This document shows, one piece after another, positions 1 through 64,000 of a stretch of 64,000 nt of DNA. The DNA lies in contig BPIQ01000003.1 of NCBI GenBank assembly GCA_026004195.1, positions 1 through 64,000 of the forward strand. The letters run 5' to 3'. Under the pieces are notes generated by a model, which was not told where the DNA came from, searched no databases, and was given only the letters and a program-made list of their open reading frames with translations. Each line of letters begins with the position of its first letter. Positions within the stretch are counted from its first letter, which is position 1. The position numbers and the translations under genes were made by a program. The stretch is from Candidatus Binatia bacterium (lineage in GTDB: Bacteria; Desulfobacterota; Binatia; HRBIN30; BPIQ01).

Positions 1-153
1 CGCTGAAGAACGAAGATGTCGATATAGTCACCGTCGGGGTACATGAACGGGGTACGGACCCGAATCCCCTCCTCGGGCCCCGGGCTGCACTCGAACAGCG
101 GCGGCAGCTCCTGGCGGATCGACGAGCAAAGGGTCGCGGGGTTATCCCTGGCT

Positions 154-381
154 TCATCCGCCCTTGCGCACGTGCTCTTCGAGCCGGCGTCCCACACCGA
201 CGATCGTCAATCCGACGACCTCCCGGGCCTGCTCGTCGTACCGCACGATCACGCCGTCACCAACGTCTACCCCCACCGCCGGCCTCGGGGCCCCGAAGCT
301 GATGTAGAGAGCGTCCGCCTCTCCGTCGTACTCCCACTCCAGGGGGACGTCTTTTCTTTCGAATAACTTCACCGTTTCCAT
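154..381 (-). CDS. DUF2283 domain protein
   Basis: This 75-residue protein carries the DUF2283 signature: a YDGEADALYISF-like strand near residue 18, then a VDVGDGVIVRYDE turn and a final VVGLTIVG strand. Members are small beta-rich proteins of unknown function that often sit beside toxin-like genes. The ATG start overlaps by a few bases the stop of a degraded upstream reading frame that looks like its usual partner (see 369-548), so this was probably the second gene of a two-gene module. The function is unknown. The family call is good, and the role as an antitoxin-like partner is inference. Confidence 0.8.
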   Translation of the reverse strand: METVKLFERKDVPLEWEYDGEADALYISFGAPRPAVGVDVGDGVIVRYDEQAREVVGLTIVGVGRRLEEHVRKGG

Positions 382-548
382 ACGATCCCCCGCCGACCGG
401 CGTACCGGGAACAGAAATAAGCCGTCAGCACGAATCCGTCCAGTTCGGAGATCTCACGGTAGATTACGGCACAGGATGTCGCCTTGCGATGGGGTGCACC
501 CGTTCCTCGGTCAGCCGTATCGGGACGCCGTGCTTGGAGGTACCGCCG
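369..548 (-). pseudogene. Remnant of the toxin-like partner of the DUF2283 gene
   Basis: Reading the minus strand, an N-terminal piece KHGVPIRLTEERVHPIARRH runs into a TAA at 464-466. A C-terminal piece AVIYREISELDGFVLTAYF ends in IVWKR and a TGA at 369-371. From memory of the family, intact proteins of this type begin HGxPIRLTEERW and end VVYRE..GFVLTAYF..WKR, with about 60 residues between. Here the middle is missing and the two ends are in different frames, so the gene is dead. The C-terminal end overlaps the start of the DUF2283 gene, the normal arrangement for such pairs. I am fairly sure that it is a remnant and less sure of the family's biochemical role. Confidence 0.6.
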
Positions 549-696
549 GCGAGGAGCACCCGTCCACCGCGGCGTCGCCCTTCACGAGCGTCACATCGGC
601 GCGCCGGAGTTCCTCGGCACGCGGGGCGACCGAGTCCGGAGCGAGGAGGGGAGAGAATCGGTTGCAGAGGGCGATGTTCGGCCGCGTGTCGCTCAA
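549..696 (-). pseudogene. Fragment of a second P-type ATPase gene
   Basis: The minus-strand translation contains DSVAPRAEELRR joined directly to ADVTLVKGD. In the intact CopA of this window [12 protein letters not shown] and ADVTLVKGD are separate parts of the cytosolic region, well over 100 residues apart. The nucleotide sequence of the shared nonapeptide differs at synonymous positions, so this is a diverged homologue with an internal deletion and not a fresh duplication. It abuts the broken toxin remnant. From 697 to 866 I see no further recognisable coding sequence. The fragment cannot make a functional protein. Confidence 0.5.
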
Positions 697-866
697 GGAG
701 CTACCGTACGACGCAGCGGATGCGACGCCGGGTGGAAGCGGTGTCCGGGTGGCTCGAGACGTTCGGGCTTTCCGGAAGACCCGTCACAGGGGAGTGGCCC
801 CGGGTGGGCTGGATGTTCACGCTCACACTCGAAACTTCTTCCGCGACGGCATTTTTCGGCAGCCTC

Positions 867-1253
867 CTAGGTCCAGACGACGTCGACGTCGTAGAGCCCG
901 ATGCGCCGGTCGCCCGTCACCAGCACCAGGCCTTCCTCCCGTGCCTGCGCGACGAGCATCCGGTCGAAAGGATCGGCATGGTGGGGTGGCAATCGGGCTG
1001 CCGATTCCGCGTGGGCGAAGTCGATCGGGAGCTTTTCGAACCCGCTTTTTTTCACACCGGCTTCGACGGGCTCGGGAATGCGCAGCCGGCCGAGCGCGAT
1101 CTTGATTGCGATTTCCCACGCTGTTGCAGCGCTCACGAAAACGATCTCGGCGTCCGCGATCGCCTGTCGAGCTTCCTTCCGGAGACGCCGGTCGTTGACA
1201 CGCCACCAGAGGAAAACGTGCGTGTCGAGAAGCAAGCGGGCCCTGCGTTTCAA
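867..1253 (-). CDS. PIN-domain toxin (VapC-like)
   Basis: This is a PIN-domain ribonuclease toxin, likely Mg2+-dependent, of a type II toxin-antitoxin system. The first acidic residue lies in LLLDTHVFLWW near residue 10. Further conserved parts are the glutamate in ATAWEIAIK, DPFDRMLVAQA, and the terminal TGDRRI strand. I start it at a TTG whose bases overlap the antitoxin TGA (TTGA), giving 128 residues, the usual size. An upstream ATG would add about 27 residues encoded inside the antitoxin gene, with no PIN character. It is the second gene of the pair and is presumably translationally coupled and autoregulated with the antitoxin. Confidence 0.88.
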   Translation of the reverse strand: MKRRARLLLDTHVFLWWRVNDRRLRKEARQAIADAEIVFVSAATAWEIAIKIALGRLRIPEPVEAGVKKSGFEKLPIDFAHAESAARLPPHHADPFDRMLVAQAREEGLVLVTGDRRIGLYDVDVVWT

Positions 1254-1495
1254 GATAGGCCCTCGAACGCTTCCTGGATTGTCTTCGGCAACGGGGCGTC
1301 GAAGTCCGGAGCGATCCAGACCTTTCCTTGCCATCCTCCGGGGCGCCGCTTTCGGGCAGGGCGGGAAAGAGGCACGAGCTTGGCTTTAGGCTTTCCGGCC
1401 TTGGCGATAATGATTTCCTCGCCGGCAGATGCACGATCGACCAAGCGGGAGAGCTGGGACTTCGCGCGGTAAAGGTTGTAGATCTTCCGGGACAT
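1250..1495 (-). CDS. Phd/YefM-family antitoxin
   Basis: This 81-residue antitoxin opens with YNLYRAKSQLSRLVDRASAGEEIIIAKAGKPKAKLVPL (quoted here only as a landmark: Yxx..AKxQLSxLVDRA, then GEEIIIAKxGKPxAKLVPL), the classic Phd/YefM DNA-binding fold. The tail with LPKTIQEAFEG is the toxin-binding segment. It ends in TGA overlapping the toxin start. Members bind their own promoter and neutralise the cognate PIN toxin. Confidence 0.88.
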   Translation of the reverse strand: MSRKIYNLYRAKSQLSRLVDRASAGEEIIIAKAGKPKAKLVPLSRPARKRRPGGWQGKVWIAPDFDAPLPKTIQEAFEGLS

Positions 1496-1600
1496 CTGCG
1501 GTTGGTCTACCTAGGCCAACCTATCCTCGGACGGCGTCGTCGTCAAGGGCGGACCGATCGGCCTGCCGTGGCGCTCGCACCCGGGTCCACAAATCCGCAA

Positions 1601-1814
1601 CTACGCCTTCTCGAGTTCCGCAACCAGATCGGCAAGCGAAGTTGCCTCGACATCCTTTCCTACCGGGAACCGCTCGCTGCCGGGATATACGACGAAGCGC
1701 CGTGTCGGTCGCAAATCGGCGCACGCAGCGTAGAAACCCACGATCGGGCCTCGGGACGACGCTCCGTTTGATCTCCACCGCCCATCGCTCCCGTCCTGGG
1801 AGGTGAAGCAGCAA
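1601..1814 (-). pseudogene. 3' remnant of an AAA/DUF4143 ATPase gene
   Basis: The last part of a DUF4143-type ATPase is visible in two frames. WAVEIKRSVVPRPDRGF lies in one. The downstream YAACADLRPTRRFVVYPG and the end FPVGKDVEATSLADLVAELEKA lie in another. Intact members read WAVEIKRS..P...GF..A..DL.P.RRFVVYPG without interruption. The nucleotide-binding N-terminal two thirds are absent, so this is a frameshifted scrap. It lies immediately downstream of copA and upstream of the Phd/PIN pair, in a stretch full of remnants. Confidence 0.65.
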
Positions 1815-1860
1815 ATGCCGGGCCGTCCATCAAAGAGAGTTTGGCTCTCCTGCACCCCCG

Positions 1861-4367
1861 TCACAGCGCCACCGTCCGGAGCCGTAGGGCGTTCCCCACG
1901 ACGGAAAGGGAACTCGCGCTCATGGCGGCAGCGGCGATCATGGGGTTCAAGAGGACTCCGAAGAAAGGATAGAGGACACCGGCGGCGACGGGGACGCCGA
2001 GAGCGTTGTAGACGAAGGCGAAGAAGAGATTCTGCCGGATGTTGCGCATCGTGGCGCGGCTCAGGCGGCGGGCGCGGGCAATGCCGCGGAGGTCACCCTT
2101 CACGAGTGTGACGTCGGCGCTCTGCATGGCGACGTCGGTCCCGGTGCCCATCGCAATGCCGACGTCGGCCTGGGCGAGGGCCGGGGCGTCGTTGATGCCG
2201 TCGCCCGCCATGGCCACGCGGTGGCCGCGATCCTGGAATTCGCGGACGATCCGGGCTTTTTCTTCGGGCAGCACCTCGGCCCGGACTTCGTCGATCCCGA
2301 GCTTGCGCGCGACGGCTTCGGCCGTGGGGCGAGAGTCGCCGCTCACCATGACGATCCGCACGCCCTCCTGGTGGAGGAGGCGGACGGCCTCGGGTGTGGT
2401 GGACTTCACGGGATCGCTGACGGCGAGAAGGCCCGCGAGGCGTCCGTCGACGCCGACGAAGACGACCGTGTGACCTTCGCGCCGGAGCTCTTCGGCGCGC
2501 GAGGCCAGAGAATCCGACCGGATGCCGAGCGACTCGAGAAGACGCGTGTTCCCGAGTGCCACTTCGCGCCCGCCGACGCGTCCCACGACCCCCTGCCCGG
2601 TCACCGACCGGAATTCGGACACGTCGTGCCGCGCTAGCCCCTCCGCCGCATCGGCGACGGCGCGGGCGAGCGGGTGCTCGCTTGCCGTCTCGAGGGAGGC
2701 TGCGAGCGAAAGGATTTCCTCGCGCGAAAGCTCGCCCGCCGTCTCGACGGCCGAGACCCGGGGCTTCCCCTCGGTCAGCGTGCCCGTTTTGTCGACCAGG
2801 AGAACGTCGACCTTCTCGAGCCGCTCGAGCGCTTCGGCGTTCCGGACGAGCACGCCCGCTTGCGCCCCGCGGCCCGTGGCGACGACGATGGAGACCGGCG
2901 TGGCAAGGCCGAGCGCGCACGGGCACGCGATGATGAGGACGGCCACGGCAACGAGAAGCGCGTGGGCCATCTGGGGAGGCGGACCGAAGAGCGCCCAGGC
3001 AACGAAGGCAAGAACCGGCGACGGCAACGACCGCCGGCACGAAAACCGGCCGCCACCCGGTCGGCGAGGCCCTGGATCGGCGCGCGGCTCCGCTGCGCTT
3101 CGGCCACGAGCCGCACGATCTGCGCGAGCAGCGTGTCGCTGCCCACGCGCTCGGCCCGCATGACGAAGGAGCCCGTGCCGTTCACCGTACCGGCCGTGAC
3201 GCGGGCGCCGGGGGTTTTCTCCACGGGCAGGGGCTCGCCCGTGATCATGGATTCGTCGACGGAGCTTCTCCCTTCGAGAACGACGCCGTCGACGGGAATT
3301 TTCTCGCCGGGACGCACGCGCAGCCGATCTCCCACCTTGACGTGCTCGAGCGCGACGTCTTCCTCGCTGCCGTCGTCGCGAATCCTGCGGGCCGTCTTCG
3401 GCACGAGGCCGAGGAGTGCGCGGATGGCGGCGCTCGTCCGCGTGCGGGCGCGGAGCTCGAGCACCTGACCGAGGAGAACGAGAACGACGATGACGGCAGC
3501 GGCTTCGAAGTAGACGGCGACCTGGCCGTGCGCGTCACGAAAAGAAGCCGGGAACGCCCCGGGGACGAGCGTCGCGACGACGCTGTAGAGGTAAGCGACG
3601 CCGGTGCCGAGACCGATCAGCGTGAACATGTTGGGAGAACGCCGGAGGACTCCCTCCCAGCCGCGGACGAAAAACGGCGCTCCGCCCCAGAGGACGACGG
3701 GAGTCGCCAGGAGGAGCTGCGTCCAGAGAAGCGCCCGCGGCGAGAGCCAGGGGATCCGCACGACCATCTCGCCCATGGCGAGAAGAAGGACCGCGAGCGC
3801 CGGCAGCGCGCTCCAGCGCAGGCGGCGGGAGAAGTCCCGAAGCTCGGGAGGTTCTTCTTCGGCCTCCGAGACGACCTCGGCTTCGAGCGCCATCCCGCAA
3901 ATGGGGCAGCTTCCCGGCTCGGAGCGAACGACTTCGGGATGCATGGGGCAGCGGTAACGGCGAGTGGGGAGCGGAGGAGAGAGGGCCATCCCGCACCGAG
4001 GGCAGGAACCTGCCTCGGCGGCCTCGACCTCGGGGTGCATGGGACAGGTGTAGGAAGCGGTCTTCTCCGCCGGCTCGGGTGCGGCCTGCACCGCGTGGGC
4101 GTGGCAGGAGTGTCCGGGCCGGTCGTGTGCGCGCGACTCCTGCGCGGCCGGCTCGTGCTTTTCCTGTTCGTTGCCGTGGTGTCCGGGTGCAGGTCGCTTT
4201 CCGCCGTGCCCTTCGGCTGCTTCCCCGCTCCCGCCGCGTGGCGCGTGGGTTCCTGCCCCTCGGGCGGCCTGTCCGTGTCCGCTCCGCTCCTGCCCTTGCC
4301 GTTCCTCTCCGTGCTCGATCCGTGCTGCGTGCCGGTCGGCTTTCTCCTTCTCTCCGTGGTGCTTCAT
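1861..4367 (-). CDS. copA: Copper-exporting P1B-type ATPase, interrupted by two frameshifts
   Basis: This inner-membrane Cu(I)-exporting ATPase has about 835 residues when the frame is restored. The N-terminus (residues 1-100) is His-rich. It is followed by two tandem heavy-metal-binding domains of the CPMHPEV...C..CGMAL type (about 106-128 and 138-161), then transmembrane helices. The phosphatase loop has ITGEP, the metal site is [11 protein letters not shown], the phosphorylation site is DKTGTLT and the hinge is GDGINDAP. The gene changes frame twice between about 3016 and 3043. ADRVAAGF is in one frame, VPAVVAVA in the next, and [10 protein letters not shown] in the third; removing one base at each point restores a continuous helix. 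All catalytic parts on both sides are intact, so sequencing error or a very recent mutation is likely. It lies downstream of csoR and the methyltransferase, in the same direction. Confidence 0.85.
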
Positions 4368-4379
4368 CGGTCTCCTCCT

Positions 4380-4493
4380 CTACGAACGACGCGGGCGGAC
4401 GTTCCCTTCGCGCCTACCCTCGGCGGGATGCATTTCGGAACGCATTCGGCGCCCCTCGCTCGTCTCGCCGAGGGTTCGCACCTCGGCCGTCAT
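4380..4493 (-). CDS. Possible small ORF between methyltransferase and copA
   Basis: An ATG preceded by a GGAGAG-like ribosome site opens a 37-codon frame in the gap between the methyltransferase stop and the copA start, and it ends about a dozen bases before copA. The product contains an MHPAEGR segment that faintly echoes the CPMHP motif of the metal-binding domains, but it has no cysteine. I do not recognise it. It may be a leader or chance. Confidence 0.25.
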   Translation of the reverse strand: MTAEVRTLGETSEGRRMRSEMHPAEGRREGNVRPRRS

Positions 4494-4503
4494 GACCTCT
4501 CTC

Positions 4504-5223
4504 CTAGCGGGAGCCCGAAAAGGACTCCTTTTGTTCCGTATCCACCGGGCGACGCGCCGTGTAGAAGCGGAGCGTGCCGAACCAGGTCCGTTTCATGCCC
4601 GTTTCCTCGACGTCGGCGAACCCCGCTTCGCGCATTTTTTGCGGAAGGAGGCCCAGGGCGTGGTCGCGCGTGCGCGAGAACCCGTCGAGACAACGAACCG
4701 AGAGAAAGGCGAGCCGCTGCAGCGGGTCGGCAGGTTCGCCCCAGTCGGCCACGTGAAAGCGGCCGCCTGGCTTGAGAAGAGCGAGCACGGCCGCGAGCGT
4801 CGCCCGTTTCTCCTCGTCCGAGAGATGGTGGAGAAAAAGACTCGCGAACACGTGGTCGAAACTCCCGGGGCGGAACGGAAGTGCGGGAGCCCTGGCGCAG
4901 ACCAGCCGGACCCCAGTGGAGCCGACTTTCTCCCGCGCCTGCCCGAGGATGGCGGGATCGCCGTCGAGACCGACGACGAGCGCCCCGGGACAGGAGGCCG
5001 CAGCGAGAACGGCAAGACTCGCCGTGCCGCAGCCGACCTCGAGGGCCGTCTCGCCGGGCGCGAGGTGGGCCTCCTCGAGAAGCCGGCCCCGAAGCTCTCC
5101 TTCCGGGAGACCGAAGGAGACGAGCCGGTCGTAAAGCGGCGTGAGAAACCCGAACCGAAGCGCGGGGACGTACTCGGCTTCGCGCTTCGAGCCCTTCGGG
5201 TCAGCGGCTCGAGAGATGGCCAT
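4504..5223 (-). CDS. Class I SAM-dependent methyltransferase
   Basis: This 239-residue protein has a methyltransferase_11/UbiE-like fold: the SAM motif LEVGCGTASLAVLA near residue 50, an acidic VVGLDGDPAIL strand, and a FDHVFASLFLHHL motif. The start chosen (MAISRAADPKGSK) overlaps the end of csoR by 23 bp and gives the normal family length; the longer frame upstream only reads csoR out of frame. The substrate is unknown. Its position between csoR and copA puts it in the copper-inducible operon, as seen for small methyltransferases in other metal-resistance operons, but a direct copper role is inference. Confidence 0.8.
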   Translation of the reverse strand: MAISRAADPKGSKREAEYVPALRFGFLTPLYDRLVSFGLPEGELRGRLLEEAHLAPGETALEVGCGTASLAVLAAASCPGALVVGLDGDPAILGQAREKVGSTGVRLVCARAPALPFRPGSFDHVFASLFLHHLSDEEKRATLAAVLALLKPGGRFHVADWGEPADPLQRLAFLSVRCLDGFSRTRDHALGLLPQKMREAGFADVEETGMKRTWFGTLRFYTARRPVDTEQKESFSGSR

Positions 5224-5491
5224 AGCGGGAGAACACCTCGAGAAGCTCCTCGATCTTCGCCTTCCGCTCCGAAGGAGAGCCGCCGGCGAAAGCCTCGGCC
5301 ACGCACGTCTCGACGTGCCGTCCGAGAACGATCTTGCCCACCTGCCCGAGGGCGGCCTGCGCGGCCGAAATCTGGAGGAGGATGTCGACGCAGTACTTCC
5401 CCTGCTCGACCATCCGCCGGATTCCCGCGACCTGGCCTTCGATGCGCTTGAGGCGGGCGGTGACTTTCTGCTGCGTCGCACGGTCCATCAT
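5201..5491 (-). CDS. csoR: CsoR-family copper-sensing repressor
   Basis: This 96-residue all-helical DUF156/CsoR repressor has the Cu(I)-binding trio: Cys34 in KYCVDIL, and His59 and Cys63 in GRHVETC. The N-terminal helix IEGQVAGIRRMVE is diagnostic. It has the Cys-His-Cys pattern of true CsoR rather than the RcnR or FrmR pattern. It is the first gene of the csoR-methyltransferase-copA transcript, and a palindromic operator lies just upstream of its start codon, so autoregulation and copper-inducible expression of copA are expected. Confidence 0.93.
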   Translation of the reverse strand: MMDRATQQKVTARLKRIEGQVAGIRRMVEQGKYCVDILLQISAAQAALGQVGKIVLGRHVETCVAEAFAGGSPSERKAKIEELLEVFSRYGHLSSR

Positions 5492-5494
5492 GCC

Positions 5495-5511
5495 ATACCC
5501 CTGTAGGGTAT
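5495..5511. promoter_or_regulatory. CsoR operator
   Basis: ATACCCCTGTAGGGTAT is an inverted repeat (ATACCC, 5-bp centre, GGGTAT) ending 3 bp before the csoR start codon. It matches the G/C-tract-flanked-by-TA style of CsoR operators. Its position between promoter and start codon fits repression of the whole copper operon. Confidence 0.8.
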
Positions 5512-5780
5512 TTGCGCCTTGCCGTCAATCCCCCGGGCAAAAAGCTCCGCGCCCCACCTCGCGGGATGACCGCTCCCCAACATCCCCTTTTCCGGAAACG
5601 GCGAGCTGCTTGTCCTTTTTCTTCGCAGCCACACGAAGGCGAGACCGGTCGCACGCAACCGGCTGTCGCGCCGAACCCTGGCATCCGCCTTGCTGCGCTC
5701 GAGATTTCGGTCCACGCTGGGGTGCTGCCCCGACGAGGCATTCACGGGGGGCGAACGATTCTGCCCGCAGGGGAAAACCT

Positions 5781-6473
5781 ATGGTGGTCCGCGAGTTCAT
5801 GTCGGCGAAGCTCGTCACGATCGGTCCCGAAGAATCGGCCGAGAGCGCCCGCAAGCTCATGAGCCGCCACCGGATTCGTCATCTCGTGGTCACAGACAAA
5901 GACCTCTTTCTCGGCGTGCTTTCCGAACGAGACCTCTTCGGAGCGAGGTCGGAAGCTGCCACTGTGCGGGAGATCCTTCCGGCTTCTCAGCCGACGGTAA
6001 GCCCCGAAACCCCGCTCGAAGATGCCGCGGCTCTCATGGCACGGCTTCGCCTCGATGCGATCGGTGTGACCGAGGGCCGGCGTCCCGTAGGAATCTTGAC
6101 GTCGACCGATGCCCTCCGCGCGCTGGCCGAACTTGCCGGCGCAGGACAGCCTTCGGTGCGGCTCGTCGTGGAAACGCAAGGGAAGCCCGATGCGGAAAAA
6201 GAGGTCCGCAGGACCGTCCGTGAGCTTCACGGCGAGATCAAGTGGCTCCACCGCCGGGGACGGACTCTCTATGTCTCGCTCGAGCCACGGCACGCGGACG
6301 AAATCGCCGATGCGATCGAGCAAAAGGGCTTGGAGGTGCGGGCCGTCGTGCTCCCCGGGCGAGGCACCGCCAGCTCGAGCAGCAGGCGCCCCCGCGCTGC
6401 GAGAGGCCCGTCGGCGCGCCCCGGGGAGCCGGAGAAGCCGCGAAGAAAACTCCCGCGCGATCGCGTCCGTTGA
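5781..6473 (+). CDS. Twin-CBS domain protein with C-terminal ACT-like domain (AcuB-like)
   Basis: Residues 1-55 (VREFMSAKLVTIGPEES...LGVLSERDLF) and 60-118 (VREILPASQPTVSPETPLEDAA...GILTSTDAL) are two CBS motifs forming one Bateman module that would bind an adenine nucleotide. Residues 122-190 (VRLVVETQGKPDAEKEV..LEVRAVVL) look like an ACT-type fold, as in AcuB-like proteins. The C-terminus is a basic, probably disordered tail. The ATG is preceded by AGGGG. No membrane or enzyme domain is present, so it is a cytosolic sensor or regulator of unknown target. It stands alone, without a clear operon partner. Confidence 0.78.
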   Translation: MVVREFMSAKLVTIGPEESAESARKLMSRHRIRHLVVTDKDLFLGVLSERDLFGARSEAATVREILPASQPTVSPETPLEDAAALMARLRLDAIGVTEGRRPVGILTSTDALRALAELAGAGQPSVRLVVETQGKPDAEKEVRRTVRELHGEIKWLHRRGRTLYVSLEPRHADEIADAIEQKGLEVRAVVLPGRGTASSSSRRPRAARGPSARPGEPEKPRRKLPRDRVR

Positions 6474-6783
6474 CTTTCTCGGGCTCTTCCGTACGCGGCC
6501 TCCGTCATTCGGGGATTTCTTCGAGGATCCGCGCGTCCCGGCACGCCGACGCACGTGGGCATCCCGGCTTGGCCGGAGCGGATGCGGCTTCTCCGCTGCC
6601 GCTCGGCTCTGGCACCGGCCTCCTGGGGTTCGACTCGTGCTTCGTCCCGGAAAACTCCCGGGGCTGCGGTTTTCGTCGCCGGCTGCGGGCCTCGTTGCTG
6701 CGTATGTCCCGAACGCGGCCGTGCTTTTCGGGCGCTCGGGCTAGAGTCTTTTCTTTCCGGCGAGGATGGCGCAAAAGGCGGCC
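6474..6783. other. Intergenic stretch with no recognisable gene
   Basis: The open frames here have no family motifs and continue into neighbouring genes as shadows. I see no tRNA, repeat unit or convincing terminator. Confidence 0.5.
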
Positions 6784-7420
6784 ATGCTCGGGCGGCTTTT
6801 CCTCTGCTTTGCGGCGGTTTTTCTCTCTGCCCTGGGTCCAGGGGTGCGTTTCCTGCAAGCGCTTTCTCTACGAAGGCTTCGGCCGAGACCGCTGGCAGAA
6901 GCCCGAGCATGTCCTTTCGGCCCTCGGGGTTCGCCCGGGCATGGCCGTGGCGGACCTCGGAGCCGGCACCGGCTACTTCACCGTGCGCTTCGCCGAGGCC
7001 GTGGGTCCCGAGGGCGTCGTCTACGCCGTCGACGTCGACCGGGCGGTACTCGAGTACACGAAAGAGAGGGCCGAGCGCGCAGGCCATCGCAACGTCCGGA
7101 CGGTGCTGGCCGACGCGTCCGACCCGCGACTCCCCCCCGCGAGCGTCGATCTCGTCTTCGTCTGCAACACCTACCACCACCTGAAAAACCGGGAGGAGTA
7201 CTTCCGTGGGGTGAAAAACGCCCTGAGGCCGGACGGTATCCTTGCCGTCGTCGAATACCGGCCCCGAGGAATCCTCCATCGCTGGTTCGGCCACGGAACG
7301 GCGCCCGAGACGATTCGCCGGGAGCTCGAAGCAGCAGGCTACACGCTCGTCCACGAATTTCCCGCCCTTTTGCCGCGTCAGAGTTTTCTCGTCTTCCGGG
7401 TGGCGGGACGCGATCCGTAG
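6784..7420 (+). CDS. Lipoprotein-type SAM methyltransferase, one-base frameshift after the signal peptide
   Basis: The body is a class I methyltransferase: KPEHVLSALGVRPG, SAM motif VADLGAGTGYFTVRFA, YAVDVD, and FVCNTYHHL. It is similar to exported Rossmann methyltransferases that start with a lipobox and a KRFLYEGFGRD(R/E)WQ.PE motif. The signal peptide MLGRLFLCFAAVFLSALGPG lies in the +1 frame relative to the body. Deleting one G from the G-run at 6841-6844 joins them and creates a lipobox-like ...LGPGCVSCKRF. The last residues (GRDP, then TAG) come from half a repeat hairpin, so the natural C-terminus may be altered. An ATG at 6766 is an alternative start. Confidence 0.72.
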
Positions 7421-7630
7421 CACCCGGGCGTGTCCGCCGGAGGGACGTGCTCCGTCGCGTCCGGGGGGCGGGGGAACCGACGCGACCGTTCGCATCCAGG
7501 GATCGGCGGTTGCGTCGCCGACGACCGCGGCCACGCGGAGGGACGCGCTCCGTCGCGTCCGTGGGGGGCGGCGGGGGAAGCGACGCGACCGTTCGCATCC
7601 AGGGATCGGCGGTTGCGTCGCCGACGACGT
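7403..7630. repeat. Hairpin repeat array 1
   Basis: Two complete type-1 hairpins (stem GGACG(C/T)G / CGCGTCC, loop CTCCGT) lie at 7443-7462 and 7541-7560, plus a degenerate half inside the end of the preceding gene. Each hairpin is followed by the same roughly 45-bp spacer (about 7477-7522 and 7580-7627), giving a tandem unit of about 100 bp. The array lies between the convergent ends of two genes. Confidence 0.85.
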
Positions 7631-7636
7631 GCGTCC

Positions 7637-9041
7637 CTAATCCCCTCCCATGAGGGCAAGGAGGAGGTGGGCGGTCGCAGTCACACTGGTGCGGAGCGTG
7701 CCGCGGGGCTCGGGGGCGAAAAGGCTCGAGTGCGTCGAAGGTAACGGCGGACCGCCTTCCCGGGCTTCGCTGGAAGCGCTCGGGCGCGACCGTGCCCACG
7801 CGGAAGAGAAGCCCCGGGACACCGAGAGTGCGGGCGTAAAGCCCGAAATCTTCGCCGCCCATCCGAGCGGGAACCTCGACGACGTTCTCCTCCCCGAGGA
7901 GCCTGCGGAAAAGCCCGGCAGCAGCTTGCGTCAGGTCGGGGTCGTTGTAGGCGGCAGGAGTGTATTCGTCCTTCACGGTAACCTCGGGCGGACGGGGACA
8001 GAGAAAGGCGCGGCACACGTCGCGGGAAAGCTGCTCGATCCCGTCGAGGAGAAGCTTCCGAACCTCGTCCTTGTAGGAGCGAACGGTGAGCTGGAGCCTC
8101 ACCTCGTCGGGGATCACGTTGTGCTTGGAGCCGCCGTGGATGGAGCCCACGGTCACGACCGCCGGGTCGATCGGGTCGACACGCCGGCTCACGAGCGTCT
8201 GGAGCGCCACGACGAGATGCGCGGCGGCCACGATCGGGTCGACCGCCTGATCGGGACGTGCTCCGTGACCACCGCGACCGTAGAGCGTGATATCGACGGA
8301 GTCCACGTTCGCGGCGAACCAGCCCGGCGTGTACCCGACCGATCCCGCGGGAAGGTCGGAGGCTACGTGGATGGCGAGCACCACGTCGGGCTTCGGGAAC
8401 CGTTCGAAAAGGCCGTCCGCGATCATAGCGCGGGCCCCCTTGCCGATCTCTTCGGCCGGCTGGGCCACGACGACGAGCGTGCCCCGCCAGCGATCTCGCA
8501 TCCCGGCGAGAAGGTCGGCGACGGCGAGCAGGTTCGTCACGTGTACGTCGTGACCGCAGGCGTGCATCACGGGCACTTCTTGCCCCGCAGGATCGATGCC
8601 CTTCGCACGGCTGGCATAAGGCAGGCCCGTTTCTTCCTTGACGGGCAGGGCATCCATGTCGCCGCGGAAAAGGACGGTCGGCCCGCTCCCGTTCCGAAGG
8701 ACGCCGACGACGCCGGTCTTCCCCACGCCCTCGGTCACCTCGAAGCCGAGCTTTCGGAGATGCTCGGCCACGCGGCGCGAGGTCCTCCGTTCCTGGAAGG
8801 AAAGCTCGGGGTTGGCGTGGAAGTCCTCGTAGATACGGAGGTAGGCGTCGAGGTTCTTCTCGACCCAGCCTTCCACGTCGTCCGCGAACACCGAGGTGTC
8901 ACGCAGAGAGAAGGCTCGCCCCTCACCCGGCGCACCTCGGTCGTCCCCGGAAACGACTCGGGCACCGCCGACGGCGAGGAGGGCTACCCACAGAATCACC
9001 CACGTCGCACCGCCGAACGATCGTTCCATGGGCGCAACCAA
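7637..9041 (-). CDS. Secreted M20-family amidohydrolase/peptidase, one frameshift near the C-terminus
   Basis: This is an M20D-type metallo-amidohydrolase of the hippurate hydrolase/IAA-amino-acid hydrolase class. After a signal peptide (WVILWVALLAVGGARVVSG) come the motifs FHANPELSFQE, FRGDMDALPV, HACGHDVH, AEEIGKGARAMI, and MGGEDFGLYA, with dimerisation-domain strands between. It should hydrolyse an N-acyl amino acid in the periplasm. Near 7766 the frame slips: VGTVAPERFQ is in one frame, while the expected end GGPPLPSTHSSLFAPEP...LLALMGGD lies in another, ending at 7637. One extra base explains it. Without correction the frame runs on through repeat array 1. Confidence 0.85.
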
Positions 9042-9061
9042 TCCCGCGCTCGCGCCTTTTC

Positions 9062-9400
9062 GTCAAGGATGTACCCCACGCCCCGGACGCGACGCAGCGC
9101 GTCCCTCCGGCGCGTGCGCCCGGTACCCCGGACGCCGCACGTCCTTGCAAACGCGAGCGACACGTTCATGCCCACCCCGGACGCGACGGAGCGCCACGCT
9201 CTGTCGTGGCCGTGTTCATCCATCCCACGAACGTCCCTTGCCTGGGCGACGGTACGGCCCGCTCGCCCACGCCCCGGACGCGACGGAGGGCCACGCTCTG
9301 TCGTGGCCGTGTTCATCCATCCCACGAACGTCCCTTGCCGGGCGACGGTACGTGCCCGCTCGCCCATCGCCCCGGACGCGACGGAGCGCGGAGGATGTGA
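9062..9400. repeat. Hairpin repeat array 2 with fused elements
   Basis: Type-1 and type-2 hairpins are mixed. Twice the left arm and loop of a type-1 element run straight into a complete type-2 element, GCCACGCTCTGTCGTGGC, so the two are fused at the loop/stem junction. The two fused copies are followed by the same spacer containing ATCCATCCCACGAACGTCCC. The array fills most of the gap between the M20 gene and selD. Confidence 0.8.
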
Positions 9401-9594
9401 AAACATTCCGCCCGCGCCGTCCGGGAGCTGGAATTTCATGGAATTTTCTCGGGCAAAATTCGGGTGACCGGGGATTTTTCACGAGCCGCGTCCCTCCGGG
9501 TGGGTACGACGTGCAGGACGACGCAACCGCCCCGCGGGCTCGACCTTCTCGGCGATTCGGCTTTACCTCCGGCCGTGGTAGACTCCGCGGCTCG

Positions 9595-10638
9595 ATGGAA
9601 GACATTCGCCTCACCACACTCGTGCAGGCCGGCGGTTGAGCCCGTAAGCTCGCCGCGGAGGACCTGGTTCAGGTCCTGAAAAAACTCGGCCCACTCTCGC
9701 ACGCGTGGGTGGACCCCTCGACGGGTCCGCTCGACGACGCCGCTCTCTTGCGCCCTCCGGCAGGCCCCTCCCTCGTTTTCACGGTCGACTTCATCACGCC
9801 CGTCGTCGACGGTCCGGAAGATTTCGGTGCCATCGCGGCCGCGAACGCGCTCAGCGACGTTTACGCCATGGGCGGAGAGCCGAGGGCGGCTCTTGCCGTG
9901 TGCGGTTTTCCGCAGGACAAGCTTCCCGTCTCCATCCTCGAGCGAATCCTGCGGGGAGGACAGGAGAAAGCCGCCGAGGCCGGTTGTGCCATCGTCGGCG
10001 GACACACGATCGCGGACCCCGAGCTCAAGTACGGCCTCTGCGTTCTCGGAATCGTCGACCCCGAGAGAGCGCTCGTACACACCCGGGCCCGGGCCGGTGA
10101 CCTCCTCGTTCTCACGAAACCCCTGGGCTTCGGCGTCGCCGCGCAAGCACTGAAGGCAGGCGAGCTTCCCCCGCCCGAGGTCGCGCAGCTCACCGAGCTC
10201 ATGAAAACACTCAACAAGGACGCGAGGGACGCGGCCCTCGCAGCCGGGGCGCACGCCGCGACGGACGTGACGGGTTTCGGCCTTCTCGGCCACCTGCGGC
10301 ACCTCCTTCTCGGGGCGGGGCTCGCGGCGCGGCTCCGGGCATCGAGCGTCCCCGTGCTGGACTTCGCCCGCGATCTGGCCCGGCGCGGTCTCGTTCCCGG
10401 AGGCACGAAAGCCAACGCCCGTTACGTCGCGGCGGCGTGCCGGTGGGACGCGGGGGTGGACGAAACGCTCGGGACTCTCCTGGTCGACGCGCAAACCTCG
10501 GGCGGGCTTCTCGTCACCGTTCCGCCCGGGCGCACGGACGCCCTTCTCGAGGAACTCGAGCGTAGGGGCGTACCGGCGCGTTCCGTCGTCGGCGAGCTCT
10601 GCGAAGGAGAGCCGGGCTCGATGGACATCCGGCCGTAA
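9595..10638 (+). CDS. selD: Selenide, water dikinase; selenocysteine-containing SelD
   Basis: SelD makes selenophosphate from selenide and ATP, the selenium donor for selenocysteine and selenouridine synthesis. The reading frame starts MEDIRLTTLVQAGG, then an in-frame TGA (9637-9639) stands where SelD proteins carry the catalytic Cys/Sec, followed by ARKLAAEDLVQVLKKL. After it come the family blocks: DDAALL, FTVDFITPVVDGPEDFG, ANALSDVYAMGG, VGGHTIADPELKYGL, TDVTGFGLLGHL, and DAQTSGGLL. The total is 347 residues with Sec at 15. A stem-loop follows the TGA at the right distance. Conventional gene callers would start at 9709 and lose the catalytic end. No selA, selB or selC is visible in this window. 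Confidence 0.92.
9637..9676 (+). promoter_or_regulatory. UGA selenocysteine codon with bacterial SECIS-like hairpin
   Basis: The UGA at 9637-9639 is followed 20 bases later by GGACCTG-GTT-CAGGTCC (9660-9676), a perfect 7-bp stem with a 3-base GUU loop inside the coding sequence. Bacterial SECIS elements sit in this window downstream of the UGA and carry a G/U in the apical loop recognised by SelB. Confidence 0.8.
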
Positions 10639-10669
10639 AGCCGGAAAGTGTTCCGAGGGAGGTCCGAGG

Positions 10670-11647
10670 ATGACGACGAAGGCGGTCCGAATCCACGAGC
10701 ACGGCGGCCCCGAGGTCTTGCGGTACGAAGAAGTCGATCTCCCCGCTCCGCCCCCGGGACATGTCCGCGTCCGGCACACGGCCATCGGCCTCAACTACAT
10801 CGACACCTACCACCGCACGGGGCTCTACCCCCTGCCCGGCTTTCCGGCCACACTCGGCGTCGAGGCCGCGGGCGTCGTCGAGGAGCTCGGCGAAGGAGTT
10901 CGCGAGCTCCAGGTAGGGGACCGGGTGGCGTACGCGGGGGTGCTCGGCGCCTACAGCGAACGGCAGAACTTGCCGGCCGAGCGACTCGTCAAGCTTCCGG
11001 TAGGCATCGACGACCGGACCGCCGCCGCCATGATGCTCAAGGGAATGACGGCCGAGTACCTTCTCAGACGCACGTACCGGGTGAGACCCGGCGACACGAT
11101 CCTTTTCCACGCGGCGGCCGGAGGCGTGGGACTTCTCGCCTGCCAGTGGGCGAAACACCTCGGCGCCACGGTCATCGGCACGGTGGGAAGCGAGGAGAAG
11201 GCGGAGCTCGCGCGCGAGCACGGCTGCGACCACGTGATCGTCTACACGAAAGAGGACTTCGCCGCGCGCGTCCGCGAGATCACGGGGGGAGAAGGCGTGC
11301 CGGTCGTCTACGACTCGGTGGGGCAAGCCACTTTCGAGGGGTCGCTCGCCTGCCTCGCCCCCCGGGGTCTCCTCGTGAGCTTCGGGAATGCCTCGGGTCC
11401 CGTACGTCCTTTTCCCTTGACACTTCTGGCCGAGAAAGGCTCCCTCTACGTCACGCGGCCCACGCTCGCGACCTACACGGCCCGACGCGAGGAGCTCCTG
11501 GCCTCGGCGCTCGAACTCTTCCGCGTCGTCGAGGCGGGAGTCGTCCGGGTGGAGGTGCGACAGACCTACCCCCTGCGCGAGGCAGCCTCGGCCCACCGCG
11601 ACCTCGAGGCGCGCCGCACGACCGGCTCGACGGTGCTCCTACCCTGA
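10670..11647 (+). CDS. Zinc-independent NADPH:quinone oxidoreductase
   Basis: This 325-residue MDR-superfamily protein of the quinone oxidoreductase (QOR) branch has the GroES-like N-terminus with EVLRYEEVDLPAP and GLNYIDTYHRTGLY, a Rossmann motif HAAAGGVGLLACQWAK near residue 150, and the C-terminal SGKxxG-like end replaced by the usual ARRTTGSTVLLP. No structural or catalytic zinc ligands are seen. It reduces quinones or enones with NADPH in the cytosol. It lies 31 bp downstream of selD and is likely co-transcribed, but the functional link is unclear. Confidence 0.88.
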   Translation: MTTKAVRIHEHGGPEVLRYEEVDLPAPPPGHVRVRHTAIGLNYIDTYHRTGLYPLPGFPATLGVEAAGVVEELGEGVRELQVGDRVAYAGVLGAYSERQNLPAERLVKLPVGIDDRTAAAMMLKGMTAEYLLRRTYRVRPGDTILFHAAAGGVGLLACQWAKHLGATVIGTVGSEEKAELAREHGCDHVIVYTKEDFAARVREITGGEGVPVVYDSVGQATFEGSLACLAPRGLLVSFGNASGPVRPFPLTLLAEKGSLYVTRPTLATYTARREELLASALELFRVVEAGVVRVEVRQTYPLREAASAHRDLEARRTTGSTVLLP

Positions 11648-11876
11648 CCCCCGCCGGGTGCCCCGGAAGTCGTACGCCGCGGCGGCGGAGCGCGCAAAAA
11701 TCGTACTTTTGCCCGATGGAAATCCGGCGGCGCGGCCGGGAGAATGGCTTTTCGGGAGACGACCCGAATGAGCCTTCCCTCCCACCCCCACCGCCCGAGC
11801 CGAGAGGTGGCGCGTCGGACCGCCGGCGCGCCACCTCGATCGGCGAACTCGGGGCCTTGAAACGGAGGTCGAGCCT

Positions 11877-13349
11877 ATGCGGCGTCCGGGAACGACGGCA
11901 CACACGATCCTCGTCATCGACGACGACCCTTCCGTCCTTCGGCTCACCAGGACCGTCCTCGAACGTCGCGGACATCGAGTTCTCACGGCCGAGCGGCCCC
12001 GAGACGGCCTGCGGCTTTTCCGCAAGGAGTCCGTGGACCTCGTGCTCGTCGACTACTTCCTTCCGGAGATGTCCGGGGAGGAAGTCGTCCGCAAGCTCCG
12101 CGAATACGACCCGCTGGTCCACATCATCCTGCAGACGGCGCGCGGGGCGGACGTTCCGTGCGAAAAACTGCTGGCGGAACTCGACGTCCAGGGGTTCCAC
12201 GACAAGCTCGAAGGGCCCCGAAAACTCCTCGAATCCGTCGATTCGGGACTCCGGGCGCGGAAAAAACTCCGCTCGTGGCGCAACCTGCGGAAAATCGAAA
12301 AAGACCCCGAAAAGGTCCTCGTCGTCGGACCGCCTACCTCCTTTCTCGCCCTCGCCGTCGGTCTCGTCCGGGGCGGCCGTCAGGTCTTCCGAGCCCAGGA
12401 CACCGGAGCCGCCCTCGACCTTTTCGTCCGCCGCCGCCCCCACGCGGTCGTCCTGGACGAGACCCTCCTCCCCGAAGCCCGAGAGCTCGTCCTCCGCTTC
12501 CGGAGGATGGAGCCCACCGTGCTCGTCCTCCTCCAGTGCCGGGAACTCACCGCCGAGATCCGAGCGTTCGCCCGCGAACTCGAGCTTTTCGCCGTGGTTC
12601 CGATCTCCCGCCCGAAGCGGCTTGCCGCCAGGGTGCGAAGCGCCCTTCTTCTGGCTCGCAGGCTCGAGCGCTGGCGGGCGGAGCAGGATCTGCGGGCCCT
12701 CGTCCTCTCCAAGTTCGCCCACGAGCTCCGCAACGTCATGCACGCCATCCAGGGTTACGCCGAGGTTCTCGAAGGAATCACGCTCGGGAGCCGAGTCGAA
12801 AGCTTCGGAGCCGGACTGGCCCGGGCCTCCAGTGCAGCCATGACGCTTCTCCGGAACTACCTCGATCTCGTGCGTCTCGACTGGCCCGGCCTCCGGCTCC
12901 GAGAAGACGACGTCCCGATCGCTCACGTTCTCGCCGAGCTCGAAGCCCTCGCCGCACGCGAGATCGGCGAGCGGGAAATCTCCTTCCGGACGAGTCCACC
13001 CCAGGGCGGCGAGGTCGTGCGCACCGACGGGGAAAAGCTGAGAACGCTTCTCGGGGAGCTCGTGCTCGGTGCCCTCCGGGCCTGCGAAAAGGGCGCCGTC
13101 CACGTCGAGGTCCGGTCGGACTGCAAGAAAACCCGGTTTACCGTGAAGGTCTTCTTCGAATCCGCGGACCTGCGGTCGAGCGTCCAGGCACTCGGCGAAG
13201 GACTCGGCCTGGCCTTCGCCTTCCGGCTCGCGGGGCTCCTAGGGGGGAGCCTGAGGATGAGGACGGATCCCCGCGGGACGCTGCACCTCTTCGTCGACCT
13301 TCCCACCCCGGCACGGCTCGAGGAGCCGGGTAGCCCCTTTCTCCACTGA
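11877..13349 (+). CDS. Hybrid response-regulator/histidine-kinase-like protein
   Basis: This 490-residue soluble protein has a canonical receiver domain (residues 10-120, DDD near 15 and phospho-acceptor Asp59 in LVLVDYF) and a second diverged receiver-like domain (145-250, Asp194). Next come a HisKA segment with H282 in SKFAHELRNVMHAIQGYAEVL and a C-terminal HATPase-like domain ending GEGLGLAFAFRLAGLLGGSL. The N-box asparagine expected in LVLxNA is replaced (LVLGALRA), so ATP binding may be weakened. It may be a phosphorelay scaffold or pseudokinase rather than an active kinase. It converges with the NarL-type regulator gene, a likely functional neighbour. Confidence 0.75.
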   Translation: MRRPGTTAHTILVIDDDPSVLRLTRTVLERRGHRVLTAERPRDGLRLFRKESVDLVLVDYFLPEMSGEEVVRKLREYDPLVHIILQTARGADVPCEKLLAELDVQGFHDKLEGPRKLLESVDSGLRARKKLRSWRNLRKIEKDPEKVLVVGPPTSFLALAVGLVRGGRQVFRAQDTGAALDLFVRRRPHAVVLDETLLPEARELVLRFRRMEPTVLVLLQCRELTAEIRAFARELELFAVVPISRPKRLAARVRSALLLARRLERWRAEQDLRALVLSKFAHELRNVMHAIQGYAEVLEGITLGSRVESFGAGLARASSAAMTLLRNYLDLVRLDWPGLRLREDDVPIAHVLAELEALAAREIGEREISFRTSPPQGGEVVRTDGEKLRTLLGELVLGALRACEKGAVHVEVRSDCKKTRFTVKVFFESADLRSSVQALGEGLGLAFAFRLAGLLGGSLRMRTDPRGTLHLFVDLPTPARLEEPGSPFLH

Positions 13350-13361
13350 CGGTTCCGTCAG
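13346..13361. terminator. Palindrome covering both convergent stop codons
   Basis: CTGACGG-TT-CCGTCAG forms a perfect 7-bp stem that contains the TGA of the plus-strand sensor gene and the TGA of the minus-strand regulator gene. With an 8-bp gap between the coding ends it may act as a bidirectional stop structure. There is no U-tract, so intrinsic termination is unproven. Confidence 0.4.
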
Positions 13362-14032
13362 CTCGACTCCGGGGGCACGTCGCGGGACGAGGGCTCTCTG
13401 CCGTAGTAGGCGAGCGCCGCAGCCAGGCGGTTTTTCACGGCAAGTTTCGCGAAGATCCGCGTGAGGTGGGTCTTCACCGTCTGCTCGCTGATCGAGAGGC
13501 GGCGGGCGATCTCGTGGTTACTGATCCCCTGGGCGACGCAGCTGAGCACCTCGCGCTCCCGCCGCGTGAGAACCGCCATCCCGCTTCCCTTCCCGCGCGC
13601 TTCTTCGATGGGGCGCTGGAAGGCGTCGAAGACCTTGCGCGGGAGCGAGGGGTCGATCCAGATGCCGCCTTCGGCGACGGTCCGGACGGCGTCGACGACC
13701 GAGGCGAGGCGGGTGGATTTCAGGACGTAACCGGAAGCCCCTCCCTCGGCGGCGCGCGCGGCCACTTCCGTGCTGGCGAATCCGGAAAGGACGATCACGC
13801 GGACCCCCGGGTGGGCGGAGCGCACCTCGCGGATCAGGGAAGCGAAGTTGCGGACGTGCGGCATTTTGTAGTCGAGGAGGACCACGTCGGGGCTCGTGCG
13901 GGACACCATTTCGAGAAGCTCCCGGCCGTCCGCAGCTTCCCCCACGATCTCGAGGTCCCCTCCCCGCGGCAGCGCGATTCGTAACATCTCACGGAACATC
14001 GCATGATCGTCCGCAACGAGTACTCTCGCCAT
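13358..14032 (-). CDS. NarL/FixJ-family response regulator
   Basis: This 224-residue two-domain regulator has a receiver domain (ADDH near residue 8, phospho-acceptor Asp54 in VVLLDYKMP, Lys in YVLKST) and a LuxR-type helix-turn-helix. The HTH reads LTRREREVLSCVAQGISNHEIARRLSISEQTVKTHL; the key parts are the TxREREVL start and the EQTVKTHLTRIF recognition helix near residues 170-200. It binds DNA when phosphorylated. The adjacent convergent hybrid sensor is a candidate partner. Its targets are not evident. Confidence 0.9.
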   Translation of the reverse strand: MARVLVADDHAMFREMLRIALPRGGDLEIVGEAADGRELLEMVSRTSPDVVLLDYKMPHVRNFASLIREVRSAHPGVRVIVLSGFASTEVAARAAEGGASGYVLKSTRLASVVDAVRTVAEGGIWIDPSLPRKVFDAFQRPIEEARGKGSGMAVLTRREREVLSCVAQGISNHEIARRLSISEQTVKTHLTRIFAKLAVKNRLAAALAYYGREPSSRDVPPESS

Positions 14033-14234
14033 CGCTCCTCCACCTCTCGGCGCGCGCCGGGAGATTCAATTCCCGTTCCAGCGCGCAGCGGGCGAGAGGT
14101 CCGACGGCCCGGACGCCGAGAAGAACCTCGAGAGACGGAGCGATGCCGCCGCTTCTTTCTCCGAAACGACTCCGCGGCCGCGCGGAAGCCGGAACGACGC
14201 CGGCGCGGAGCGGTCCCGTGCTCGCGCTCTCCGA

Positions 14235-15893
14235 TCAGCGAGACAAGGCGCGGAGCGCCGTCTCCCGCGCCCAGCGGTAGTCGGGCTTTCCCGTCGGAGC
14301 CCTCACCACCGAGTCGACGAAAACGAACGCTCGCGGGAGCTTGTAGCGGGCGAGCTTTTTCGCCGCTTCGGCTCGGAGCTCCTCCTCGCTCGCGCTGGTT
14401 CCGGGCCGCAAGGCCACCACGGCCGTCACCTGCTGGCCCCAGCGTTCGTGGGGCGTGCCCACGACGACCGCGTCGTAGACGGCCGGGTGGCTCTTGAGAG
14501 CGAGCTCCACTTCCTCGGCGAACACCTTCTCGCCGCCGGTGTTGATGCACACCGAATCGCGACCGAGGACGTAGATCTTGCCGTCGGGAGCGAGCTTCGC
14601 GCGGTCGCCGGGCACGGCGTACCGCACGCCGTCGATGACGGGGTAGGTCTTGCGGGTCTTCTCGGGGTCGCCGAGGTAGCCGAGCGGAACGTAGCCCGTG
14701 CGCGCGAGCCAGCCGATCGCGTCCTCGCCGGGTTCGAGCTTGCGCGTGAGGTTCTCGTCGAGCACGACCGTCTGCTCGTCCATCTGGAAAACCTCGGGCG
14801 GTTTCTCCATCCCCTTCATGGAAACGGCGGCACCCTGCGCACCCGTCTCCGAAGCGCCGAAGCCGTCGAAAATCACGATGTCGGGCAGAAGTTCGAGAAA
14901 CTCCTTCTTGAGCTCCGGCGAGAGGATGGCCCCGCCCGACCCGAGGATGCGGAGGCTCGAGACGTCGTAGGACCCCTTGCGCAAGGCGTCGAGAAGCGGC
15001 CGGGCGAAGGCGTCGCCCACGATGGTGAGCGTGAGCACTTTCTCCCGCTCGACGGTGCGCCAGATGTCGTCGGGGTCGAGCTTCCGGACCTCTTTCGGCA
15101 GGACGACCGTGCCGCCGGAGTGGAGCATGATGAAAGCCGACCAGTGCGCCGCTCCGTGCATGAAAGGCGGAGCCGGAAGCATCCGGAGCGTCTCGCCGCC
15201 CTTCGCACGCTCCACCACCTCCTCGATGCTGCGCACGGGCTCCCCGCCCACGACCCGCCCTCCCATGGCGGCGAAAAAGATGTCCTCCTGCCGCCAGAGG
15301 ACCCCTTTGGGCATGCCCGTCGTGCCGCCCGTGTAGAGGATGTAGAGGTCGTCGCCCCTGGGCTCGACGGGCGGAAGCGTGTCCGAGGAGCGCGCGAGCG
15401 CCTCTTCGTAGTCGAGCGCCCCCGGAAGGAGAGGCTCGCCGCTTCCGTCGTCCACCTGCAGGAGGAGTCGGAGCTCGGGCAGTTCCGAGCGAAGTCGAGC
15501 CACCTGCGGCGCGAAGCTCGCGTGGTAGAGAAGAGCCTTCGGTTTCGCGTCCCGAAAGAGATAGAGGAGCTCGTCTTCGACGTAGCGATAGTTGACGTTG
15601 AAGGAAGCCACGCGGGCCTTCGACGCCCCCACCATCCCCTCGAGATACTCGGGACAGTTGTAGAGGTAGAGACCCAGGTGGTCCTGCCCCGATTCCCAGG
15701 GCTCGAGTTCGCTCCGTTCTCGGTGGCAGCCGAGCCCCGCCTCGAGGAGCAAGTTCGCGAGCCTGCGGGTGCGGAGCTGGAAGTCTCGCCACCGAAACCG
15801 CCGGGTCGGCGTGACGATGGCCTCGCGTTCCGGGTAAGCGTCCGCGATGGCCTCGTTGAGATTGCCCAGCGTGAACTCGCGTCCCGTGGTCAT
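14235..15893 (-). CDS. AMP-forming acyl-CoA synthetase (FadD-like)
   Basis: This is a 552-residue ANL-superfamily ligase. The P-loop YILYTGGTTGMPKGV lies near residue 185 and the adenylation/hinge motif GDRAKLAPDGKIYVLGRDSVCINTGGEKV near 430. The C-terminal catalytic lysine is in RAPTGKPDYRW. It activates a carboxylic acid to its CoA thioester via an acyl-AMP; the divergent PGD motif and the WRTVE region resemble bacterial FadD3/steroid-type synthetases more than short-chain ones. It is the last gene of an operon with an enoyl-CoA hydratase, a TetR regulator and a MaoC-like protein. The substrate cannot be read from sequence. Confidence 0.88.
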   Translation of the reverse strand: MTTGREFTLGNLNEAIADAYPEREAIVTPTRRFRWRDFQLRTRRLANLLLEAGLGCHRERSELEPWESGQDHLGLYLYNCPEYLEGMVGASKARVASFNVNYRYVEDELLYLFRDAKPKALLYHASFAPQVARLRSELPELRLLLQVDDGSGEPLLPGALDYEEALARSSDTLPPVEPRGDDLYILYTGGTTGMPKGVLWRQEDIFFAAMGGRVVGGEPVRSIEEVVERAKGGETLRMLPAPPFMHGAAHWSAFIMLHSGGTVVLPKEVRKLDPDDIWRTVEREKVLTLTIVGDAFARPLLDALRKGSYDVSSLRILGSGGAILSPELKKEFLELLPDIVIFDGFGASETGAQGAAVSMKGMEKPPEVFQMDEQTVVLDENLTRKLEPGEDAIGWLARTGYVPLGYLGDPEKTRKTYPVIDGVRYAVPGDRAKLAPDGKIYVLGRDSVCINTGGEKVFAEEVELALKSHPAVYDAVVVGTPHERWGQQVTAVVALRPGTSASEEELRAEAAKKLARYKLPRAFVFVDSVVRAPTGKPDYRWARETALRALSR

Positions 15894-15936
15894 GAAGCCC
15901 CCTTTTGCCCCGGCACCGGGCCGAGGGCAACCGTGC

Positions 15937-17058
15937 TCAGCGCCTCGGCAGCTCCGCTTCGGCCACGCCCTGCGCGGTGACCTCGTCGCGCTGGTTCACG
16001 CACTCGACCTCGCAGCGGACGTAGGCCTTGCCGTCGCGCTCGAATTTCTCCACGACGCGCCCCCGGTTCCAGGTGACGTCGCCCATGAAGTTGAAGCGCT
16101 TGTAGAACACTTCGATGCGGGTGAGAAAGCCGTTGTCGCCGATCCAGTCGGTCACGAGATGACAGAGCCAGGCGCAGCGCTCGAGCCCGAGGTCGTAGGC
16201 GCCCGGAAGCCCGAGGAGCTTCTGCGTGAACTGGTTGTCCCAGTGGACCCGCTGCGGCGGCTCGGGAACGCCCTGCTCGTTGGGGATCATGAGTGCGGGG
16301 TGCCGGTCGTAGAGGTCGGCCGCGACCTTGTTCCCGACCAGGTAGATGCCGAAGTAGGACTCGAACGCGATTTCCGCCGTCGGCGTGAGCGGGCCCTTGA
16401 GCAGCGGCCCGAGCGTGTCCCCCACCTTCACGTCGTCCCAGTACCGCTCGACCGTGCGGGTCTGCCGCCGGTACTCTTCCTGGAAGCGCGCGATGTCTTC
16501 GGGCGTCCACTTCTGGAGCTGGATGGAAGCGTACTTCTTTTTCTCCCGCGTCGCGTCCCGCTCGATGCGGATCCACGTGTCGTTCCGCTTCCCGATGCGG
16601 TCTCCGTTCTGGTTGTAGTAGACCGCCTCGTACGTCTGGTAGACGGCCCGACCGCCGCCGAACGTGCTTTCCTTCTCGACGACGTCCTTCAGGTAGCTTT
16701 CCGAGCGCACGCGGTCCCCGAGAAAGACGGGACGCTCCCACTCGTAGAGGGAACCCGTCCAGATGGAGTGGACGCCGGGAAGCCCTTCGGGAAGGCCGCT
16801 CGAGCCGACGGCTCGGAGCGTGTCCATGCTGTTGACGATGATGGGCGGGGCGATGATGGTGCCCCATCGGGTTTTCTTGGCGTACTCCTCGTCGAGGTAG
16901 AGCGGACTCAGGTCCCCGATGGCGTAGGCAAGGTGGTAGATCGCATCGCGCGTAGCCTCCGTCCTCCAGGGGCGCCTTCCCGGAAACCCCTTTCCGATCC
17001 GTTCGCGGAGTTTCGCGATCCCCTCGTCGGTGATGCGTCCGTAGGATTCCCTACCCAT
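15937..17058 (-). CDS. MaoC-like double-hotdog dehydratase
   Basis: This 373-residue protein is built of two hotdog domains. The N-terminal FAS1-type dehydratase-like half has IYHLAYAIGDLSPLYLDEEYA and TIIAPPIIVNSM. The C-terminal half has VERYWDDVKVGDTLGPLLKGPLTPTAEI and ends NRGRVVEKFERDGKAYVRCEVECVNQR. Family members hydrate enoyl-CoA or act as (R)-specific hydratases in catabolic operons. The start MGRESYGRITDEG overlaps the TetR stop by 8 bp; the longer frame reaches back into the TetR gene. It probably follows the synthetase and the enoyl-CoA hydratase in one beta-oxidation-like route. Confidence 0.82.
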   Translation of the reverse strand: MGRESYGRITDEGIAKLRERIGKGFPGRRPWRTEATRDAIYHLAYAIGDLSPLYLDEEYAKKTRWGTIIAPPIIVNSMDTLRAVGSSGLPEGLPGVHSIWTGSLYEWERPVFLGDRVRSESYLKDVVEKESTFGGGRAVYQTYEAVYYNQNGDRIGKRNDTWIRIERDATREKKKYASIQLQKWTPEDIARFQEEYRRQTRTVERYWDDVKVGDTLGPLLKGPLTPTAEIAFESYFGIYLVGNKVAADLYDRHPALMIPNEQGVPEPPQRVHWDNQFTQKLLGLPGAYDLGLERCAWLCHLVTDWIGDNGFLTRIEVFYKRFNFMGDVTWNRGRVVEKFERDGKAYVRCEVECVNQRDEVTAQGVAEAELPRR

Positions 17059-17806
17059 GCTTTCTGCCTCCTCGGGCTTGCTTCGCCCGGCGCGAATGTT
17101 TCTCCGGCCTGCGCGGGCGTGTCCTTGCGGCTGCACCGTCCCCCGCACGCGGCCCCAGGAGCCGGAAGAGCGCCTTTTTCAAGAACCGGCGCTGGAGTGC
17201 GAGCGAGCGGCTTCCGTAGGGCCCCCCCGTCGACTGCGCGAACGCACGCACGGCACTCACGTTCGTGAAGTAGGAGAAAACCATCCCGAAAAGCCCGACG
17301 GCCAGATACGGTAGCTCGCGGGGCTCCCAGCCGGCGTCGTCCGCCATCTCGCGCATGACGGCCATGCCCCTCTCGTAGAGAGGGGCGATCCACTGGCGGA
17401 TGAGGGCCCGCACGCTCCGGGAGTCCTCGAGAAGAGCTCGCTGGAGGAGCGGAGCGAGGTGCGGGTGCGCGGCCAGGTGTTGCGTGAGCCGGTCGACCGT
17501 CTCGCCCATGCGCTCGGGGCGCAAGGCACCCGGGTGCCACGCCTCGGCCAGGATGTCGAGAATGGGGCGCAAGCCCCTCTCCAGGACGGCGTCGTAGAGC
17601 GCCTGTTTGCCCCGGAAATGGTTGTAGAGGCTCGGCGCCGTGAGCCCCATCTCGCGTGCGAGATCCCGCACCGCCACGCCCTCGAGACCGCGGGCCGCGA
17701 AGAGCTGTTCGGCCGTGTCGAGGATCACCTCGCGCGTGGGTACCTGCTCTTTTCCGTCCCGGGCCGCCACGCGGGCACGAGTACCGAACGAACGTTCGTT
17801 AGTCAA
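17051..17806 (-). CDS. TetR/AcrR-family transcriptional regulator
   Basis: The N-terminal helix-turn-helix reads TREVILDTAEQLFAARG...VRDLAREMGLTAPSLYNHFRGK (landmarks TAEQLFAARG and SLYNHFRGK). A long ligand-binding domain follows, with LQRALLEDSRSVRALIRQWI. The tail is Arg/Lys-rich. The ATG at 17806 would place a 14-bp palindrome inside the gene. A GTG at 17770, giving MAARDGKEQV, would leave that palindrome upstream, where an operator belongs, and is a real alternative start. It sits mid-operon between the enoyl-CoA hydratase and the MaoC-like gene, so it probably controls this operon and the divergent amidohydrolase. Confidence 0.88.
   Translation of the reverse strand: MTNERSFGTRARVAARDGKEQVPTREVILDTAEQLFAARGLEGVAVRDLAREMGLTAPSLYNHFRGKQALYDAVLERGLRPILDILAEAWHPGALRPERMGETVDRLTQHLAAHPHLAPLLQRALLEDSRSVRALIRQWIAPLYERGMAVMREMADDAGWEPRELPYLAVGLFGMVFSYFTNVSAVRAFAQSTGGPYGSRSLALQRRFLKKALFRLLGPRAGDGAAARTRPRRPEKHSRRAKQARGGRKHG
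17787..17800. promoter_or_regulatory. Perfect palindrome at the TetR-regulator start, likely operator
   Basis: AACGAACGTTCGTT is a perfect 14-bp palindrome lying at the enoyl-CoA hydratase end/TetR start junction, 17 bp upstream of the alternative GTG. The TetR-family character of the gene and the GAAC/GTTC half-sites make autoregulation likely. Confidence 0.6.
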
Positions 17807-18599
17807 ACGAAGAAGCTTTCTTCACCCAACGGGGCGGTCGCTTCTCGACGAAGGCGGCGAAGCCTTCGCGCACCTCCTCGGAAGCCAGCGAACGGCGGAA
17901 CATCGCGAAGTCGATCGTGGGAAGCTGGCGGTTCAGGTCGTGCTTGAGGGCGGCCCGCGCCTCGGGCGCCGTTTCCCGAACCCGCTCGATCGTTTCCTCG
18001 ACGGCCTCCGGGAACTTCTCGGGCGGCACGACGCGCGAGACGAGCCCCATCTCGTACGCCTCGCGCGCCGTGAAGGGAACGGCCGTGAAGAGGAGATACT
18101 TGGCGCGCCCCATGCCCACGCGCGTGGCGAGCCGGGCTCCGAGGTAGCAATCGGCGACACCGCGGAGAAGCTCGGGGACGCGGAAGCGGGCGTTTTCCGA
18201 CGCGACCGCGAGGTCGCCCATGAGCGTCATGACCAGGCCGCCGCCCTGGCAGTGGCCGTTGATCCCGAGAAGCACGATCTTCGGGCAGCGTTCGAACTCC
18301 ACGAAGGGAAGGAGGTCGATCCCGTCGGTCTCCCGGTCGAGACCCCCTCCGCCCTCGTGCTGCCCGCCCATCTCGCCGCCGACGCAGAAGTACTCCCCGG
18401 TCCCGGTCACCAGGAGGACGTCCACGTCGGGATCCCGCTCGGCCAGGACGGCCGCCTTCTTGATCCCGTGGTACATCTCGATCGTGAGCGCGTTGCGCCG
18501 TTCGGGCCGGTCGATGACGACGCGCAGCACTCCTCTTTCTTTCGTTGCACGCAAAAAGCGCGATCCGAGCTCGACGTTCTCGACCTTGCGGCTCGCCAT
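17799..18599 (-). CDS. Enoyl-CoA hydratase/isomerase family protein
   Basis: This 266-residue crotonase-fold protein has PERRNALTIEMY, the oxyanion-hole segments GEYFCVGGEMGG and GHCQGGGLVMTLMGDLAVA, and the family tail EGFAAFVEKRPPRW. The start MASRKVENV has a good GGAGG site 8 bases upstream; the longer frame covers the intergenic promoter. The catalytic glutamate pair of classic hydratases is not clearly conserved (EMGG and ELLRGVADC), so hydratase, isomerase or lyase remain possible. It is the first gene of the operon and divergent from the amidohydrolase. Confidence 0.86.
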   Translation of the reverse strand: MASRKVENVELGSRFLRATKERGVLRVVIDRPERRNALTIEMYHGIKKAAVLAERDPDVDVLLVTGTGEYFCVGGEMGGQHEGGGGLDRETDGIDLLPFVEFERCPKIVLLGINGHCQGGGLVMTLMGDLAVASENARFRVPELLRGVADCYLGARLATRVGMGRAKYLLFTAVPFTAREAYEMGLVSRVVPPEKFPEAVEETIERVRETAPEARAALKHDLNRQLPTIDFAMFRRSLASEEVREGFAAFVEKRPPRWVKKASSFD

Positions 18600-18771
18600 G
18601 GCCTCCACCTCCCCGCCGTTTTTCGCACACCGTCCCACGGCTTGCCAGTGGGATGGGACGGGCGGGGCTTTCGCGCGTCCACATAGCCGGCGCTTGCCAC
18701 CCCGGTCGGGTGGGGGAGCGGAGAACCGAACCGGCACCCCTTGAAGGCCGAGCCATCGTTCCCCTATATTA

Positions 18772-18787
18772 ACGAGCGTTTGTTCAC
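18772..18787. promoter_or_regulatory. TetR-type operator half-site in divergent promoter
   Basis: ACGAGCGTTTGTTCAC lies 30 bp upstream of the amidohydrolase start. Its right half TGTTCAC is identical to the half-site of the dyads at 26500, 43583 and 54388. Its left part overlaps AACGAGCGTTTGTT, which differs at two positions from the perfect palindrome at 17787. It is probably an operator shared by both divergent units. Confidence 0.5.
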
Positions 18788-18817
18788 CTAGTTGGGGCCG
18801 CAACAGGAGGGGAAACG

Positions 18818-19940
18818 ATGGCTCGCGAGTACAACCTCATTTCCGCCGACTCCCACGTTCTCGAACCGCCGCACCTCTGGAAGGAGTACCTGCCGAAGAA
18901 GTTCCACGACAAGGCACCGAAGGTCGTGCCCGACGGAGAGGGCGGGGACGCCTGGCAGTTCGGGCCGGACGTACCGCCGGCACCGATCGGGATTTACGCT
19001 TCGGCCGGTCGCAAGCACGAGGACGTGCGGTGGACGGGCGTGACCTTCGCCGAAGCGAACCAGGGGAACTTCCGGGGGGAGCCGCGCCTCCGCGAGATGG
19101 ACGAGGACGGCGTGGACGCGGAAGTCCTCTACGGATCGGCGCGCACGATGAGCCACTTCTTCTCCGACCCCGACCCGGAGTTCCACCTGGCCGGCGTGCA
19201 GGCGTTCAACAACTGGATGTACGAGGAGTTCCTCCGCATCTCTCCCGAGCGGCTCGTCGGTATCGCCGTGATGCCCGCCCTCGGCGTCGACGCTTGCATC
19301 ACGGGAGATGGAACGCTGCGCGAAGCTCGGCTTTCGCGGCGTCCACATCATGACCTTTCCGAGCGCGGGCCCCACGCTCCAGCCCGAGGACGACCGCTTC
19401 TGGGACGCGGCGCAGAGCCTCGGCATGCCCGTGCACATCCACGTTCGGATCATGCGGAAGATCCAGCGTCCCAAGCCCAAGGGCGTACGCGGCGGAGACC
19501 TGACGGGGCTCGCGAACGTGGGCGCGGTGGACATGATGACGGACATGCCGGAGATCATTTCCGCGGGTGTCCACGACCGCTTTCCGGACCTCGTCTTCGT
19601 TTCCGTCGAAGCCGGCTCGGGTTGGATCCCCTACATTCTCGAGCAGCTCGACGACCGCTACTGGCGGAACCGCTACTGGCTACCGGTCAAGCTCAAGCAC
19701 CAACCGAGCGAGTACTACCGGCGGAACTGGCGGTCGACGTTCATGATCGACCACTACGCCGTCGACAACCGCTACCGGCTCGGCGTCGACAACATGATGT
19801 GGGCTTCGGACTACCCGCACCACGGGTGCGACTGGCCGGAAACGCGGCGGGTCGTCGAGGACATGTTCCGGAACGTGCCGCTCGAAGAACGCCGCAAGAT
19901 GTGCGCGCTCAACGCGGCCAAGCTCTACAAGCTCGTCTGA
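18818..19940 (+). CDS. PF04909-type amidohydrolase/decarboxylase, one frameshift
   Basis: This TIM-barrel metal-dependent hydrolase of the amidohydrolase_2 class has about 373 residues when restored. It opens with the metal-binding ISADSHVLEPPHLWKEYLP, has MPVHIHVRI mid-barrel, and ends with the conserved MMWASDYPHHGCDWP. It closely matches the intact paralogue at 43615. At 19301-19304 a GGG run carries one extra G: GVDACIT is in the first frame and EMERCAKLGFRGVHIM in the next. Members perform non-oxidative decarboxylation or hydrolysis of small aromatic or cyclic acids. The promoter faces the enoyl-CoA hydratase operon, suggesting one pathway. Confidence 0.82.
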
Positions 19941-19959
19941 ACGGCGGGCGCGAGAGCTC

Positions 19960-20751
19960 TCAGAGAAGCCCGGTCGCGAGCCCCAGAGCGACGCCGAAAA
20001 GGAGCACCCCGGCGAGGGTGCGCACGAAACCCACGCTCGTCCTGGGCAGGAGCGAGCGTCCCAGGTAAGCGCCGCCGAAGGCGGAAAGGCACGCGGCTCC
20101 GACGAGGACGGAGTCCTGGCGCGGCATGCTTGCCAGCGTGGCGAAGAAAAACGACCGGCCGTAGACCGAAAGCCGCACGATGTCGACGAGAAGGCCCAGC
20201 GCTGCTTGCGTCGCCGCCAGCCGGGCAGGCGCAAGCCCCAGGGGCACGAGAAACGCGGCCCGGAGCGCTCCCTGGTGACCGGAGAGGCCGCCGAAAAAGC
20301 CCGAAAGAACGCCTCCGAGAGGAAGCCAACGGGGCGGCGTGCGAAATGCCCGCAGCGACGGAACCAGTTCGAAAAGGGCGAAAACGAAGATCAGGATCCC
20401 GAGAACGAGGCCGAGCGGCGTCACCGTAGCCGTTTTCGCCCCGAGGGACCACTCCCAGAGGGGCCTCTGCCGCCCGGCGAGAAGACCGAGGAGTGTCGCG
20501 CCGACCCACGCCGACCCCACGGCCGGAAGGCCGAAATGAAGGACCACGCGCCGGTCGACCTCGCGCCAGAGAAGCGAGAGCTTGAAGGCGTTGTTCGCGG
20601 CGTGCACGACGGCCGTCGAGGCCACGGCGACTTCCGGGGAGAAAAAAAGCGCGAAGGCGGGCAAGAGGAGCGTGCCTAGGCCGAAGCCGACGGAAAGCGT
20701 GAGTGCCGAGACGAAAAACGCCACCGCACAGACGAGAACCCAGGCCGCCAT
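19960..20751 (-). CDS. TSUP (TauE/SafE) family membrane permease
   Basis: This 263-residue, very hydrophobic protein has about eight transmembrane helices. The family hallmark segments are GFGLGTLLLPAFALF near residue 25, AVVHAANNAFK near 48, and GVLSGFFGGLSGHQGALRAAFLVP near 150 (G-rich glycine-helix). TSUP proteins export or import sulfur-containing or organic anions such as sulfite, sulfoacetate or taurine. The ligand here is unknown. It converges on the amidohydrolase gene and is monocistronic. Confidence 0.85.
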   Translation of the reverse strand: MAAWVLVCAVAFFVSALTLSVGFGLGTLLLPAFALFFSPEVAVASTAVVHAANNAFKLSLLWREVDRRVVLHFGLPAVGSAWVGATLLGLLAGRQRPLWEWSLGAKTATVTPLGLVLGILIFVFALFELVPSLRAFRTPPRWLPLGGVLSGFFGGLSGHQGALRAAFLVPLGLAPARLAATQAALGLLVDIVRLSVYGRSFFFATLASMPRQDSVLVGAACLSAFGGAYLGRSLLPRTSVGFVRTLAGVLLFGVALGLATGLL

Positions 20752-20811
20752 TCCTTCTCACCGCAACCGCGCATCCTAGCAGAGGACACGACGTTTCGGA
20801 CATGCACAACC

Positions 20812-21244
20812 GGACGGCGCCCGCCCGGACGCGACGGAGCGCGTCCCTCCGGGATCGCCCGTCGCGTTTCGCCGCATCGAAATTCGGAGGGCCACGCTCT
20901 GTCGTGGCCGTGTTCATCGGAGGGACCCGCTCTGTCGGGTCCGTGTTCGCGCTTGCCCGGAACGTCGATCCGCCCCACGTCCCCCCCCCGGACGCGACGG
21001 AGCGCGTCCCTCCGGCGGGGTCGTGTCCGCCCAGCGGTCGCCGCGCGTCGTTGCAAAGGTCATCGGACACTTCCAACCCCCCGCCCCCCGGACGCGCCGG
21101 AGCGCGTCCCGGCGGATCGCCCGTCGCGTGTTGCGCATCGAATTCGGAGGGACCACGCTCTGTCGTGGCCGTGTTCCTGCGCTTGCCCGGAACGTCGATC
21201 CGCCCCACGTCCCCCCCCGGACGCGACGGAGCGGGACACAGCGA
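20812..21244. repeat. Hairpin repeat array 3
   Basis: All three hairpin types occur: type 1 (GGACGCG-loop-CGCGTCC), type 2 (GCCACG-CTCTGT-CGTGGC) and type 3 (GACCCG-CTCTGT-CGGGTC). Two spacer segments recur, one with CGTCGATCCGCCCCACGTCC and one with a CGAATTCGGAGG-like lead-in. The right end stops inside a stem where it meets the truncated secreted-protein gene. Confidence 0.82.
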
Positions 21245-21464
21245 ACGGATAGGTGCTTCTGCCTCTTGCCAGGCTCCAGTGAGCTTCCGTGGGTTCGTTT
21301 TTCGGGGCCCTCCCCGCGTAACCTTCGATTCGGACGACGAGCGGCCCGCGAAACCGGTCGTGCGCGACTCCCTGGGCACGCGACGGGGTTCCCGACACCG
21401 CGATCGAGAGCAAGGTGAGAGTTGCAAGGGCCGTCGAGCGAACCCGGAGGGAACGGCCGAGCAT
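21236..21464 (-). pseudogene. Secreted protein gene truncated by repeat array 3
   Basis: The frame starts with a clear Sec signal peptide (MLGRSLRVRSTALATLTLL...PSRAQG). It continues into a plausible mature domain: PLVVRIEGYAGRAPKNEPTE, then HWSLARGRSTYPFAV. After this the translation is only the arginine-rich readthrough of the hairpin repeats. The gene has therefore lost its 3' end exactly where the array begins. I do not recognise the domain with certainty. The surviving piece is about 75 residues. Confidence 0.6.
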
Positions 21465-21485
21465 CGAGATCCGCGGCGTCGCGCC

Positions 21486-21794
21486 TCACTTCCCGGAGGG
21501 GAGGCGCACTTTCTCCGCCACGAGTTTTCCCTCGGCCGTCTTCGCCTCCACCGCTATCCGGTCACCCACGTGGATTTCGTCGCGGGTCGCCGCTTTTTCC
21601 CCCTTGCGGTAACGCGTCTTTTCTCCGAGGAGCACGGTGACCTTCTTCCCGGAGCTCTCCTCGACGACGATCGCATCGGCGGTGACGTCGCGTACGACTC
21701 CCAGGACCTTGTGGGTGTGCCCCTCGTGCGCGAGCACCGAGCTCGCACCGAGAAACAAGGCCAGAACCCACCGTTTCGGGGCTCTCGCTTTCAT
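21486..21794 (-). CDS. Small exported DUF5666-like protein
   Basis: This 102-residue protein has a signal peptide (MKARAPKRWVLALFLGASSVLA) followed by HEGHTHKVLGVVRDV, a His-rich start, and an OB-like beta domain: ADAIVVEESSGKKVTVLLGEKTRYRKG...VGDRIAVEAK. That beta domain is typical of DUF5666/copper-handling periplasmic small proteins. The start was placed at MKARAP, with SD-like GAAGG upstream; a longer frame adds only charged residues. The role may be metal binding. It lies downstream of a cytochrome c gene on the same strand. Confidence 0.7.
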   Translation of the reverse strand: MKARAPKRWVLALFLGASSVLAHEGHTHKVLGVVRDVTADAIVVEESSGKKVTVLLGEKTRYRKGEKAATRDEIHVGDRIAVEAKTAEGKLVAEKVRLPSGK

Positions 21795-21875
21795 GTCCTT
21801 CTCCTTTCTCGCACTCGGCCGTGTTTTCCCCACTCCGGCTTCTCGATGCCGCCCACCGTGCGCGCATCGCGCGGG

Positions 21876-22466
21876 CTAAGGCCTTTCGCCCTCGAGGAAA
21901 CGGCGGATGGCCTCTTCCTCTTCCCACTCCCGTGCGCTTTTCGGATTGAGTCGCTCCATCTCCGCGATTTCCTCCTCGGTGATGTCCGGTAAATGCCGGA
22001 TGAAGTGGACGAGCTTCCAGGTCTCCCTATCGTCGTCTTCTTCTTCCTCCTCCTCTACCCACGCCGGCATTCCAGTGAAACGGATGCCGTTCCGGATGAT
22101 GTAGTAAAGCTCGCCGTCCGTCAGCGACTGCGTCGCTTCTTTTCGCATGTCGGGTGCAGGAGGGTAGAGTGCCCGGCCGATCGCGGTTTGACCGCTTCCG
22201 TCGTTGGCGTGGCAGAGGGCGCAATGGTCCGCGAAGTGAGCACGGGCCTCCCGCAGAACGCCCTCGTCGAGCGGTACCGGGTTCGAAAGTCGCCGCGCGG
22301 CAGCCGGGATGGCGAGCAGGCGGAGGCGCCGGGCCACGAACGTTTCGAGCGCGGACGGCGGGCGTCTCGTGCCGAGACCTCGCTGCGCGAAATCGAAAAA
22401 CGCCCACCCGGCGAAGACCAGGAGAAAAAGGAAGACGAGCCCGAGCCACCGCAGCATCCGTCCCAT
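21876..22466 (-). CDS. Membrane-anchored monohaem cytochrome c
   Basis: This 196-residue protein has an N-terminal membrane anchor (WLGLVFLFLLVFAGWAFF), then a class I cytochrome c domain with the haem motif CALCH near residue 86 and the axial Met in FTGMPAWVEE. An acidic EEEEEEDDD loop follows the Met site. The single haem suggests electron transfer to or from a periplasmic enzyme. Its neighbour is the small DUF5666-like protein downstream; no oxidase subunit is nearby. Confidence 0.85.
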   Translation of the reverse strand: MGRMLRWLGLVFLFLLVFAGWAFFDFAQRGLGTRRPPSALETFVARRLRLLAIPAAARRLSNPVPLDEGVLREARAHFADHCALCHANDGSGQTAIGRALYPPAPDMRKEATQSLTDGELYYIIRNGIRFTGMPAWVEEEEEEDDDRETWKLVHFIRHLPDITEEEIAEMERLNPKSAREWEEEEAIRRFLEGERP

Positions 22467-22647
22467 ACGGCCTTACCCCTGAAACCTGCCCTCGTTCGGC
22501 ACTCATCTTCGCCCTCCACCTCGGGCGCGGCAAGCCCGGATGGAGGCGGCCGGGCTGGAAGCCCCTGGAACCCCGGTCCCGGTCGAGGTTTCCTGTGCCT
22601 CCTGCCCGGCTTCTCCTTCCTGCCCGGACAACGGGGGAGGAAGGGGC

Positions 22648-22674
22648 TTGACATGAAGCTGAAAATCAATTTCA
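22648..22674 (+). promoter_or_regulatory. Promoter with Fur-box-like dyad upstream of bfd
   Basis: TTGACA at 22648-22653 is a good -35 element. Seven bases further, TGAAAATCAATTTCA (22660-22674) is a 7-1-7 inverted repeat close to the Fur consensus and would cover the -10 region. The local AT-rich sequence is unusual in this GC-rich window. Iron-responsive repression of bfd fits the gene's known role. Confidence 0.6.
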
Positions 22675-22701
22675 TTTGGTTCTGCGCTCGGGATTGTTCC
22701 G

Positions 22702-22899
22702 ATGATCTTCTGTCTCTGTGCCGGAGTGACCGACGAAGCCATCGAGGCCGCCATCGAGTCGGGGGCCAGGACCGTGGCCCAGGTGAGCCGGATGACCGGA
22801 GCGGCCCGCCACTGCGGGCCCTGCCGCGAAGCGCTGGCGGAGGTGGTTCGGCGCCGGATCCGGCCGGAGCCTGCCGAGTCCCCGGTCACCGAACCCTGA
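22702..22899 (+). CDS. bfd: Bacterioferritin-associated ferredoxin (BFD-like)
   Basis: This 65-residue [2Fe-2S] protein has the four-cysteine pattern CLC near residue 4 and CGPC near residue 38, and the helix GVTDEAIEAAIESGARTVAQV. Bfd donates electrons to bacterioferritin to release stored iron. The gene lies upstream of bfr in the same direction, but hairpin array 4 has been placed between the two. A Fur-box-like site precedes it. Confidence 0.85.
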   Translation: MIFCLCAGVTDEAIEAAIESGARTVAQVSRMTGAARHCGPCREALAEVVRRRIRPEPAESPVTEP

Positions 22900-22928
22900 C
22901 GGTCTCGTCGGTTCGGCATCCGGCATTC

Positions 22929-23408
22929 CCCCGGACGCGACGGAGCGCGTCCCTCCGGATGCGGCGTTTCGCCCAACGAATCGGAGGGCCACGCTCTGTC
23001 GTGGCCGTGTTCGTCGGAGGGACCGCCCCTGTCGGGTCCGTGTTCGTGGGTGGTACGTCGTCCCCCAACCCCCGGACGCGACGGAGCGCGTCCCTCCGGA
23101 TGCGGCGTTTCGTCCAACGAATCGGAGGGCCACGCTCTGTCGTGGCCGTGTTCGTCGGAGGGACCGCCCCTGTCGGGTCCGTGTTCGCGGGTGGTACGTC
23201 GTCCCCCCAACCCCCGGACGCGACGGAGCGCGTCCCTCCGTGCGGCGTTTCGCCAACGAATCGGAGGGCCACGCTCTGTCGTGGCCGTGTTCGTCGGAGG
23301 GACCCGCTCTGTCGGGTCCCCGATCGTTCGTGACCTCGACCGTCATCGGTCACCGACGGCTCCGTCCCCCCAACCCCCGGACGCGACGGAGCGCGTCCCT
23401 GCGTCCGC
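22929..23408. repeat. Hairpin repeat array 4 (most regular)
   Basis: The order type 1, spacer, type 2, short linker CGTGTTCGTCGGAGG, type 3, spacer, type 1 is repeated three times and closed by a final type-1 hairpin. One spacer contains GCGGCGTTTCG(C/T)CCAACGAAT, the other GGTGGTACGTCGTCCCCC. Two of the type-3 copies carry GACCGC in place of GACCCG and so pair less well. The unit length is about 145 bp. It separates bfd from bfr. Confidence 0.88.
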
Positions 23409-23461
23409 CGCCTTGACGCCGCGGATCGAAGCCTTATTCTCGCCGGTCGGAGGACGAAAGG

Positions 23462-23932
23462 ATGAAAGGCGACCCCACCCTGATCGAGGCACTCAACGAA
23501 ATCCTCACCGGCGAGCTCACCGGGATCAACCAGTACTTCGCGCACGCGCGGATGTGCGAGCACTGGGGCTACAAGCGGCTCGCCGAGGTCACGCGGAAAG
23601 AGTCCCTCGAGGAAATGAAGCACGCCGACGAGCTGATCGAACGCATCCTCTACCTCGAAGGCGTGCCCAACGTGCAGCGCCTGGGAAAAGTCCAGATCGG
23701 ACAGACCGTGCCCGAACAGCTCCGGCTCGACCTCGCGCTCGAGAGCGAGGCCGTCGGCCGGCTCAACCGGACGATCGCTCTCGCACGCGAGAAGGGAGAC
23801 CACGGCACGTGCGAGCTGCTCGAGAAGATCCTCCGCTCCGAGGAGGAGCACGTCGAGTGGCTCGAAGCCCAACTGAACCTGATTCGGCAGATCGGCGAGC
23901 AGAACTACCTGGCCCAGCAGATCCGCGACTGA
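23462..23932 (+). CDS. bfr: Bacterioferritin
   Basis: This 156-residue four-helix bacterioferritin has the ferroxidase ligands in ILTGELTGINQYF, EEMKHADELIERILYLEG and LLEKILRSEEEHVEWLE, and the haem-ligand methionine in LEEMKHAD. It starts MKGDPTLIEALNE, preceded by GGACGAAAGG. The 24-subunit shell oxidises and stores iron. Its partner bfd is upstream beyond the repeat array. Confidence 0.95.
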   Translation: MKGDPTLIEALNEILTGELTGINQYFAHARMCEHWGYKRLAEVTRKESLEEMKHADELIERILYLEGVPNVQRLGKVQIGQTVPEQLRLDLALESEAVGRLNRTIALAREKGDHGTCELLEKILRSEEEHVEWLEAQLNLIRQIGEQNYLAQQIRD

Positions 23933-23951
23933 AGGTCGCGGCGGCTCGCTC

Positions 23952-25232
23952 TCACGGCTCGTCGGCGACGCGAGCGGCCTTGTAGGCGAAGCGAGGCAAC
24001 CCTCCCGGGGGAAGGAGCGTGACCTCCGCCGGGACGCCGAGTCGCTCTCGGAGCGTCCCCGCGAGCTTTTCTTCGAGGCCGGCCGGAGGCACGGCTCCCT
24101 GGAACTCCACACGCAGCTCGAGACGCCCGGTGTCCCTTTGGCGCCGGACGATCTGGTACTCTGCCGAGGGGCGCGACACCTCGGGGAATTCGTAGAGGAC
24201 GAGAGCCACGTCGACGGGAAGCACGTTCCGTCCCGCCACCTTCACGATGTCGCGAACGCGTCCCTCGTAGAAGAGCCTCCGGTGCGTCTCGCCGCAGGGG
24301 CAGGGCTTTTCGTTCCACCGCACGACGTCCTCGAGATCGTAGCGGAGAAGGAAGTTGTCTTTCTCGAGAACGCTCACGACGAGGCTTCCCCGCTCGCCGT
24401 GGCCGCAGGGGCGGCCCGTCGCGAGATCGAGAACCTCGACGACCGCCAGGTCCTCGCACACGTGCGCGCCGTCCTGCTCCTCGCACGCCGTGCCCAGGAG
24501 GGGTAGCGCCTCGAGACCCGAGCTCACGGTGAGATACTGCTGGGAGGGGTGATCGCCCGCGATCGTCAGGTTGAGATCCCTCTCCGGGTCGAGACCGAGT
24601 CGGCGTGCCGCGTCGGCGTACGTGCGGGCGACGTTACCGAAAAGCCGGTAGCCGTCCGGACGCAAGCGCCGCCAGAGCTCGACGACGTCCCGGATGTGCT
24701 CTTCTCCGACGGGAGGGCCCGACGGAATGTTGAGGCAACCGAGCTTCTCGATCCCGTGGCTGAAGTGCCAGCCGCCCGCGTTGAGGCCGAACGGGTGCGC
24801 GTTGGCCAGGCTCTTTCCGGGGCGCAATCCCCAGCGCCACCTGCCGCGGCAGGAGGCCGCGTAATCCACCTCCAGGTCCTTTTTCGTCCAGAGAATGAGC
24901 GTCGGCCGCCCCGTCGTTCCCGTCGAAGCACCGAGCCGGACGCAGCGCTCGGGTGGCGCTCCGCGGTAATCGCCGAACGGCGGAAACTCGGCTTCGCTCG
25001 CGCGAAGCTCTTCCTTGCGCGTCGTCGGAAGGCATCGGAAATCCTCGAAGGAACGCACGTCCTCCCGACTCGCGCCGTGCCGCTCGAACTTCCGGCGGAA
25101 GAACGGCACGGGCTGCGACCAGACGCGGTCGAGCTGGCGAGCGAGACGCTGCCACTGGAGGTCCAGGATCTTCTCCCGGGGGAGCGTCTGGATTTCCGGG
25201 TGGTAGAACTTGCGGTCGGAAAGGACGCTCAT
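23952..25232 (-). CDS. Phenylacetate-CoA ligase-like protein (PaaK/CapK family), copy B
   Basis: This 426-residue ANL-fold ligase of the PaaK/CapK type has the N-terminal RLARQLDRVWSQPVPFFRRKF, P-loop RLGASTGTTGRPTLI near residue 98, RYDLEDVVRWNEKPCPCGETHRRL near 300, and the hinge GRVRDIVKVAGRNVLPVDV. The cysteine-rich CPCG loop may bind zinc. Its ATG overlaps the stop of the upstream homologue (ATGA), so the two are translationally coupled and may form one heteromeric or sequential activity. The acid substrate is unknown. Confidence 0.84.
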   Translation of the reverse strand: MSVLSDRKFYHPEIQTLPREKILDLQWQRLARQLDRVWSQPVPFFRRKFERHGASREDVRSFEDFRCLPTTRKEELRASEAEFPPFGDYRGAPPERCVRLGASTGTTGRPTLILWTKKDLEVDYAASCRGRWRWGLRPGKSLANAHPFGLNAGGWHFSHGIEKLGCLNIPSGPPVGEEHIRDVVELWRRLRPDGYRLFGNVARTYADAARRLGLDPERDLNLTIAGDHPSQQYLTVSSGLEALPLLGTACEEQDGAHVCEDLAVVEVLDLATGRPCGHGERGSLVVSVLEKDNFLLRYDLEDVVRWNEKPCPCGETHRRLFYEGRVRDIVKVAGRNVLPVDVALVLYEFPEVSRPSAEYQIVRRQRDTGRLELRVEFQGAVPPAGLEEKLAGTLRERLGVPAEVTLLPPGGLPRFAYKAARVADEP

Positions 25233-26491
25233 TTTCCGCGCAGGTCCACGATCGCACCCTCGAAGCGAGGGGGCACGGCAGTCTCCGGTATCTCCGTCTC
25301 CGCTACGAGATCGACGTCCATCTGGATGAGCACGGTGGCTTTCACGCGCTCGGCGACGCGGCGCGCGAAGCCTTCCCGGTCGGCGGGCTCTTCCCGCAAG
25401 CCCAGGCGTAAACGCGCGCGGTCGTAGCGGGAGTCGGGAGCGTGGTCGACCAGGATCTGGAAGCGGGCGACCTCGGGGAACTCGGAAAGCGCCGCGTGGA
25501 CCTGCGAGGGGTGCACGAGAACCCCCTTGATCTTGCGGATGGCACCGGCTTGCCCGACGAAACGGAGCCGCGGAGCCCGATTCCCGCAGCGGCAGGCGTC
25601 GGGAAGGAGGCGAAACACGTCGCGGGGAGCGTAGCGCACGAGCGGTAGCGCCCGGCGTCCGAGCAGCGTGACGACGAGCTCCCCCACCCCGCCCGGCCCC
25701 ACCGGCTCGCCGGTCTCCGGGTCGAGAAACTCGCAGAAGAGGTCGCGCGCGTGAAGATGCATGCCGTCGTGGAAGCGGCACTCCCCCGCGAGAGGCCCGA
25801 TCTGAGCTTCGCCGCAGTGGTCGAAAAGCTCGATCCCGAACATCTCCTCGAGCTCGCGCCGGAGCTTCGGTGTGAGGGCCTCGGCCGTGGAGAAGCCGAC
25901 CCGGTACCGGAGGTCGCGCCGGGGGTCGAGCCCCATCTCGCGCGCGGTGTCGCCGAGGTGGGCGAGAAAACTCGGCGTTCCCGCGTACACCGTGGCTCCG
26001 TAGTCGCGCGCCACCTGCACCTGGAGTCGGCTCGCTCCGGTGCCGCCGTTGATGACGAGACAGCCGTACTCTTCGAAGGCGCGATGGAGGCGCAGCCCCC
26101 CGGGCATGATGTGGTACGAGAGCGTGACGTGCACGATTTCGCGGGGGCGGACTCCCATCGCCGCGATGGCTTCTTTCAGGACGGGCGTGCCTCCGCGCTC
26201 CTCGGCGAGGCGGGGGATGTAGATCGGACCCGGCGAGGTGTGAAGCGAAGCGATCTCGGAGGGCGGGACGGCGAGAAAATCACCGAAGGGCGGATTTTCC
26301 CTCTGGCGTGCGACGAGCTCCGTTTTCTCCGTGCGAGGGACGCGCTCGCGGAACTCGCCGTAGTCGCGAAGCTTCGTGGGATCGACGCGGGCGCGGTCGA
26401 AGAGATTCCGGTAGTGGGGCGAGTGCTCGTAGACCCAGACCAGAGTTTCCCGAAGCCGCTCGAACGCTTCCCCGGTCGGAGGCCAGGTCAT
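25229..26491 (-). CDS. Phenylacetate-CoA ligase-like protein (PaaK/CapK family), copy A
   Basis: This 420-residue member has LVWVYEHSPHYRNLFDRA at the start, a diverged P-loop ASLHTSPGPIYIPRL in place of the usual SSGTTG, then GFSTAEALTPKLR, FDHCGEAQIGPLAGEC, and a CRCG zinc-like loop. The hinge reads GQAGAIRKIKGVLVHPSQV. The altered P-loop suggests reduced or different nucleotide use compared with copy B, which has a normal one. It is first in the two-gene operon, and a TetR-type dyad lies 9 bp upstream of the start. Confidence 0.82.
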   Translation of the reverse strand: MTWPPTGEAFERLRETLVWVYEHSPHYRNLFDRARVDPTKLRDYGEFRERVPRTEKTELVARQRENPPFGDFLAVPPSEIASLHTSPGPIYIPRLAEERGGTPVLKEAIAAMGVRPREIVHVTLSYHIMPGGLRLHRAFEEYGCLVINGGTGASRLQVQVARDYGATVYAGTPSFLAHLGDTAREMGLDPRRDLRYRVGFSTAEALTPKLRRELEEMFGIELFDHCGEAQIGPLAGECRFHDGMHLHARDLFCEFLDPETGEPVGPGGVGELVVTLLGRRALPLVRYAPRDVFRLLPDACRCGNRAPRLRFVGQAGAIRKIKGVLVHPSQVHAALSEFPEVARFQILVDHAPDSRYDRARLRLGLREEPADREGFARRVAERVKATVLIQMDVDLVAETEIPETAVPPRFEGAIVDLRGK

Positions 26492-26499
26492 CGCCCGCG

Positions 26500-26515
26500 G
26501 TTAACAAATGTTCAC
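26500..26515. promoter_or_regulatory. TetR-type operator upstream of PaaK-like operon
   Basis: GTTAACAAATGTTCAC matches the dyad GTGAACA-nn-TGTTCAC at 54388 in all but one half-site position. It lies immediately before the first PaaK-like gene and at the edge of repeat array 5. Confidence 0.6.
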
Positions 26516-26532
26516 ATGGGAGGCAAGATACC

Positions 26533-26925
26533 GCCCGCCCCCCCCGGACGCGACGGAGCGCGTCCCTCCGGATGGGTGCGTGCGTCATGCGTGCGCCTCT
26601 GCACGGCGCTTCGAATCCACAATCGGAGGGTCACGCTCTGTCGTGGCCGTGTTCGTCGGAGGGACCCGCTCTGTCGGGTCCGTGTTCGTGGGTGACGCGT
26701 CGGCTCCCGCCCCCCTGGGACGCGACGGAGCGCGTCCGGCCGGATGGGTGCGTGCGTCATGCGCGCGCCCCTGCACGGCGCTTCGAATCCACAATCGGAG
26801 GGCCACGCTCTGTCGTGGCCGCGTTCGTCGGAGGGACCCGCTCTGTCGGGTCCCGTGTTCATCCGTGACGCGCCCGCCCCCCCCGGACGCGACGGAGCGC
26901 GTCCCTCCGGCCGGGTGCGTGGCCG
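26533..26925. repeat. Hairpin repeat array 5
   Basis: This array has two full type1-type2-type3 units and a terminal type-1 hairpin. The spacer, which includes GGTGCGTGCGTCATGCG and GGCGCTTCGAATCCACAATC, is unique to this array. One type-2 copy has GTCACG opposite CGTGGC, a substitution that keeps pairing as a G-U wobble. It fills the gap between the PaaK-like operon and the rmuC 3' end. Confidence 0.85.
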
Positions 26926-26935
26926 GTTTCGTCCG

Positions 26936-28240
26936 TCACGTTCCCGAAAACTCCGGGCGCGGTTCGACGACTTCTTCCGCGGACGGCCCGTCACCCGCGG
27001 ACGGATGGCGTTCGTCCGGGAGCTCGGCCACCTCTTCGAGGCGTCGCTCGACCGCTTCGCCGCGCTTGATCGTGTCCTCGAGTCGGCGGCTCGCGCGGTG
27101 GAGATCGTCTCGCGTTTTCGCGAGAAGCTTCCCGAACCTCCGGAACTCGGTTCGGAACGACGCGAGCACCTTCCACACTTCGCTCGCGCGCCTTTCGATG
27201 ACGAGCGTCTGGAATCCCAGACGCAGCGCACTGAGCAAAGCCGCGAGGGTCGTCGGCCCGGCCACGACCACCCGGCAGTCGCGCTGGAGCTCTTCGACGA
27301 GGCCGGGTTGCCGGACGACCTCCGCGAAAAGTCCTTCGGTCGCGAGAAAGAGAACGGCGAAGTCGGTCGTGTCGGGGGGATCCAGGTACTTGTCGCGAAT
27401 GTCTCTCGCAGCGGAGCGAACCGCACGAGCCAGGGCTTCCGCCGCTCTCGCGACGGCTTCCCGGTCTCCGCGTTCCGAAGCTTCCTGGAGCCGGAGATAG
27501 TCTTCCTGGGGAAACTTGGAATCGACTGGAAGCCAGACGGGACCGTCGCCGCTCCGCCCTGGAAGCCGGATGGCGTACTCCACCCGCTCCGACGCGCCAC
27601 GCTTGGTCGCCACGTTTTCCTCGTACTGCCCCGGCGCGAGGATTTCTCCGAGAAGCGCCCCGAGCTGAACTTCCGCCCAGGTTCCGCGCACCTTGACGTT
27701 CGAGAGAACGCGCTTGAGATCCCCCACTCCCTGTGCCAGAGCCCGCATTTCCCCGAGGCCGCTCTGAACGGCTTCGAGATGCTGTCCGACGAGCTGGAAA
27801 GACTCCGTGAGCCTTTGCTCGAGCGTCGTCTGGAGTCTCTCGTCGACCACGCCACGGATCTGCTCGAGTTTTCTCTCGTTACCCTCCTGAAGCTCCCTGA
27901 CCCTAGCGTCGAGTGTCGTGCGGATGCTCTCCAGGGCACTCAGGTTCGAGCGCGAAAGCTCCGCGATCTGTCGCTGCATCGAATCGAGTTGGGTTCTCTG
28001 CAGCTCGGCGATCCGGTCGAGTGTCTCCGCGAGAGTTCGGTTGGCTTCGCGAAGTCGCTCCGCGAGCTCCTCGCGCGACTCCCGTGCGGCTCTGGCGGCC
28101 TCCTCTCGCCACGCCCGGAGTTCTTCGCGCACTTCCACGGCGGAAGCCTCCGTCCTCGCGCGTCGGAAGAAAAAAACCAGAAGCGCCCCGGCGGCCACAC
28201 CCGCCGCACCGGCGAGAACGAATCCAACGACTTCCGGCAT
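26936..28240 (-). CDS. rmuC: DNA recombination protein RmuC
   Basis: This protein has about 434 residues. An N-terminal membrane helix (VVGFVLAGAAGVAAGALLVFFF) is followed by a long coiled coil (residues 40-150). The RmuC nuclease-like domain has VRGTWAEVQLGALLGEIL, WLPVDSKFPQEDY, TTDFAVLFLATEGLF, and VVVAGPTTLAALLSALRLGF. RmuC limits inversions at short repeats in E. coli, which is of interest next to the repeat array. The MPEVVGF start fits the helix best; an ATG 21 bp upstream is possible. Confidence 0.9.
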   Translation of the reverse strand: MPEVVGFVLAGAAGVAAGALLVFFFRRARTEASAVEVREELRAWREEAARAARESREELAERLREANRTLAETLDRIAELQRTQLDSMQRQIAELSRSNLSALESIRTTLDARVRELQEGNERKLEQIRGVVDERLQTTLEQRLTESFQLVGQHLEAVQSGLGEMRALAQGVGDLKRVLSNVKVRGTWAEVQLGALLGEILAPGQYEENVATKRGASERVEYAIRLPGRSGDGPVWLPVDSKFPQEDYLRLQEASERGDREAVARAAEALARAVRSAARDIRDKYLDPPDTTDFAVLFLATEGLFAEVVRQPGLVEELQRDCRVVVAGPTTLAALLSALRLGFQTLVIERRASEVWKVLASFRTEFRRFGKLLAKTRDDLHRASRRLEDTIKRGEAVERRLEEVAELPDERHPSAGDGPSAEEVVEPRPEFSGT

Positions 28241-28494
28241 CCCAGGGGCCCTCCTCGGCACGAAATCGGCCGGTCCATCCGGCCTCCGCTTTTATAGCGG
28301 CGGTCGCCGCCGCCTGCCAGGGGGACCGCGGAGCCGAGTTTGGCCGTCGGTATCTTCGTGGGGAGGCATCCTGGGTGCCGTCATGCGCACTGCGACGCCC
28401 GGTTCGCTTCGGGGCCCGACACTCCACCCGTACGAAAAACGGGCGGCGCCGACTCCCTTGCACGGTTCTCGGGGCCTTGTTAGCGTCCCGTGCC

Positions 28495-29754
28495 GTGCGA
28501 GACGTCCGCGGCGGCACGCTCGAGGGCATCCGGGTCCTGGATCTGACGGGAGAGGCAGGCTTTTTCGCCGGGAAGCTCCTCGGCGACCTCGGCGCGGACG
28601 TCGTCAAGGTGGAGCCCCCCGGCGGAGACCCCGCGCGCCGCAGACCTCCCTTCGTCGGCGAGAAGGCCGACCCGGAAGCGTCGATCCTCTGGCTTTCCAT
28701 GAACACGAGCAAGCGGGGCATCACGCTCGATCTCGACCGGCCGCGGGGGAGGGAGATCTTCCTCCGTCTCGCCGAGCGGGCCGACGTCGTGATCGAGTCG
28801 GCGCCCTCGGCTTCTTCGCCTACGCTGCTTTCGGCCCGCGGTCTCGGCTACGAGGTCCTGCGCGAGAAAAACCCACGCCTCGTTCTCTGCTCCATCACGC
28901 CCTTCGGGCTCGACGGGCCCTACCGAGACTACCGCGGTTCGGACCTCACGGCGGTCGCCACCGGCGGTAACCTCTACCCCACGGGCAACCCGGATCGCCC
29001 GCCCGTACGTTGCGCGCTTCCCGTCTCCTACTACCACGGGGGGATCGAAGCCGCGCTCGGCGTCGTCTTCGCGCTCTGGGGCCGCGAAGAGACCGGCCAA
29101 GGGCAACACCTGGATGTCTCGCTGCAGGAAGTCATGCTCATGCCCAACATGACGATGCCCGCCCAGTTTCCCTTGACAGGCCACAAGGGGGCCCGGACGG
29201 GAGGCTCTTTCCGCGGGGGCAAGGCCATCTTTCGCGAGCTCTGGCCCTGCAAGGACGGCTACGTTTCCTTCGCCCTCCGGGGCGGACCGGCCCGCATCCC
29301 GGGCATCCTCGCCCTGATCCGGTACATGGACGAGAACGGGATGGCACCGGACTTTTTGAAAGAGCGGGACTGGAGCCGTTACAACCACAACACGATCTCG
29401 CAAGAAGAAGTGGACCGGATCGAGGAAGCCATCGGGGCCTTCTTTCGCACGAAGACCATGCAGGAGCTTTTCGAAGCGGCGTGCGAGCGCCACCTCATGC
29501 TGGCTCCGGCCAACACCGCCAGGGAAGTCCTCGCCTCGCGCCAGCTCGCCGCGCGGGAGTTCTTCGTCGAGGTCGAGTACCCCGAGCTGGGTGTTCGGCT
29601 TCCGTACCCCGGGGCGTTCGCGCGGTCGAGCATCGGCGGGATCGGCATCCGCCGCCGGGCACCCCGGCTCGGGGAGCACAACGAGGAGGTCTACGCCGAG
29701 ATCGGGCTCGACGGGGCGGCGCTCGCCGAGCTCCGAAAAGAAGGAGTCGTCTGA
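28495..29754 (+). CDS. Class III CoA-transferase (CaiB/BaiF), copy 1
   Basis: This formyl-CoA-transferase-type enzyme has about 419 residues: LEGIRVLDLTGEAGFFAGKLLGDLGADVVKVEPPGGD, then NTSKRGITLDLDRPRGREIF and the usual GPYRDYRGSDLT and Q.LDVSLQEV motifs. The expected catalytic aspartate is in HLDVSLQEV. The start is a GTG (VRDVRGG); there is no strong ribosome site, so a TTG 18 bases upstream is possible. It moves CoA between carboxylic acids by a ping-pong mechanism. The next CoA-transferase starts 1 bp after its stop, so the two probably form a heterodimer or paired activity. Confidence 0.87.
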   Translation: MRDVRGGTLEGIRVLDLTGEAGFFAGKLLGDLGADVVKVEPPGGDPARRRPPFVGEKADPEASILWLSMNTSKRGITLDLDRPRGREIFLRLAERADVVIESAPSASSPTLLSARGLGYEVLREKNPRLVLCSITPFGLDGPYRDYRGSDLTAVATGGNLYPTGNPDRPPVRCALPVSYYHGGIEAALGVVFALWGREETGQGQHLDVSLQEVMLMPNMTMPAQFPLTGHKGARTGGSFRGGKAIFRELWPCKDGYVSFALRGGPARIPGILALIRYMDENGMAPDFLKERDWSRYNHNTISQEEVDRIEEAIGAFFRTKTMQELFEAACERHLMLAPANTAREVLASRQLAAREFFVEVEYPELGVRLPYPGAFARSSIGGIGIRRRAPRLGEHNEEVYAEIGLDGAALAELRKEGVV

Positions 29755-29755
29755 A

Positions 29756-30982
29756 ATGGCCGGCGCGCTCTTCAGGGGCGTCAAGATCCTGGAATTCGGC
29801 GGCGGCGCCGCGGGCCCTTTCGGCACTCGCTACTTCGCGGACCACGGAGCCACGGTCGTGCGCGTCGAGTCGCGCGAGCGGCCGGACTTCATCCGCATCC
29901 TCCGGATGACTCCCGACACGCCCGGCGGTCTCGACGCGAGTCTCATGTTCGCCGTCGTCAACTGCAACAAGTACGGCATCGCGCTCAACCTGAACCACCC
30001 GAAGGGACGGGAGGTGGCGCTCCGGCTCGTGGAGTGGGCCGACGTCGTGGCCGAGAACTTCTCGCCGAAAGCCATGGCGAAATGGGGGCTCGACTACGAG
30101 AGCCTGCGCAAGAGAAAACCCGACCTCGTGATGATCAGCACCTGCCTCAACGGCCAGACCGGACCCGACCGCTTCTACCCGGGCTTCGGGGGACAGGGCT
30201 CGGCCATCGCGGGCTTCAACCACCTGACGGGCTGGCCCGACCGCGAGCCTCTCGGACCTTTCGGCACGATCACGGACTCGCTCTCCCCGCGCTACGTGGC
30301 GCTTCTCGTGGCGGCCGCCCTTTTCCACCGTCGGCGGACGGGCGAGGGACAGTACATCGACCTCTCGCAGGTGGAGGGCGGCGTCGTGTGCCTCACCGAG
30401 ATGATCCTCACCTACGCGGCGACGGGAGAAGTGCTCGGGCGCATGGGCAACCGCTCCCGTCACGCTGCGCCCCACGGGGTCTTCCGCTGCGCGCCGGAAG
30501 GAGAGGACGACGACCGGTGGGTGGCGATCGCCGTCCACGACGACGAAGACTGGCGGCGTTTCCGGCAGGCGATCGGGGATCCCGACTGGGCCCGAGAGCC
30601 GCGTTTTGCGACGACCGAGGGGAGGCTCGAGCACGTGGACGAACTCGAGCGCGCGGTGGAAAGCTGGACGCGTTCGCAGAAAGCCGAGGAGGTCGCGAAG
30701 CTTCTCCAGGCCGCGGGCGTCGACGCGGGCATCGTCGAGAACTTCGGCGACCTCTGGCACGACGCGCAACTCGCCTACCGAAGGCACTTCCGCGAACTCG
30801 AGCATCCTGTGATCGGCCGCTATTTCGGGGAAGCGAACGCTATCCGGTTCTCGCGCACGCCCGAGGAGTTTCGCATGGCCGCACCGTGTCTCGGCCAGCA
30901 CACGGAACTCGTCCTGCGCGAATTTCTCGGGATGAGCGAAGAAGAATATCGCGCCCTCGAGGCCGAGGGAGTCTTCCGCTGA
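29756..30982 (+). CDS. Class III CoA-transferase (CaiB/BaiF), copy 2
   Basis: This is a 408-residue paralogue of the preceding gene: GVKILEFGGGAAGPFGTRYFADHGATVVRVES, NKYGIALNLNHPKGREVA, GPDRFYPGFGGQGSA, YIDLSQVEGGV. The catalytic aspartate is in the YIDLSQVE segment. The distance to the upstream gene is one base. Such tandem pairs (for example BbsEF-type) act as two-subunit succinyl-CoA:acid CoA-transferases, but the substrate is unknown. Confidence 0.88.
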   Translation: MAGALFRGVKILEFGGGAAGPFGTRYFADHGATVVRVESRERPDFIRILRMTPDTPGGLDASLMFAVVNCNKYGIALNLNHPKGREVALRLVEWADVVAENFSPKAMAKWGLDYESLRKRKPDLVMISTCLNGQTGPDRFYPGFGGQGSAIAGFNHLTGWPDREPLGPFGTITDSLSPRYVALLVAAALFHRRRTGEGQYIDLSQVEGGVVCLTEMILTYAATGEVLGRMGNRSRHAAPHGVFRCAPEGEDDDRWVAIAVHDDEDWRRFRQAIGDPDWAREPRFATTEGRLEHVDELERAVESWTRSQKAEEVAKLLQAAGVDAGIVENFGDLWHDAQLAYRRHFRELEHPVIGRYFGEANAIRFSRTPEEFRMAAPCLGQHTELVLREFLGMSEEEYRALEAEGVFR

Positions 30983-30986
30983 GCGC

Positions 30987-31622
30987 ATGGCCGGCCTCGA
31001 GCTCGACACGCGCCGCTGTGCGCTCTGCATCGTCGAGATGCAGAACGACATCGTGCACGAGTCGAACATCGGCAAGGGAGGGATCGGCGGCGTCCTGGCC
31101 GAGCAGGTACGCAAGCGCGGCGTCGTCCCGAAGCTCCGCGCCGTCCTCGCGGCCGCCCGGGGCCGGGGCGTCCCCGTCTTCTACGTCAACTTCGCTCTCA
31201 AACCCGGACTTCCACGACCGAACACGCTCCTCCACCGCCGCTCGCAGAGACGGCCCACGCTGATCGAAGGCACCTGGGGCGCGGAAGTCCTCCCCGAGCT
31301 CGCTCCCGCGCCGGAGGACTTCGTGCTCGAGCGCACCGTCGGCATCGACGGCTCGTACGGAACGCAGCTCTATCCGCTGCTCCGGATGCTCGACCGCAGG
31401 ACCATGCTCGTCGCCGGGGTCTCGACGAATCTCGCGGTCGAGGGACTCGTCCGGGCTTCGGTGAATCGCGGCTTCGACGTCGTGGTGATCGAGGACTGCT
31501 GCGCGAGCTACCCGGAAGAGTGGCACCGGTTCTCGGTCGAAAACATCCTCCCCCTCATCTCGACCGTGACCTCCTCGGGGGAAGTCGTGCGCGCCCTCTG
31601 GGAGTCGCCGCCCTCGGGCTGA
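30987..31622 (+). CDS. Isochorismatase-like hydrolase lacking the catalytic cysteine
   Basis: This 211-residue cysteine-hydrolase-fold protein has the N-terminal CIVEMQNDIVHE (Glu for the usual Asp), a GTWGAEVLPELAP loop, and the active-site region LVAGVSTNLAVEGLVRAS. The canonical GVATDYCV motif has Cys; here the position is Ala (TNLAVE). The lysine and cis-peptide region are otherwise normal. It may be a binding or non-hydrolytic member, or a divergent enzyme. It is 4 bp after the CoA-transferase and clearly in the same operon. Confidence 0.78.
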   Translation: MAGLELDTRRCALCIVEMQNDIVHESNIGKGGIGGVLAEQVRKRGVVPKLRAVLAAARGRGVPVFYVNFALKPGLPRPNTLLHRRSQRRPTLIEGTWGAEVLPELAPAPEDFVLERTVGIDGSYGTQLYPLLRMLDRRTMLVAGVSTNLAVEGLVRASVNRGFDVVVIEDCCASYPEEWHRFSVENILPLISTVTSSGEVVRALWESPPSG

Positions 31623-31740
31623 GGGCCGGAACGCGGGAACCCGCACCGGAGACGGCACGGAACGGGAAAGGTTCCTCGGGTCGTTCTGCCGGGTCGTTCT
31701 GCCGGCTCTTTCTCCCGGGTCCTTCCCTCGGATCTCCGTC

Positions 31741-32307
31741 TCAGGTCTTTTTCTTTCGCAAAGCCTGGAGAACTTCGAGCTGCTCCCTGTAGCGACTCCG
31801 GATTCGGATGAACTCCGAGTGCGAGAGAAGCAGCGCCCGGGCGACGGCGCGGATTTCCTCGTCCTCGACGATCGTCACGGGGCTCTCGGCCGTCGCGATC
31901 GCGTAGAGGCAGTCGACGAGCCGCTCCTTGTCCTGCTGCGTCCCGAGGCGATTCATGGCCTCGGTGAGCCGCGCGTACTCGATGCCACCCACGGCCTCGG
32001 CGTGTCGGGTCACGATGTCGGCCACGGCTTCCGCTTCCTCCGGGGCGAGGCCCACTTTCTCGACGACGAGCCGGCGCAGGGCTTCGCGCTCGGCCGGCGA
32101 GATGTTCTCGTCCGCGTGCGCCACGCGAACGAGAAGACCCGCGAAGGCCGCCACGAACTCCGCCCGCTCGGGTGGAAGGTTCCCGAGCCGCTGCCGAATT
32201 TCCTCGGCGAGCGGATTGCGCGGCTCCCGGGACTTGCGGGGCCTGAGACCGAGTAGCTCGAGAAGCGACACTACGCCGATGTTTCCGCACGCCGGGCGGC
32301 GTTGCAA
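31741..32307 (-). CDS. TerB-family tellurite-resistance/co-chaperone-like protein
   Basis: This protein of up to 188 residues has a TerB-like helical fold: EFVAAFAGLLVRVAHADENISPAEREALRRLVVEK, then LLYAIATAESPVTIVEDEEIRAVARAL (landmarks VAHADENISPAE and EDEEIRAV). The HADE...E motif is typical of the predicted metal-binding TerB fold. The ATG frame adds 13 residues before a GTG (VSLLELLG), which may be the true start. TerB proteins occur with TerC membrane proteins in stress modules, and a TerC gene lies 2 kb away. Confidence 0.75.
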   Translation of the reverse strand: MQRRPACGNIGVVSLLELLGLRPRKSREPRNPLAEEIRQRLGNLPPERAEFVAAFAGLLVRVAHADENISPAEREALRRLVVEKVGLAPEEAEAVADIVTRHAEAVGGIEYARLTEAMNRLGTQQDKERLVDCLYAIATAESPVTIVEDEEIRAVARALLLSHSEFIRIRSRYREQLEVLQALRKKKT

Positions 32308-32325
32308 CTCGGGAGCTCGAAGAGC

Positions 32326-33484
32326 TCAGGAAGCACAGCCCTCCGCCAACGCCAGGAGAGCCGCCACGACCTCGTGGGCGCTCACGCGAAGATCGGCGTC
32401 GCGGTCGGATTCCGGACAGAGGGAAAGCAAGGTCGTGTCGAAGAGAAAACTCGTGACGAGCTCGAACTCCTCGGTGTCGACGGCGCCGTCTCCGTCACAG
32501 TCCCCGGGACAAAGCGAAGGGGCCACGGCGACGCAGTAGGGTCTCCTTCCGGGGGTGGAAATGCCGCCCGCGATGTTCCCGGTCGGGACGTCCACGACCC
32601 GGACTCGAGCGGCCTCGGGGTCGGTGACGTAGGCCCTTCGGCCGGCGGGCCCCAGCGCCACGCACACCGGTGCCGTGAAGCCCGTAATTTCCGCCACGAC
32701 CTCGTGGGCCCTCGAGTCCACCCGGAAGAGCTTACCGCCGCTCGGCGTCGGCAGGAACACTTCGCTCCCGTCTCGCAGGAAGGCGAGGCTCACGGCGTCT
32801 TCGCCGACACCGGGCAGCGAGCCCACGACCTCGCGCTGCCCGAGATCGACGACGCACGTACCCCCCTGGCAGCCGCTCACGTAAGCGAACTTCCCGTCGG
32901 GCCGCACACCCACGGCCAACGCTCCGCCCAGTGGGAGGAAAGCCTCCACGTCGGCGGTCCCCGTGTCGAGAAAGCAGAGCCCGACGGTGCCATCTTCCGG
33001 CGCGCAGCCGGCGACGAGCACGGTCTTCGTGTCCGGCGTGACGGCAACCCCGAAAGGCTCGCCGCCTACCGGGACCGTCCTTCGCACCTCGTGCCTCCGG
33101 GTGTCCACCAGGACGACACTACCGGAAGACGGGAGGGTCACGTAGGCTGCTCCGAGGTTCGGAGCCACGGCCACGGTACCACCCGGGCCCCCGAGGGCCA
33201 CGGAGGTCACGACCGACCGCTCCGCCGTGTCGAAAACGACCGCCGTCCCGTCGTCCGTCGGCGAGGACGTAACCGAACTCGCCGTTCGGTGCGAAGGCGA
33301 GGTGCCGGGGACTCCTTCCCGCGGCGAAAGCGCCGACGAGCACGTTCGGGTCGCTGGCGGTGTCGATCACGACGACCTGGCCGGACTGTTCCCACGTGAC
33401 GAAGAGGAAAGGCTGCGCTCCCGCAGCGGAGGCGACGGCGAGAAAGGCCGCGAGGAAAAGTCCTTTTCGCGACGCTGCTGCCAT
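32326..33484 (-). CDS. Secreted YVTN-like beta-propeller protein with C-terminal dockerin-like repeats, one frameshift
   Basis: The protein has about 385 residues when restored. A signal peptide (MAAASRKGLFLAAFLAVASAAGAQ) is followed by repeated blades of the VVVIDTASD.NVLVGAF..G.SP..LAFAPNGEFGYV type. The end has a dockerin-like EF-hand pair: CPGDCDGDGAVDTEEFELV and SDRDADLRVSAHEVV. Near 33260 the frame changes between EFGYVLADG and DGTAVVFDTAERSV. One extra base explains it. The dockerin-like end suggests calcium-dependent docking or cell-surface attachment. Confidence 0.72.
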
Positions 33485-33496
33485 CGCCCGGATTGC

Positions 33497-34300
33497 TCAG
33501 CGGGCCTTCCAGTTCGGGGGACGCTTTTCCACGAACGCCCGGGGCCCTTCGTCGTGGTCCTCGGTCTGTTCGACCACTTCGAGGTAACCCGCCGCGATCT
33601 CCTCGGCTTGCGGAATCGGAAGGCCGAGCCCCTGCACGATGGCCATCTTGGTACCCCAGACGGCGAGCGGCGCGTTGCTCAGGATCATCTGGGCCAGTTC
33701 GTAGGCTCGCTCCATGAGCTTTTCGTGGGGGACGACTTCGGTGACGAGACCCACCTCGTAAGCGCGCTGCGCACTCATCCGCTCCCGGCTCCCGAGAAGG
33801 GCCATCCGCATGGCCACGGCCACGGGAACCCGGCGCGCCATGTTCACCATCTCGTGCGAGGAGACGTAGCCGATCGAGACGTGCGGGTCGACGAAGTAAG
33901 CTTTCTCCGAAGCGATCGGGATGTCGGCCTCCGTCACGAGGTCGAGAGAGACACCGGCGGCCACGCCGTTGACGGCGGCGATGACGGGCTTGTGGACACG
34001 CTGGCGGCGGGGTGTCGGCAGGTTCACGATCCCCTCGATCATGGCGAGCTCCGTCCAGCGGTCGGGTTTCCGGAAGCCCCCCGTCGCGAGCGACTCCACG
34101 TCCGCCCCGCTCGAGAACGCGCGGCCCGCGCCGGTCACGATGGCGACCCAGATGTCGGGGTTGGAACGGACCTCGAGCCAGCACGAACGCAGCTCCTCGC
34201 GCATCTGCATGTTCATGGCGTTGAGCCGCTCCGGCCGGTTGAGCGTGATCGTGGCGATGCGGTCACGAACTTCGAACTTGACGGTTTCGAACTCGGGCAT
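33497..34300 (-). CDS. Enoyl-CoA hydratase/isomerase family protein
   Basis: This 267-residue crotonase has LNRPERLNAMNMQM, the oxyanion-hole motif GRAFSSGADVESL, AAVNGVAAGVSLDLVTEADIPIAS, and the tail EGPRAFVEKRPPNWKAR. The start chosen is MPEFETVKFE; the longer frame adds only basic residues. Acidic residues at both catalytic positions are not obvious, so hydratase versus other crotonase chemistry is open. It is monocistronic between the propeller and TerC genes. Confidence 0.88.
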   Translation of the reverse strand: MPEFETVKFEVRDRIATITLNRPERLNAMNMQMREELRSCWLEVRSNPDIWVAIVTGAGRAFSSGADVESLATGGFRKPDRWTELAMIEGIVNLPTPRRQRVHKPVIAAVNGVAAGVSLDLVTEADIPIASEKAYFVDPHVSIGYVSSHEMVNMARRVPVAVAMRMALLGSRERMSAQRAYEVGLVTEVVPHEKLMERAYELAQMILSNAPLAVWGTKMAIVQGLGLPIPQAEEIAAGYLEVVEQTEDHDEGPRAFVEKRPPNWKAR

Positions 34301-34417
34301 TTCCACCCTCCGCCTGCGAGCTAACACACCCGCCGCGGCGACCGCAACTCCCGGCTCTTTCCCCCGGAAGAGGGCCGTGCTCCGAGGTCGCCGGAAGCGT
34401 TCGAGCCCTGCTCCCCC

Positions 34418-35171
34418 TCAAGCCGAGGCTCGCTCCCCGGTGTAGGGTTCGTGGAGGCCGACCGGCGAATGCAGCTTGCGCAGCCGAAGGTTGAGCGCCT
34501 CCACGAAAACGGAAAAGCCCATGGCGAAGTAGACGTACCCCTTCGGGATGTGCTGGTGGAGACTCTCGACCACGAGCGTGAAGCCGATGAGAAGAAGGAA
34601 CGACGAGCGCGAGCATCTTCACCGTCGGATGGCGGTTCACGAACTCTCCCACGGCATCCGCCAGCGCGATCATCGCGAGAGCCGCGACCACGACCGCAGC
34701 CACCATGATCCCGATCTCGTCGACCATGCCGACCGCCGTGATCACGGAATCCAGCGAAAAGACCACGTCGAGAAGCACGACCTGGAGCATCACCCCGGCG
34801 AACGAAGCCCGGACACGCGCCGAGGCGTGTCCCGGCACGCCTTCGAGCTTCTGGTGGATCTCGATCGTCGCCTTGCCGAGGAGAAAAAGCCCGCCCAGAA
34901 AAAGCACGACGTCGCGGCCGGAGACTTCGAAACCGAGAATCGAAAAGAGCGGTTCGGTCAGGCCCACGATCCAGGAAAGGCAGAACAAGAGCAGGATCCG
35001 CGAAAACACCGCCAGCGTAAGGCCTGCCCTCCTGGCAAGTCGTTGACGGTTTCGGGGCAGCTTGCCGGCCAGGATCGAAATGAAGATCACGTTGTCGACG
35101 CCGAGCACGAGCTCGAGCGCGACCAGCGTGACGAAGGCTACCCAGGCTCGAGGTTCCACGACCCAGTCCAT
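34418..35171 (-). CDS. TerC/Alx-family integral membrane protein, one frameshift
   Basis: This protein has about seven transmembrane helices and about 250 residues when restored. Landmarks are VTLVALELVLGVDNVIFISILAGKLP (landmark LELVLGVDNVIF), VLLDVVFSLDSVITAVGM with the conserved acidic residues, and the end GYVYFAMGFSVFVEALNLRL. Near 34603 the frame slips: HPTVKMLAL in one frame and SFLLLIGFTLVVESLHQH in the next. One extra base in the gene direction explains it. TerC proteins export Mn2+ or assist membrane protein maturation under stress. Confidence 0.82.
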
Positions 35172-35216
35172 CGAGCTTCCCTCCTAGCGAAAGACTCCTT
35201 CGCCGAGCAGCCCTGC

Positions 35217-36188
35217 CTAGGCGGGAACCGTTCCGCCGCCGAGCCAGAGCCAGCCCCAGTAAGCGCAAAAGCAAGCGAGGAGGAGGACGCCTTCGAAGCG
35301 CCCCACACGAAGACCCGTGCCGACGAAAACGGCAGCCAGGGAGGCGAGGAACACCATGGCCCCCAGGTCCGCCCACGAGATGCCCTGCGGTCGCAGGGGA
35401 CGGGCGAGTGCCGAGAGTCCCAGGACACCCAGGATGTTGAAGAGGTTGCTTCCGAGCACGTTGCCGAGCGCGAGATCGGAGCGTCCGCGGAACGAGGCCA
35501 CCGCAGTGGCCGCGAGCTCGGGTAGACTCGTCCCCACGGCGACGACCGTGAGACCCACTACGGCTTCGCTCACGCCGGCCCAGCGTGCCAGCGCCACCGA
35601 GCCCTGCACGAAAAGGTGCCCCCCCGAAAAGAGCAGGAAGAGCCCGAGAACCGAAAGAGCCGCGGCAGGAAGCACTCCCGAGCGCCGCGACGCGGCGAGA
35701 GGCGAGAACTCCTCCTGCACGCTCGGGGGCTCGCTCTTCGCTTCCCGGAGGGTGAAGGCCGTGTAGACCGCGAGCGCTCCGGCGAGCGCGGCGCCTTCCG
35801 CCCGCCCCACCGTACCGTCGGCGAGCAGAAAAACCAGGACGACCGACGCGAGGACGACCAGCGGCGCGTCCACGCGCACGATCTTCGCTTTGGCCACACA
35901 CGGGCGAAGGACGGCGGCCGAGCCCAGGATCAACGTGACGTTGGCGATGTTGGAGCCGACGACGTTGCCGACGGAGACGTCGCTCGCTCCTGCGAGCGCC
36001 GCCTCGATCGAAACCGCGAGTTCCGGAGAACTCGTCCCGAAGGCGACCACGGTGAGTCCGATCGCGAGCGGCGAAATCCCCGACCGCCGTGCCAGCGCCG
36101 AGGCGCCCCGGACGAGGGCTTCGCCTCCTGCATAGAGAAAACCCAGCCCCACCACGCTCGGGACGACGATACCGAGGACACCTTCCAT
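35217..36188 (-). CDS. Sodium/calcium exchanger family protein (CaxA/YrbG-like)
   Basis: This 323-residue protein has about ten helices with two alpha repeats: GLTVVAFGTSSPELAVSIEAALAG...GNVVGSNIANVTLILG and GLTVVAVGTSLPELAATAVAS...GNVLGSNLFNILGVLG. Both GTSxPEL and GNxxGSNxxN motifs are intact. It exchanges Ca2+ for Na+ or H+. It lies 52 bp downstream of a Ca2+-type P-ATPase gene on the same strand, forming a cation-homeostasis pair. Confidence 0.92.
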   Translation of the reverse strand: MEGVLGIVVPSVVGLGFLYAGGEALVRGASALARRSGISPLAIGLTVVAFGTSSPELAVSIEAALAGASDVSVGNVVGSNIANVTLILGSAAVLRPCVAKAKIVRVDAPLVVLASVVLVFLLADGTVGRAEGAALAGALAVYTAFTLREAKSEPPSVQEEFSPLAASRRSGVLPAAALSVLGLFLLFSGGHLFVQGSVALARWAGVSEAVVGLTVVAVGTSLPELAATAVASFRGRSDLALGNVLGSNLFNILGVLGLSALARPLRPQGISWADLGAMVFLASLAAVFVGTGLRVGRFEGVLLLACFCAYWGWLWLGGGTVPA

Positions 36189-36240
36189 CTCTTTCGCCCC
36201 CCTTCCCGTGCCGACGCTTGCGACCGCTCGCCCTCCCCGC

Positions 36241-38934
36241 TCAGCTCCCGATCTCGCCGAACCAGCCTCGCCGGACCATCCATTTGACGAGCTCGAGAAC
36301 GGGGGAGACGGTGAACGCGAGAACGACGACGATCGCCCAGTCGATGGCCGGGAGCTCGTACGTGCCGAAAGGCTCCTGCAAAAAGGGCACGTAAACGATC
36401 GCCGAAAGCAGCCCTAGCTCCCAGAGAATCGCGAGGTTGAGCCAACGGTTCGCGAACGGGCGATCGAAGACCGAGTGACGGTCCGAGCGGAAATTGTACG
36501 CCTTGAAAAACTGGATGAGGATCAGCGAAACGAACGTCATCGTCATGGCCTCCTCGAGGCCGCGCCCCGACTCCAGAGCCCAGACGAAGACACCCAGGTT
36601 CACGAGCGCCGACCAGAACCCCCCGGCGGCCATGAGCGCCACGACGGGCCGAGTGAAAATGCCCATCCGGGGATTCCGCGGCTTCCGCCGCATGAGGTCG
36701 GCCTCGGGGGGATCGACGGCCAGCGCGAGTGCCGGAAGCCCGTCGGTGGCGAGATTCACGTAGAGGATCTGGACGGCCGTGAGCGGGAGGGGAAGGCCGG
36801 CGAGCGTCGCGCCGGCCATCAGCGCGATCTCGCCCACGTTCGAGGAAAGGAGGTACATGAGGTACTTTTTGATGTTGCCGAAAATGGCCCTCCCTTCTTC
36901 GACGGCGGCCACGATCGAGGCGAAGTTGTCGTCCGTGAGCGTCATCGCGGCGGCTTCTTTGGTGACGTCCGTACCCGTGATCCCCATCGCGACGCCGATG
37001 TCCGCCTTCTTGAGGGCCGGGGCGTCGTTGACGCCGTCGCCCGTCGCGGCCACGACGTGACCCCTTCTCTGGAAGGCGGCGACGACGCGGAGTTTGTGAG
37101 CCGGGGAGACGCGGGCATAGACGTCGATGGACTCCACGTCCTGCTCGAGGCGTTCCTCGCTCATCGTCTCGAGCTCCGCTCCGGTCACGACTCGACCGTC
37201 GCGGAGAAGACCCAGCTCGCGCGCCACGGCCCGGGCCGTGAGCGGATGGTCGCCGGTGATCATGACGGGCTTGATACCCGCCTCCTCGCACGTGCGGATG
37301 GCCGGCATCGCTTCGGGGCGAGGAGGATCGATGAGACCCACGAGCCCCAGGAACGTCATCTCCCGCTCCGCGTCCTCGGGAGTCGCCCCCGCTTTGTAAG
37401 CGACCGCCAGGACCCTGAGCGCTTCTTCCGCCATCTGCCGCGCGACGGCGAGAAGACGCTCGCGATCCCTTTCTCCGAGTTCCCTTTCCCCGGAGGCCGT
37501 GAGCTCGCGAACGCACGAGCCGAGGACCACCTCCGGCGCGCCCTTGGAGAACGCGACGACCCCCTCGCCCTCCTGGTGGATCGTCGTCATGCGCTTGGAC
37601 TCCGAAGTGAAGGGGATCTCGTGGATACGCGGGAACTTTTCGTCGAGCTCCCGTTTCGCGAGCCCGGCCTTCGCTGCAGCCACGACGAGCGCCCCTTCGG
37701 TCGGGTCGCCTTTCACGCGGTAGGCCCCGCTTTCCTCGTCGCGCACGAGCGTGGCATCGGAGGCGAGCGCGGCACCCCGCAGCAGGAGCTCGAGCGGCCC
37801 CGATACCGCGACGGGCCTTCCGTCCCGGAAAAACCCTCCCACGGGCTCGTATCCGACCCCCGTGATCTCCAGGAACTCGCCCGCGACGTAGATTTTTCGC
37901 GCCGTCATCTCGTCCCTGGTCAGGGTCCCCGTCTTGTCCGAGCAGATGACCGACGTGCAGCCGAGCGTCTCCACGGCCGAAAGGCGGCGCACGAGCGCGT
38001 GCCTTCGCGCCATTCTCCGGACCCCGATGGCGAGCGAGATCGTCACCACGGCGGGAAGCGCTTCGGGTACCACCGCCACCGCGAGCGCGATCCCGAAAAC
38101 GAGCATCTCGACGAAAGGCTGGCCGCGGAATAGGCCGAGTCCCACGATGAGGGCCACCACGACGAGGGCTGCCTGCGCGAGCCTGTGCCCCACCCGGTCG
38201 AGATTTTCCTGGAGCGGGGTGCGTGTCGTCTCGATCGTCTCGAGCATGCGCGCGATTTTCCCGAACTCCGTCCGCACGCCCGTCGCGACGACCACGGCAC
38301 GGCCCCGGCCGTAGACGATCGCCGTGCCCGCGTAGAGCATGTTCCGCCGGTCTCCGACGGGGAGCTCCGCTTCCCCGAGCTCGGCGGCCTGCTTTTCCAC
38401 GGGCACCGATTCCCCCGTGAGCGCCGATTCCTCGGCGCGAAGGTTCACGGCCTCGAGAACACGGGCGTCGGCGGGGACGCGGTCGCCCGTTCGCAAAAGA
38501 AGGATGTCGCCGGGAACGAGCTCGCGCGCGGGGATTTCCTCCTCCCGCCCCGCGCGAAGCACGGTCGCCGTGGGAGCGGCCATCTTTCGAAGTGCCTCGA
38601 TGGCCCTTTCGGCACGGTATTCCTGGACGAAACCCAGAACCACGGCGAAGAGCACGATAACCGTGATCGCGACGGCCTCGACCCCGTGGCCCAAAAAGGC
38701 GGAGATCGCGGTCGCCACGAGGAGAAGAACGACGAGAACGTTCTGGAACTGCTGGAAAAAAATCTTCCAGGGCGATACCCCGCCCACGGCTTCGAGCTCG
38801 TTGGCGCCCCACTCCTCGAGACGCCTGCGGGCTTCGGCGCGGGTGAGGCCCTCGCGGCCCGACCCCAGCAGCTCGAGGGTTCGCTCAGGCGAAAGGGTGT
38901 GCCAGAGCGGAGCTTCGTCTTCCGGGGAAAGCAT
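36241..38934 (-). CDS. P2-type (Ca2+-ATPase-like) cation-transporting ATPase
   Basis: This 897-residue enzyme has a cation_ATPase N-terminus (LSPERTLELLGSGREGLTRAEA), the actuator TGESVPVEK, phosphorylation site DKTGTLTRDE, KGAPE and GDPTEGALV nucleotide-domain motifs, the hinge GDGVNDAPAL, and a C-terminal domain with helices. The M4 motif PEALPAV is characteristic of SERCA/PMR-type pumps rather than heavy-metal pumps. It exports Ca2+ or Mn2+ across the inner membrane. The start MLSPEDEAPLWHTLS is preferred because the longer frame adds a non-homologous dozen residues. It is paired with the CaxA gene. Confidence 0.92.
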   Translation of the reverse strand: MLSPEDEAPLWHTLSPERTLELLGSGREGLTRAEARRRLEEWGANELEAVGGVSPWKIFFQQFQNVLVVLLLVATAISAFLGHGVEAVAITVIVLFAVVLGFVQEYRAERAIEALRKMAAPTATVLRAGREEEIPARELVPGDILLLRTGDRVPADARVLEAVNLRAEESALTGESVPVEKQAAELGEAELPVGDRRNMLYAGTAIVYGRGRAVVVATGVRTEFGKIARMLETIETTRTPLQENLDRVGHRLAQAALVVVALIVGLGLFRGQPFVEMLVFGIALAVAVVPEALPAVVTISLAIGVRRMARRHALVRRLSAVETLGCTSVICSDKTGTLTRDEMTARKIYVAGEFLEITGVGYEPVGGFFRDGRPVAVSGPLELLLRGAALASDATLVRDEESGAYRVKGDPTEGALVVAAAKAGLAKRELDEKFPRIHEIPFTSESKRMTTIHQEGEGVVAFSKGAPEVVLGSCVRELTASGERELGERDRERLLAVARQMAEEALRVLAVAYKAGATPEDAEREMTFLGLVGLIDPPRPEAMPAIRTCEEAGIKPVMITGDHPLTARAVARELGLLRDGRVVTGAELETMSEERLEQDVESIDVYARVSPAHKLRVVAAFQRRGHVVAATGDGVNDAPALKKADIGVAMGITGTDVTKEAAAMTLTDDNFASIVAAVEEGRAIFGNIKKYLMYLLSSNVGEIALMAGATLAGLPLPLTAVQILYVNLATDGLPALALAVDPPEADLMRRKPRNPRMGIFTRPVVALMAAGGFWSALVNLGVFVWALESGRGLEEAMTMTFVSLILIQFFKAYNFRSDRHSVFDRPFANRWLNLAILWELGLLSAIVYVPFLQEPFGTYELPAIDWAIVVVLAFTVSPVLELVKWMVRRGWFGEIGS

Positions 38935-39289
38935 GGGCGAGACGATAGCTGGTGGGCGGTGTCCTTCCAACGCGGCGGGGCTCGGACAACCTGCTTCGTG
39001 GAGAAGGGCGGCCGACCCCCGAGCTCATCCCGCCCGAGGTGGCCCACCCGGAGTCGCTGCGGTTCGTCCTTTCGGACACCTCCCCCGCCGCTCGCCGAGC
39101 CGAACGCAGCGCGCCGGCGCGAAGTCTCGCCCCGGGCGGCACGCGAGCGTGGTCACGGCGCGCGAGCGTGGTCACGTGGAGGAGCCCGTCGGCACCAGCA
39201 TGCCGAGGTCGGCTACCTTCTCCGCCAGAGCGCCGCCAGCGCCTACCGCGACTCCTGCCTTCTTTCGACGGCGGACCCGCTGGATGTGG
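38935..39289. other. Spacer at the outer edge of the integron array
   Basis: I see no complete gene. On the minus strand from about 39290 to 39172 a short open frame ends AGGALAEKVADLGMLVPTG and then stops. It has no start or family I recognise, and may be the eroded 3' end of a lost cassette gene. A direct repeat of GCGCGAGCGTGGTCAC lies at about 39142-39174. Confidence 0.35.
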
Positions 39290-39350
39290 GGCTAACGCTT
39301 TGCCGATCCGCGGCCGGCCGAAGGCCGGTGCGCTGCATCGGCTTGTTGGC
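39290..39350 (-). other. attC-like site 1 (outermost)
   Basis: GCTAAC at 39291 and GTTGGC at 39345 act as degenerate outer core sites. Inside them GCCGAT (39302-39307) pairs with ATCGGC (39337-39342), and a GGCCGG..CCGG core fills the centre. The length of about 61 bp and the symmetry fit a short attC, although the core sites deviate from consensus. Confidence 0.5.
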
Positions 39351-39525
39351 AGGGGCTTTCGCTCCTGCGCCAGGTTCCAATTTTCAAGGAGTTCGGCCTG
39401 GTGCAGGCCGTACCACTCCAACACCAGATTAAGCGCCCACCGCGGAAAACGGCCTTCTACGACCCCATCTGCAATGCGCACCGTGATTTCGAAGTGATGC
39501 CCAGAAGTCACGAGATCTCAGGCAC
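39351..39525 (-). pseudogene. DUF4160 protein remnant (cassette gene)
   Basis: A GTG reads VPEIS then TGA; intact DUF4160 proteins begin MPEISRF.GI and then carry a PPHFHA motif. After a deletion the frame gives FEITVRIADGVVEGRFPRWALNLVLEW and YGLHQAELLENWNLAQERKPLP, the unmistakable C-terminal half (stated here as two landmarks). The missing middle and the stop make it inactive. DUF4160 proteins usually accompany a DUF2442 protein as a toxin-antitoxin-like pair, which is absent here. Confidence 0.65.
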
Positions 39526-39547
39526 GATTCTCCCATACTGGTTGGCA

Positions 39548-39622
39548 GCTAACGGCGTGCGCTTGAGCCGTGGGAGGTGGGGGGCGGGCGACGGGAAGTC
39601 GGCTCGAAGCGCGGGATTGGAT
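39548..39622 (-). other. attC-like site 2
   Basis: The left core is AGCTAAC at 39548-39554. The inner arms GCGCTTGAGCCG and CGGCTCGAAGCGC pair over 12 bp, with one extra base on the second arm, the unpaired base typical of attC hairpins. The right core is degenerate. It lies between hicA and the DUF4160 remnant. Confidence 0.6.
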
Positions 39623-39626
39623 TGCG

Positions 39627-39854
39627 TCACAATAGCCGCTTGAACTCTTCGACCGTGAGACGAGCCTGTTTCAAGATGTGCGCAAGCGTGGACCGTTTGA
39701 TGGGCTGGTGCGCGGGGACAACGAGCTTCAACGTTTCGTCCGGCGTATGTTTCTGGAGCCGAATGTGGCTGCCGCGTTGTCGCACGACGACCCAACCGTC
39801 CCGACGCAACGCCCGAACCACTCGATCGTAGTTCAGGCTGGGGACCTTGGTCAT
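39627..39854 (-). CDS. hicA: HicA toxin (mRNA interferase)
   Basis: This 75-residue HicA has a dsRBD-like fold with the catalytic histidine in RQRGSHIRLQKH (His30) and the conserved LVVPAHQPIKRSTLAHILKQARL tail (landmark VPAHQPIKRSTL). It is translated after hicB with ATGA overlap. HicA cleaves mRNA and is neutralised by HicB. The order hicB-hicA is the reverse of the E. coli order but common elsewhere. The pair occupies one integron cassette. Confidence 0.92.
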   Translation of the reverse strand: MTKVPSLNYDRVVRALRRDGWVVVRQRGSHIRLQKHTPDETLKLVVPAHQPIKRSTLAHILKQARLTVEEFKRLL

Positions 39855-40054
39855 ACCGCGATCTCAATGACCTCGGCGTCCGGCGAAAGGATCGCATCGT
39901 CGTCGACGGGTTCGAGATACAGTTGGATGGCCTCCCGGATGTTGGCAAGCGCTTCTTCGCGTGTGTCGCCCTCACTGATACAGCCGGGCAGGGAGGGCAC
40001 GAGTGCCGTGAAGCCACCCTCATCGCTCGGTTCCAATATGACCCGCAATTTCAT
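39851..40054 (-). CDS. hicB: HicB antitoxin
   Basis: This 67-residue protein has the partial RNase H-like HicB fold: MKLRVILEPSDEGGFTALVPSLPGCISEGDTREEAL, then IREAIQLYLEP (landmarks FTALVPSLPGC and GDTREEALANIREA). It lacks the C-terminal DNA-binding domain of longer HicB proteins, so transcription control may rely on another factor or on the cassette context. The start ATG is chosen because the longer frame runs back into the attC site and its arms. Confidence 0.88.
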   Translation of the reverse strand: MKLRVILEPSDEGGFTALVPSLPGCISEGDTREEALANIREAIQLYLEPVDDDAILSPDAEVIEIAV

Positions 40055-40102
40055 CGTGGTCTCCTCCGGACCGAGGGTACAACGGGAGCGACCCGCACAG
40101 CA

Positions 40103-40224
40103 ATCCAACGACCTGGCGCTGAGTTGCAAGCGCGCTCTCGCCATCGGTTCGATTATCCCGATATTCCCACGCGGTCAAGCATTCCGCCAGCTAGCGCGCC
40201 CGCAACTCCAGCGCCCTGTTAGGC
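40103..40224 (-). other. attC site 3
   Basis: The outer cores are ATCCAAC (40103-40109) and GTTAGGC (40218-40224). The inner arms GGCGCTGAGTTGC and GCAACTCCAGCGCC are complementary except for one extra base, the typical attC extrahelical base. Total length is 122 bp, and the recombination point G/TTRRRY is intact. The stop codon of the upstream Cys-rich protein gene lies inside the right core, as is usual for cassettes. Confidence 0.82.
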
Positions 40225-40722
40225 GTCGCGCCTCCGGCGCTTCCCGGTCTTTTGTCCGGCACCAAGGTCCCGTGTCCCACATTCCTCACACCAATACTTG
40301 CCGCTCCTGATGATGTAGCCATCCGTCCCGAGCCGGATCCGGCGGTGACATCGCGCGCAAAAGCTCGCGCGAAACTGCGGCAGGTTCTCAAGCTTCTCGA
40401 AGTTGTACTCATTCGTCCCGTACCAGACGTACAACTCCGTCTCGAAAGCCTCTCTGCACTCGGCGCAATCCTTCCAGCTGCCCTCATGCTGCTCCGCCCA
40501 ATGGTAGCCACACAGCGTGTACCGCCGATGGTTGCGTAAACACGAGTTGCGTGCATAGGAGAAGAGCACATACTCGTGTTCATCGTCACAGATCCAGCGA
40601 TCGCAGCATTCGGTTCGCATGAGCGCCTTAGTCTTGCCGCAAAGGCCGCACGACTTCGGTTGCTGGACACGGCCGTCAGCGGCCAGCTTGCCTTGCGCGC
40701 TCTTCCCTCTCGCCATCCTCAT
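40219..40722 (-). CDS. Cys-rich zinc-ribbon protein (cassette gene)
   Basis: This 167-residue protein has several Cys-x2-Cys/His knuckles: CGLCGK, ECCDRWICDDEH, CLRNHRRYTLCGYH, CAECREAF, CARCHRRI, and CEECG. I do not recognise a named family with certainty. The pattern suggests multiple zinc sites and nucleic-acid or protein binding. The basic C-terminus (TGKRRRRDA) ends inside attC site 3. The start could be either of two Mets (MRM). It is encoded in its own cassette, flanked by attC sites 3 and 4. Confidence 0.75.
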   Translation of the reverse strand: MRMARGKSAQGKLAADGRVQQPKSCGLCGKTKALMRTECCDRWICDDEHEYVLFSYARNSCLRNHRRYTLCGYHWAEQHEGSWKDCAECREAFETELYVWYGTNEYNFEKLENLPQFRASFCARCHRRIRLGTDGYIIRSGKYWCEECGTRDLGAGQKTGKRRRRDA

Positions 40723-40734
40723 CCTTTCAGCGAC

Positions 40735-40820
40735 GCCTAACGCTTGGGTTCAGCCGCACGCGAAGCGGAGGGAGCAGAGCGACCGGAGCGAAGCGTGTCG
40801 GCTGCAACCCGTTGTTAGGC
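40735..40820 (-). other. attC site 4 (best preserved)
   Basis: Perfectly complementary outer cores GCCTAAC (40735-40741) and GTTAGGC (40814-40820) enclose inner arms GGGTTCAGCCG and CGGCTGCAACCC, with one extra base on one side. The total is 86 bp. This is a textbook attC, with a stop codon of the TIR gene in the right core. Confidence 0.92.
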
Positions 40821-41600
40821 CCCACGTATCACATCAATGATCTCTGCCGCGATCTCTTCAATGGTGTGAGTGGTCGTACTGCGAGCCACCTTGTCCGCAA
40901 GTGACGGGCTGTACTCAATAAGCTCCTGCTTTGTGATCTCATGCCAGATCGGCAAGAGGATCTGCTCCCCAGACACCTCCCGAGTAACTAGTCCGTCAAG
41001 TTCATAGTTTGTCCATCCCTTACCGAAGAAGGCTCGGGATAGCACCACAACTCCGAAGCGACTACGTGCGAGCCCCATGTCGATCTTCCGGCGCAGACTG
41101 TCACCGATACGCAATTCGAACTCGTCGTACCACACCTTCAGGCCACCGCTGCTGAGGGCATGCGCAAGCGGTCGAACAACAGCATCCTTGTCTTCACTGG
41201 CATGAGAGATGAAGACATCATAGTCACGCTGTTCAGCTCCGGCGTCGACCCCTGGCGGAACATCCCGCTGCAGCAGGGAGGGGACTGATGACAGCGGTAC
41301 TTCGCGCAATTCCGGCAGCGGGGCTGGAAGGATTCGAGCAGATGACCGCACCGAACCACGAAGTCCCTGCATGTCCACCACGACGTACCAGTGTCCCGAA
41401 TGTGGGATCTGCAAGCGCACAGGGGACCTTTTTGCGAGACCACCGTAGTAGCGGTGCCGCCGCCCACTCTTGTATGCGCTGAGATTAGAGCTGTCGAGAA
41501 GGCGCACGTTGGCCGCGTTGCCAGAGAGCGTGACCTCTACGATCTCGCCGCCTTGCCTATAGCCCAGGTCGTGCTCTATGAACTGCATCCGGTTTCTCAT
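40815..41600 (-). CDS. DUF1883-TIR domain protein (cassette gene, possible defence effector)
   Basis: This 261-residue protein has an N-terminal DUF1883 domain (residues 1-95: FIEHDLGYRQGGEIVEVTLSGN, RHRYYGGLAKRSPVRLQIPHSGHW; landmarks LGYRQGGEIVEVTLSGN and LQIPHSGHWYVVV). The TIR domain covers residues 127-255: YDVFISHASEDKDAVVRPLA, WYDEFELRIGDSLRRKID, VVVLSRAFFGKGWTNYEL. The catalytic glutamate position of NAD-cleaving TIR domains is in WYDEFEL. Bacterial TIR proteins often act as NADase effectors against phage. It is the second cassette from attI, between attC sites 4 and 5. The defence role is inference. Confidence 0.87.
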   Translation of the reverse strand: MRNRMQFIEHDLGYRQGGEIVEVTLSGNAANVRLLDSSNLSAYKSGRRHRYYGGLAKRSPVRLQIPHSGHWYVVVDMQGLRGSVRSSARILPAPLPELREVPLSSVPSLLQRDVPPGVDAGAEQRDYDVFISHASEDKDAVVRPLAHALSSGGLKVWYDEFELRIGDSLRRKIDMGLARSRFGVVVLSRAFFGKGWTNYELDGLVTREVSGEQILLPIWHEITKQELIEYSPSLADKVARSTTTHTIEEIAAEIIDVIRGA

Positions 41601-41611
41601 TCTTGGTATGG

Positions 41612-41745
41612 GCCTAACGGATCAGGCTTCAGCTGCGAGCCACAGCGCCTCCGAGTTCCGGCGAAGCCTTGATGTTCGATGCGAGATTGTACCATCGCCC
41701 GATAGGGCCGAGCTGTGGCTCGGCGGCTGCAAGCCGTTGTTGGGC
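41612..41745 (-). other. attC site 5 (long)
   Basis: The outer cores are GCCTAAC (41612-41618) and GTTGGGC (41739-41745), complementary except for one G-T. The inner arms GGCTTCAGCTGC and the GGCGGCTGCAAGCC region pair with one bulge. The length of 134 bp includes extra inverted sequence (GAGCCACAGC...GCTGTGGCTC). It separates the TIR cassette from the cupin-PAS cassette. Confidence 0.78.
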
Positions 41746-41751
41746 GGCACG

Positions 41752-42126
41752 CTACAACTCGACGATGGGCCCGAACGCCACTTCCGAGCCTTGTCGCTTT
41801 GAGTAGATTCCGAGCACGCCCACAACGTCGCCGCGAGGACCTTGCAAGAACACGAAGCGGCCCGGGTACGCTTCGACCGTTCCGGTCTTGTGACGAACGG
41901 GGATGTTTGTGGTGGCACGATCCAGGTTGCACACCCCGCTCGATACTGCTCGATGGAATCCCTTCCAGTGCCTCTCCCGAAACTCCTCGGGGACGATGAG
42001 ATCAAGCGACTGACCAACCGCTTCGTCCGGCAGGAACCCGAAGAGCGACGTAGCACCCGGGCTCCAGTAGCAGATGATGCCCTCTGGATCTACCAGGATC
42101 ACGGCGTGCTCGTCGTTCGCCACCAA
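41752..42126 (-). CDS. Single PAS-domain protein (cassette gene)
   Basis: This 124-residue protein consists of one PAS domain: HAVILVDPEGIICYWSPGATSLFGFLPDEAVGQSLDLIVPEEFRERHWKGF (landmarks VDPEGIICYWSPGA and LIVPEEFRERHW), then a VRHKTGTVEAYPGRFVFLQGPRGDVVGVLGI strand set. It has no kinase or output domain. An AGGAGG site precedes TTG/GTG start codons, so the exact start is uncertain by one codon. It follows the cupin gene by 5 bp and shares its cassette. Confidence 0.78.
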   Translation of the reverse strand: MVANDEHAVILVDPEGIICYWSPGATSLFGFLPDEAVGQSLDLIVPEEFRERHWKGFHRAVSSGVCNLDRATTNIPVRHKTGTVEAYPGRFVFLQGPRGDVVGVLGIYSKRQGSEVAFGPIVEL

Positions 42127-42131
42127 ACCTC

Positions 42132-42530
42132 CTACGCGCCCGGGCCGGTCGACGCATCGAGCGGGCGGTGCTGGCCGCCGGGGCCGGGTGTGATGTAGAG
42201 GAGTTGGCTTGGTTCGGAGAGGATCACCCGATGCCAGACTCCTCTGGGGACGATGAAGGCCTGCCCCGGAGCAAGGTGAACCTCCCTCGCCGGATCTCGG
42301 TCCTCCAAGAGGACAGTAACACTTCCGGACAGGAGCAGGAGCAACTCGTCGCCGTCTGGATGCATCTCGCCGCCGTGAGGTGGCTCGCGAGTCATGAGAG
42401 GCGCGCCAATCGAATAGCCCTCGATCCGCGGAGGCGGGCCAGACGCTCCGGAGATTACTCTCGCGCTGCCGTCCCGATAGAGTCCGACTACGGAGTCCTT
42501 TAGATCGATTGCCTTCGAAGGGGTTGCCAT
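42132..42530 (-). CDS. Cupin-domain protein (first cassette gene)
   Basis: This single-cupin protein has about 132 residues. Motif 1 is PHGGEMHPDGDELLLLLSG (H-x-H replaced by GGEMHPDGDE), and motif 2 is PGQAFIVPRGVWHRV. The metal ligands look present (His, Asp/Glu and the late His). It starts at MATPSKAIDLKD; the longer frame covers the cassette boundary GTTGGGC. It is the first gene after attI, which in integrons is the best expressed position. Confidence 0.78.
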   Translation of the reverse strand: MATPSKAIDLKDSVVGLYRDGSARVISGASGPPPRIEGYSIGAPLMTREPPHGGEMHPDGDELLLLLSGSVTVLLEDRDPAREVHLAPGQAFIVPRGVWHRVILSEPSQLLYITPGPGGQHRPLDASTGPGA

Positions 42531-42557
42531 GCTGTTCGCTCCGCTTCGCCTCGTGCC

Positions 42558-42712
42558 GCCCAACTATTGATTATCTGGTTTCTCGATAACCCCGCTGGTG
42601 TATGATCACGTCCAGATAACACCGTGGCCCGGATATTCAAGAACTGCTTGTCAGGCGGGAGTTTGGGAGAAGGAGCGTCCGTGGGAAGCACGCTATCCGG
42701 TTTCTCGATAAC
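42558..42712 (-). other. attI-like site with direct repeats
   Basis: GTTGGGC read on the minus strand at 42564-42558 is the recombination core between the integrase side and the first cassette. On the integrase side a 19-bp element TATCTGGTTTCTCGATAAC (42572-42590) recurs with one mismatch at 42694-42712, like the direct repeats of attI sites that bind integrase. The segment is clearly AT-richer than its surroundings and may also hold the cassette promoter. Confidence 0.68.
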
Positions 42713-42734
42713 ACCCGGCATGGAGTGCCCCAGA

Positions 42735-43235
42735 GGGCATCGATGGGGCTTCTCACCCCGCGGCCACCGCGATTCACGACGTCCGTGTACACCACGGTCG
42801 TCCGTATGTCCTTGTGAACCAGAAGCTCGTGGACGCCGCGACTGTCGGATCGCGATTCGAGAGGGTGAACAAAAGAGTGCCGGAGCCTCTGGCACGGCGC
42901 TCGCCGCGTCAGCCCCGCCTCTCTTACCGCTCGCTTGAAAGCCTTGTGCACAATCGATTCGTGGACGTCGTGCCGGCCGTCTAAAGAAGTAACAGGGTTT
43001 CGCCAGCCTTTCTGCTGCAGGAATACCACCCGCGCACCACTCGCTTGCGGCGTTCGGGTAGTTTCTTCCGAGAGCCTCCGGCATCCGCACCCGGTCCCAG
43101 CCGTTCCGGAGGTCTTTCTGGTGAACCCGGAAGACTTCTTCGGGTGCTCTCGAAGGAATCCTTTCGGGAACTCGGGCAGCATCGTAACACGGCTCTTGCC
43201 GCCCTTGCCGTCGCGAACCGTGACTTCGTGGATCA
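42735..43235 (-). pseudogene. intI: Integron integrase (IntI) pseudogene
   Basis: C-terminal parts of an IntI tyrosine recombinase are recognisable: EVTVRDGKGGKSRVTMLPE, then in another frame RVRMPEALGRNYPNAASEW, then HESIVHKAFKRAVREAGLT, QRLRHSFVHPLES, VHELLVHKDIRTTVVYTDV, and NRGGRGVRSPIDAL. In intact enzymes these are consecutive in one frame. Here several frameshifts and a deletion separate them, and the N-terminal half is not found upstream (43236-43500). The Tyr (VVYT) and the LRHS histidine/arginine region survive. It is oriented with the cassettes, as in the known reverse-orientation integrons, with its 3' end facing attI. It cannot be active. Confidence 0.82.
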
Positions 43236-43582
43236 CAAGCCAGGGAAACGGACGAGACTTTCCGTGCCGAGTTCTCGCGCGGGAGACCTTCCAGGGATGC
43301 CATCCGGGCGCCTTTACCCAAGCTTCCGCGCTTTCTACCAACGGGCTCGGAAAGCTGTCCATCGGCCGGCGGCACGCCTCGACGACACGGCGAAAAGCTC
43401 GATCGACACGCGCCATGGCTTCCGGCCGCCCCCGACCGGATACTCACCGCGTAGCCACGAGAGGACGGCCTCTTGCCGTTCGACGCGTGCAAGGGCGCAT
43501 CGGGCTCGACGACCCCGACGTCGCCTCGACGTCACCGTGAAGCCCCGTATTGACCCTTCCCGGCGCGCTCTGCTACGCGTAG

Positions 43583-43598
43583 GTGAACAACTGTTCGT
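43583..43598. promoter_or_regulatory. TetR-type operator upstream of amidohydrolase 2
   Basis: GTGAACAACTGTTCGT matches the GTGAACA-nn-TGTTCAC dyad with only the last two bases changed. It ends 17 bp before the start codon, with a GAGGAAGGGGAG ribosome site between. Confidence 0.6.
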
Positions 43599-43614
43599 CC
43601 GAGGAAGGGGAGCT

Positions 43615-44748
43615 ATGCGAGAGTACAGGGTCATTTCCGCGGATTCCCACATCGTCGAACCGCCGGACCTCTGGAAGAAGTGGCTGCCGCCCGAGTTCGA
43701 AAAGCGGGCACCGCAGCTCGTCAAAGACGAGGACGGCGGTGACGCCTGGTCGTTCGGCGACGGCGGGCCGCCCGCGCCGCTCGGGCTGGTGACCGTGACG
43801 GCAGGCCGCAGCCGCGACCAGCTCAAGTGGACCGGGGCCCGTTACGACACGATCAACCAGGGCTGTTTCGAGGCCACGGCGCGCGTCCAGGAGATGGACA
43901 TCGACGGCGTCGACGCCGAGGTGATCTACCCGCCCCAGCGGACGATGCGGCACTTCATGCAGGACGAGGACGCGGAGTTCCACCTGGCCGGCATCCAGGC
44001 TTACAACAACTGGCTCGCCAAGGACTTCGTCGCCAAAGCACCCGACCGCCTGGTCGGCCAGGCCCAGATCCCGAACCTCGGCGTGGAAGCGGCCATCGCC
44101 GAGATGCGCCGGGCCCGGGAGCTCGGGCTTCGCGGTGTGGTGATTTCGAGCTGGCCCTCGGGAAAACCCTTTCTCGACGACGACTGCGATCCTTTCTGGG
44201 CCGAAGCGGAAAAGCTCGGCGTTCCCGTGAGTGTGCACATCAGCCTCGTCCACAAAGGCCAGCAGCGCGAACGCATCGGAGAAGTTGCCCGCGTCGGAAA
44301 GGCGGCGCTGACGGGCTTCAGCGCGGCCGGACTCAACACGATGCCGCTCATCCTCGGGGAAATGATCTTCTGGGGGGTGTTCGACAAATTTCCGAACCTC
44401 AAGATGGTCGGCGTCGAAGTCGGCGCCGGCTGGATCCCCTACTTCCTCGAGCAGATGGACGACCGCTACTGGCGGAACCGCAACTGGGCTCGGAGCACGC
44501 TCCAGCATCCCCCGAGCGAATACTTCCGGCGGAACTGGAAGGTCACGTTCATCATCGACTCGTACGCGATCCAGAACCGGCACGCCGTGGGGATCAAGAA
44601 CATGATGTGGTCCACGGACTACCCGCACCACGGATGCGATTGGCCGTACTCCCGGAAGGTCATCGAAGACATGTTCCGGTTCGTGCCCGAGGAAGAAAGG
44701 CACGCGATTCTCGCGCGGAACTGCGCCGAGCTCTACGGGCTCGTCTGA
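43615..44748 (+). CDS. PF04909-type amidohydrolase/decarboxylase, intact paralogue
   Basis: This 377-residue TIM-barrel protein starts MREYRVISADSHIVEPPDLW with metal-ligand residues at the first strand, then SVHISLV and the conserved MMWSTDYPHHGCDWP near the C-terminus. It is a close paralogue of the frameshifted gene at 18818 and supports the repair proposed there. Likely chemistry is metal-dependent decarboxylation or C-C/C-N hydrolysis of a small ring acid. It starts 17 bp after a TetR-type dyad, and a DMT exporter gene follows. Confidence 0.88.
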   Translation: MREYRVISADSHIVEPPDLWKKWLPPEFEKRAPQLVKDEDGGDAWSFGDGGPPAPLGLVTVTAGRSRDQLKWTGARYDTINQGCFEATARVQEMDIDGVDAEVIYPPQRTMRHFMQDEDAEFHLAGIQAYNNWLAKDFVAKAPDRLVGQAQIPNLGVEAAIAEMRRARELGLRGVVISSWPSGKPFLDDDCDPFWAEAEKLGVPVSVHISLVHKGQQRERIGEVARVGKAALTGFSAAGLNTMPLILGEMIFWGVFDKFPNLKMVGVEVGAGWIPYFLEQMDDRYWRNRNWARSTLQHPPSEYFRRNWKVTFIIDSYAIQNRHAVGIKNMMWSTDYPHHGCDWPYSRKVIEDMFRFVPEEERHAILARNCAELYGLV

Positions 44749-44806
44749 GCGCGGTTCGACAGGAGGACCGCCCGAATCCGGCGGTTCCTCTGCCACCCCT
44801 TTCGAC

Positions 44807-45646
44807 GTGTTCGCCGCGCGCCTCCAGCTTTTCGCCGCGGCCGTCCTCCTCTCGACGGGCGGTGCGGCCATCAAGGCTTCGAGCCTCTCGAGCTGGCAGG
44901 TCGCGGGGCTGCGGTCCGGCATCGCGGCGATCCTCCTCTTCGCGCTCGTGCCCGGAGCGCGGAAGGCGTGGGGAAAATCCGACGTGCTCGTCGCCCTCCC
45001 CTACGCCGCGACCCTCGTGCTCTACGTCACGGCCAACAAGCTCACGACCGCGGCCAACACGATTTTCCTCCAGTCCACGGCTCCGCTCTACGTGCTCCTC
45101 CTGAGCCCGTTTCTCCTCCGCGAGCACCTCGACCGGCGCGACGTTCCTTACCTTCTCGCCTTCGCGGTGGGACTCGCGCTCTTCTTCGTCGGCCGGGAGT
45201 CGCCGCACGAGACGGCCCCCGAACCCTTGCTCGGAAACCTCGTCGCGCTTTCGAGTGGTTCGACGTGGGGTCTCACGCTCGTGGGGCTCCGGTGGCTCGC
45301 GCGCTCGGAACGCGAGGGCTCGGCCCTTCCGGCCGTCGTGTGCGGGAACGGACTGGCGTTCCTGGCGTGCCTGCCCCTGGCACTCCCCCTTCGAGAGATG
45401 GCTCCCCTGGACGCGCTTCTCGTCTTCTACCTCGGCAGCGTCCAGATCGCGCTCTCCTACGTCCTCATGACGTCGGGCTTTCGCCGGGTAAGCGCCACCG
45501 AAGGGACCTTTCTCCTTCTCCTCGAGCCCGTCCTGAACCCGGTCTGGGCCTGGTGGTTTCACGCCGAGCGTCCGGCTCTTCTGGCTTGCCTCGGAGGTGT
45601 CGTGGTGCTGACGACCGCCGCCGCGTTCTCGCTGCGACCCCGCTAG
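44807..45646 (+). CDS. EamA/RhaT-type drug/metabolite transporter
   Basis: This 279-residue protein has ten predicted helices in two EamA repeats: LLSTGGAAIKASSLSSWQVAGLRSG and LVALSSGSTWGLTLVGLRWL. Helix ends carry the usual LQSTAPLYVLLLSPFLLRE and LLEPVLNPVWAWW motifs. It starts at a GTG 58 bp after the amidohydrolase stop, so co-transcription is likely. It exports an unknown metabolite, perhaps a product of the adjacent pathway. Confidence 0.88.
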   Translation: MFAARLQLFAAAVLLSTGGAAIKASSLSSWQVAGLRSGIAAILLFALVPGARKAWGKSDVLVALPYAATLVLYVTANKLTTAANTIFLQSTAPLYVLLLSPFLLREHLDRRDVPYLLAFAVGLALFFVGRESPHETAPEPLLGNLVALSSGSTWGLTLVGLRWLARSEREGSALPAVVCGNGLAFLACLPLALPLREMAPLDALLVFYLGSVQIALSYVLMTSGFRRVSATEGTFLLLLEPVLNPVWAWWFHAERPALLACLGGVVVLTTAAAFSLRPR

Positions 45647-45720
45647 ACCGCCCGAGGTATCCGAGCCGGAAAAGTGCCCGGCCTCGTGCGTAGGGACATG
45701 CACGAATCGGGACGCGGCCG

Positions 45721-46185
45721 TCAAGACGAACCCCCTCGGGCAGGTCTCCACACCGGAAGCACGACCCGATCGGTGAGCCGTCGGAACACGACTTCCACGG
45801 GCATCCCGAACGAAACGTCTTCGGGCTTCACGCCGACCATGTAACCCACGAGCCGCGGTCCTTCTTCGAGCTCGACGAGCACGAGGACGAGCGGGAGAAG
45901 GTGGCGGAAAGCGGGAAGAAACGGCTCGTGCGCCACGACGTAGGAGTAAATCCGTCCCCTCCCGCTCGCCTCGAACCACTCGAGGACGCCGCCTTTCCAG
46001 TACGGAGGCTTGGGAGGCCAGTGGACGGACCCGTCTCGACGGTCGCGCTGCAGAAGGAGCTTCCCCTGGCGCGCGCCCTCCCAGAAGGGCCGCATCACGG
46101 GGTCGTCCACGTCCGGGAGAGGGTAGTCCGGGTGGAGTTCGAACTCGGGCTCGTCGAGGAAGCGGTCTTTCTCTTTCGCACTCAC
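45721..46185 (-). CDS. DUF35 OB-fold protein without the zinc-ribbon cysteines
   Basis: This 154-residue ChsH2/DUF35-type protein has the N-terminal FWEGARQGKLLLQRDRRDG, then YSYVVAHEPFLPAFRHLLPLVLVLVELEEGPRLVGYM, and the end PVEVVFRRLTDRVVLPVWRP (landmarks PFWEGARQGKL, YSYVVAHEPF, VEVVFRRL). Classic members have CxxC pairs in the first 40 residues; here the segment reads SVHWPPKPPYWKGG with no cysteine. The start is a GTG (VSAKEKDRF). DUF35 proteins form the partner subunit of thiolase-like aldolases or acyltransferases; the thiolase gene lies immediately upstream. Confidence 0.8.
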   Translation of the reverse strand: MSAKEKDRFLDEPEFELHPDYPLPDVDDPVMRPFWEGARQGKLLLQRDRRDGSVHWPPKPPYWKGGVLEWFEASGRGRIYSYVVAHEPFLPAFRHLLPLVLVLVELEEGPRLVGYMVGVKPEDVSFGMPVEVVFRRLTDRVVLPVWRPARGGSS

Positions 46186-46244
46186 GGCGAAAAGGCTCCC
46201 GGATCCGCGCCGCCGAGGTCGCTGCGAGTCGCGCGAAGCACGGC

Positions 46245-47414
46245 TCAGTCTCCCCGCACGATCATGGCACTCGTCGCCACGCCCGAAGCACCGGTGACGA
46301 GCACGGCCTTGCAGTTCGGCACCTGTGCGGTGGAGGTGCCCCGAATCTGACGCACGGCCTCGAGGACCAGGTTGAACCCGTGGACGTAAGCTTCCGAGAG
46401 ACTCCCGCCCGAGGTGAGCACGGGCAAGTCGCCGCCGAGCTCGATCCGTCCGCCCTCGGTGAAGGGTCCGCCTTCCCCCCGCGCGCAGAAGCCGTAGTCC
46501 TCGAGGCCCATGACGACGAGCGGCGTGAACGCGTCGTAGATCTGCGCGCAGTCGATGTCCTTTTGCCGAAGCTCCGAGCGAGCCCAGAGTTCCCGAGCGC
46601 AGTAGTAGGACGTCATGCGCATCTCGGGCGTGTTGTAGTTGGCCAGGTGAACCGGGTTGGGACCCGAAGCCTGAGCCACGGAGTGAACGAGGACGGGCTT
46701 CTGCCGGAGGTCGCGGGCGCGTTCCACCGACGTGACGATGCAGGCCAGCGCCCCGTCGGTCTCGAGACAGCAGTCGTAGAGGTGGAGCGGATAGCTCACC
46801 ACGCGAGCCGAAAGATACGTCTCCATGTCGAGCGGGCGGCCGTGCATCATGGCGGCCGGGTTTCGGTTCGCGTGCTTGCGGGCCGCGATGGCCACGTTGC
46901 CGAAATGTTCCCGCCTGGTGCCGTAGAGGTGCATGTGGCGGTGCGCCCAGAGCCCGATCACGTCGACGGGGCGGACGAGCCCCCAGGGAACGTGCAGCGC
47001 CTTGTCGTCGCGAACGACCCCGCGCTCCTGTGCCCAGGGACGGGCGGTCTTGGCCCCTCGGTTCCGGGCGCGATGGCACACCACGGTCGTGGCGAGCCCC
47101 GCGGCAATGGCGGCCGCGGCGTGCATGATCGTCGCGCACGAGGCGCCGCCGCCGTAGGATGTCTTGTCCCACCACCGGAGGTTTCGCACTCCGAGCCGAC
47201 GCGCGATCGTGACCTCGTGGGTGGACTCCATCTCGAACATGCACATGCCGTCCACGTCCTCGGCCTCGAGGCCCGCGTCTTCGAGGGCGAGCTGGATCGC
47301 CTCGACGGCCGTGTCCGAGATCGGGCGGCCGATGTCCTTCGCGAAGGGCAACTGCCCGATCCCCACGATCGCCACGCGATCCTGGATTCGCCGAAAAAGA
47401 TCTCGATCGATCAC
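46245..47414 (-). CDS. Thiolase-like protein (lipid-transfer/SCP-x type)
   Basis: This 389-residue thiolase-fold protein starts at a GTG (VIDRDLFRRIQDRVAIVGIGQ). Motifs include DGMCMFEMESTHEVTIARRLG, WDKTSYGGGASCATIMHAAAAI, the family block DCAQIYDAFTPLVVMGLEDYGFCARGEGG, and LPVLTSGGSLSEAYVHGFN. The Cys of GASC may align with the thiolase nucleophile, but the late His of the GHP motif is missing (SEAYVHGF). That makes a standard beta-ketothiolase unlikely; Ltp2-like retro-aldolases work with a DUF35 partner. The DUF35 gene starts 59 bp downstream. They should form a complex. Confidence 0.84.
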   Translation of the reverse strand: MIDRDLFRRIQDRVAIVGIGQLPFAKDIGRPISDTAVEAIQLALEDAGLEAEDVDGMCMFEMESTHEVTIARRLGVRNLRWWDKTSYGGGASCATIMHAAAAIAAGLATTVVCHRARNRGAKTARPWAQERGVVRDDKALHVPWGLVRPVDVIGLWAHRHMHLYGTRREHFGNVAIAARKHANRNPAAMMHGRPLDMETYLSARVVSYPLHLYDCCLETDGALACIVTSVERARDLRQKPVLVHSVAQASGPNPVHLANYNTPEMRMTSYYCARELWARSELRQKDIDCAQIYDAFTPLVVMGLEDYGFCARGEGGPFTEGGRIELGGDLPVLTSGGSLSEAYVHGFNLVLEAVRQIRGTSTAQVPNCKAVLVTGASGVATSAMIVRGD

Positions 47415-47424
47415 GGATTCTCGG

Positions 47425-47573
47425 TCAACGCCAGCCGATGGGCTCGTACCCCTCGTCCCGCAAGCAGCGTTCCACGAAGTTCTCGACGACGGACCCCCTC
47501 TCCGCCACCTCGGCACCGACGTTCTCGAATTTCGGGATGGGATCGCAAAGGAGGCCGCACCGCTCCCACCTGC
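47425..47573 (-). other. Short unidentified coding-like segment
   Basis: The minus-strand frame gives a 47-residue peptide without any ATG: PIPKFENVGAEVAERGSVV, then ENFVERCLRDEGYEPIGWR and a stop. It looks coding but has no start or recognised domain, and it lies between the acyl-CoA synthetase and thiolase genes. It may be the end of an eroded gene. Confidence 0.3.
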
Positions 47574-49145
47574 CTATCCTGGAGTTTCGGACTCTCCCAG
47601 GCGCTTTTCCGCCGCCTCCCTGAGCGCCCGCTTCTCCACCTTGCCCGTGGCGGTCTTCGGCACTTCGTTCTCCCCGACGAAGAAGAAATGCCGGGGAACC
47701 TTGTAACTCGCGAGCTCCGCGCGGCAGAAAGCTTCGAGCTCCTCGGGAGTGGTGCCTCTGCCGGGTGCGAGGACGACGAAGGCCGCGACGTTCTCCCCCC
47801 GCACCGGATGGGACACACCGACCACGTGGGCCGATTTCACGGCCGGATGCCGCTCGAGCGTGGCCTCGACCTCGGCGGCAGCCACGTTCACGCCCGCGGT
47901 CTTGATCACGTCTTTCCGTCGCCCCTCGAAATGGAGATAGCCCCGGTCGTCGAAATGACCGAGGTCTCCCGTCGCGAAAAACCCCTCGGCATCGAAGGTC
48001 TCGCTGCGCGGCACCTTGTAGTATCCTTCCATCAACGTGGGGCCCTTCACGAGAATTTCTCCCGTCTCGCCCGCGGGCAGAGTCCGCCGCGAATCGGGGT
48101 CGACGATCCGCACCTCCATGCCGTCGAAGGGCCGGCCGAAGGTCTCGACCCTCACCTCTCGCGGATCGTCCCACCGAGAAGCGCTCACGCAGGTCGCCGT
48201 CTCGGACATGCCGTAGACGCCTACGGCCAGGTGGTCCGGCCCGAGAAGCCTTTCGGCGAGTGGGTGGTACGTCCCCTTGCGCAGGAAAAGACGGCGGTGC
48301 GGGAAGTCGGGGTGTTCGAGGAGCGGGCCCGCCTGGTGCCAACCCGCCATGACGGTACACCGCTCGGCCTCGAGAAGCCGGAGAGCTTCCCCGGGCTCCA
48401 CGTGCTCGTGGAGGACGACACGGCCGCCACCCGCGAGCGTCGCGAGCGCTCCGAGAACGAACCCCCCGCTCCAGAAAAGCGGCATGTGACCCCACCAGGC
48501 ATCTTGCCCGCCGATGCCGAATGCCCCGGCGATACGTTCGGCCGAAAGAACCAGAGCCTCGTGTCGGTGCACGACGGCTTTCGCCTGCGCCGTCGTGCCG
48601 GAGGTGAAAAAAATCGTCGCCGGATCCGCGGGGGAAACCTCGCCCTCGGCGGCGCGCAGGAGACTTTCGTCCGCGGGAACGATGCGCTCCCACGGAACGA
48701 TCCCTCCGGGTTCGCCGTCGAGTACGGCCACCGCACGAAGACGCGCGAGCACGCCGGGTTCGAGCCGCTCGGCACCCCGGAGTGCCTCGACGTAGTCGTG
48801 GCGGCGGAAGCGGGAGACGAGCACCAGAACTTCCACGTCCGCGTGCCCGAGAGCGTAGGCGATCTCTCCCGCCTTCCAGAGCGTGGAGAGCGGCACCAGG
48901 ACGGCACCCAGCCGAAAGACTCCGAAGGCGAAAGGCAGCCACTCCGTCCGGTTCGTGCAGAGAAAACCCACGTGCGTGCCCTTGCGGACGCCGAGGGAAA
49001 GAAGCCTGCGTGCGAAAAGAAGGCTTTCCGCCCGCAGCTCGTCGTAGCGGAGCCGGCGGACCACCTCGGCACGGGGTGCCCAGGCCAGCGCCTCCCGCGA
49101 GCCGAAGCTCGACGCGAGCCGGTCGAGAAAACCCCCGAGCGTCAT
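47574..49145 (-). CDS. AMP-forming acyl-CoA synthetase
   Basis: This 523-residue ANL ligase has P-loop TIFFTSGTTAQAKAVVH near residue 175, GVYGMSETAT near 300, ATGDLGHFDDRGYLHFEGRRKDVIKTAGVNV near 390 (landmark FEGRRKDVIKTAG), and the catalytic lysine in PKTATGKVEKRAL. The first lysine of the usual PKGV is Ala-Lys (AQAKAVV), a small departure. The ATG overlaps the upstream enoyl-CoA hydratase stop (ATGA), so the two are coupled. It belongs to the five-gene run 47574-54376. Confidence 0.87.
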   Translation of the reverse strand: MTLGGFLDRLASSFGSREALAWAPRAEVVRRLRYDELRAESLLFARRLLSLGVRKGTHVGFLCTNRTEWLPFAFGVFRLGAVLVPLSTLWKAGEIAYALGHADVEVLVLVSRFRRHDYVEALRGAERLEPGVLARLRAVAVLDGEPGGIVPWERIVPADESLLRAAEGEVSPADPATIFFTSGTTAQAKAVVHRHEALVLSAERIAGAFGIGGQDAWWGHMPLFWSGGFVLGALATLAGGGRVVLHEHVEPGEALRLLEAERCTVMAGWHQAGPLLEHPDFPHRRLFLRKGTYHPLAERLLGPDHLAVGVYGMSETATCVSASRWDDPREVRVETFGRPFDGMEVRIVDPDSRRTLPAGETGEILVKGPTLMEGYYKVPRSETFDAEGFFATGDLGHFDDRGYLHFEGRRKDVIKTAGVNVAAAEVEATLERHPAVKSAHVVGVSHPVRGENVAAFVVLAPGRGTTPEELEAFCRAELASYKVPRHFFFVGENEVPKTATGKVEKRALREAAEKRLGESETPG

Positions 49146-49936
49146 TTCCCGGTGAAAACGGGCGGGCGCTTTTCGAGAAAAGCCCGCACCGCTTCCTTGT
49201 GGTCTTCCATCTCGCCGAGCGCCCCCTGCGTAAGGGCCTCGAGCTCCACGGCCTTGCGAAAGTCCGCCTCGGAGCCGAGCTCGAGAAGGGCTCGGGTACG
49301 CCGAACGGCTTCGGGCGGGTGGGAAGCGACGGTTTCGGCTACCTCCCTCACGCGGCCGGCGAGCCGATCCCGCGGCACGACTTCGGAGACCAGCCCGAGT
49401 CTCAAGGCTTCGCGCGAGTCCACGGGAAGGCCCGTGAGGCAGATTCGCTTGGCCTCGGCGAGCCCTACGCGGCGCGGCAGAAGGTAGGTCGTGCCGCAGT
49501 CGGGCGCGAAACCGATCCGCACGAAGCCGAAATGGAAACGAGCCTCTTCGGCAGCGATGGCGAAGTCCGAAGCGAGCACGTAGGCGCAAGCCATGCCGGC
49601 CACGTCCCCGTTGACGGCCGCGATCAGCGGTTTCTCGCGCCGCAAAAGACGCTCGACGACCGAGGCGCCATGGAGCCCCCGCTCGCGTCCCACGATCGCC
49701 GGGCGCCCGAGTCTTCCGCTCTCTCCCACGCGCTTCAGGTCCGCGCCGGCCGAAAACGCGGTTCCTTCGCCCGTGAGCACGAGAACCCGTACCGCCGGGT
49801 CCGACTCGGCGCGGTCGAGGAGCTCGACGAGGAGGTCGCCCATTTCGGGCAAGATGGCGTTTCGCGCCTCCGGACGGTTGAAGCGGAGGATCGCAAGGGC
49901 CCCCTCGACCTCGTAGAGAATGGTCTCGTGCGACAT
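49142..49936 (-). CDS. Enoyl-CoA hydratase/isomerase family protein
   Basis: This 264-residue crotonase has FNRPEARNAILPEM, GTAFSAGADLKRV, AAVNGDVAGMACAYVLASDFAIAAEEA and the tail EAVRAFLEKRPPVFTGK (landmarks FSAGADLK and VAGMACAYVLASD). The oxyanion-hole residues are normal. The gene sits between a CoA-transferase (4 bp gap) and the coupled acyl-CoA synthetase. Expected chemistry is hydration or isomerisation of an unsaturated acyl-CoA. Confidence 0.9.
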   Translation of the reverse strand: MSHETILYEVEGALAILRFNRPEARNAILPEMGDLLVELLDRAESDPAVRVLVLTGEGTAFSAGADLKRVGESGRLGRPAIVGRERGLHGASVVERLLRREKPLIAAVNGDVAGMACAYVLASDFAIAAEEARFHFGFVRIGFAPDCGTTYLLPRRVGLAEAKRICLTGLPVDSREALRLGLVSEVVPRDRLAGRVREVAETVASHPPEAVRRTRALLELGSEADFRKAVELEALTQGALGEMEDHKEAVRAFLEKRPPVFTGK

Positions 49937-49940
49937 GCGC

Positions 49941-51137
49941 TCAGCCGCAGACGCCCGCCCTCCTGAGGGCGTCGATTTCTTCCTGCGTCTTCCCGAGCTC
50001 CCGCAGCACTTCGTCCGTGTGCTCGCCGAGCTCGGGCGGCGGGATGCGGAGCGAGCCCGGCGTCTCGGACATGCGCAGCGGGACGTTCATCGTCCGGAAC
50101 TTCCCGTGCTTCGGGTGTTCCCACTCGACGACCGATCCGATGGCGCGCAGTTGCTCCATCGCGAAAAGCTCGCCGAGAGAGTTGACCCGGCACGCAGGCA
50201 CGTCGTGCTCTTCGAGAAGGCGGATCCAGTGGTCGCGGGGCTTCGTCCGGAAGATGTCCTGGAGAAGGCCCACGATTTCGGCGCGGTGGTCGCACCGGGC
50301 GTTGTTGGTCGCGAACTTCGGGTTCTCGAGCAGGTCTTCCCGTCCGATGGCCTTGCAGAGTCGCTTGAAAAAAGCGTTCGTGAGGCAGGCGCAGATGAAG
50401 TAGCCGTCCGACGCCTCGAAGGCCTGGTACGGCACCAGGTCGGGATGGCCGTTTCCGAACTTCTCGAACTCGATTCCGGTGTTGAGGTAGACGGTCGTGA
50501 TGTCGGCCAGAAGCGAAATGATCGCGTCGAGCATCGTGACGTGCACCTTCTGGCCGCGCCCGGTTCGCTCGCGGTGGTAGAGGGCCAGCGCGATCGCGTA
50601 AGCGGCGTAGATTCCGGAGGAGATGTCGGCAATGGGCCCCGCGGCCTTCACGGGCGGGCCGCCGGGAAAGCCCGAAAGACCCATCATCCCTCCCGTGGCC
50701 TGGAGGATCAGGTCCATCCCCGGCTTTTGCGCCCACGGTCCCCGGTCGCCGAAAGCCGTGATCGAAGCGTAGACGAGACGCGGGTGCCGCTCGCGCAGCT
50801 CTTCGTAACCGAGGCCGAGCTTCTCCATGACGCCGGGGCGGAAATTCTCGACGAGCACGTCGGCTCGCCCGATCATCTCGCGCAGGAGCGCGAGTCCCTC
50901 GGGGCGCTTCAGGTCGAGCCCCACGGACTTCTTGTTCCGGTTGAGTCCCCAGAAGTTGTAGCTTCCGACCTTGGGGTCGGCGTGTCGCGCATAGCGGATA
51001 CTGTCGCCTCGTCCGGGCTTTTCGATCTTCCAGACCTCGGCCCCCATGTCGCCGAGCAGCGTCGTACACCAGGGGCCCGCGGCCTGGTGCGTCAGATCGA
51101 CGACCCGGATTCCCGCGAGTGGTCCTCGATGTTCCAT
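49941..51137 (-). CDS. Class III CoA-transferase (CaiB/BaiF)
   Basis: This 398-residue enzyme has LAGIRVVDLTHQAAGPWCTTLLGDMGAEVWKIEKP, GRGDSIRY, NRNKKSVGLDLKRPEGLALL, DRGPWAQKPGMDLILQATGGMM, and the catalytic-region HVTMLDAIISLL (landmark VTMLDA with the Asp). The start MEHRGPL overlaps the synthetase upstream by 46 bp; a longer frame there is a shadow. It can supply CoA to acids without ATP, complementing the synthetases of this run. Confidence 0.9.
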   Translation of the reverse strand: MEHRGPLAGIRVVDLTHQAAGPWCTTLLGDMGAEVWKIEKPGRGDSIRYARHADPKVGSYNFWGLNRNKKSVGLDLKRPEGLALLREMIGRADVLVENFRPGVMEKLGLGYEELRERHPRLVYASITAFGDRGPWAQKPGMDLILQATGGMMGLSGFPGGPPVKAAGPIADISSGIYAAYAIALALYHRERTGRGQKVHVTMLDAIISLLADITTVYLNTGIEFEKFGNGHPDLVPYQAFEASDGYFICACLTNAFFKRLCKAIGREDLLENPKFATNNARCDHRAEIVGLLQDIFRTKPRDHWIRLLEEHDVPACRVNSLGELFAMEQLRAIGSVVEWEHPKHGKFRTMNVPLRMSETPGSLRIPPPELGEHTDEVLRELGKTQEEIDALRRAGVCG

Positions 51138-52666
51138 GCCTCTCCTTTCTCGAACCGTCGTCTCAGCAAACCGATTTCGACCTTGTTGGCGGCGTTGCGC
51201 GGGAGCGCGGAAACGAACTCGATCCGCCGGGGCTTCTTGAAACCGGCGAGGCGCTCTCCGCAAAAAGCCTCGAGCTCCTGCGCCGTGAGCCGCGAGCCCG
51301 CGCGCCGCACCACGACGGCCGTCACCTGCTCGCCCCACTTGGGATGAGGCGTCCCGATCACGGCCACGTCTTCCACCTCCGGATGCGCTCGGATCACGCT
51401 TTCCACCTCGGCGGGCGAGACGTTCTCCCCGCCCGTGATGATGATCTCTTTGGTTCGTCCGGTGAGGTAGAGGTAGCCGTCTTCGTCGAGTCTTCCCACG
51501 TCGCCCGTCCGGAGCCATCCCCCGGCCAGCACCTCGCGGGTCGATTGCGGGTCGCGAAAGTAGCCCCGCATCACCATGGGACCACGAACCACGATTTCCC
51601 CATCCTCTCCGGCTCCGGCGAAGGTTCGGTCCTGTCGCCGCACGCGGAGCACGACCCAGGGATTCGGACGGCCGACGGTCCCCGGGCGCTCGAAAACGCT
51701 CCGCCCTCGCGCCATGGTAAGCCCGTCCGTCGTCTCGGACTGGCCGTAAGCCTCGATCACCTCCGCCCCGGGGAAAAGCTCCGCGAGTTTCCGCTTCGCG
51801 TCCATCGGGGTGGCCGCGCCTCCGACCGAAACCTTTCGCACCGTCCGCCGCACGCCTTGCGGGATCTCCCGGAGGCCGGTCACGTCGAACACCATTCCCG
51901 CGATGAGCGAGAGGTCCGTCACGCCGTGCTTCTCGGCCGCTGCGAAGAGCTCGTCCACGGAGAATTTCTCGAACAGGACGGCGGTCGATCCGTGGAGAAG
52001 CCGGCAGAGAAGGTGGGAGACGAAGACGGGCACATGTGTGAGGGGACTCAGACACGTGCCCACGCTTTTTTCGGTGTCGCCACGGGCACCGCTGCAGGCG
52101 AGCGCGGACCAGAGATAGTTCCCGTGGGTCAGTGCCACGCCCTTCGGGGAGCCCGTCGTGCCCGAGGTGTAGGCGACGGCCGCGAGTGTCGCGGGGCCGG
52201 GCTTGCGGGGCTTTTTCTCGTGCCGCATCTTGTCCGGTCGCGCGACGGCCGGTCGGAAGGGCGGCAAGGGTTCGCACACGAAGGTCGCAACGCCCGGGCG
52301 CTCGGCCGCGCGCGAAGCTACCTCGGACCGAGCCGGGTCGCACACGAGCGCCGACGCTCCGACGTGCTCGAGCAAGCGCGAAAGTTCGGCGTCTTTCGAG
52401 CGGGGAGAAAGCGGCACGACGACGGCCCCGAGCGCCCAGAGCGCGAAGTGGCACAGCACGAGACCCGGGTGGTTCGCGGCAAAAAGGCCCACGGGCGTCC
52501 CGAAGCCGATTCCCTGGGAAGCGAAAAATTCCGCGAGCGCACGGGTCTCCTCCGCGAGCTCCCCGTAGCGCACGAGCCCGTCGCCGAAAACGAGCGCCGG
52601 TTTTTCGCCGAAGCGGCGGCCCTGGAGGTCGAGAAACTCGAGGCACGTCGGCAAGAGGAACATCAC
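51092..52666 (-). CDS. AMP-forming acyl-CoA synthetase (class I adenylate ligase)
   Basis: This 524-residue ligase has P-loop AVAYTSGTTGSPKGVALTHG near residue 165, AYGQSETTDGL near 300, RTGDVGRLDEDGYLYLTGRTKEIIITGGENV near 400 (landmark TGRTKEIIITGGENV), and the final RNAANKVEIGLL with the catalytic lysine. It starts MMFLLPT. It overlaps the CoA-transferase start by 46 bp and ends the upstream synthetase gap at 3 bp, so all five genes are tightly packed. Confidence 0.88.
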   Translation of the reverse strand: MMFLLPTCLEFLDLQGRRFGEKPALVFGDGLVRYGELAEETRALAEFFASQGIGFGTPVGLFAANHPGLVLCHFALWALGAVVVPLSPRSKDAELSRLLEHVGASALVCDPARSEVASRAAERPGVATFVCEPLPPFRPAVARPDKMRHEKKPRKPGPATLAAVAYTSGTTGSPKGVALTHGNYLWSALACSGARGDTEKSVGTCLSPLTHVPVFVSHLLCRLLHGSTAVLFEKFSVDELFAAAEKHGVTDLSLIAGMVFDVTGLREIPQGVRRTVRKVSVGGAATPMDAKRKLAELFPGAEVIEAYGQSETTDGLTMARGRSVFERPGTVGRPNPWVVLRVRRQDRTFAGAGEDGEIVVRGPMVMRGYFRDPQSTREVLAGGWLRTGDVGRLDEDGYLYLTGRTKEIIITGGENVSPAEVESVIRAHPEVEDVAVIGTPHPKWGEQVTAVVVRRAGSRLTAQELEAFCGERLAGFKKPRRIEFVSALPRNAANKVEIGLLRRRFEKGEAWNIEDHSRESGSSI

Positions 52667-52669
52667 GGA

Positions 52670-54376
52670 TCAGTCCTCGAGACGAGCAAGATGCCCTGCC
52701 CGCTCGAACCGTTCGCGAAGAGCCCGCAGGTCTTCCTCCGTGAACGGCCGGTAGGCCGGCTCTCCCCCGGGGCGCCAGTAGACGGGATCTCGCACTCGAT
52801 CGAGGAGGAACTTCTCGCGCTGGAGTGCACGCTTGAGCACCTTGTGCGTGTGCGTGACCGGAAATTCTCGCACGATCCGGACGAAAACGGGACGCCAGCG
52901 GCGCGGGAGACCCGAGGGACCGTCGACGAACTCGGCGAAAGCCCGGGGATCGAACCGGGCGCCGTCACGGAGCTGGATCGCGGCCATCACCTGGTCGCCC
53001 GCCTCGGGGTCCGGCACGCCGTAGACGCTCGCCAGAAGCACGTCCGGATGCCGCGCGAGAGCCTCCTCGACCGGACGTGCCGTGAAGTTCTCACCGCCCA
53101 CGCGGAGCCACTCCACGTCCCGCCCGGCGAAGTAGATGTATCCCTTTTCGTCGCGATACCCGAGATCGCCTGTGTGGTACCACCCGCCCCGGGTTCGCTC
53201 GCGCGTGGACGCTTCGTCCTTGTAATACCCCTCGAACAGAAACACACCGTTCGTGTTGACGATCTCGCCGATAGCTTCCTCCGGATTGAGAAGCCGCCCC
53301 TGCTCGTCGAAGCGCGCGGGAGGGCACTCGCGTCCCTCCTCGTCGAGGATCTTCACGCCCTCGGCCCGACCGAGGCTCCCGGGCGGGTCGTCCGGGGAGC
53401 GCGTGAAGCCGACACCGACTTCGCTCGAGCCATACCCGTCCACGACGCGGCAGCCGAACCGCCGCTCGAAAGCCGCGATCGCCTGCCGCGGCGCCTCGTT
53501 TCCGTAGGCGAGCCGGAGCGGGTTCTCGGCGTCGTCCGGGCGCTCGGGAGTTTCGAGAATGTAAGCGAGCGGCGTTCCCACGTAGTTGAAGAGCGTGGCC
53601 CCGTAGCGCCGCACGTCGTCGAGGAAGCGGCTTTTACTGAAACGACGCGCGAGCGCGATCGTCCCGCCCGCTGCCAGTGCCGCGAACACGGCCAGGATCT
53701 GGGCGTTCGAATGGTAGAGCGGCATGGCGCAGTAGACGGTATCCTCCGGGCGGAAGCCACACATGACCGACGCCGCTCCCCAGCCGAGAAGCACGAGCCG
53801 ACGGTGGCTGTTCAGCACTCCTTTGGGGTTCTTTGTCGTGCCGGAGGTGAAAATGACGAGGAGGAGATCCTCGGGGCGGACGCGGATCGCGGGATCGCGG
53901 TCGCTGGAAGAGCCGAGGTCGAGACGCGGAAAGACGCTCTCGCCGTCCACGGACCACACGCGCGGCGCAGGACCCGCCAGGTACCGCAGGGCCTCGGCGA
54001 GCTGAGGAGCGTAGCGCTCCTCGACGAGAACGATCTGGCAGTCGGAGTACTCGATGTCGCGCCCGAGATGCTCCCCGGTGCGCGTCGGGTTGAGACCGAC
54101 GAGAACGCCGCCCGAAAGCGCACACCCGAACTCGGCGAAGAGAAACTCGGGCAGGTTGTCCATGAGGACGCCCACGTGAAAGGGGCGTTTCTCGTCACGG
54201 ACCGAAAGGAAGAAGTTCGCGAAGCGGGAGGCTTCCCGGAGGCTCTGCTCGTAGCTCCACGTTCTTTCCTCGAACCGGACGAAGGGGCGGTCGGGCGCCT
54301 CGTCGCGACGGGCACGGAGAGCCTGGGCCACCGTTTCCGCCGGAGGCGGCAAGGAGTACGTCGTTTGCGTGGGCAT
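52670..54376 (-). CDS. AMP-forming fatty-acyl-CoA synthetase (FadD17-like)
   Basis: This 568-residue protein has SYEQSLREASRFANFF, P-loop LVIFTSGTTKNPKGVLNSHR near 180, YGSSEVGVG near 320, HTGDLGYRDEKGYIYFAGRDVEWLRVGGENFT near 410 (landmark GRDVEWLRVGGENF), and a C-terminal extension with THTHKVLKRAL. It resembles fatty-acyl-AMP/CoA ligases of the FadD1/FadD17 type. It is first in the run, and a TetR-type dyad lies 11 bp upstream of its start. Confidence 0.88.
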   Translation of the reverse strand: MPTQTTYSLPPPAETVAQALRARRDEAPDRPFVRFEERTWSYEQSLREASRFANFFLSVRDEKRPFHVGVLMDNLPEFLFAEFGCALSGGVLVGLNPTRTGEHLGRDIEYSDCQIVLVEERYAPQLAEALRYLAGPAPRVWSVDGESVFPRLDLGSSSDRDPAIRVRPEDLLLVIFTSGTTKNPKGVLNSHRRLVLLGWGAASVMCGFRPEDTVYCAMPLYHSNAQILAVFAALAAGGTIALARRFSKSRFLDDVRRYGATLFNYVGTPLAYILETPERPDDAENPLRLAYGNEAPRQAIAAFERRFGCRVVDGYGSSEVGVGFTRSPDDPPGSLGRAEGVKILDEEGRECPPARFDEQGRLLNPEEAIGEIVNTNGVFLFEGYYKDEASTRERTRGGWYHTGDLGYRDEKGYIYFAGRDVEWLRVGGENFTARPVEEALARHPDVLLASVYGVPDPEAGDQVMAAIQLRDGARFDPRAFAEFVDGPSGLPRRWRPVFVRIVREFPVTHTHKVLKRALQREKFLLDRVRDPVYWRPGGEPAYRPFTEEDLRALRERFERAGHLARLED

Positions 54377-54387
54377 GCGCGACCGGA

Positions 54388-54403
54388 TGTGAACAGTTGT
54401 TCA
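54388..54403. promoter_or_regulatory. Perfect TetR-type operator dyad
   Basis: GTGAACAGTTGTTCAC is a perfect GTGAACA-nn-TGTTCAC dyad (7-2-7). It sits in the 133-bp divergent promoter between the FadD17-like run and the thiolase set, where it can control both. It is the best copy of the motif in the window. Confidence 0.7.
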
Positions 54404-54509
54404 CCCGATTACCAGCCCCTGCCGCCGACTGTCAACGCGCGTTGACGACATTCCGGGGCCGTTGGTATGACGCGGGCGCTCTGCGCGGCCTTGCGGGAGG
54501 GAAACGAGA

Positions 54510-55649
54510 GTGACTTCGATTGCCATCGTCGGCGTCGGCGAGACGCGTTACGCGAAACGGCTCGGACGCGACATCGTGGAGCTCGCTCTCGAAGCGGCGG
54601 AGGAAGCGGCTCGCGACGCGGGGATCGACGTACGGGAGATCGACGGGCTCGTCGCCCCCTGGGCCGAGTACGCGGCACGCCACGAGCTCGCGCGCTGCCT
54701 CGGGATCGACGGCAGGTTCTTCGCCGCGAGCTCCCTTTCCTCGGGCGCCGCCACGGTGAGCGCCCCGCTCGTGGCCGAGTGGGCCATCGGGTCGAAACTC
54801 GCGAGCGTGGTGCTCTGCGTCCAGGCGATCGCGTGGGGAAGCGAGCGTGCCGGGGACGTGGGACGGCCGCACGCGGCCATGAAGATGAAGGCTGTTCTCG
54901 AGCTTCCTTTCGGCTGGTATCCCCAGATCGTGCAGTTCGCGGGGATGGCGCGGCGTCACATGGAGCTTTACGGAACGACCGAGGACCAGCTCGCCGCGGT
55001 CGCCCTCGCTGCGAGAAAGCACGCTTCGCTCTGCGAGAACGCGATCCTGCGCACCCCCCTCACGCTCGAAGAATACCGGAGTGCGCCGCTTCTCGCCGAC
55101 CCGTTCCGGGCCATGGACTGCTGCCTCGTGAACGACGGCGCCGCGGCCTTCCTCGTGACTTCGCTCGAGCGGGCACGGGACCTGAGAAAACGGCCCGTGC
55201 GGGTCCTCGGCGTGGGTCAGGGTGTCGTCCCCGGCGGCGAGTTCTCGAACCTGAGGCCGGACTACCTCTCCACGGGCGCCGTCTTTTCCGGCCCGCGAGC
55301 CCTCGCGCGGGCAGGGATCACACTGGCGGACGTCGACTTCGTCGAGCTCTACGACAACTTCACCTCGATGGTGATCGAACAACTCGAGGACCTGGGCTTC
55401 TGCAAAAAGGGAGAAGGAGGCCCCTTCGTCGAGGGAGGCCGGATCGAGCTCGGGGGCGAGTTGCCGGTGAACACTTCCGGAGGGCAGCTCGCGCAGGCGT
55501 TCGTGCTTTCCGCCAACCTCGTCGTCGAAGCCGTCCGGCAACTTCGGGGCGAGTGCGGGCCGAGACAGGTGGAAGGCGCGGAAGTCGGCCTCGTGACGGG
55601 CTACACGGGTGCCGAACACGCCACGCTCGTTCTCGCACGGGATCGGTGA
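54510..55649 (+). CDS. Thiolase-like protein (Ltp2-type), copy 2
   Basis: This 379-residue thiolase-fold protein begins with MTSIAIVGVGETRYAKRLG (GTG start). The nucleophile region reads SSLSSGAATVSAPLVAEW, with no Cys at the usual site. Near the C-terminus are DFVELYDNFTSMVIEQLEDLGFCKKGEGG, LPVNTSGGQLAQAF and GYTGAEHATLVL. The missing thiolase Cys and His (GGQLAQAF in place of GH) fit an Ltp2-like retro-aldolase rather than a Claisen enzyme. A DUF35 gene follows after 6 bp, the usual partner subunit. Confidence 0.85.
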   Translation: MTSIAIVGVGETRYAKRLGRDIVELALEAAEEAARDAGIDVREIDGLVAPWAEYAARHELARCLGIDGRFFAASSLSSGAATVSAPLVAEWAIGSKLASVVLCVQAIAWGSERAGDVGRPHAAMKMKAVLELPFGWYPQIVQFAGMARRHMELYGTTEDQLAAVALAARKHASLCENAILRTPLTLEEYRSAPLLADPFRAMDCCLVNDGAAAFLVTSLERARDLRKRPVRVLGVGQGVVPGGEFSNLRPDYLSTGAVFSGPRALARAGITLADVDFVELYDNFTSMVIEQLEDLGFCKKGEGGPFVEGGRIELGGELPVNTSGGQLAQAFVLSANLVVEAVRQLRGECGPRQVEGAEVGLVTGYTGAEHATLVLARDR

Positions 55650-55655
55650 ACCACC

Positions 55656-56066
55656 ATGGAACGAGAACGGATGCACCTGCCGGACGTCGACTGGGAAGTG
55701 ACGCGGCCCTTCTGGGATGGGTGCCGGCGGAGGGAACTCCGTGTACCCCGGTGTCGCTGCGGCACGTACGTCTGGTATCCGCAGCCCCGTTGCCCGACGT
55801 GCCGCGGACGCGAGATCTCCTGGGTCCGGGTGAGCGGGAAGGCCACGCTTTTCACCTGGACGAAGGTCTATCGGGCGTTTCTGCCCGGGTATCGGCCGCC
55901 TTTCGTCACGGCGCTCGTCGAGCTCGTCGAGGACCCGAAGCTGCGCCTGGCAACCTACCTTCGCGGGGTCGAGGATCGAAAGCTCTCCCTGGGGCTTCCG
56001 CTCGAGGTCGACTTCGAGGAAGCGGAAGCCGGCATCGTGCTTCCGGTTTTCCGGCCCGCCGAGTGA
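55656..56066 (+). CDS. DUF35 OB-fold protein with intact zinc ribbon
   Basis: This 136-residue DUF35/ChsH2-type protein has TRPFWDGCRRRELRVPRCRCGTYVWYPQPRCPTCRGREISW (landmarks RCRCG and RCPTCRG), giving two CxC/CxxC pairs for one zinc. The OB-fold part reads KVYRAFLPGYRPPFVTALVELVEDPKLR. Compared with the copy at 45721 it keeps the zinc ligands. It is expected to bind the thiolase just upstream and shape its acyl-CoA pocket. Confidence 0.9.
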   Translation: MERERMHLPDVDWEVTRPFWDGCRRRELRVPRCRCGTYVWYPQPRCPTCRGREISWVRVSGKATLFTWTKVYRAFLPGYRPPFVTALVELVEDPKLRLATYLRGVEDRKLSLGLPLEVDFEEAEAGIVLPVFRPAE

Positions 56067-56067
56067 G

Positions 56068-56749
56068 ATGCTCTACCTGCACGAAATCATCGACATCGTA
56101 GGAACGGGACAAGAGCCCTACCTCGACACGGTGGGAGAGCGCGCTCGGCACTCGGAGCAGGAGGGAATTTCGAGGCTCGCGGGCTCGTGGAAGGTCGTCG
56201 GCAGCACGAACCGGTGGCCGCGGGTCGTGAACCTCTGGGAAATGGACGGCTGGTCTGCAGTGGGCGCAAAGCCTCGAGCGGCAATTCCTCCCGGGAAAAA
56301 AGGACCCCGAGCTCGCTCCCTGGTGGGCGCGGGCCACCGAGTGGCGGAGCGGTGGGTTCGACCGGATTCTCGAGCCGACCACCTACTCGCCTACCCGCTC
56401 GGAGCTCGAGAACGAAGGGTTACGGGCGTGGGTCTTCTTCCATTCGCTCCTGCGCCTTCGGCCGGGACGCAGGTCCGTCTTTCTCGAGCTCGTGGGGAGA
56501 GAGCTCAGGCCGATTCTCGAGGAGCAGGGCATCCGGCTCTTCGGCGCCTATTCCTCCGTCATGCGGAGCGACGAGGCCATCGTGCTCTGGGCGGCGCCGG
56601 ATTTCGAGAAAGCCTGCGGCTTCTACGAAACTCGGCGGGAAAACGCTCGGCTCAGGGAATGGGTGGGAAGAGCGGGTACGCTCTGGGAACGCTACGAGGT
56701 CATGTGGCTCGTTCCATCGCGCCACTGCTTTTTCCACCCCGGGACGTGA
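56068..56749 (+). CDS. NIPSNAP-like protein, one frameshift
   Basis: This protein has about 226 residues when restored. It begins MLYLHEIIDIVGTGQEPYLD and has VVGSTNRWPRVVNLWEMDGW in the first frame. Near 56252 an extra T shifts it; the rest, LERQFLPGKKDPELAPWW, LRAWVFFHSLLRLRPGRRS, and EVMWLVPSRHCFFHPGT, is in another frame. The repeat of the alpha/beta half suggests a dimeric-barrel ferredoxin-like fold as in NIPSNAP. It overlaps the DUF35 stop by a couple of bases. The function in this catabolic set is unknown. The uncorrected frame runs into array 6. Confidence 0.72.
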
Positions 56750-56769
56750 AGGTCCCCTGCCGTCTCACC

Positions 56770-57225
56770 CCCCGGACGCGACGGAGCGCATCCCTCCGGG
56801 CGGACGCGTGCGCGAATGGTACCGGCGATCATCCAGGACGTCCGGCCGGCGGATCCCACCGCCCCCCCCGGACGCGACGGAGCGCGTCCCTCCGGGTGGC
56901 CGCGTGCGCGGATGGTACCGGCGATCATCCAGGACGTCCGGCCGGCGCATCCCACCGCCCCCCCGGACGCGACGGAGCGCGTCCCTCCGGGTGGCCGCGT
57001 GCGCGAATGGTACCGGCGATCATCCAGGACGTCCGGCCGGCGGATCCCACCGCCCCCGGACGCGACGGGGCCCGTGCCTCCACCATGGGCGCGGCGTTCC
57101 GAAGGTGGTATCGGAGGGCCACGCTCTGTCGTGGCCGCGTGCGCGGATGGTACCGGCGATCATCCAGGACGTCCGGCCGGCGGATCCCGCCGCCTCCCCC
57201 GGACGCGACGGAGCGCGTCCCTGCA
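56770..57225. repeat. Hairpin repeat array 6
   Basis: Five type-1 elements or derivatives and one type-2 element alternate with a 50-bp spacer that contains ATGGTACCGGCGATCATCC and GGACGTCCGGCCGGCG. The same spacer recurs, inverted, in array 7, 5 kb away. Some type-1 stems carry G-U compensations (GGACGCG opposite CGCATCC). Confidence 0.85.
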
Positions 57226-57282
57226 GTCCCTCCCCGCCGGGCGTCGTCCGGGTCCTTCCTGGACCTGGGTTGCTGGGGGGGT

Positions 57283-57406
57283 GGCACCGGCGGCGTCGTT
57301 TCGGAGGGAGGGAGCCCGCCGCCGGTGCCTGACGAAAGGAGGGGAGCCAGGCGGGGAGGGAATCGCCATCGCTGGCTCCTTTTACCGTGGTTGGGGGGAC
57401 CACGGT
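57283..57406. ncRNA. Cluster of three strong stem-loops, possible structured RNA or terminators
   Basis: A 13-bp perfect stem pairs GGCACCGGCGGCG (57283-57295) with its complement at 57317-57329. A second stem GGAGCCAG (57343-57350) / CTGGCTCC (57372-57379) is followed by TTTTA. A third stem ACCGTGGT/ACCACGGT (57384-57391, 57399-57406) has a G-rich loop. The three are consecutive, 100 bp before the alpha/beta hydrolase start. No Rfam family comes to mind. They could be tandem terminators, a leader RNA, or a small ncRNA. Confidence 0.4.
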
Positions 57407-57506
57407 GCACCTATTTAGACGTAAGAGGGCCGTGTTGATTCAAGACCCGCTTTTCGAAGATTGTCCTTCGGCCCGGACGAGCCGGGAGAACGTGTGACCG
57501 AAAGTC

Positions 57507-58304
57507 ATGGGACCACTGCGTACCGTGGCGCTAAGTATCCTGAATTCCTTCATTTTTTACCCGGAGCCCAACCTTGTCGGGACCCCGGCCCTCTACGGGG
57601 TCCCCTATCGGGAGGTGAGGTTCCGCGCTGCAGACGGCCCCATGCTCCACGGCTGGTTCGTACCGGGGCGCCGCCTCGAGACCCTGCTCTGGTTCCACGG
57701 AAATGCGGGGAACATCAGCCACCGTCTCGAGAACCTGGCGCTGCTCCACCAGCACGTCGGCGTGAGCGTCTTTCTCTTCGACTACCGCGGCTACGGGCAA
57801 AGCGAAGGTCGCCCGGACGAGAAGGGGCTTTACGCCGACGCACGAGCAGCCCTTCGAACCCTGGAAGGCCTCGAGGGCGTCGACCCCGCCCGGATCGTGT
57901 ACTTCGGCCGCTCGCTCGGAACGGCCGTAGCGATCGACCTCGCCCTCGAAAGACCGCCCCTGGGGCTCGTCCTCGAGAGCCCCTTTACCTCCCTCCGAGG
58001 CATGGCTGCTACCATGGTTCCCAGGCCCCTCGCTGCGCTCTTCCCCGAAGCGTTCGACAACGCGGGAAAAATCCCGCGCGTCAGCTCGCCCGTTCTCATC
58101 CTGCACGGGGATCGAGACGAGATCGTCCCCTACGCGCACGCCCGCGAACTCTTCGCGCGGGCTCCCGAGCCCAAGTGGCTCTACACCATCCGGGGTGCCG
58201 GGCACAACGACACGTACGTCGTCGGCGGTAGCTCGTACTTCGAGCGGCTCGTCGATTTTCTCGACGAGATCCGCGAACCTCCTCTCCCCGGGAAGATGTC
58301 GTGA
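57507..58304 (+). CDS. Alpha/beta hydrolase (serine hydrolase, BAAT/YqkD-like)
   Basis: This 265-residue protein has a hydrophobic N-terminus (VALSILNSFIFYPEPN), WFHGNAGNISHRLENL, the nucleophile elbow YFGRSLGTAVA (Gly-Arg-Ser-Leu-Gly), the Asp in LHGDRDEIVP, and the His in RGAGHND. The catalytic triad is complete. The HGNAGN oxyanion loop puts it in the BEM46/YqkD-like group. The substrate is unknown. Confidence 0.9.
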   Translation: MGPLRTVALSILNSFIFYPEPNLVGTPALYGVPYREVRFRAADGPMLHGWFVPGRRLETLLWFHGNAGNISHRLENLALLHQHVGVSVFLFDYRGYGQSEGRPDEKGLYADARAALRTLEGLEGVDPARIVYFGRSLGTAVAIDLALERPPLGLVLESPFTSLRGMAATMVPRPLAALFPEAFDNAGKIPRVSSPVLILHGDRDEIVPYAHARELFARAPEPKWLYTIRGAGHNDTYVVGGSSYFERLVDFLDEIREPPLPGKMS

Positions 58305-58362
58305 CCGCCCGGGGGGGCCTTGCCATTGCCATCGACCCGCTGGTTCGGTTTAAGCTGGTTAC

Positions 58363-59040
58363 GTGGCCGACGCGGTCCAACCTTTCCCTTCCGCCACGGT
58401 CGTCTTGCTACGTGACGGCGAGAACGGCTGCGAGGTCCTCCTGGTCCGGCGGAGCAAAAAGCTCGACTTCCACGGGGGTGCGTGGGTCTTCCCCGGGGGG
58501 CGTATCGACCCCGCAGACTACGCGGCCGCCGGGTCCGAGGCTGTCGTCGACGCGGCGCGTTTTGCAGCCGCGCGAGAAGCCCGCGAAGAAACCGGGCTCG
58601 ACATCGACACGGAACATCTCGTCCTCGTCTCGCGCTGGATTACCCCCGAGCGACTCCCGAAGAGATTCGACACGTATTTCTTCGCTACGGCGGCACCGGA
58701 GGGCGTCGTCCGGGTGGACGGAGGAGAGATTTCCACCCACCGGTGGTTCGGGGCCGCCGAAGCGCTCGAAGCACACCGGAAAGGGGAGATCGAACTTCCC
58801 CCGCCGACTTTCGTGACACTCCATCGTCTGGTCCCGTTCCGCACGAGCCGGGAGGCACTCGAAAAGCTCGCGCGGGGTCCGGTCGAAACCTTCCTGCCCC
58901 GCCTCTGGCCCACGGACGGCGGCGCCTGCATCGTCTACCCCGGAGACGCCGCCTACGACGACGGCGATCTCGCGCGCTCCGGGCCGCGGCACCGGCTCTG
59001 GGTGGTGGGTTCGGACTGGCAGTACGAGCGCACCCCGTAA
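58363..59040 (+). CDS. Nudix hydrolase
   Basis: This 225-residue Nudix protein has FPGGRIDPADYAAA followed by AAREAREETGLDI; the Nudix box G-x5-E..REAREETG is present but with a longer first loop than the standard 23 residues. It resembles the NUDT7/NUDT8/NUDT19 (CoA diphosphatase) style in length and in the presence of a C-terminal extension. It starts at a GTG 58 bp after the hydrolase. A CoA-hydrolysing role would fit the CoA-heavy neighbourhood but is only inference. Confidence 0.82.
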   Translation: MADAVQPFPSATVVLLRDGENGCEVLLVRRSKKLDFHGGAWVFPGGRIDPADYAAAGSEAVVDAARFAAAREAREETGLDIDTEHLVLVSRWITPERLPKRFDTYFFATAAPEGVVRVDGGEISTHRWFGAAEALEAHRKGEIELPPPTFVTLHRLVPFRTSREALEKLARGPVETFLPRLWPTDGGACIVYPGDAAYDDGDLARSGPRHRLWVVGSDWQYERTP

Positions 59041-59062
59041 CGGGAAGTCCCCCGGCGGCCGG

Positions 59063-59524
59063 CTAGTTGCCGCGGTGCGCAGAAACCTCGCCGCACGCGT
59101 GGTGCTCGGACGCGCACCGGTGCGCCAGGTGTTCGAGCTCCTCGGCCGGGATTTTTTTCTCCGCCATCGGGAAAAGCACCTCCGTCTCTTTCTGGATGTG
59201 GGCGCGCAGGATCTCCACGAGTCGTCGAACCGCTTCGGGCACCGAGCCGCTGTGGGAGCGCAGGGCTCCGATCGTCTGCTCGATCTGCCTGTGCTCGTGC
59301 TCCATCACGGCGACGGGCGGAAAGGTTTCTCCGAACGCCCGGCGGATGGCAGGGTAGAGGAGCCCTTCTTCCACCTCCCGGTGCTTTTCCACTGCCTCCG
59401 CCAGAGCCAACACCACGGCCCGAAGCTCCCCGTCGGCCGCATTCTCCGCGAGCATCCGCTCGAGCACTCCGAGCTGCAAGAGGAACACTCGGTGTTCACT
59501 GTCGAGGCACTCGGTCACCTTCAT
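59063..59524 (-). CDS. Hemerythrin-domain (HHE) protein
   Basis: This 153-residue four-helix HHE protein has conserved iron ligands in DSEHRVFLL, KHREVEEGLLYPA, VMEHEHRQIE, and AHIQKETEVLFPMAE, and a final histidine pair in SEHHACG. The start MKVTECLDSEH lies inside the TetR gene's end (29-bp overlap). It may sense or bind O2 or NO, or repair Fe-S centres. It is co-transcribed with, and probably controlled by, the TetR regulator upstream. Confidence 0.86.
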   Translation of the reverse strand: MKVTECLDSEHRVFLLQLGVLERMLAENAADGELRAVVLALAEAVEKHREVEEGLLYPAIRRAFGETFPPVAVMEHEHRQIEQTIGALRSHSGSVPEAVRRLVEILRAHIQKETEVLFPMAEKKIPAEELEHLAHRCASEHHACGEVSAHRGN

Positions 59525-60116
59525 TTCCTTTTCCTCCTTTGCGACGCTCGGCCTCGCCCTTTCGCAGGCCGTGGAGCAAAAGCGTCGCGGTTTTTTCTGC
59601 CAGCTCTTCGCGCGGGCCCGAGAGTAATCCTTCCCCGAGAAAGAAGAGCGCACGCGTCACCGTCCCGATGATCATCGCTGCGGCAAGCACGGGATCCCGA
59701 ACCTGCCAACCCTTCTCGCGGATCCCCCTCCGCACGACCTCGAGGACCACGTCCTTCGGAAGCCGGGTTCCCGGGGGAATTCGGCGGAGCGAAGGATGGT
59801 CGTCCGCGATACACCGCCAGCGGGCGGGTTCGTCTCCGGCGAAGCCGAAAAACCCCCGCACCAAGCGCCGGAGTGCCTCCTCCGCACCCCGGGTCCCCTC
59901 GAGTTCCCTTTCGAGCCGACTCCGCAACGCCCCGGCCGCCTCGAGAAAGACTTCGGCGGCCAGAGCCTCTTTGCCGTCGAAATGGCGGTAGATCGTCCCC
60001 TCGGCGAGACCTGCCCGCCGCGCGATCTCCCGCGTGGAGGCACCCCGAACCCCCTTTGCGGCAAAGAGCTCGAGAGCCGCCTCGCGGACCCTTCGTTTTC
60101 CGTCCTTCCCGGGCAT
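59496..60116 (-). CDS. TetR/AcrR-family transcriptional regulator
   Basis: This 206-residue regulator has the HTH REAALELFAAKGVRGASTREIARRAGLAEGTIYRHFDGKEALAAEVF (landmarks LELFAAKGVRG and AEGTIYRHFDGK). The ligand domain is variable. It starts one base after its own palindromic operator. The hemerythrin gene overlaps its 3' end, so the two probably form an operon. The inducer is unknown. Confidence 0.9.
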   Translation of the reverse strand: MPGKDGKRRVREAALELFAAKGVRGASTREIARRAGLAEGTIYRHFDGKEALAAEVFLEAAGALRSRLERELEGTRGAEEALRRLVRGFFGFAGDEPARWRCIADDHPSLRRIPPGTRLPKDVVLEVVRRGIREKGWQVRDPVLAAAMIIGTVTRALFFLGEGLLSGPREELAEKTATLLLHGLRKGEAERRKGGKGNEGDRVPRQ

Positions 60117-60132
60117 GTGAGTGGTCGCTCAC
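60117..60132. promoter_or_regulatory. Palindromic operator of the TetR-hemerythrin operon
   Basis: GTGAGTGGTCGCTCAC contains the inverted half-sites GTGAG and CTCAC, with partly symmetric centre, and directly precedes the TetR start codon. It resembles AcrR/TetR operators of the TGAGTG..CACTCA style and differs from the GTGAACA dyads elsewhere in the window. Confidence 0.6.
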
Positions 60133-60311
60133 TTGCTTTTATAGCATCCCGCCACGTCGTGTCGAGGAGGATGGAAAAACGGAACCGAGCCCCTCGCTGG
60201 ATCGGGCAGCGAGCTCGCCCTTCCCGGGGGGCAAGCTCGCTTGTGAAGCTCCTCCCTTCGTGTAACGTGAGAAATTCGGTGGCGAACCCGAAAGCCTTTC
60301 CGGAAGGCAAG

Positions 60312-61580
60312 ATGCAGATGCCCGAGCCCCCCGAGAATGTCGTCGCCCTGAGCCGGTGGCGGGCGCTCCTGGCCCGGACGTCGAGCGCCCGGCGTCGGGT
60401 CGAGCTCGTCCTTTCCGACCCCCGGGCCCGCGAGCTCGTGCCGGCGATCCCGGCGGAAGATTTTTACTACCTGGTCAAGGAAGTCGGCCTCGGCGACGCC
60501 CTCCCGCTGCTGCAACTCGCTTCCGCCGAGCAGATCCAGACCTGTCTCGACTTCGAGGTCTGGGACCGGGACCGGGTGGATCCCGATCGCACGGCTCCAT
60601 GGCTCGAGGCCCTCGCGAACCTCCCGCCCGGGAAGCTCCTGGCCACGGCCGAAGGACTCGACTTCGAGCTGCTCTCGTACCTCTTCTGCCGCTATGCCCG
60701 CATCTACGACCGCACGGAAGGAGAGGAACCTCCGGAGAACACTCCCCATGCCGTCTACGAGACACCGGACAGCTTCTTTTTCGTGGAGTTCGTGACCCCG
60801 TCTCGGCAGTTCGCGATGCTTCTCGAGCGTCTGCTCGACTCCCTCTACCGGGCGGATCTCTCGTTCCCCCAGAGATTGCTCCTGGACGCCAAATGGGGGC
60901 TTCCGAGCGAACTCGAGGAAACGAGCTACCGCTGGCGGACGGGGCGCATGGCAGATCTGGGGTTCTTCGAGTACTTCGAGGCCATCGAAGTTTACGCTCC
61001 GCTGGACCCCGAAAAGGCGAAACAGAGTCTCGGAGAGCCTACGTTGCTGCCCTACTCCGTGCCGCGAGAGAGCGCGCTGTTGCCCGCCCCCTTCGCGGAA
61101 TCGCTGGCGGAGGAAACGTTTTTGGGCCGCGTTCTCGCAAGCCTCGCAAGCGAAGAAGAGCTCTCCGAGGCAACCGGAGCTCTCGTCACGCTTTTCAACC
61201 GCGTCCTGGCCGCCGATCGAGCCGATCCCGGCGAGCTCGAAGAAGTGCGCGAGGCGGTTCGTGCCGCCCGAGATACGCTCTCTCTCGGGCTCGAATACCT
61301 GGCAGAGGGGGATCTCGAACGGGCCCGCGAAATTCTCCTGCGCCGCCCGCTCGTGTGGATTTTCCGCGTGGGACACTCGCTTACGCTCGAGCTCGGCCGG
61401 CGGGCGCGTGCGCTCTACGAGCGGGGGATCGACGACCCGACTCTCGACCCCCTTCTCGCCCGCCACCCGCGTTACCCGCGTGCCCTCGACGACCCCCCTT
61501 ACGCCGGCGAGCGTCCCTTCCGCACCCTCGAGGACCTCCGCCGCGTCGACGCTTACCTCGGTTCCATCGAATCGAACTGA
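60312..61580 (+). CDS. DUF6178-family protein
   Basis: This 422-residue, all-helical acidic protein has SARRRVELVLSDPRARELVPAIPAEDFYYLVKEVGLGDALPLLQLASAEQIQTCLDFEVWDRDRVDP (landmarks IPAEDFYYLVKEVGL and LLQLASAEQIQTCLD). The mid part has LGFFEYFEAIEVYAPLDP and the end has LEDLRRVDAYL. These are typical of DUF6178 proteins found in Deltaproteobacteria and related lineages. The function is unknown. The start ATG (MQMPEPP) is preferred over several upstream non-ATG options. It has no obvious operon partner and ends next to array 7. Confidence 0.78.
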   Translation: MQMPEPPENVVALSRWRALLARTSSARRRVELVLSDPRARELVPAIPAEDFYYLVKEVGLGDALPLLQLASAEQIQTCLDFEVWDRDRVDPDRTAPWLEALANLPPGKLLATAEGLDFELLSYLFCRYARIYDRTEGEEPPENTPHAVYETPDSFFFVEFVTPSRQFAMLLERLLDSLYRADLSFPQRLLLDAKWGLPSELEETSYRWRTGRMADLGFFEYFEAIEVYAPLDPEKAKQSLGEPTLLPYSVPRESALLPAPFAESLAEETFLGRVLASLASEEELSEATGALVTLFNRVLAADRADPGELEEVREAVRAARDTLSLGLEYLAEGDLERAREILLRRPLVWIFRVGHSLTLELGRRARALYERGIDDPTLDPLLARHPRYPRALDDPPYAGERPFRTLEDLRRVDAYLGSIESN

Positions 61581-61616
61581 TTCGAAGCGGCGAACGCTGC
61601 GCGCGATGCGCGGGCA

Positions 61617-62360
61617 CCGTCACCCGGAGGGACGCGCTCCGTCGCGTCCGGGGACGGGGGCGTGAACGTGCCCGCCGCCTTCGCAATGCCGCGCGGCGTC
61701 CGGTGGCCCGACCCGCACGCGCCAGAGGGATGCGCTCCGTCGCGTCCGGGGGGGCGGTGGGATCCGCCGGCCGGACGTCCTGGATGATCGCCGGTACCAT
61801 CCGCGCACGCGGCCACGACAGAGCGTGGCCCTCCGATTGGGGATTTCGAAGGCGGTGTCGGGATGCACCGGTTCGCGCGGCCTTCGATCCGGAGGGACGC
61901 GCTCCGTCGCGTCCGGGAGGTTCGTGGCCGACGCGAACACCGCCACCCGGAGGGACGCGCTCTGTCGCGTCCCGGGGGGTGGCGAGGTCCACGACAACGT
62001 GTCCTTCGCGAACACGGCCACGACAGAGCGTGGCCCTCCGATAGCCGACCTTCGGAACGCCGCGCCCATGCGTGGAGGCACGGGCCCCGTCGCGTTCGCC
62101 CGGAGGGATGCGCTCCGTCGCGTCCGGGGGGGGCGCGTGGGATCCGCCGGCCGGACGTCCTGGATGATCGCCGGTACCATCCGCGAACACGGCCACGACA
62201 GAGCGTGGCCCTCCGATTGGGGATTTCGAATGCGGTGTCGGGATGCACCGGTTCGCGCGGCCTTCGATCCGGAGGGACGCGCTCTGTCGCATCCCGGGGG
62301 TTCGTGGCCGACGCGAACACCGCCACCCGGAGGGACGCGCTCCGTCGCGTCCGGGGGTGG
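61617..62360. repeat. Hairpin repeat array 7 (longest)
   Basis: At least ten hairpins of types 1 and 2 occur in mixed order, and the GTACC-containing spacer of array 6 appears twice in the opposite orientation. One type-1 element has the loop CTCTGT instead of CTCCGT, and others have wobble stems. The array lies between the 3' end of the DUF6178 gene and the interrupted metallo-beta-lactamase gene. Confidence 0.85.
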
Positions 62361-62391
62361 GCATCGTGGTGAACGCGAGCACTGTACCACC

Positions 62392-62669
62392 TCCACGCCC
62401 GCGCCGATGACCGAACGAGCGCCGTACTTCTCGCGGAAGTAAGGCACTCCGCTCAGGTGATCCGCATGGACGTGGGTCTCGACGACGTAGCGAAGGTCGA
62501 GACGGTTTTTGTCGATGTACCGCGAAACCTCCTCGGCGCTCTCCCACGACGTCCGTGCGCTACGCGCGTCGTAGTCGCGCACGGGATCGAGAACGAGAGC
62601 CGACTTCCCGTCGTGGACGACGTACGTGAGAGTGGAAGTGGGGGCGTGGAAAAAATGCTGGATCGTCAT
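62392..62669 (-). pseudogene. Metallo-beta-lactamase-fold hydrolase gene truncated at repeat array 7
   Basis: The frame starts MTIQHFFHAPTSTLTYVVHDG and reaches ETHVHADHLSGVPYF, the HxHxDH metal motif of ETHE1/persulfide-dioxygenase-like MBL proteins, then YGARSVIGAGVEVVQ. After that the translation is only repeat sequence, so about two thirds of the gene is lost. No 3' part is found beyond the array. The surviving 90-odd residues cannot fold as an MBL domain. Confidence 0.75.
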
Positions 62670-62716
62670 GGCGGCCCTCCTTGTCGGCTGGGTGCGCGAG
62701 AGAAAACCGGCGCACT

Positions 62717-64000
62717 TTACCACGGAGCACGCCCACGGGACGAGGCCTCTCCACCGTCTCGCCTCCCGCACCGAAGGGGACCGAGCCGCAGCCCCTTCTC
62801 CCCGACCTCCGCCGACACGAACAAAAGACGCCCGTCCTCCGCCTCGTGCCGGCGGAATCGGGCCGACGGATAGCACTCACGAACCTTCCGCGTCCACATC
62901 TCGTGCTCCGCCATGATGAAAAAAACACCCGTGCGGGGTCTTCCATCCGCTCGTGGTTCCGGCGGGAAGGAGCCCCGACTCACCGGCTCGTAGTCGGAGC
63001 AGAAAAGCTCCATGAAATTTTTCGGCCATGCCTGCGACTCCGGAAGCCCGTAATACATCCGGCTCCCGTCACAGGACCGCGACGCGAGGCGTGCTGCCTC
63101 TCCCATGGGAAACGGAGATCCGTTTCCGCGCGCGTACCGGACGAAGAGGACGTCGACATTTTCGAGAGCAACGAAGGTCAGGACGCCGCCCACCACCAGG
63201 GTCCGCACGAGCTGTCGGTACCACGTTCGCCCAGACGCCGTGGAACGAAGAAGCGTGTCGAGAGCGTACGCGGCAAGGAGACACACGGCCGGCAGGGCAG
63301 GAGCGAGCCGGTAGGAAGCCCGAGGAAAGTTTCCGAGAACGACGCCGAAAAACCACGTGGAGCCGAACCACAAAAGGAGAAAAAGCGGGGCGGCGGAGAG
63401 ACCGGTGGCCGCCAGAAAAACGCCCGCGGCGAAGAGGACGAGCGTGGCCCAGTCGAGAAGACCCGCCGGCGAGGGATTGTGCACGGCAAGGTCCGCCCAC
63501 CCGTAGAGCATCGCGAGGGACTCGCGAGCATTTCTCAGGAGGACGCCCGAAACCCCTGCGACTCCGTAGCGTTCCGCCAGATACTCGGTCGTGGCCGGCC
63601 GGAAAAGCGTCACCTCGTAAGAATGAGCAAGAAGCTTCTCGGGTCCCACGGCCAGAACGAGCGGGAACACCACGAGCAGAGAGCCCAGCGAGAAGGCAAC
63701 GAAGTCCCGAAGCCTGCGGAGGGGTCCGACGCGGTGAAGGAAAACGAAGGCGAGGGGGACGAGAACGAGGACAATCCTCGCCGGAAAATACAGCTCGAGA
63801 GCAAAGCCCGAGGCGACGCCCGCCCCGGCGACGCCGCGGGGACTCCGCGTCCGAAAAGCCCGGACCAGAAGCCAGAGAACGACGGCTGCCGCCAGGGCCG
63901 GCTGCGCGTAGGTGAACCCCGTACGACTTTCGTGCACGTGCCAGTAGCTCGTGGCGAGGAAAAACCCCGCGAAAAGAGCGGCCCTCGGACCCAGAAGCTC
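62717..64000 (-). CDS. GT39-like integral membrane glycosyltransferase, 5' end outside window
   Basis: The frame is open to the window edge, so it lacks its N-terminus here. Visible parts include a FAGFFLATSYWHVHESRTGF segment, matching the SPWHIHxSRTG(F) block of PMT/ArnT-type glycosyltransferases. At least eight transmembrane helices follow, including FALELYFPARIVLVLVPLAFV (landmark LYFPARIVLVL), then a soluble C-terminal domain. It should transfer a sugar from a polyprenyl carrier at the periplasmic face. The acceptor is unknown. Confidence 0.7.
   Translation of the reverse strand, partial: ELLGPRAALFAGFFLATSYWHVHESRTGFTYAQPALAAAVVLWLLVRAFRTRSPRGVAGAGVASGFALELYFPARIVLVLVPLAFVFLHRVGPLRRLRDFVAFSLGSLLVVFPLVLAVGPEKLLAHSYEVTLFRPATTEYLAERYGVAGVSGVLLRNARESLAMLYGWADLAVHNPSPAGLLDWATLVLFAAGVFLAATGLSAAPLFLLLWFGSTWFFGVVLGNFPRASYRLAPALPAVCLLAAYALDTLLRSTASGRTWYRQLVRTLVVGGVLTFVALENVDVLFVRYARGNGSPFPMGEAARLASRSCDGSRMYYGLPESQAWPKNFMELFCSDYEPVSRGSFPPEPRADGRPRTGVFFIMAEHEMWTRKVRECYPSARFRRHEAEDGRLLFVSAEVGEKGLRLGPLRCGRRDGGEASSRGRAPW

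Follow-up and report, generated by a model that had tools for sequence, protein, structure and literature searches.

How did one half of a palindrome come to be joined, twice and without a gap, to a complete palindrome of another type? The joints lie at 9179-9211 and 9276-9308 of the window, which covers the first 64 kb of contig C3 in a genome of 3.63 Mb that is 98.94% complete. The first-pass annotation had described them as the left arm and loop of a type 1 hairpin (T1) running directly into a complete type 2 hairpin (T2). Both junctions are present as described, but the T2 hairpin of the first, copy A, is imperfect.

Hairpin types and the array

Three hairpin types make up the array: T1, GGACGCG-ACGGAG-CGCGTCC; T2, GGCCACG-ACAGAG-CGTGGCC; and T3, GGACCCG-ACAGAG-CGGGTCC. 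All follow one plan of a 7-bp stem, a loop A-CRGAG and a foot CTCCG, which in the reverse reading becomes a tag CGGAG, a stem, a loop CTCYGT and the second stem arm. Across the first 21 sources of the own genome, the foot accompanied 122/146 T1, 71/76 T2 and 24/27 T3 elements, and it was extended to CTCCGA in 63 of the 71 footed T2. In the shown strand, inverted T2 elements were accordingly preceded by TCGGAG in 102/111 cases and by CCGGAG in 7/111, in a scan that demanded GGAG. The T1 loop is complementary to the foot of T1 itself.

The T1 left half, the 13-mer GGACGCGACGGAG, has 392 exact copies genome-wide against one for a reversed control pattern and is thus not a chance word; 345 exact T1 hairpins were counted in the genome. 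At up to two mismatches, the window held 46 matches to this 13-mer compared to a shuffle mean of 13.4. No Rfam family matched the window above the gathering score. We read the genomic context in 441 kb (the window and 34 further stretches), which cover 229 of the 392 left halves. Scanning these yielded 467 elements, comprising 239 T1, 120 T2, 42 T3 and 66 with unlike or lost arms. Among the first 100 T1 places listed, all on C1, arrays were distributed very unevenly: the interval from 45 kb to 931 kb contains just two T1, near 285 kb and 601 kb, and other parts carry dense clusters. One region of C1 also holds five members of a subfamily with the left arm CGTCGCG, which pairs poorly with the T1 right arm (C1:1671782, 1672147, 1673055, 1673304 and 1673541).

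Orientation within clusters is strict. T1 faces one way and T2 and T3 the opposite way in 68 of the 70 own-genome clusters holding both, and in each of the two exceptions the deviation comes down to a single element whose type is ambiguous (C1:931838 and C1:950633). Because of this opposite facing, T1(+) and T2(-) present the same core in parallel, CGGAG-N7-CTCYG, in which the T1 loop corresponds to the T2 foot and the T1 foot to the T2 loop. We class the array as BIME-like, built from REP-like palindromes.

In the window, the fused units lie between two divergent genes. On the minus strand, a peptidase M20 family gene occupies 6978-9041 (PF01546, E=2.2e-35; mechanical open reading frame limits). 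On the plus strand, a gene with AIR-synthase domains spans 9595-10638 (PF00586, E=1.5e-27; PF02769, E=3.4e-18); it stays open only when TGA is read as a residue (U), and we infer that it is probably selD with a selenocysteine.

The fused junction

The pattern scan placed an ordinary plus-strand T1 with foot CTCCG and the loop variant ACGCAG at 9085-9109, ahead of the fused copies. In copy A, the T1 left arm and loop span 9179-9191 (+) and the inverted T2 with its foot 9187-9211 (-), with CGGAG at 9187-9191 belonging to both. Copy B repeats this layout with the T1 part at 9276-9288 (+), the inverted T2 at 9284-9308 (-) and the shared CGGAG at 9284-9288. At both places, GGACGCGA-CGGAG thus runs without a gap into the inverted T2. 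The T2 part reads CGCCACG-CTCTGT-CGTGGCC in copy A, where the outermost pair is a C-C mismatch, and forms the perfect hairpin GGCCACG-CTCTGT-CGTGGCC in copy B. Direct repeats and alignment identified the two as adjacent plus-strand tandem units of 97 and 98 nt (9179-9373), matching over 88 nt at 89% identity; they differ at the junction base, in two 1-nt indels and in the last base shown. Immediately downstream lies a further plus-strand T1, of which the left part (9374-9389) is separated from the rest by a miniature element. This cut is a different event.

Comparing the consensus elements in parallel identified CGGAG as the sole 5-mer common to T1(+) and T2(-), and the same holds for T1(+) and T3(-). 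The first base after it is that of T1 in copy A (CGGAG-C-GC) and that of T2 in copy B (CGGAG-G-GC), which locates the exchange inside CGGAGSGC. The first-pass annotation had placed the breakpoint at the loop/stem junction and had proposed recombination or template switching between stem types with the shared loop as homology. CGGAG is indeed the loop of T1, but it is equally the foot of T2, a tag outside the stem, and the T2 loop reads CTCTGT in this orientation. A short-homology version of the proposal therefore fits the sequence, with the homology running from loop to foot rather than loop to loop. Overall, that interpretation was half right, and what it described was probably a single event.

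An exact search with one free base detected the fused junction nowhere else in the 3.63-Mb genome (matches at 9183 and 9280 only). A stricter scan of own-genome sequence returned three places, both copies in the window plus a variant T1. A relaxed scan gave 8 and 19 hairpin places, among which a T1-like left arm preceded a different hairpin only in the two window copies and at one locus of another genome, L112. Searching 22 other genomes for the fused junction gave six places in four genomes, of which L209, the same place as L112 and with one mismatch in the left arm, is the single possible fusion. The remaining matches resemble gene sequence or other variants, and we do not claim recurrence. 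Eight places returned by the stricter scan in 93 other-genome loci were T1 elements with an accidental second pairing rather than fusions.

Folded as DNA or RNA, the fused unit forms one longer hairpin in which the T1 loop pairs with the T2 loop. As DNA, the two 91-nt stretches folded barely better than shuffled sequences (z = -1.39 and -0.50), and we therefore claim no function for the fused unit.

Origin of the fused units and other breakpoints

Since the junction is unique in the genome and its two copies are adjacent and nearly identical, we read it as one event followed by one duplication. The account we favor, with somewhat better than even confidence, is a single short-homology event at CGGAG. 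In it, the CGGAG of a T1 loop would have met the same pentamer in the foot of the inverted T2 that follows, by replication slippage and deletion or by a template switch, with loss of the right arm and foot of T1 together with the spacer; tandem duplication of the 97-nt product would have come next. The junction, its uniqueness in exact searches, the tandem identity and the position of the homology are observed, while the single event, the order of steps and the enzymatic route are what the model adds. The differing junction base may mean that fusion occurred twice, or once with a subsequent change of the base, the latter being simpler. Aligned with a normal T1-T2-T3 unit (22933), the fused units show a gap of 41 columns, whose placement is that of the aligner. 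The T1 20-mer occurred in none of 57 other relatives (same order or class, none closer than order) and was confined in this comparison to the own genome.

A conversion-like patch could give the same product and is a less likely candidate. Here, the 12 nt between the CGGAG of a T1 and a T2-like tail would be swapped for the core of a neighboring T2 (N7 + CTCTGT) within a 97-nt T1 module, through parallel alignment at CGGAG and CTCYG and with no need to delete a spacer. The similarity of the core at both ends would allow this, a T2(-)-like tail already follows some T1 elements (47/239), and a unit of 97-98 nt equals the common T1-T1 spacing (spacers of 74-79 nt in 33/70). However, the fused unit fits the T2-to-T1 spacing as well (58-66 nt in 66/105; here 64 and 65 nt), as the deletion model predicts, so that length does not discriminate. 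By analogy with REP/IS200-like systems, for which insertion next to a tetranucleotide has been proposed, a single-strand transposition unit might have entered 3' of GGAG in a T1 loop, leaving the fusion as an insertion scar rather than a product of recombination. The position of GGAG on the outer side of the elements would suit such targeting, as would the apparent mobility of GGAG-starting 24-nt units found within open frames of genes in other genomes (3/5 loci translated). We nevertheless consider it improbable: the own genome gave no match to the Y1 transposase model (PF01797), none of 30 Y1-transposase loci in T1-sharing genomes carried a tagged hairpin, and such a joint occurs at one place genome-wide although nearly every T1 loop contains GGAG. 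Elsewhere, a T1-T2 spacer can be as short as 14 nt (C1:42939), which leaves a little room for a chance resemblance, or for two abutting elements that have decayed; this, like an assembly artifact, is very hard to reconcile with a 13-nt exact half and a 20-nt hairpin meeting gaplessly twice, in distinguishable copies on a long contig.

The first-pass annotation had suggested checking whether breakpoints always fall in the loop. Since T1(+) and T2(-) have no other 5-mer in common in parallel, a homology-driven fusion should land in CGGAG in any case, and the test discriminates poorly. Genome-wide departure scans of exact T1 left halves, limited to the first three bases after the loop, returned 14 places: six point changes, two one-base insertions, one IS insertion, one eleven-base deletion, three truncations and fused copy B. 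None of the 14 joined a T3 to a departing T1 left half. In two truncated T1 (C1:1689614 and C2:449887) the departure comes at CGGAG or just beyond it, with no recognizable T2 attached, which is compatible with the loop being a weak point. Other damage extends beyond the loop, such as an 11-nt deletion starting two bases into the right arm (C2:449698) and a right arm diverging after a few bases (C3:21219). By subtraction (392 - 345 exact hairpins - 14), a further 33 T1 diverge later in the right arm; fused copy A is among them, and they were inspected where they lay within the fetched stretches. Script-based sorting of the 66 odd elements gave 19 IS or MITE insertions in the right arm, 17 diverged left arms, 11 lost right arms, eight substitutions, three small indels and eight with two unlike arms. 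The script placed fused copy A under substitutions and copy B under lost right arms.

T2 and T3 have also exchanged arms within the loop interval, in five chimeric elements (two 3/2 and three 2/3) from four loci. Because each arm of T2 is two bases apart from its T3 counterpart, a break is possible only inside CG-ACAGAG-CG, and the chimeras do not argue for loop-specific exchange. Two 1/3 cases require little change because T1 and T3 arms are one base apart, and the sole 1/2 case (C2:561702), with mismatches in both arms and the loop, is doubtful. The suggestion that the fusion hints at how the stem families spread and exchange is weak, as the 392 T1 left halves probably include a single such event, which gives no statistics. 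The reverse joint looked common. CGTGGCCGTGTTCG, the right half of an inverted T2, occurred at up to three mismatches in the 21 nt after the T1 foot in 47/239 T1 versus 0/239 after one composition shuffle each, a count inflated by tandem copies that are not independent. The T1 foot CTCCG is able to stand for the T2 loop CTCYGT. If these T2(-)-like tails are fusion products, the reverse joint is far commoner than the joint first described; they may instead be a shared spacer module.

In the window, a 100-bp plus-strand MITE (9390-9489) interrupts the T1 at 9374 in its right arm, following GGACGCGACGGAGCGC, and the remaining right part, GTCC and the CTCCG foot, resumes at 9490-9498. The left end of the MITE resembles that of the IS1182-family element of the genome, where similar ends bound ~1.65 kb with an IS1182-family transposase (NF033551, E=2e-100, score 337, model cutoff 270), matched through an open reading frame that starts upstream of the element's end. 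Right junctions lay in the same hairpin for 11 of the 19 insertions (seven elements of 1648-1649 bp and four MITEs of 100-103 bp). In the other eight, the right-junction pattern was absent or matched only a later intact hairpin; at one of these, C1:1682566, the right end is visible on reading. Insertion sites include, besides the window MITE, C1:1115137, 1667550 and 1682582, C2:472036, 687741 and 940974, and C3:71560 and 78710. The elements enter the 7-base right arm at one fixed point, after its third base, and 1-3 bp may be duplicated; this marks the hairpins as landing sites for an IS1182-type element. Insertion of IS elements into REPs is on record in the accessible part of PMC1525189, and the element here likewise sits in hairpins. 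As in IS1272, an IS1182-family member that targets palindromes, the transposase is of IS1182 type; however, IS1272 replaces the inverted repeat according to the portion of PMC5678879 available, whereas both hairpin halves flank the insert in the 11/19 cases with a right junction and deletion of the target palindrome was not seen.

The palindrome in other genomes and its relation to REP elements

The fusion itself is a minor, explicable rearrangement, and the family behind it matters more. The exact 25-nt T1 with foot was found in 93 stretches of a species-genome collection (L080-L172), with 80 of the 93 listed and belonging to at least 22 other assemblies. By record titles (Phycisphaerae, Phycisphaerales, Pirellulales, Verrucomicrobia, Kiritimatiellae, Lentisphaerae, Chloroflexi, Poribacteria, Zixibacteria, Calditrichaeota, Desulfobacterales, Syntrophaceae or merely 'bacterium'), these represent at least seven phyla, counting Kiritimatiellae and Lentisphaerae under Verrucomicrobia. 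Stems vary in these loci (GGCCCCG, GGCCACG, GGGCAAC, GGTCACG and others); constancy of the loop and foot is partly built in, as the scans demanded the loop or the loop with a near-foot. Opposite-facing neighbors had different stems in 119/124 pairs and same-facing neighbors the same stem in 58/59 (one mismatch allowed; Fisher P about 1e-40, with many pairs from one Phycisphaerae assembly and not independent). A likely reason is that two copies of one stem, if they faced each other, would give rise to a long and unstable palindrome. Two loci of Candidatus Poribacteria KatS3mg115, L114 and L139, combine T1, T2- and T3-like elements with C-rich leads and spacers like those of the window, and are possibly the nearest named relatives of its array type. 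In viral contigs, three pattern searches gave no match; with the loop base left open as C or T, one IMG/VR contig (L203) showed a T2 with foot.

A literature search found no paper for the T1 20-mer. In anatomy, the family resembles REP/BIME sequences (units Y and Z) and REPINs, as short palindromes at hundreds of copies with an unpaired tag beside the stem. It also shares the array logic of alternating orientation, doublets and regular arrays, which the accessible parts of PMC2817692 and PMC3116915 report for REPs together with hybrid arrays of two REP types. Unlike REPs, which carry the tags GTAG or CGTC according to the excerpted PMC3733652, the elements here are tagged by GGAG, and 'ggag' at word start had no match in the available text of PMC3733652, PMC2817692 and PMC3686654. 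Further differences are the complementarity of T1 loop and foot, the lack of a RAYT match in the own genome and the occurrence of one 25-nt element across at least seven phyla. CGTC-tagged REPs, also described in the available part of PMC3733652, are likewise tagged palindromes found in several phyla without a dedicated transposase, but differ in tag, stem length and loop.

RAYT as the mobilizer was not supported. PF01797 had no match in the own genome (the control matched in 5/14 genomes). The same Y1_Tnp model gave 105 matches in 19/22 of the other genomes, yet none of 30 loci fetched, with up to about 1.5 kb on each side, contained a hairpin with a CTCC foot; one footless hairpin (L194) compared to three in shuffled loci. 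The anatomy of the family and the logic of its arrays are REP/BIME-like, but by the tests made it is not a member of the RAYT-REP family, since it lacks both the GTAG or CGTC tag and an association with a RAYT.

Tentatively, and with confidence short of even, we propose that a GGAG-tagged REP-like superfamily in at least seven phyla spreads by another enzyme than a RAYT, that opposite-facing stems must differ, and that the likeness of loop and foot drives exchange of halves, with new stem combinations arising by recombination in arrays. One 25-nt palindrome in distant phyla, a strict grammar of stem and orientation and no recognized mobilizer together make testable the question of what moves REP-like palindromes without a RAYT. 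Copies of the palindrome in other genomes also occur within genes, whereas the fused-unit array is intergenic. In three of five loci translated (L085, L128 and L132), an open frame runs through a 24-nt unit, GGAG-N7-CTCCGT-N7', and reads it as GGTRSVAS, which suggests, as judged from these frames, insertion of such units; L207 perhaps holds a similar in-gene 24-nt unit.

Follow-up and report, generated by a model that had tools for sequence, protein, structure and literature searches.

The 64,000-nucleotide stretch of DNA analysed here (the window) contains a selD gene with an in-frame UGA codon and a hairpin shortly downstream of it, each of which is directly visible in the sequence (Table 1). 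The reading frame begins at an ATG (9595), ends at a TAA (10636-10638) and is interrupted by a single internal TGA, at codon 15. Counting this codon as one residue produced a single unbroken SelD of 347 amino acids. The SelD equivalog model TIGR00476 matched over the full length with 333.8 bits against a cut-off of 125, and both ATP-binding domains, the N-terminal AIRS (PF00586) and the C-terminal AIRS_C (PF02769), were present. A phmmer comparison with the Escherichia coli SelD structure 3u0o gave a value of 1.2e-60 and aligned residues 3-339, with U15 opposite Cys17 and K18 opposite Lys20, the catalytic Cys/Sec and Lys of the N-terminal loop. An earlier note on this DNA had placed a UGA at codon 15 within the catalytic loop and had described SelD motifs on either side of it in one frame, and both statements were borne out by these matches.

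Table 1. Positions of selD, its recoding features, the other UGA-containing genes and a nearby repeat (positions without a contig label refer to the window)
Feature	Position	Strand	Remarks
selD (selenide, water dikinase = selenophosphate synthetase)	9595..10638	+	347 aa, Sec at codon 15
In-frame UGA, read as Sec15	9637..9639	+	Alignment with 3u0o; column TGA/TGC/TGT in relatives
Bacterial SECIS hairpin (predicted)	9659..9677	+	8-bp stem AGGACCUG/CAGGUCCU, loop GUU 9667-9669
UGSC-family protein (L159, L174), second selenoprotein gene (predicted)	C2:299038-299553	minus	UGA = U of UGSC
AhpC/TSA-like peroxiredoxin (L173), third selenoprotein gene (predicted)	C3:426712-427089	minus	UGA at peroxidatic position, HW-U-PFC
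Palindromic 20-mer GGCCACGCTCTGTCGTGGCC	9192-9211, 9289-9308, 20890-26820 (7 copies), 57117-57136, 61811-62210 (minus, 3 copies)		

Standard ORF calling reported a 309-amino-acid ORF from a GTG at 9709, which is the first in-frame start if the UGA is taken as a stop, and 38 residues including Sec15 and Lys18 are thereby lost. The loss of 38 residues with the active site in usual annotation had been anticipated in the earlier note, and the corrected annotation restores them to the N terminus of SelD.

The palindromic 20-mer GGCCACGCTCTGTCGTGGCC has 7-bp arms and lies within a repeat unit of ∼90 bp. Thirteen copies were detected in the window (≤2 mismatches) and 166 exact copies in the genome, while a reversed control pattern gave 0. 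Copies are often clustered with a spacing of 100 to 200 bp, and one cluster is located 300 to 400 bp upstream of selD. This element looks like a high-copy dispersed repeat.

The UGA codon in SelD relatives

A total of 110 SelD loci were compared, of which 80 came from named genomes and 30 from class- and order-level relatives together with the window's own genome. The codon homologous to the UGA was TGA in 94 loci, TGC in 13 and TGT in 3, and nothing else was found at this position. The Sec/Cys conservation of this column is a direct observation. It bears on the view that the UGA is a genuine stop and that the protein starts at GTG 9709 without a catalytic loop, as a pseudogene or truncated paralogue. 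The 309-amino-acid ORF from standard gene calling is what such a stop would yield; against it, the homologous codon is always TGA or Cys, codons 1 to 14 and the residues following the UGA (LTTLVQAGG-U-ARKLAAEDLVQVL) are conserved in a 66%-identical relative as well as in distant ones, and Sec machinery is present in the genome. We regard a true stop as very improbable. A sequencing or assembly error hiding a real TGC or TGT would be in keeping with the draft state of the genome (6 contigs) and with the TGC found in relative G007, but TGA occurs independently in 94 of the 110 loci, including those of the same clade (L010, L011, L012 and L092), and UGA is found at known Sec sites in two other genes of this genome; the chance of such an error appears negligible.

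The closest Cys-containing SelD is that of G007 (L091, G007:C3:255989-257017), from the same order and 66% identical. The outcome that the earlier note had named as counting against its reading was a relative lacking the UGA and having a different N terminus; L091 has an unchanged N terminus and a TGC exactly at the UGA position. It also retains the whole 8-bp SECIS-like hairpin, which is unneeded there. The G007 genome would still decode Sec elsewhere, since tRNA-Sec and SelA are present together with a UGSC gene that contains a UGA. In the SelD tree, G007 fell within the Sec-containing clade (100/99), with an exact placement inside that clade that was weakly supported (97/38). Replacement of Sec by Cys with a remnant SECIS has been described in other families, and SelD is listed among the converting families, in PMC1794560. 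L091 looks like such a replacement, with the recoding hairpin left as a remnant SECIS.

Among the named genomes, the SelDs closest to this one belonged to metagenome-assembled genomes labelled Deltaproteobacteria (UBA9160 and OFTM73) and Myxococcales (DT_69), and the class-level relatives included a SelD near-identical to Candidatus Binatota records (L030 beside L100), which makes Binatia the probable class. Two SelD copies were present in G096 (C185:5418 and C23:3200, both with UGA) and in G050 (C54:82337 and C149:9491, a UGA in one copy and no stop in the other). SelD-like open frames of ∼700 to 860 codons without a UGA were detected in same-order and same-class relatives (G002, G009, G011, G013, G019, G020, G024 and others), often those without a plain SelD match. 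These long frames resemble the NCBIfam "oxidoreductase/SelD-related fusion" (TIGR04369).

Selenocysteine machinery and other UGA-containing genes

The genome is a six-contig draft of 3.63 Mb that is 98.9% complete. A tRNA-Sec was detected by Infernal (71 bits versus a 47-bit cut-off) and by ARAGORN, with anticodon TCA (UCA). SelA (496 bits) and SelB (360 bits versus a cut-off of 242) were both found, selB adjoins selA in convergent orientation, and SelB carries the C-terminal winged-helix domains SelB-wing_2 and wing_3. Winged-helix domains of characterised SelB proteins bind SECIS elements. The machinery genes, which the earlier note had put forward for a search and whose absence would have told against Sec decoding, are thus all directly observed. 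Within the order, tRNA-Sec was above the cut-off in 9 of 15 genomes and Sec decoding is patchy. MnmH is the other user of selenophosphate. A model search of the genome detected no selenouridine synthase MnmH/YbbB, and in same-order relatives only fragment-level scores were obtained; the selenocysteine route is therefore most likely the only one that SelD supplies.

The earlier note had also suggested searching for further UGA-containing genes, and at least two were found, encoding a UGSC-family protein and an AhpC/TSA-like peroxiredoxin that reads ...VFYRGHW-U-PFCMSEL.... The UGSC motif and the peroxidatic position of the AhpC/TSA protein are both known Sec sites. In the UGSC gene a 3-nt loop, GUG, lies at +19 nt from the UGA, and in the AhpC/TSA-like gene a 3-nt loop, GGU, lies at +24 nt, each capping a perfect stem of 8 bp. 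Hairpins of this kind follow TGA triplets in the window at a rate of 0.2% (Watson-Crick pairs only) to 0.7% (with G-U pairs), and the occurrence of a G-led 8-bp hairpin in all three UGA genes is hence not attributable to chance. No copy of a UGA-containing formate dehydrogenase alpha gene, sought as the expected partner selenoprotein, was detected in the genome. SelW-like (Rdx) was likewise absent from the genome, and relatives do have UGA copies of it. As few families were searched, this list of selenoproteins is a minimum.

General reassignment of UGA, or SECIS-independent readthrough, was also considered. A scan of four genome stretches (the window and the selA/selB and tRNA-Sec neighbourhoods), which is blind to UGAs near a start codon such as that of SelD, detected two TGAs with coding-like flanks, each resembling an ordinary gene boundary. 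Nothing specific favours decoding by another route, for which the nearest precedent is the SECIS-independent readthrough proposed for insect SPS1-UGA genes (PMC4561486), and with tRNA-Sec, SelA and SelB all in the genome we consider it exceedingly unlikely. The claim of the earlier note that this organism decodes UGA as Sec is supported by the machinery, the further UGA genes and the Sec/Cys column, all of them features of sequence. Overall, the gene content establishes that this lineage decodes Sec. Three selenoproteins or more are predicted, and a UGA-containing formate dehydrogenase was not among the genes found.

The hairpin downstream of the UGA and its register

The earlier note had described a 7-bp hairpin with a GUU loop 20 bases past the UGA. 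Its position and loop were correct, with GGACCTG-GTT-CAGGTCC at 9660-9676 beginning 20 nt and the loop 27 nt past the UGA, but the stem is really 8 bp because A9659 and U9677 also pair. The bSECIS model as outlined in PMC13188914 has a loop of 3 to 9 nt, a G in the first two loop positions and a spacing of 16 to 37 nt, and the upper stem is required to be 4 to 16 bp. The selD hairpin has an 8-bp upper stem, a 3-nt GU-led loop (GUU) and a 27-nt spacing, all within the ranges of the bSECISearch consensus summarised there, and no difference from that consensus was found. The window gave no Rfam match at the gathering threshold. The window has 879 TGA trinucleotides, of which 2, including that of SelD, have an 8-bp Watson-Crick stem with a G-led 3-nt loop 16 to 37 nt past the TGA; the selD hairpin thus exceeds chance expectation. 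When the peptide EDLVQVL was encoded by synonymous draws with selD's own codon usage, all 8 pairs formed in 7% of draws, and the selD hairpin alone is therefore weak evidence. Conservation of the EDLVQVL peptide and the use of GC-rich codons could in part account for it, and the strong evidence for Sec is the Sec/Cys column together with the machinery rather than the hairpin.

Between Sec and Cys genes, the raw folding energy of the sequence downstream of the codon did not differ significantly. GC content and a variable register swamp the folding-energy signal, and the comparison was therefore based on register-specific pairing and on codon choice. Sec-containing SelDs had 5.57 of 8 pairs in register, compared to 2.1 to 4.3 when the 3' arm was slid by 1 to 3 bases. 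The dipeptide QV at codons +11/+12 was present in 60 of 93 distinct Sec genes versus 1 of 16 Cys genes (Fisher P = 1.2e-5, for related sequences that are not independent), and the Val codon at +12 was pyrimidine ended in 90% of the 60 QV genes versus 54% in the rest of those genes (P = 2e-9).

With the loop placed on codon +12, where it is usually GUU or GUC, a run of 5 or more contiguous pairs was present in 51 of 94 Sec genes, and with the loop on codon +10 in 19. The clade of this selD (L010, L011, L012, L090, L092 and the Cys-bearing L091) exhibited 8 pairs at +10 versus 2 to 5 at +12, and L095 and L096, from the same order, likewise had 8 pairs at +10. Both hairpins are possible in genes such as L013 and L093 (6 and 8 pairs) and in L057 and L076 (8 and 7 pairs). 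A slide of the SECIS by two codons would be the simplest reading of these registers, and would have been made possible by the peptide DL-x-QVL, whose coding sequence can take the form of two overlapping palindromes. We tentatively suggest, with some doubt, that the SECIS within SelD may have shifted by exactly two codons, sliding via bistable intermediates and shaping the protein sequence, to leave the loop at +10 in this clade and at +12 in about half of the SelDs sampled. A limited search of the literature on bSECIS, SelD and the apical loop, in partial texts, returned no report of such a slide. In the SelD hairpins, the movement of a recoding signal within a coding sequence, and the constraint it places on the protein, can be put to the test on a small scale.

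Proposed decoding and comparison with known systems

The gene almost certainly encodes a SelD in which the UGA would be decoded as Sec15 through SelB and the hairpin, and which would serve the Sec route. From the sequences we infer that the UGA is translated as Sec, that SelB binds the selD hairpin and that the product is enzymatically active. SelD would produce selenophosphate from selenide and ATP, with selenocysteine as the catalytic-loop residue at codon 15. At the UGA, SelB, loaded with Sec-tRNA-Sec and attached to the hairpin, would insert Sec in place of termination. SelA would make Sec on tRNA-Sec from selenophosphate supplied by SelD itself, so that SelD would feed at least its own synthesis, the UGSC-family protein and the peroxiredoxin-like protein.

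A Sec-containing SelD is here a real, well-known and ordinary arrangement. Among prokaryotic selenoprotein families, SelD ranks second in how widely it occurs (PMC13188914), its Sec-containing form is among the two most common selenoproteins of bacteria (PMC1794560, PMC13188914), and every selenoproteome surveyed in 2006 contained either FdhA or SelD (PMC1794560). The E. coli SelD (3u0o) is of the same family but has Cys17 where Sec is predicted here, and its loop reads GCGCK rather than GUARK. With Sec-containing bacterial SelDs (TIGR00476), the present gene shares a full-length match, a predicted Sec at the Cys17 equivalent in the selenium-binding loop, the Lys at +3 and a bSECIS. Nothing essential differs; about half of the SelDs sampled have the SECIS loop two codons farther from the UGA than it is here.
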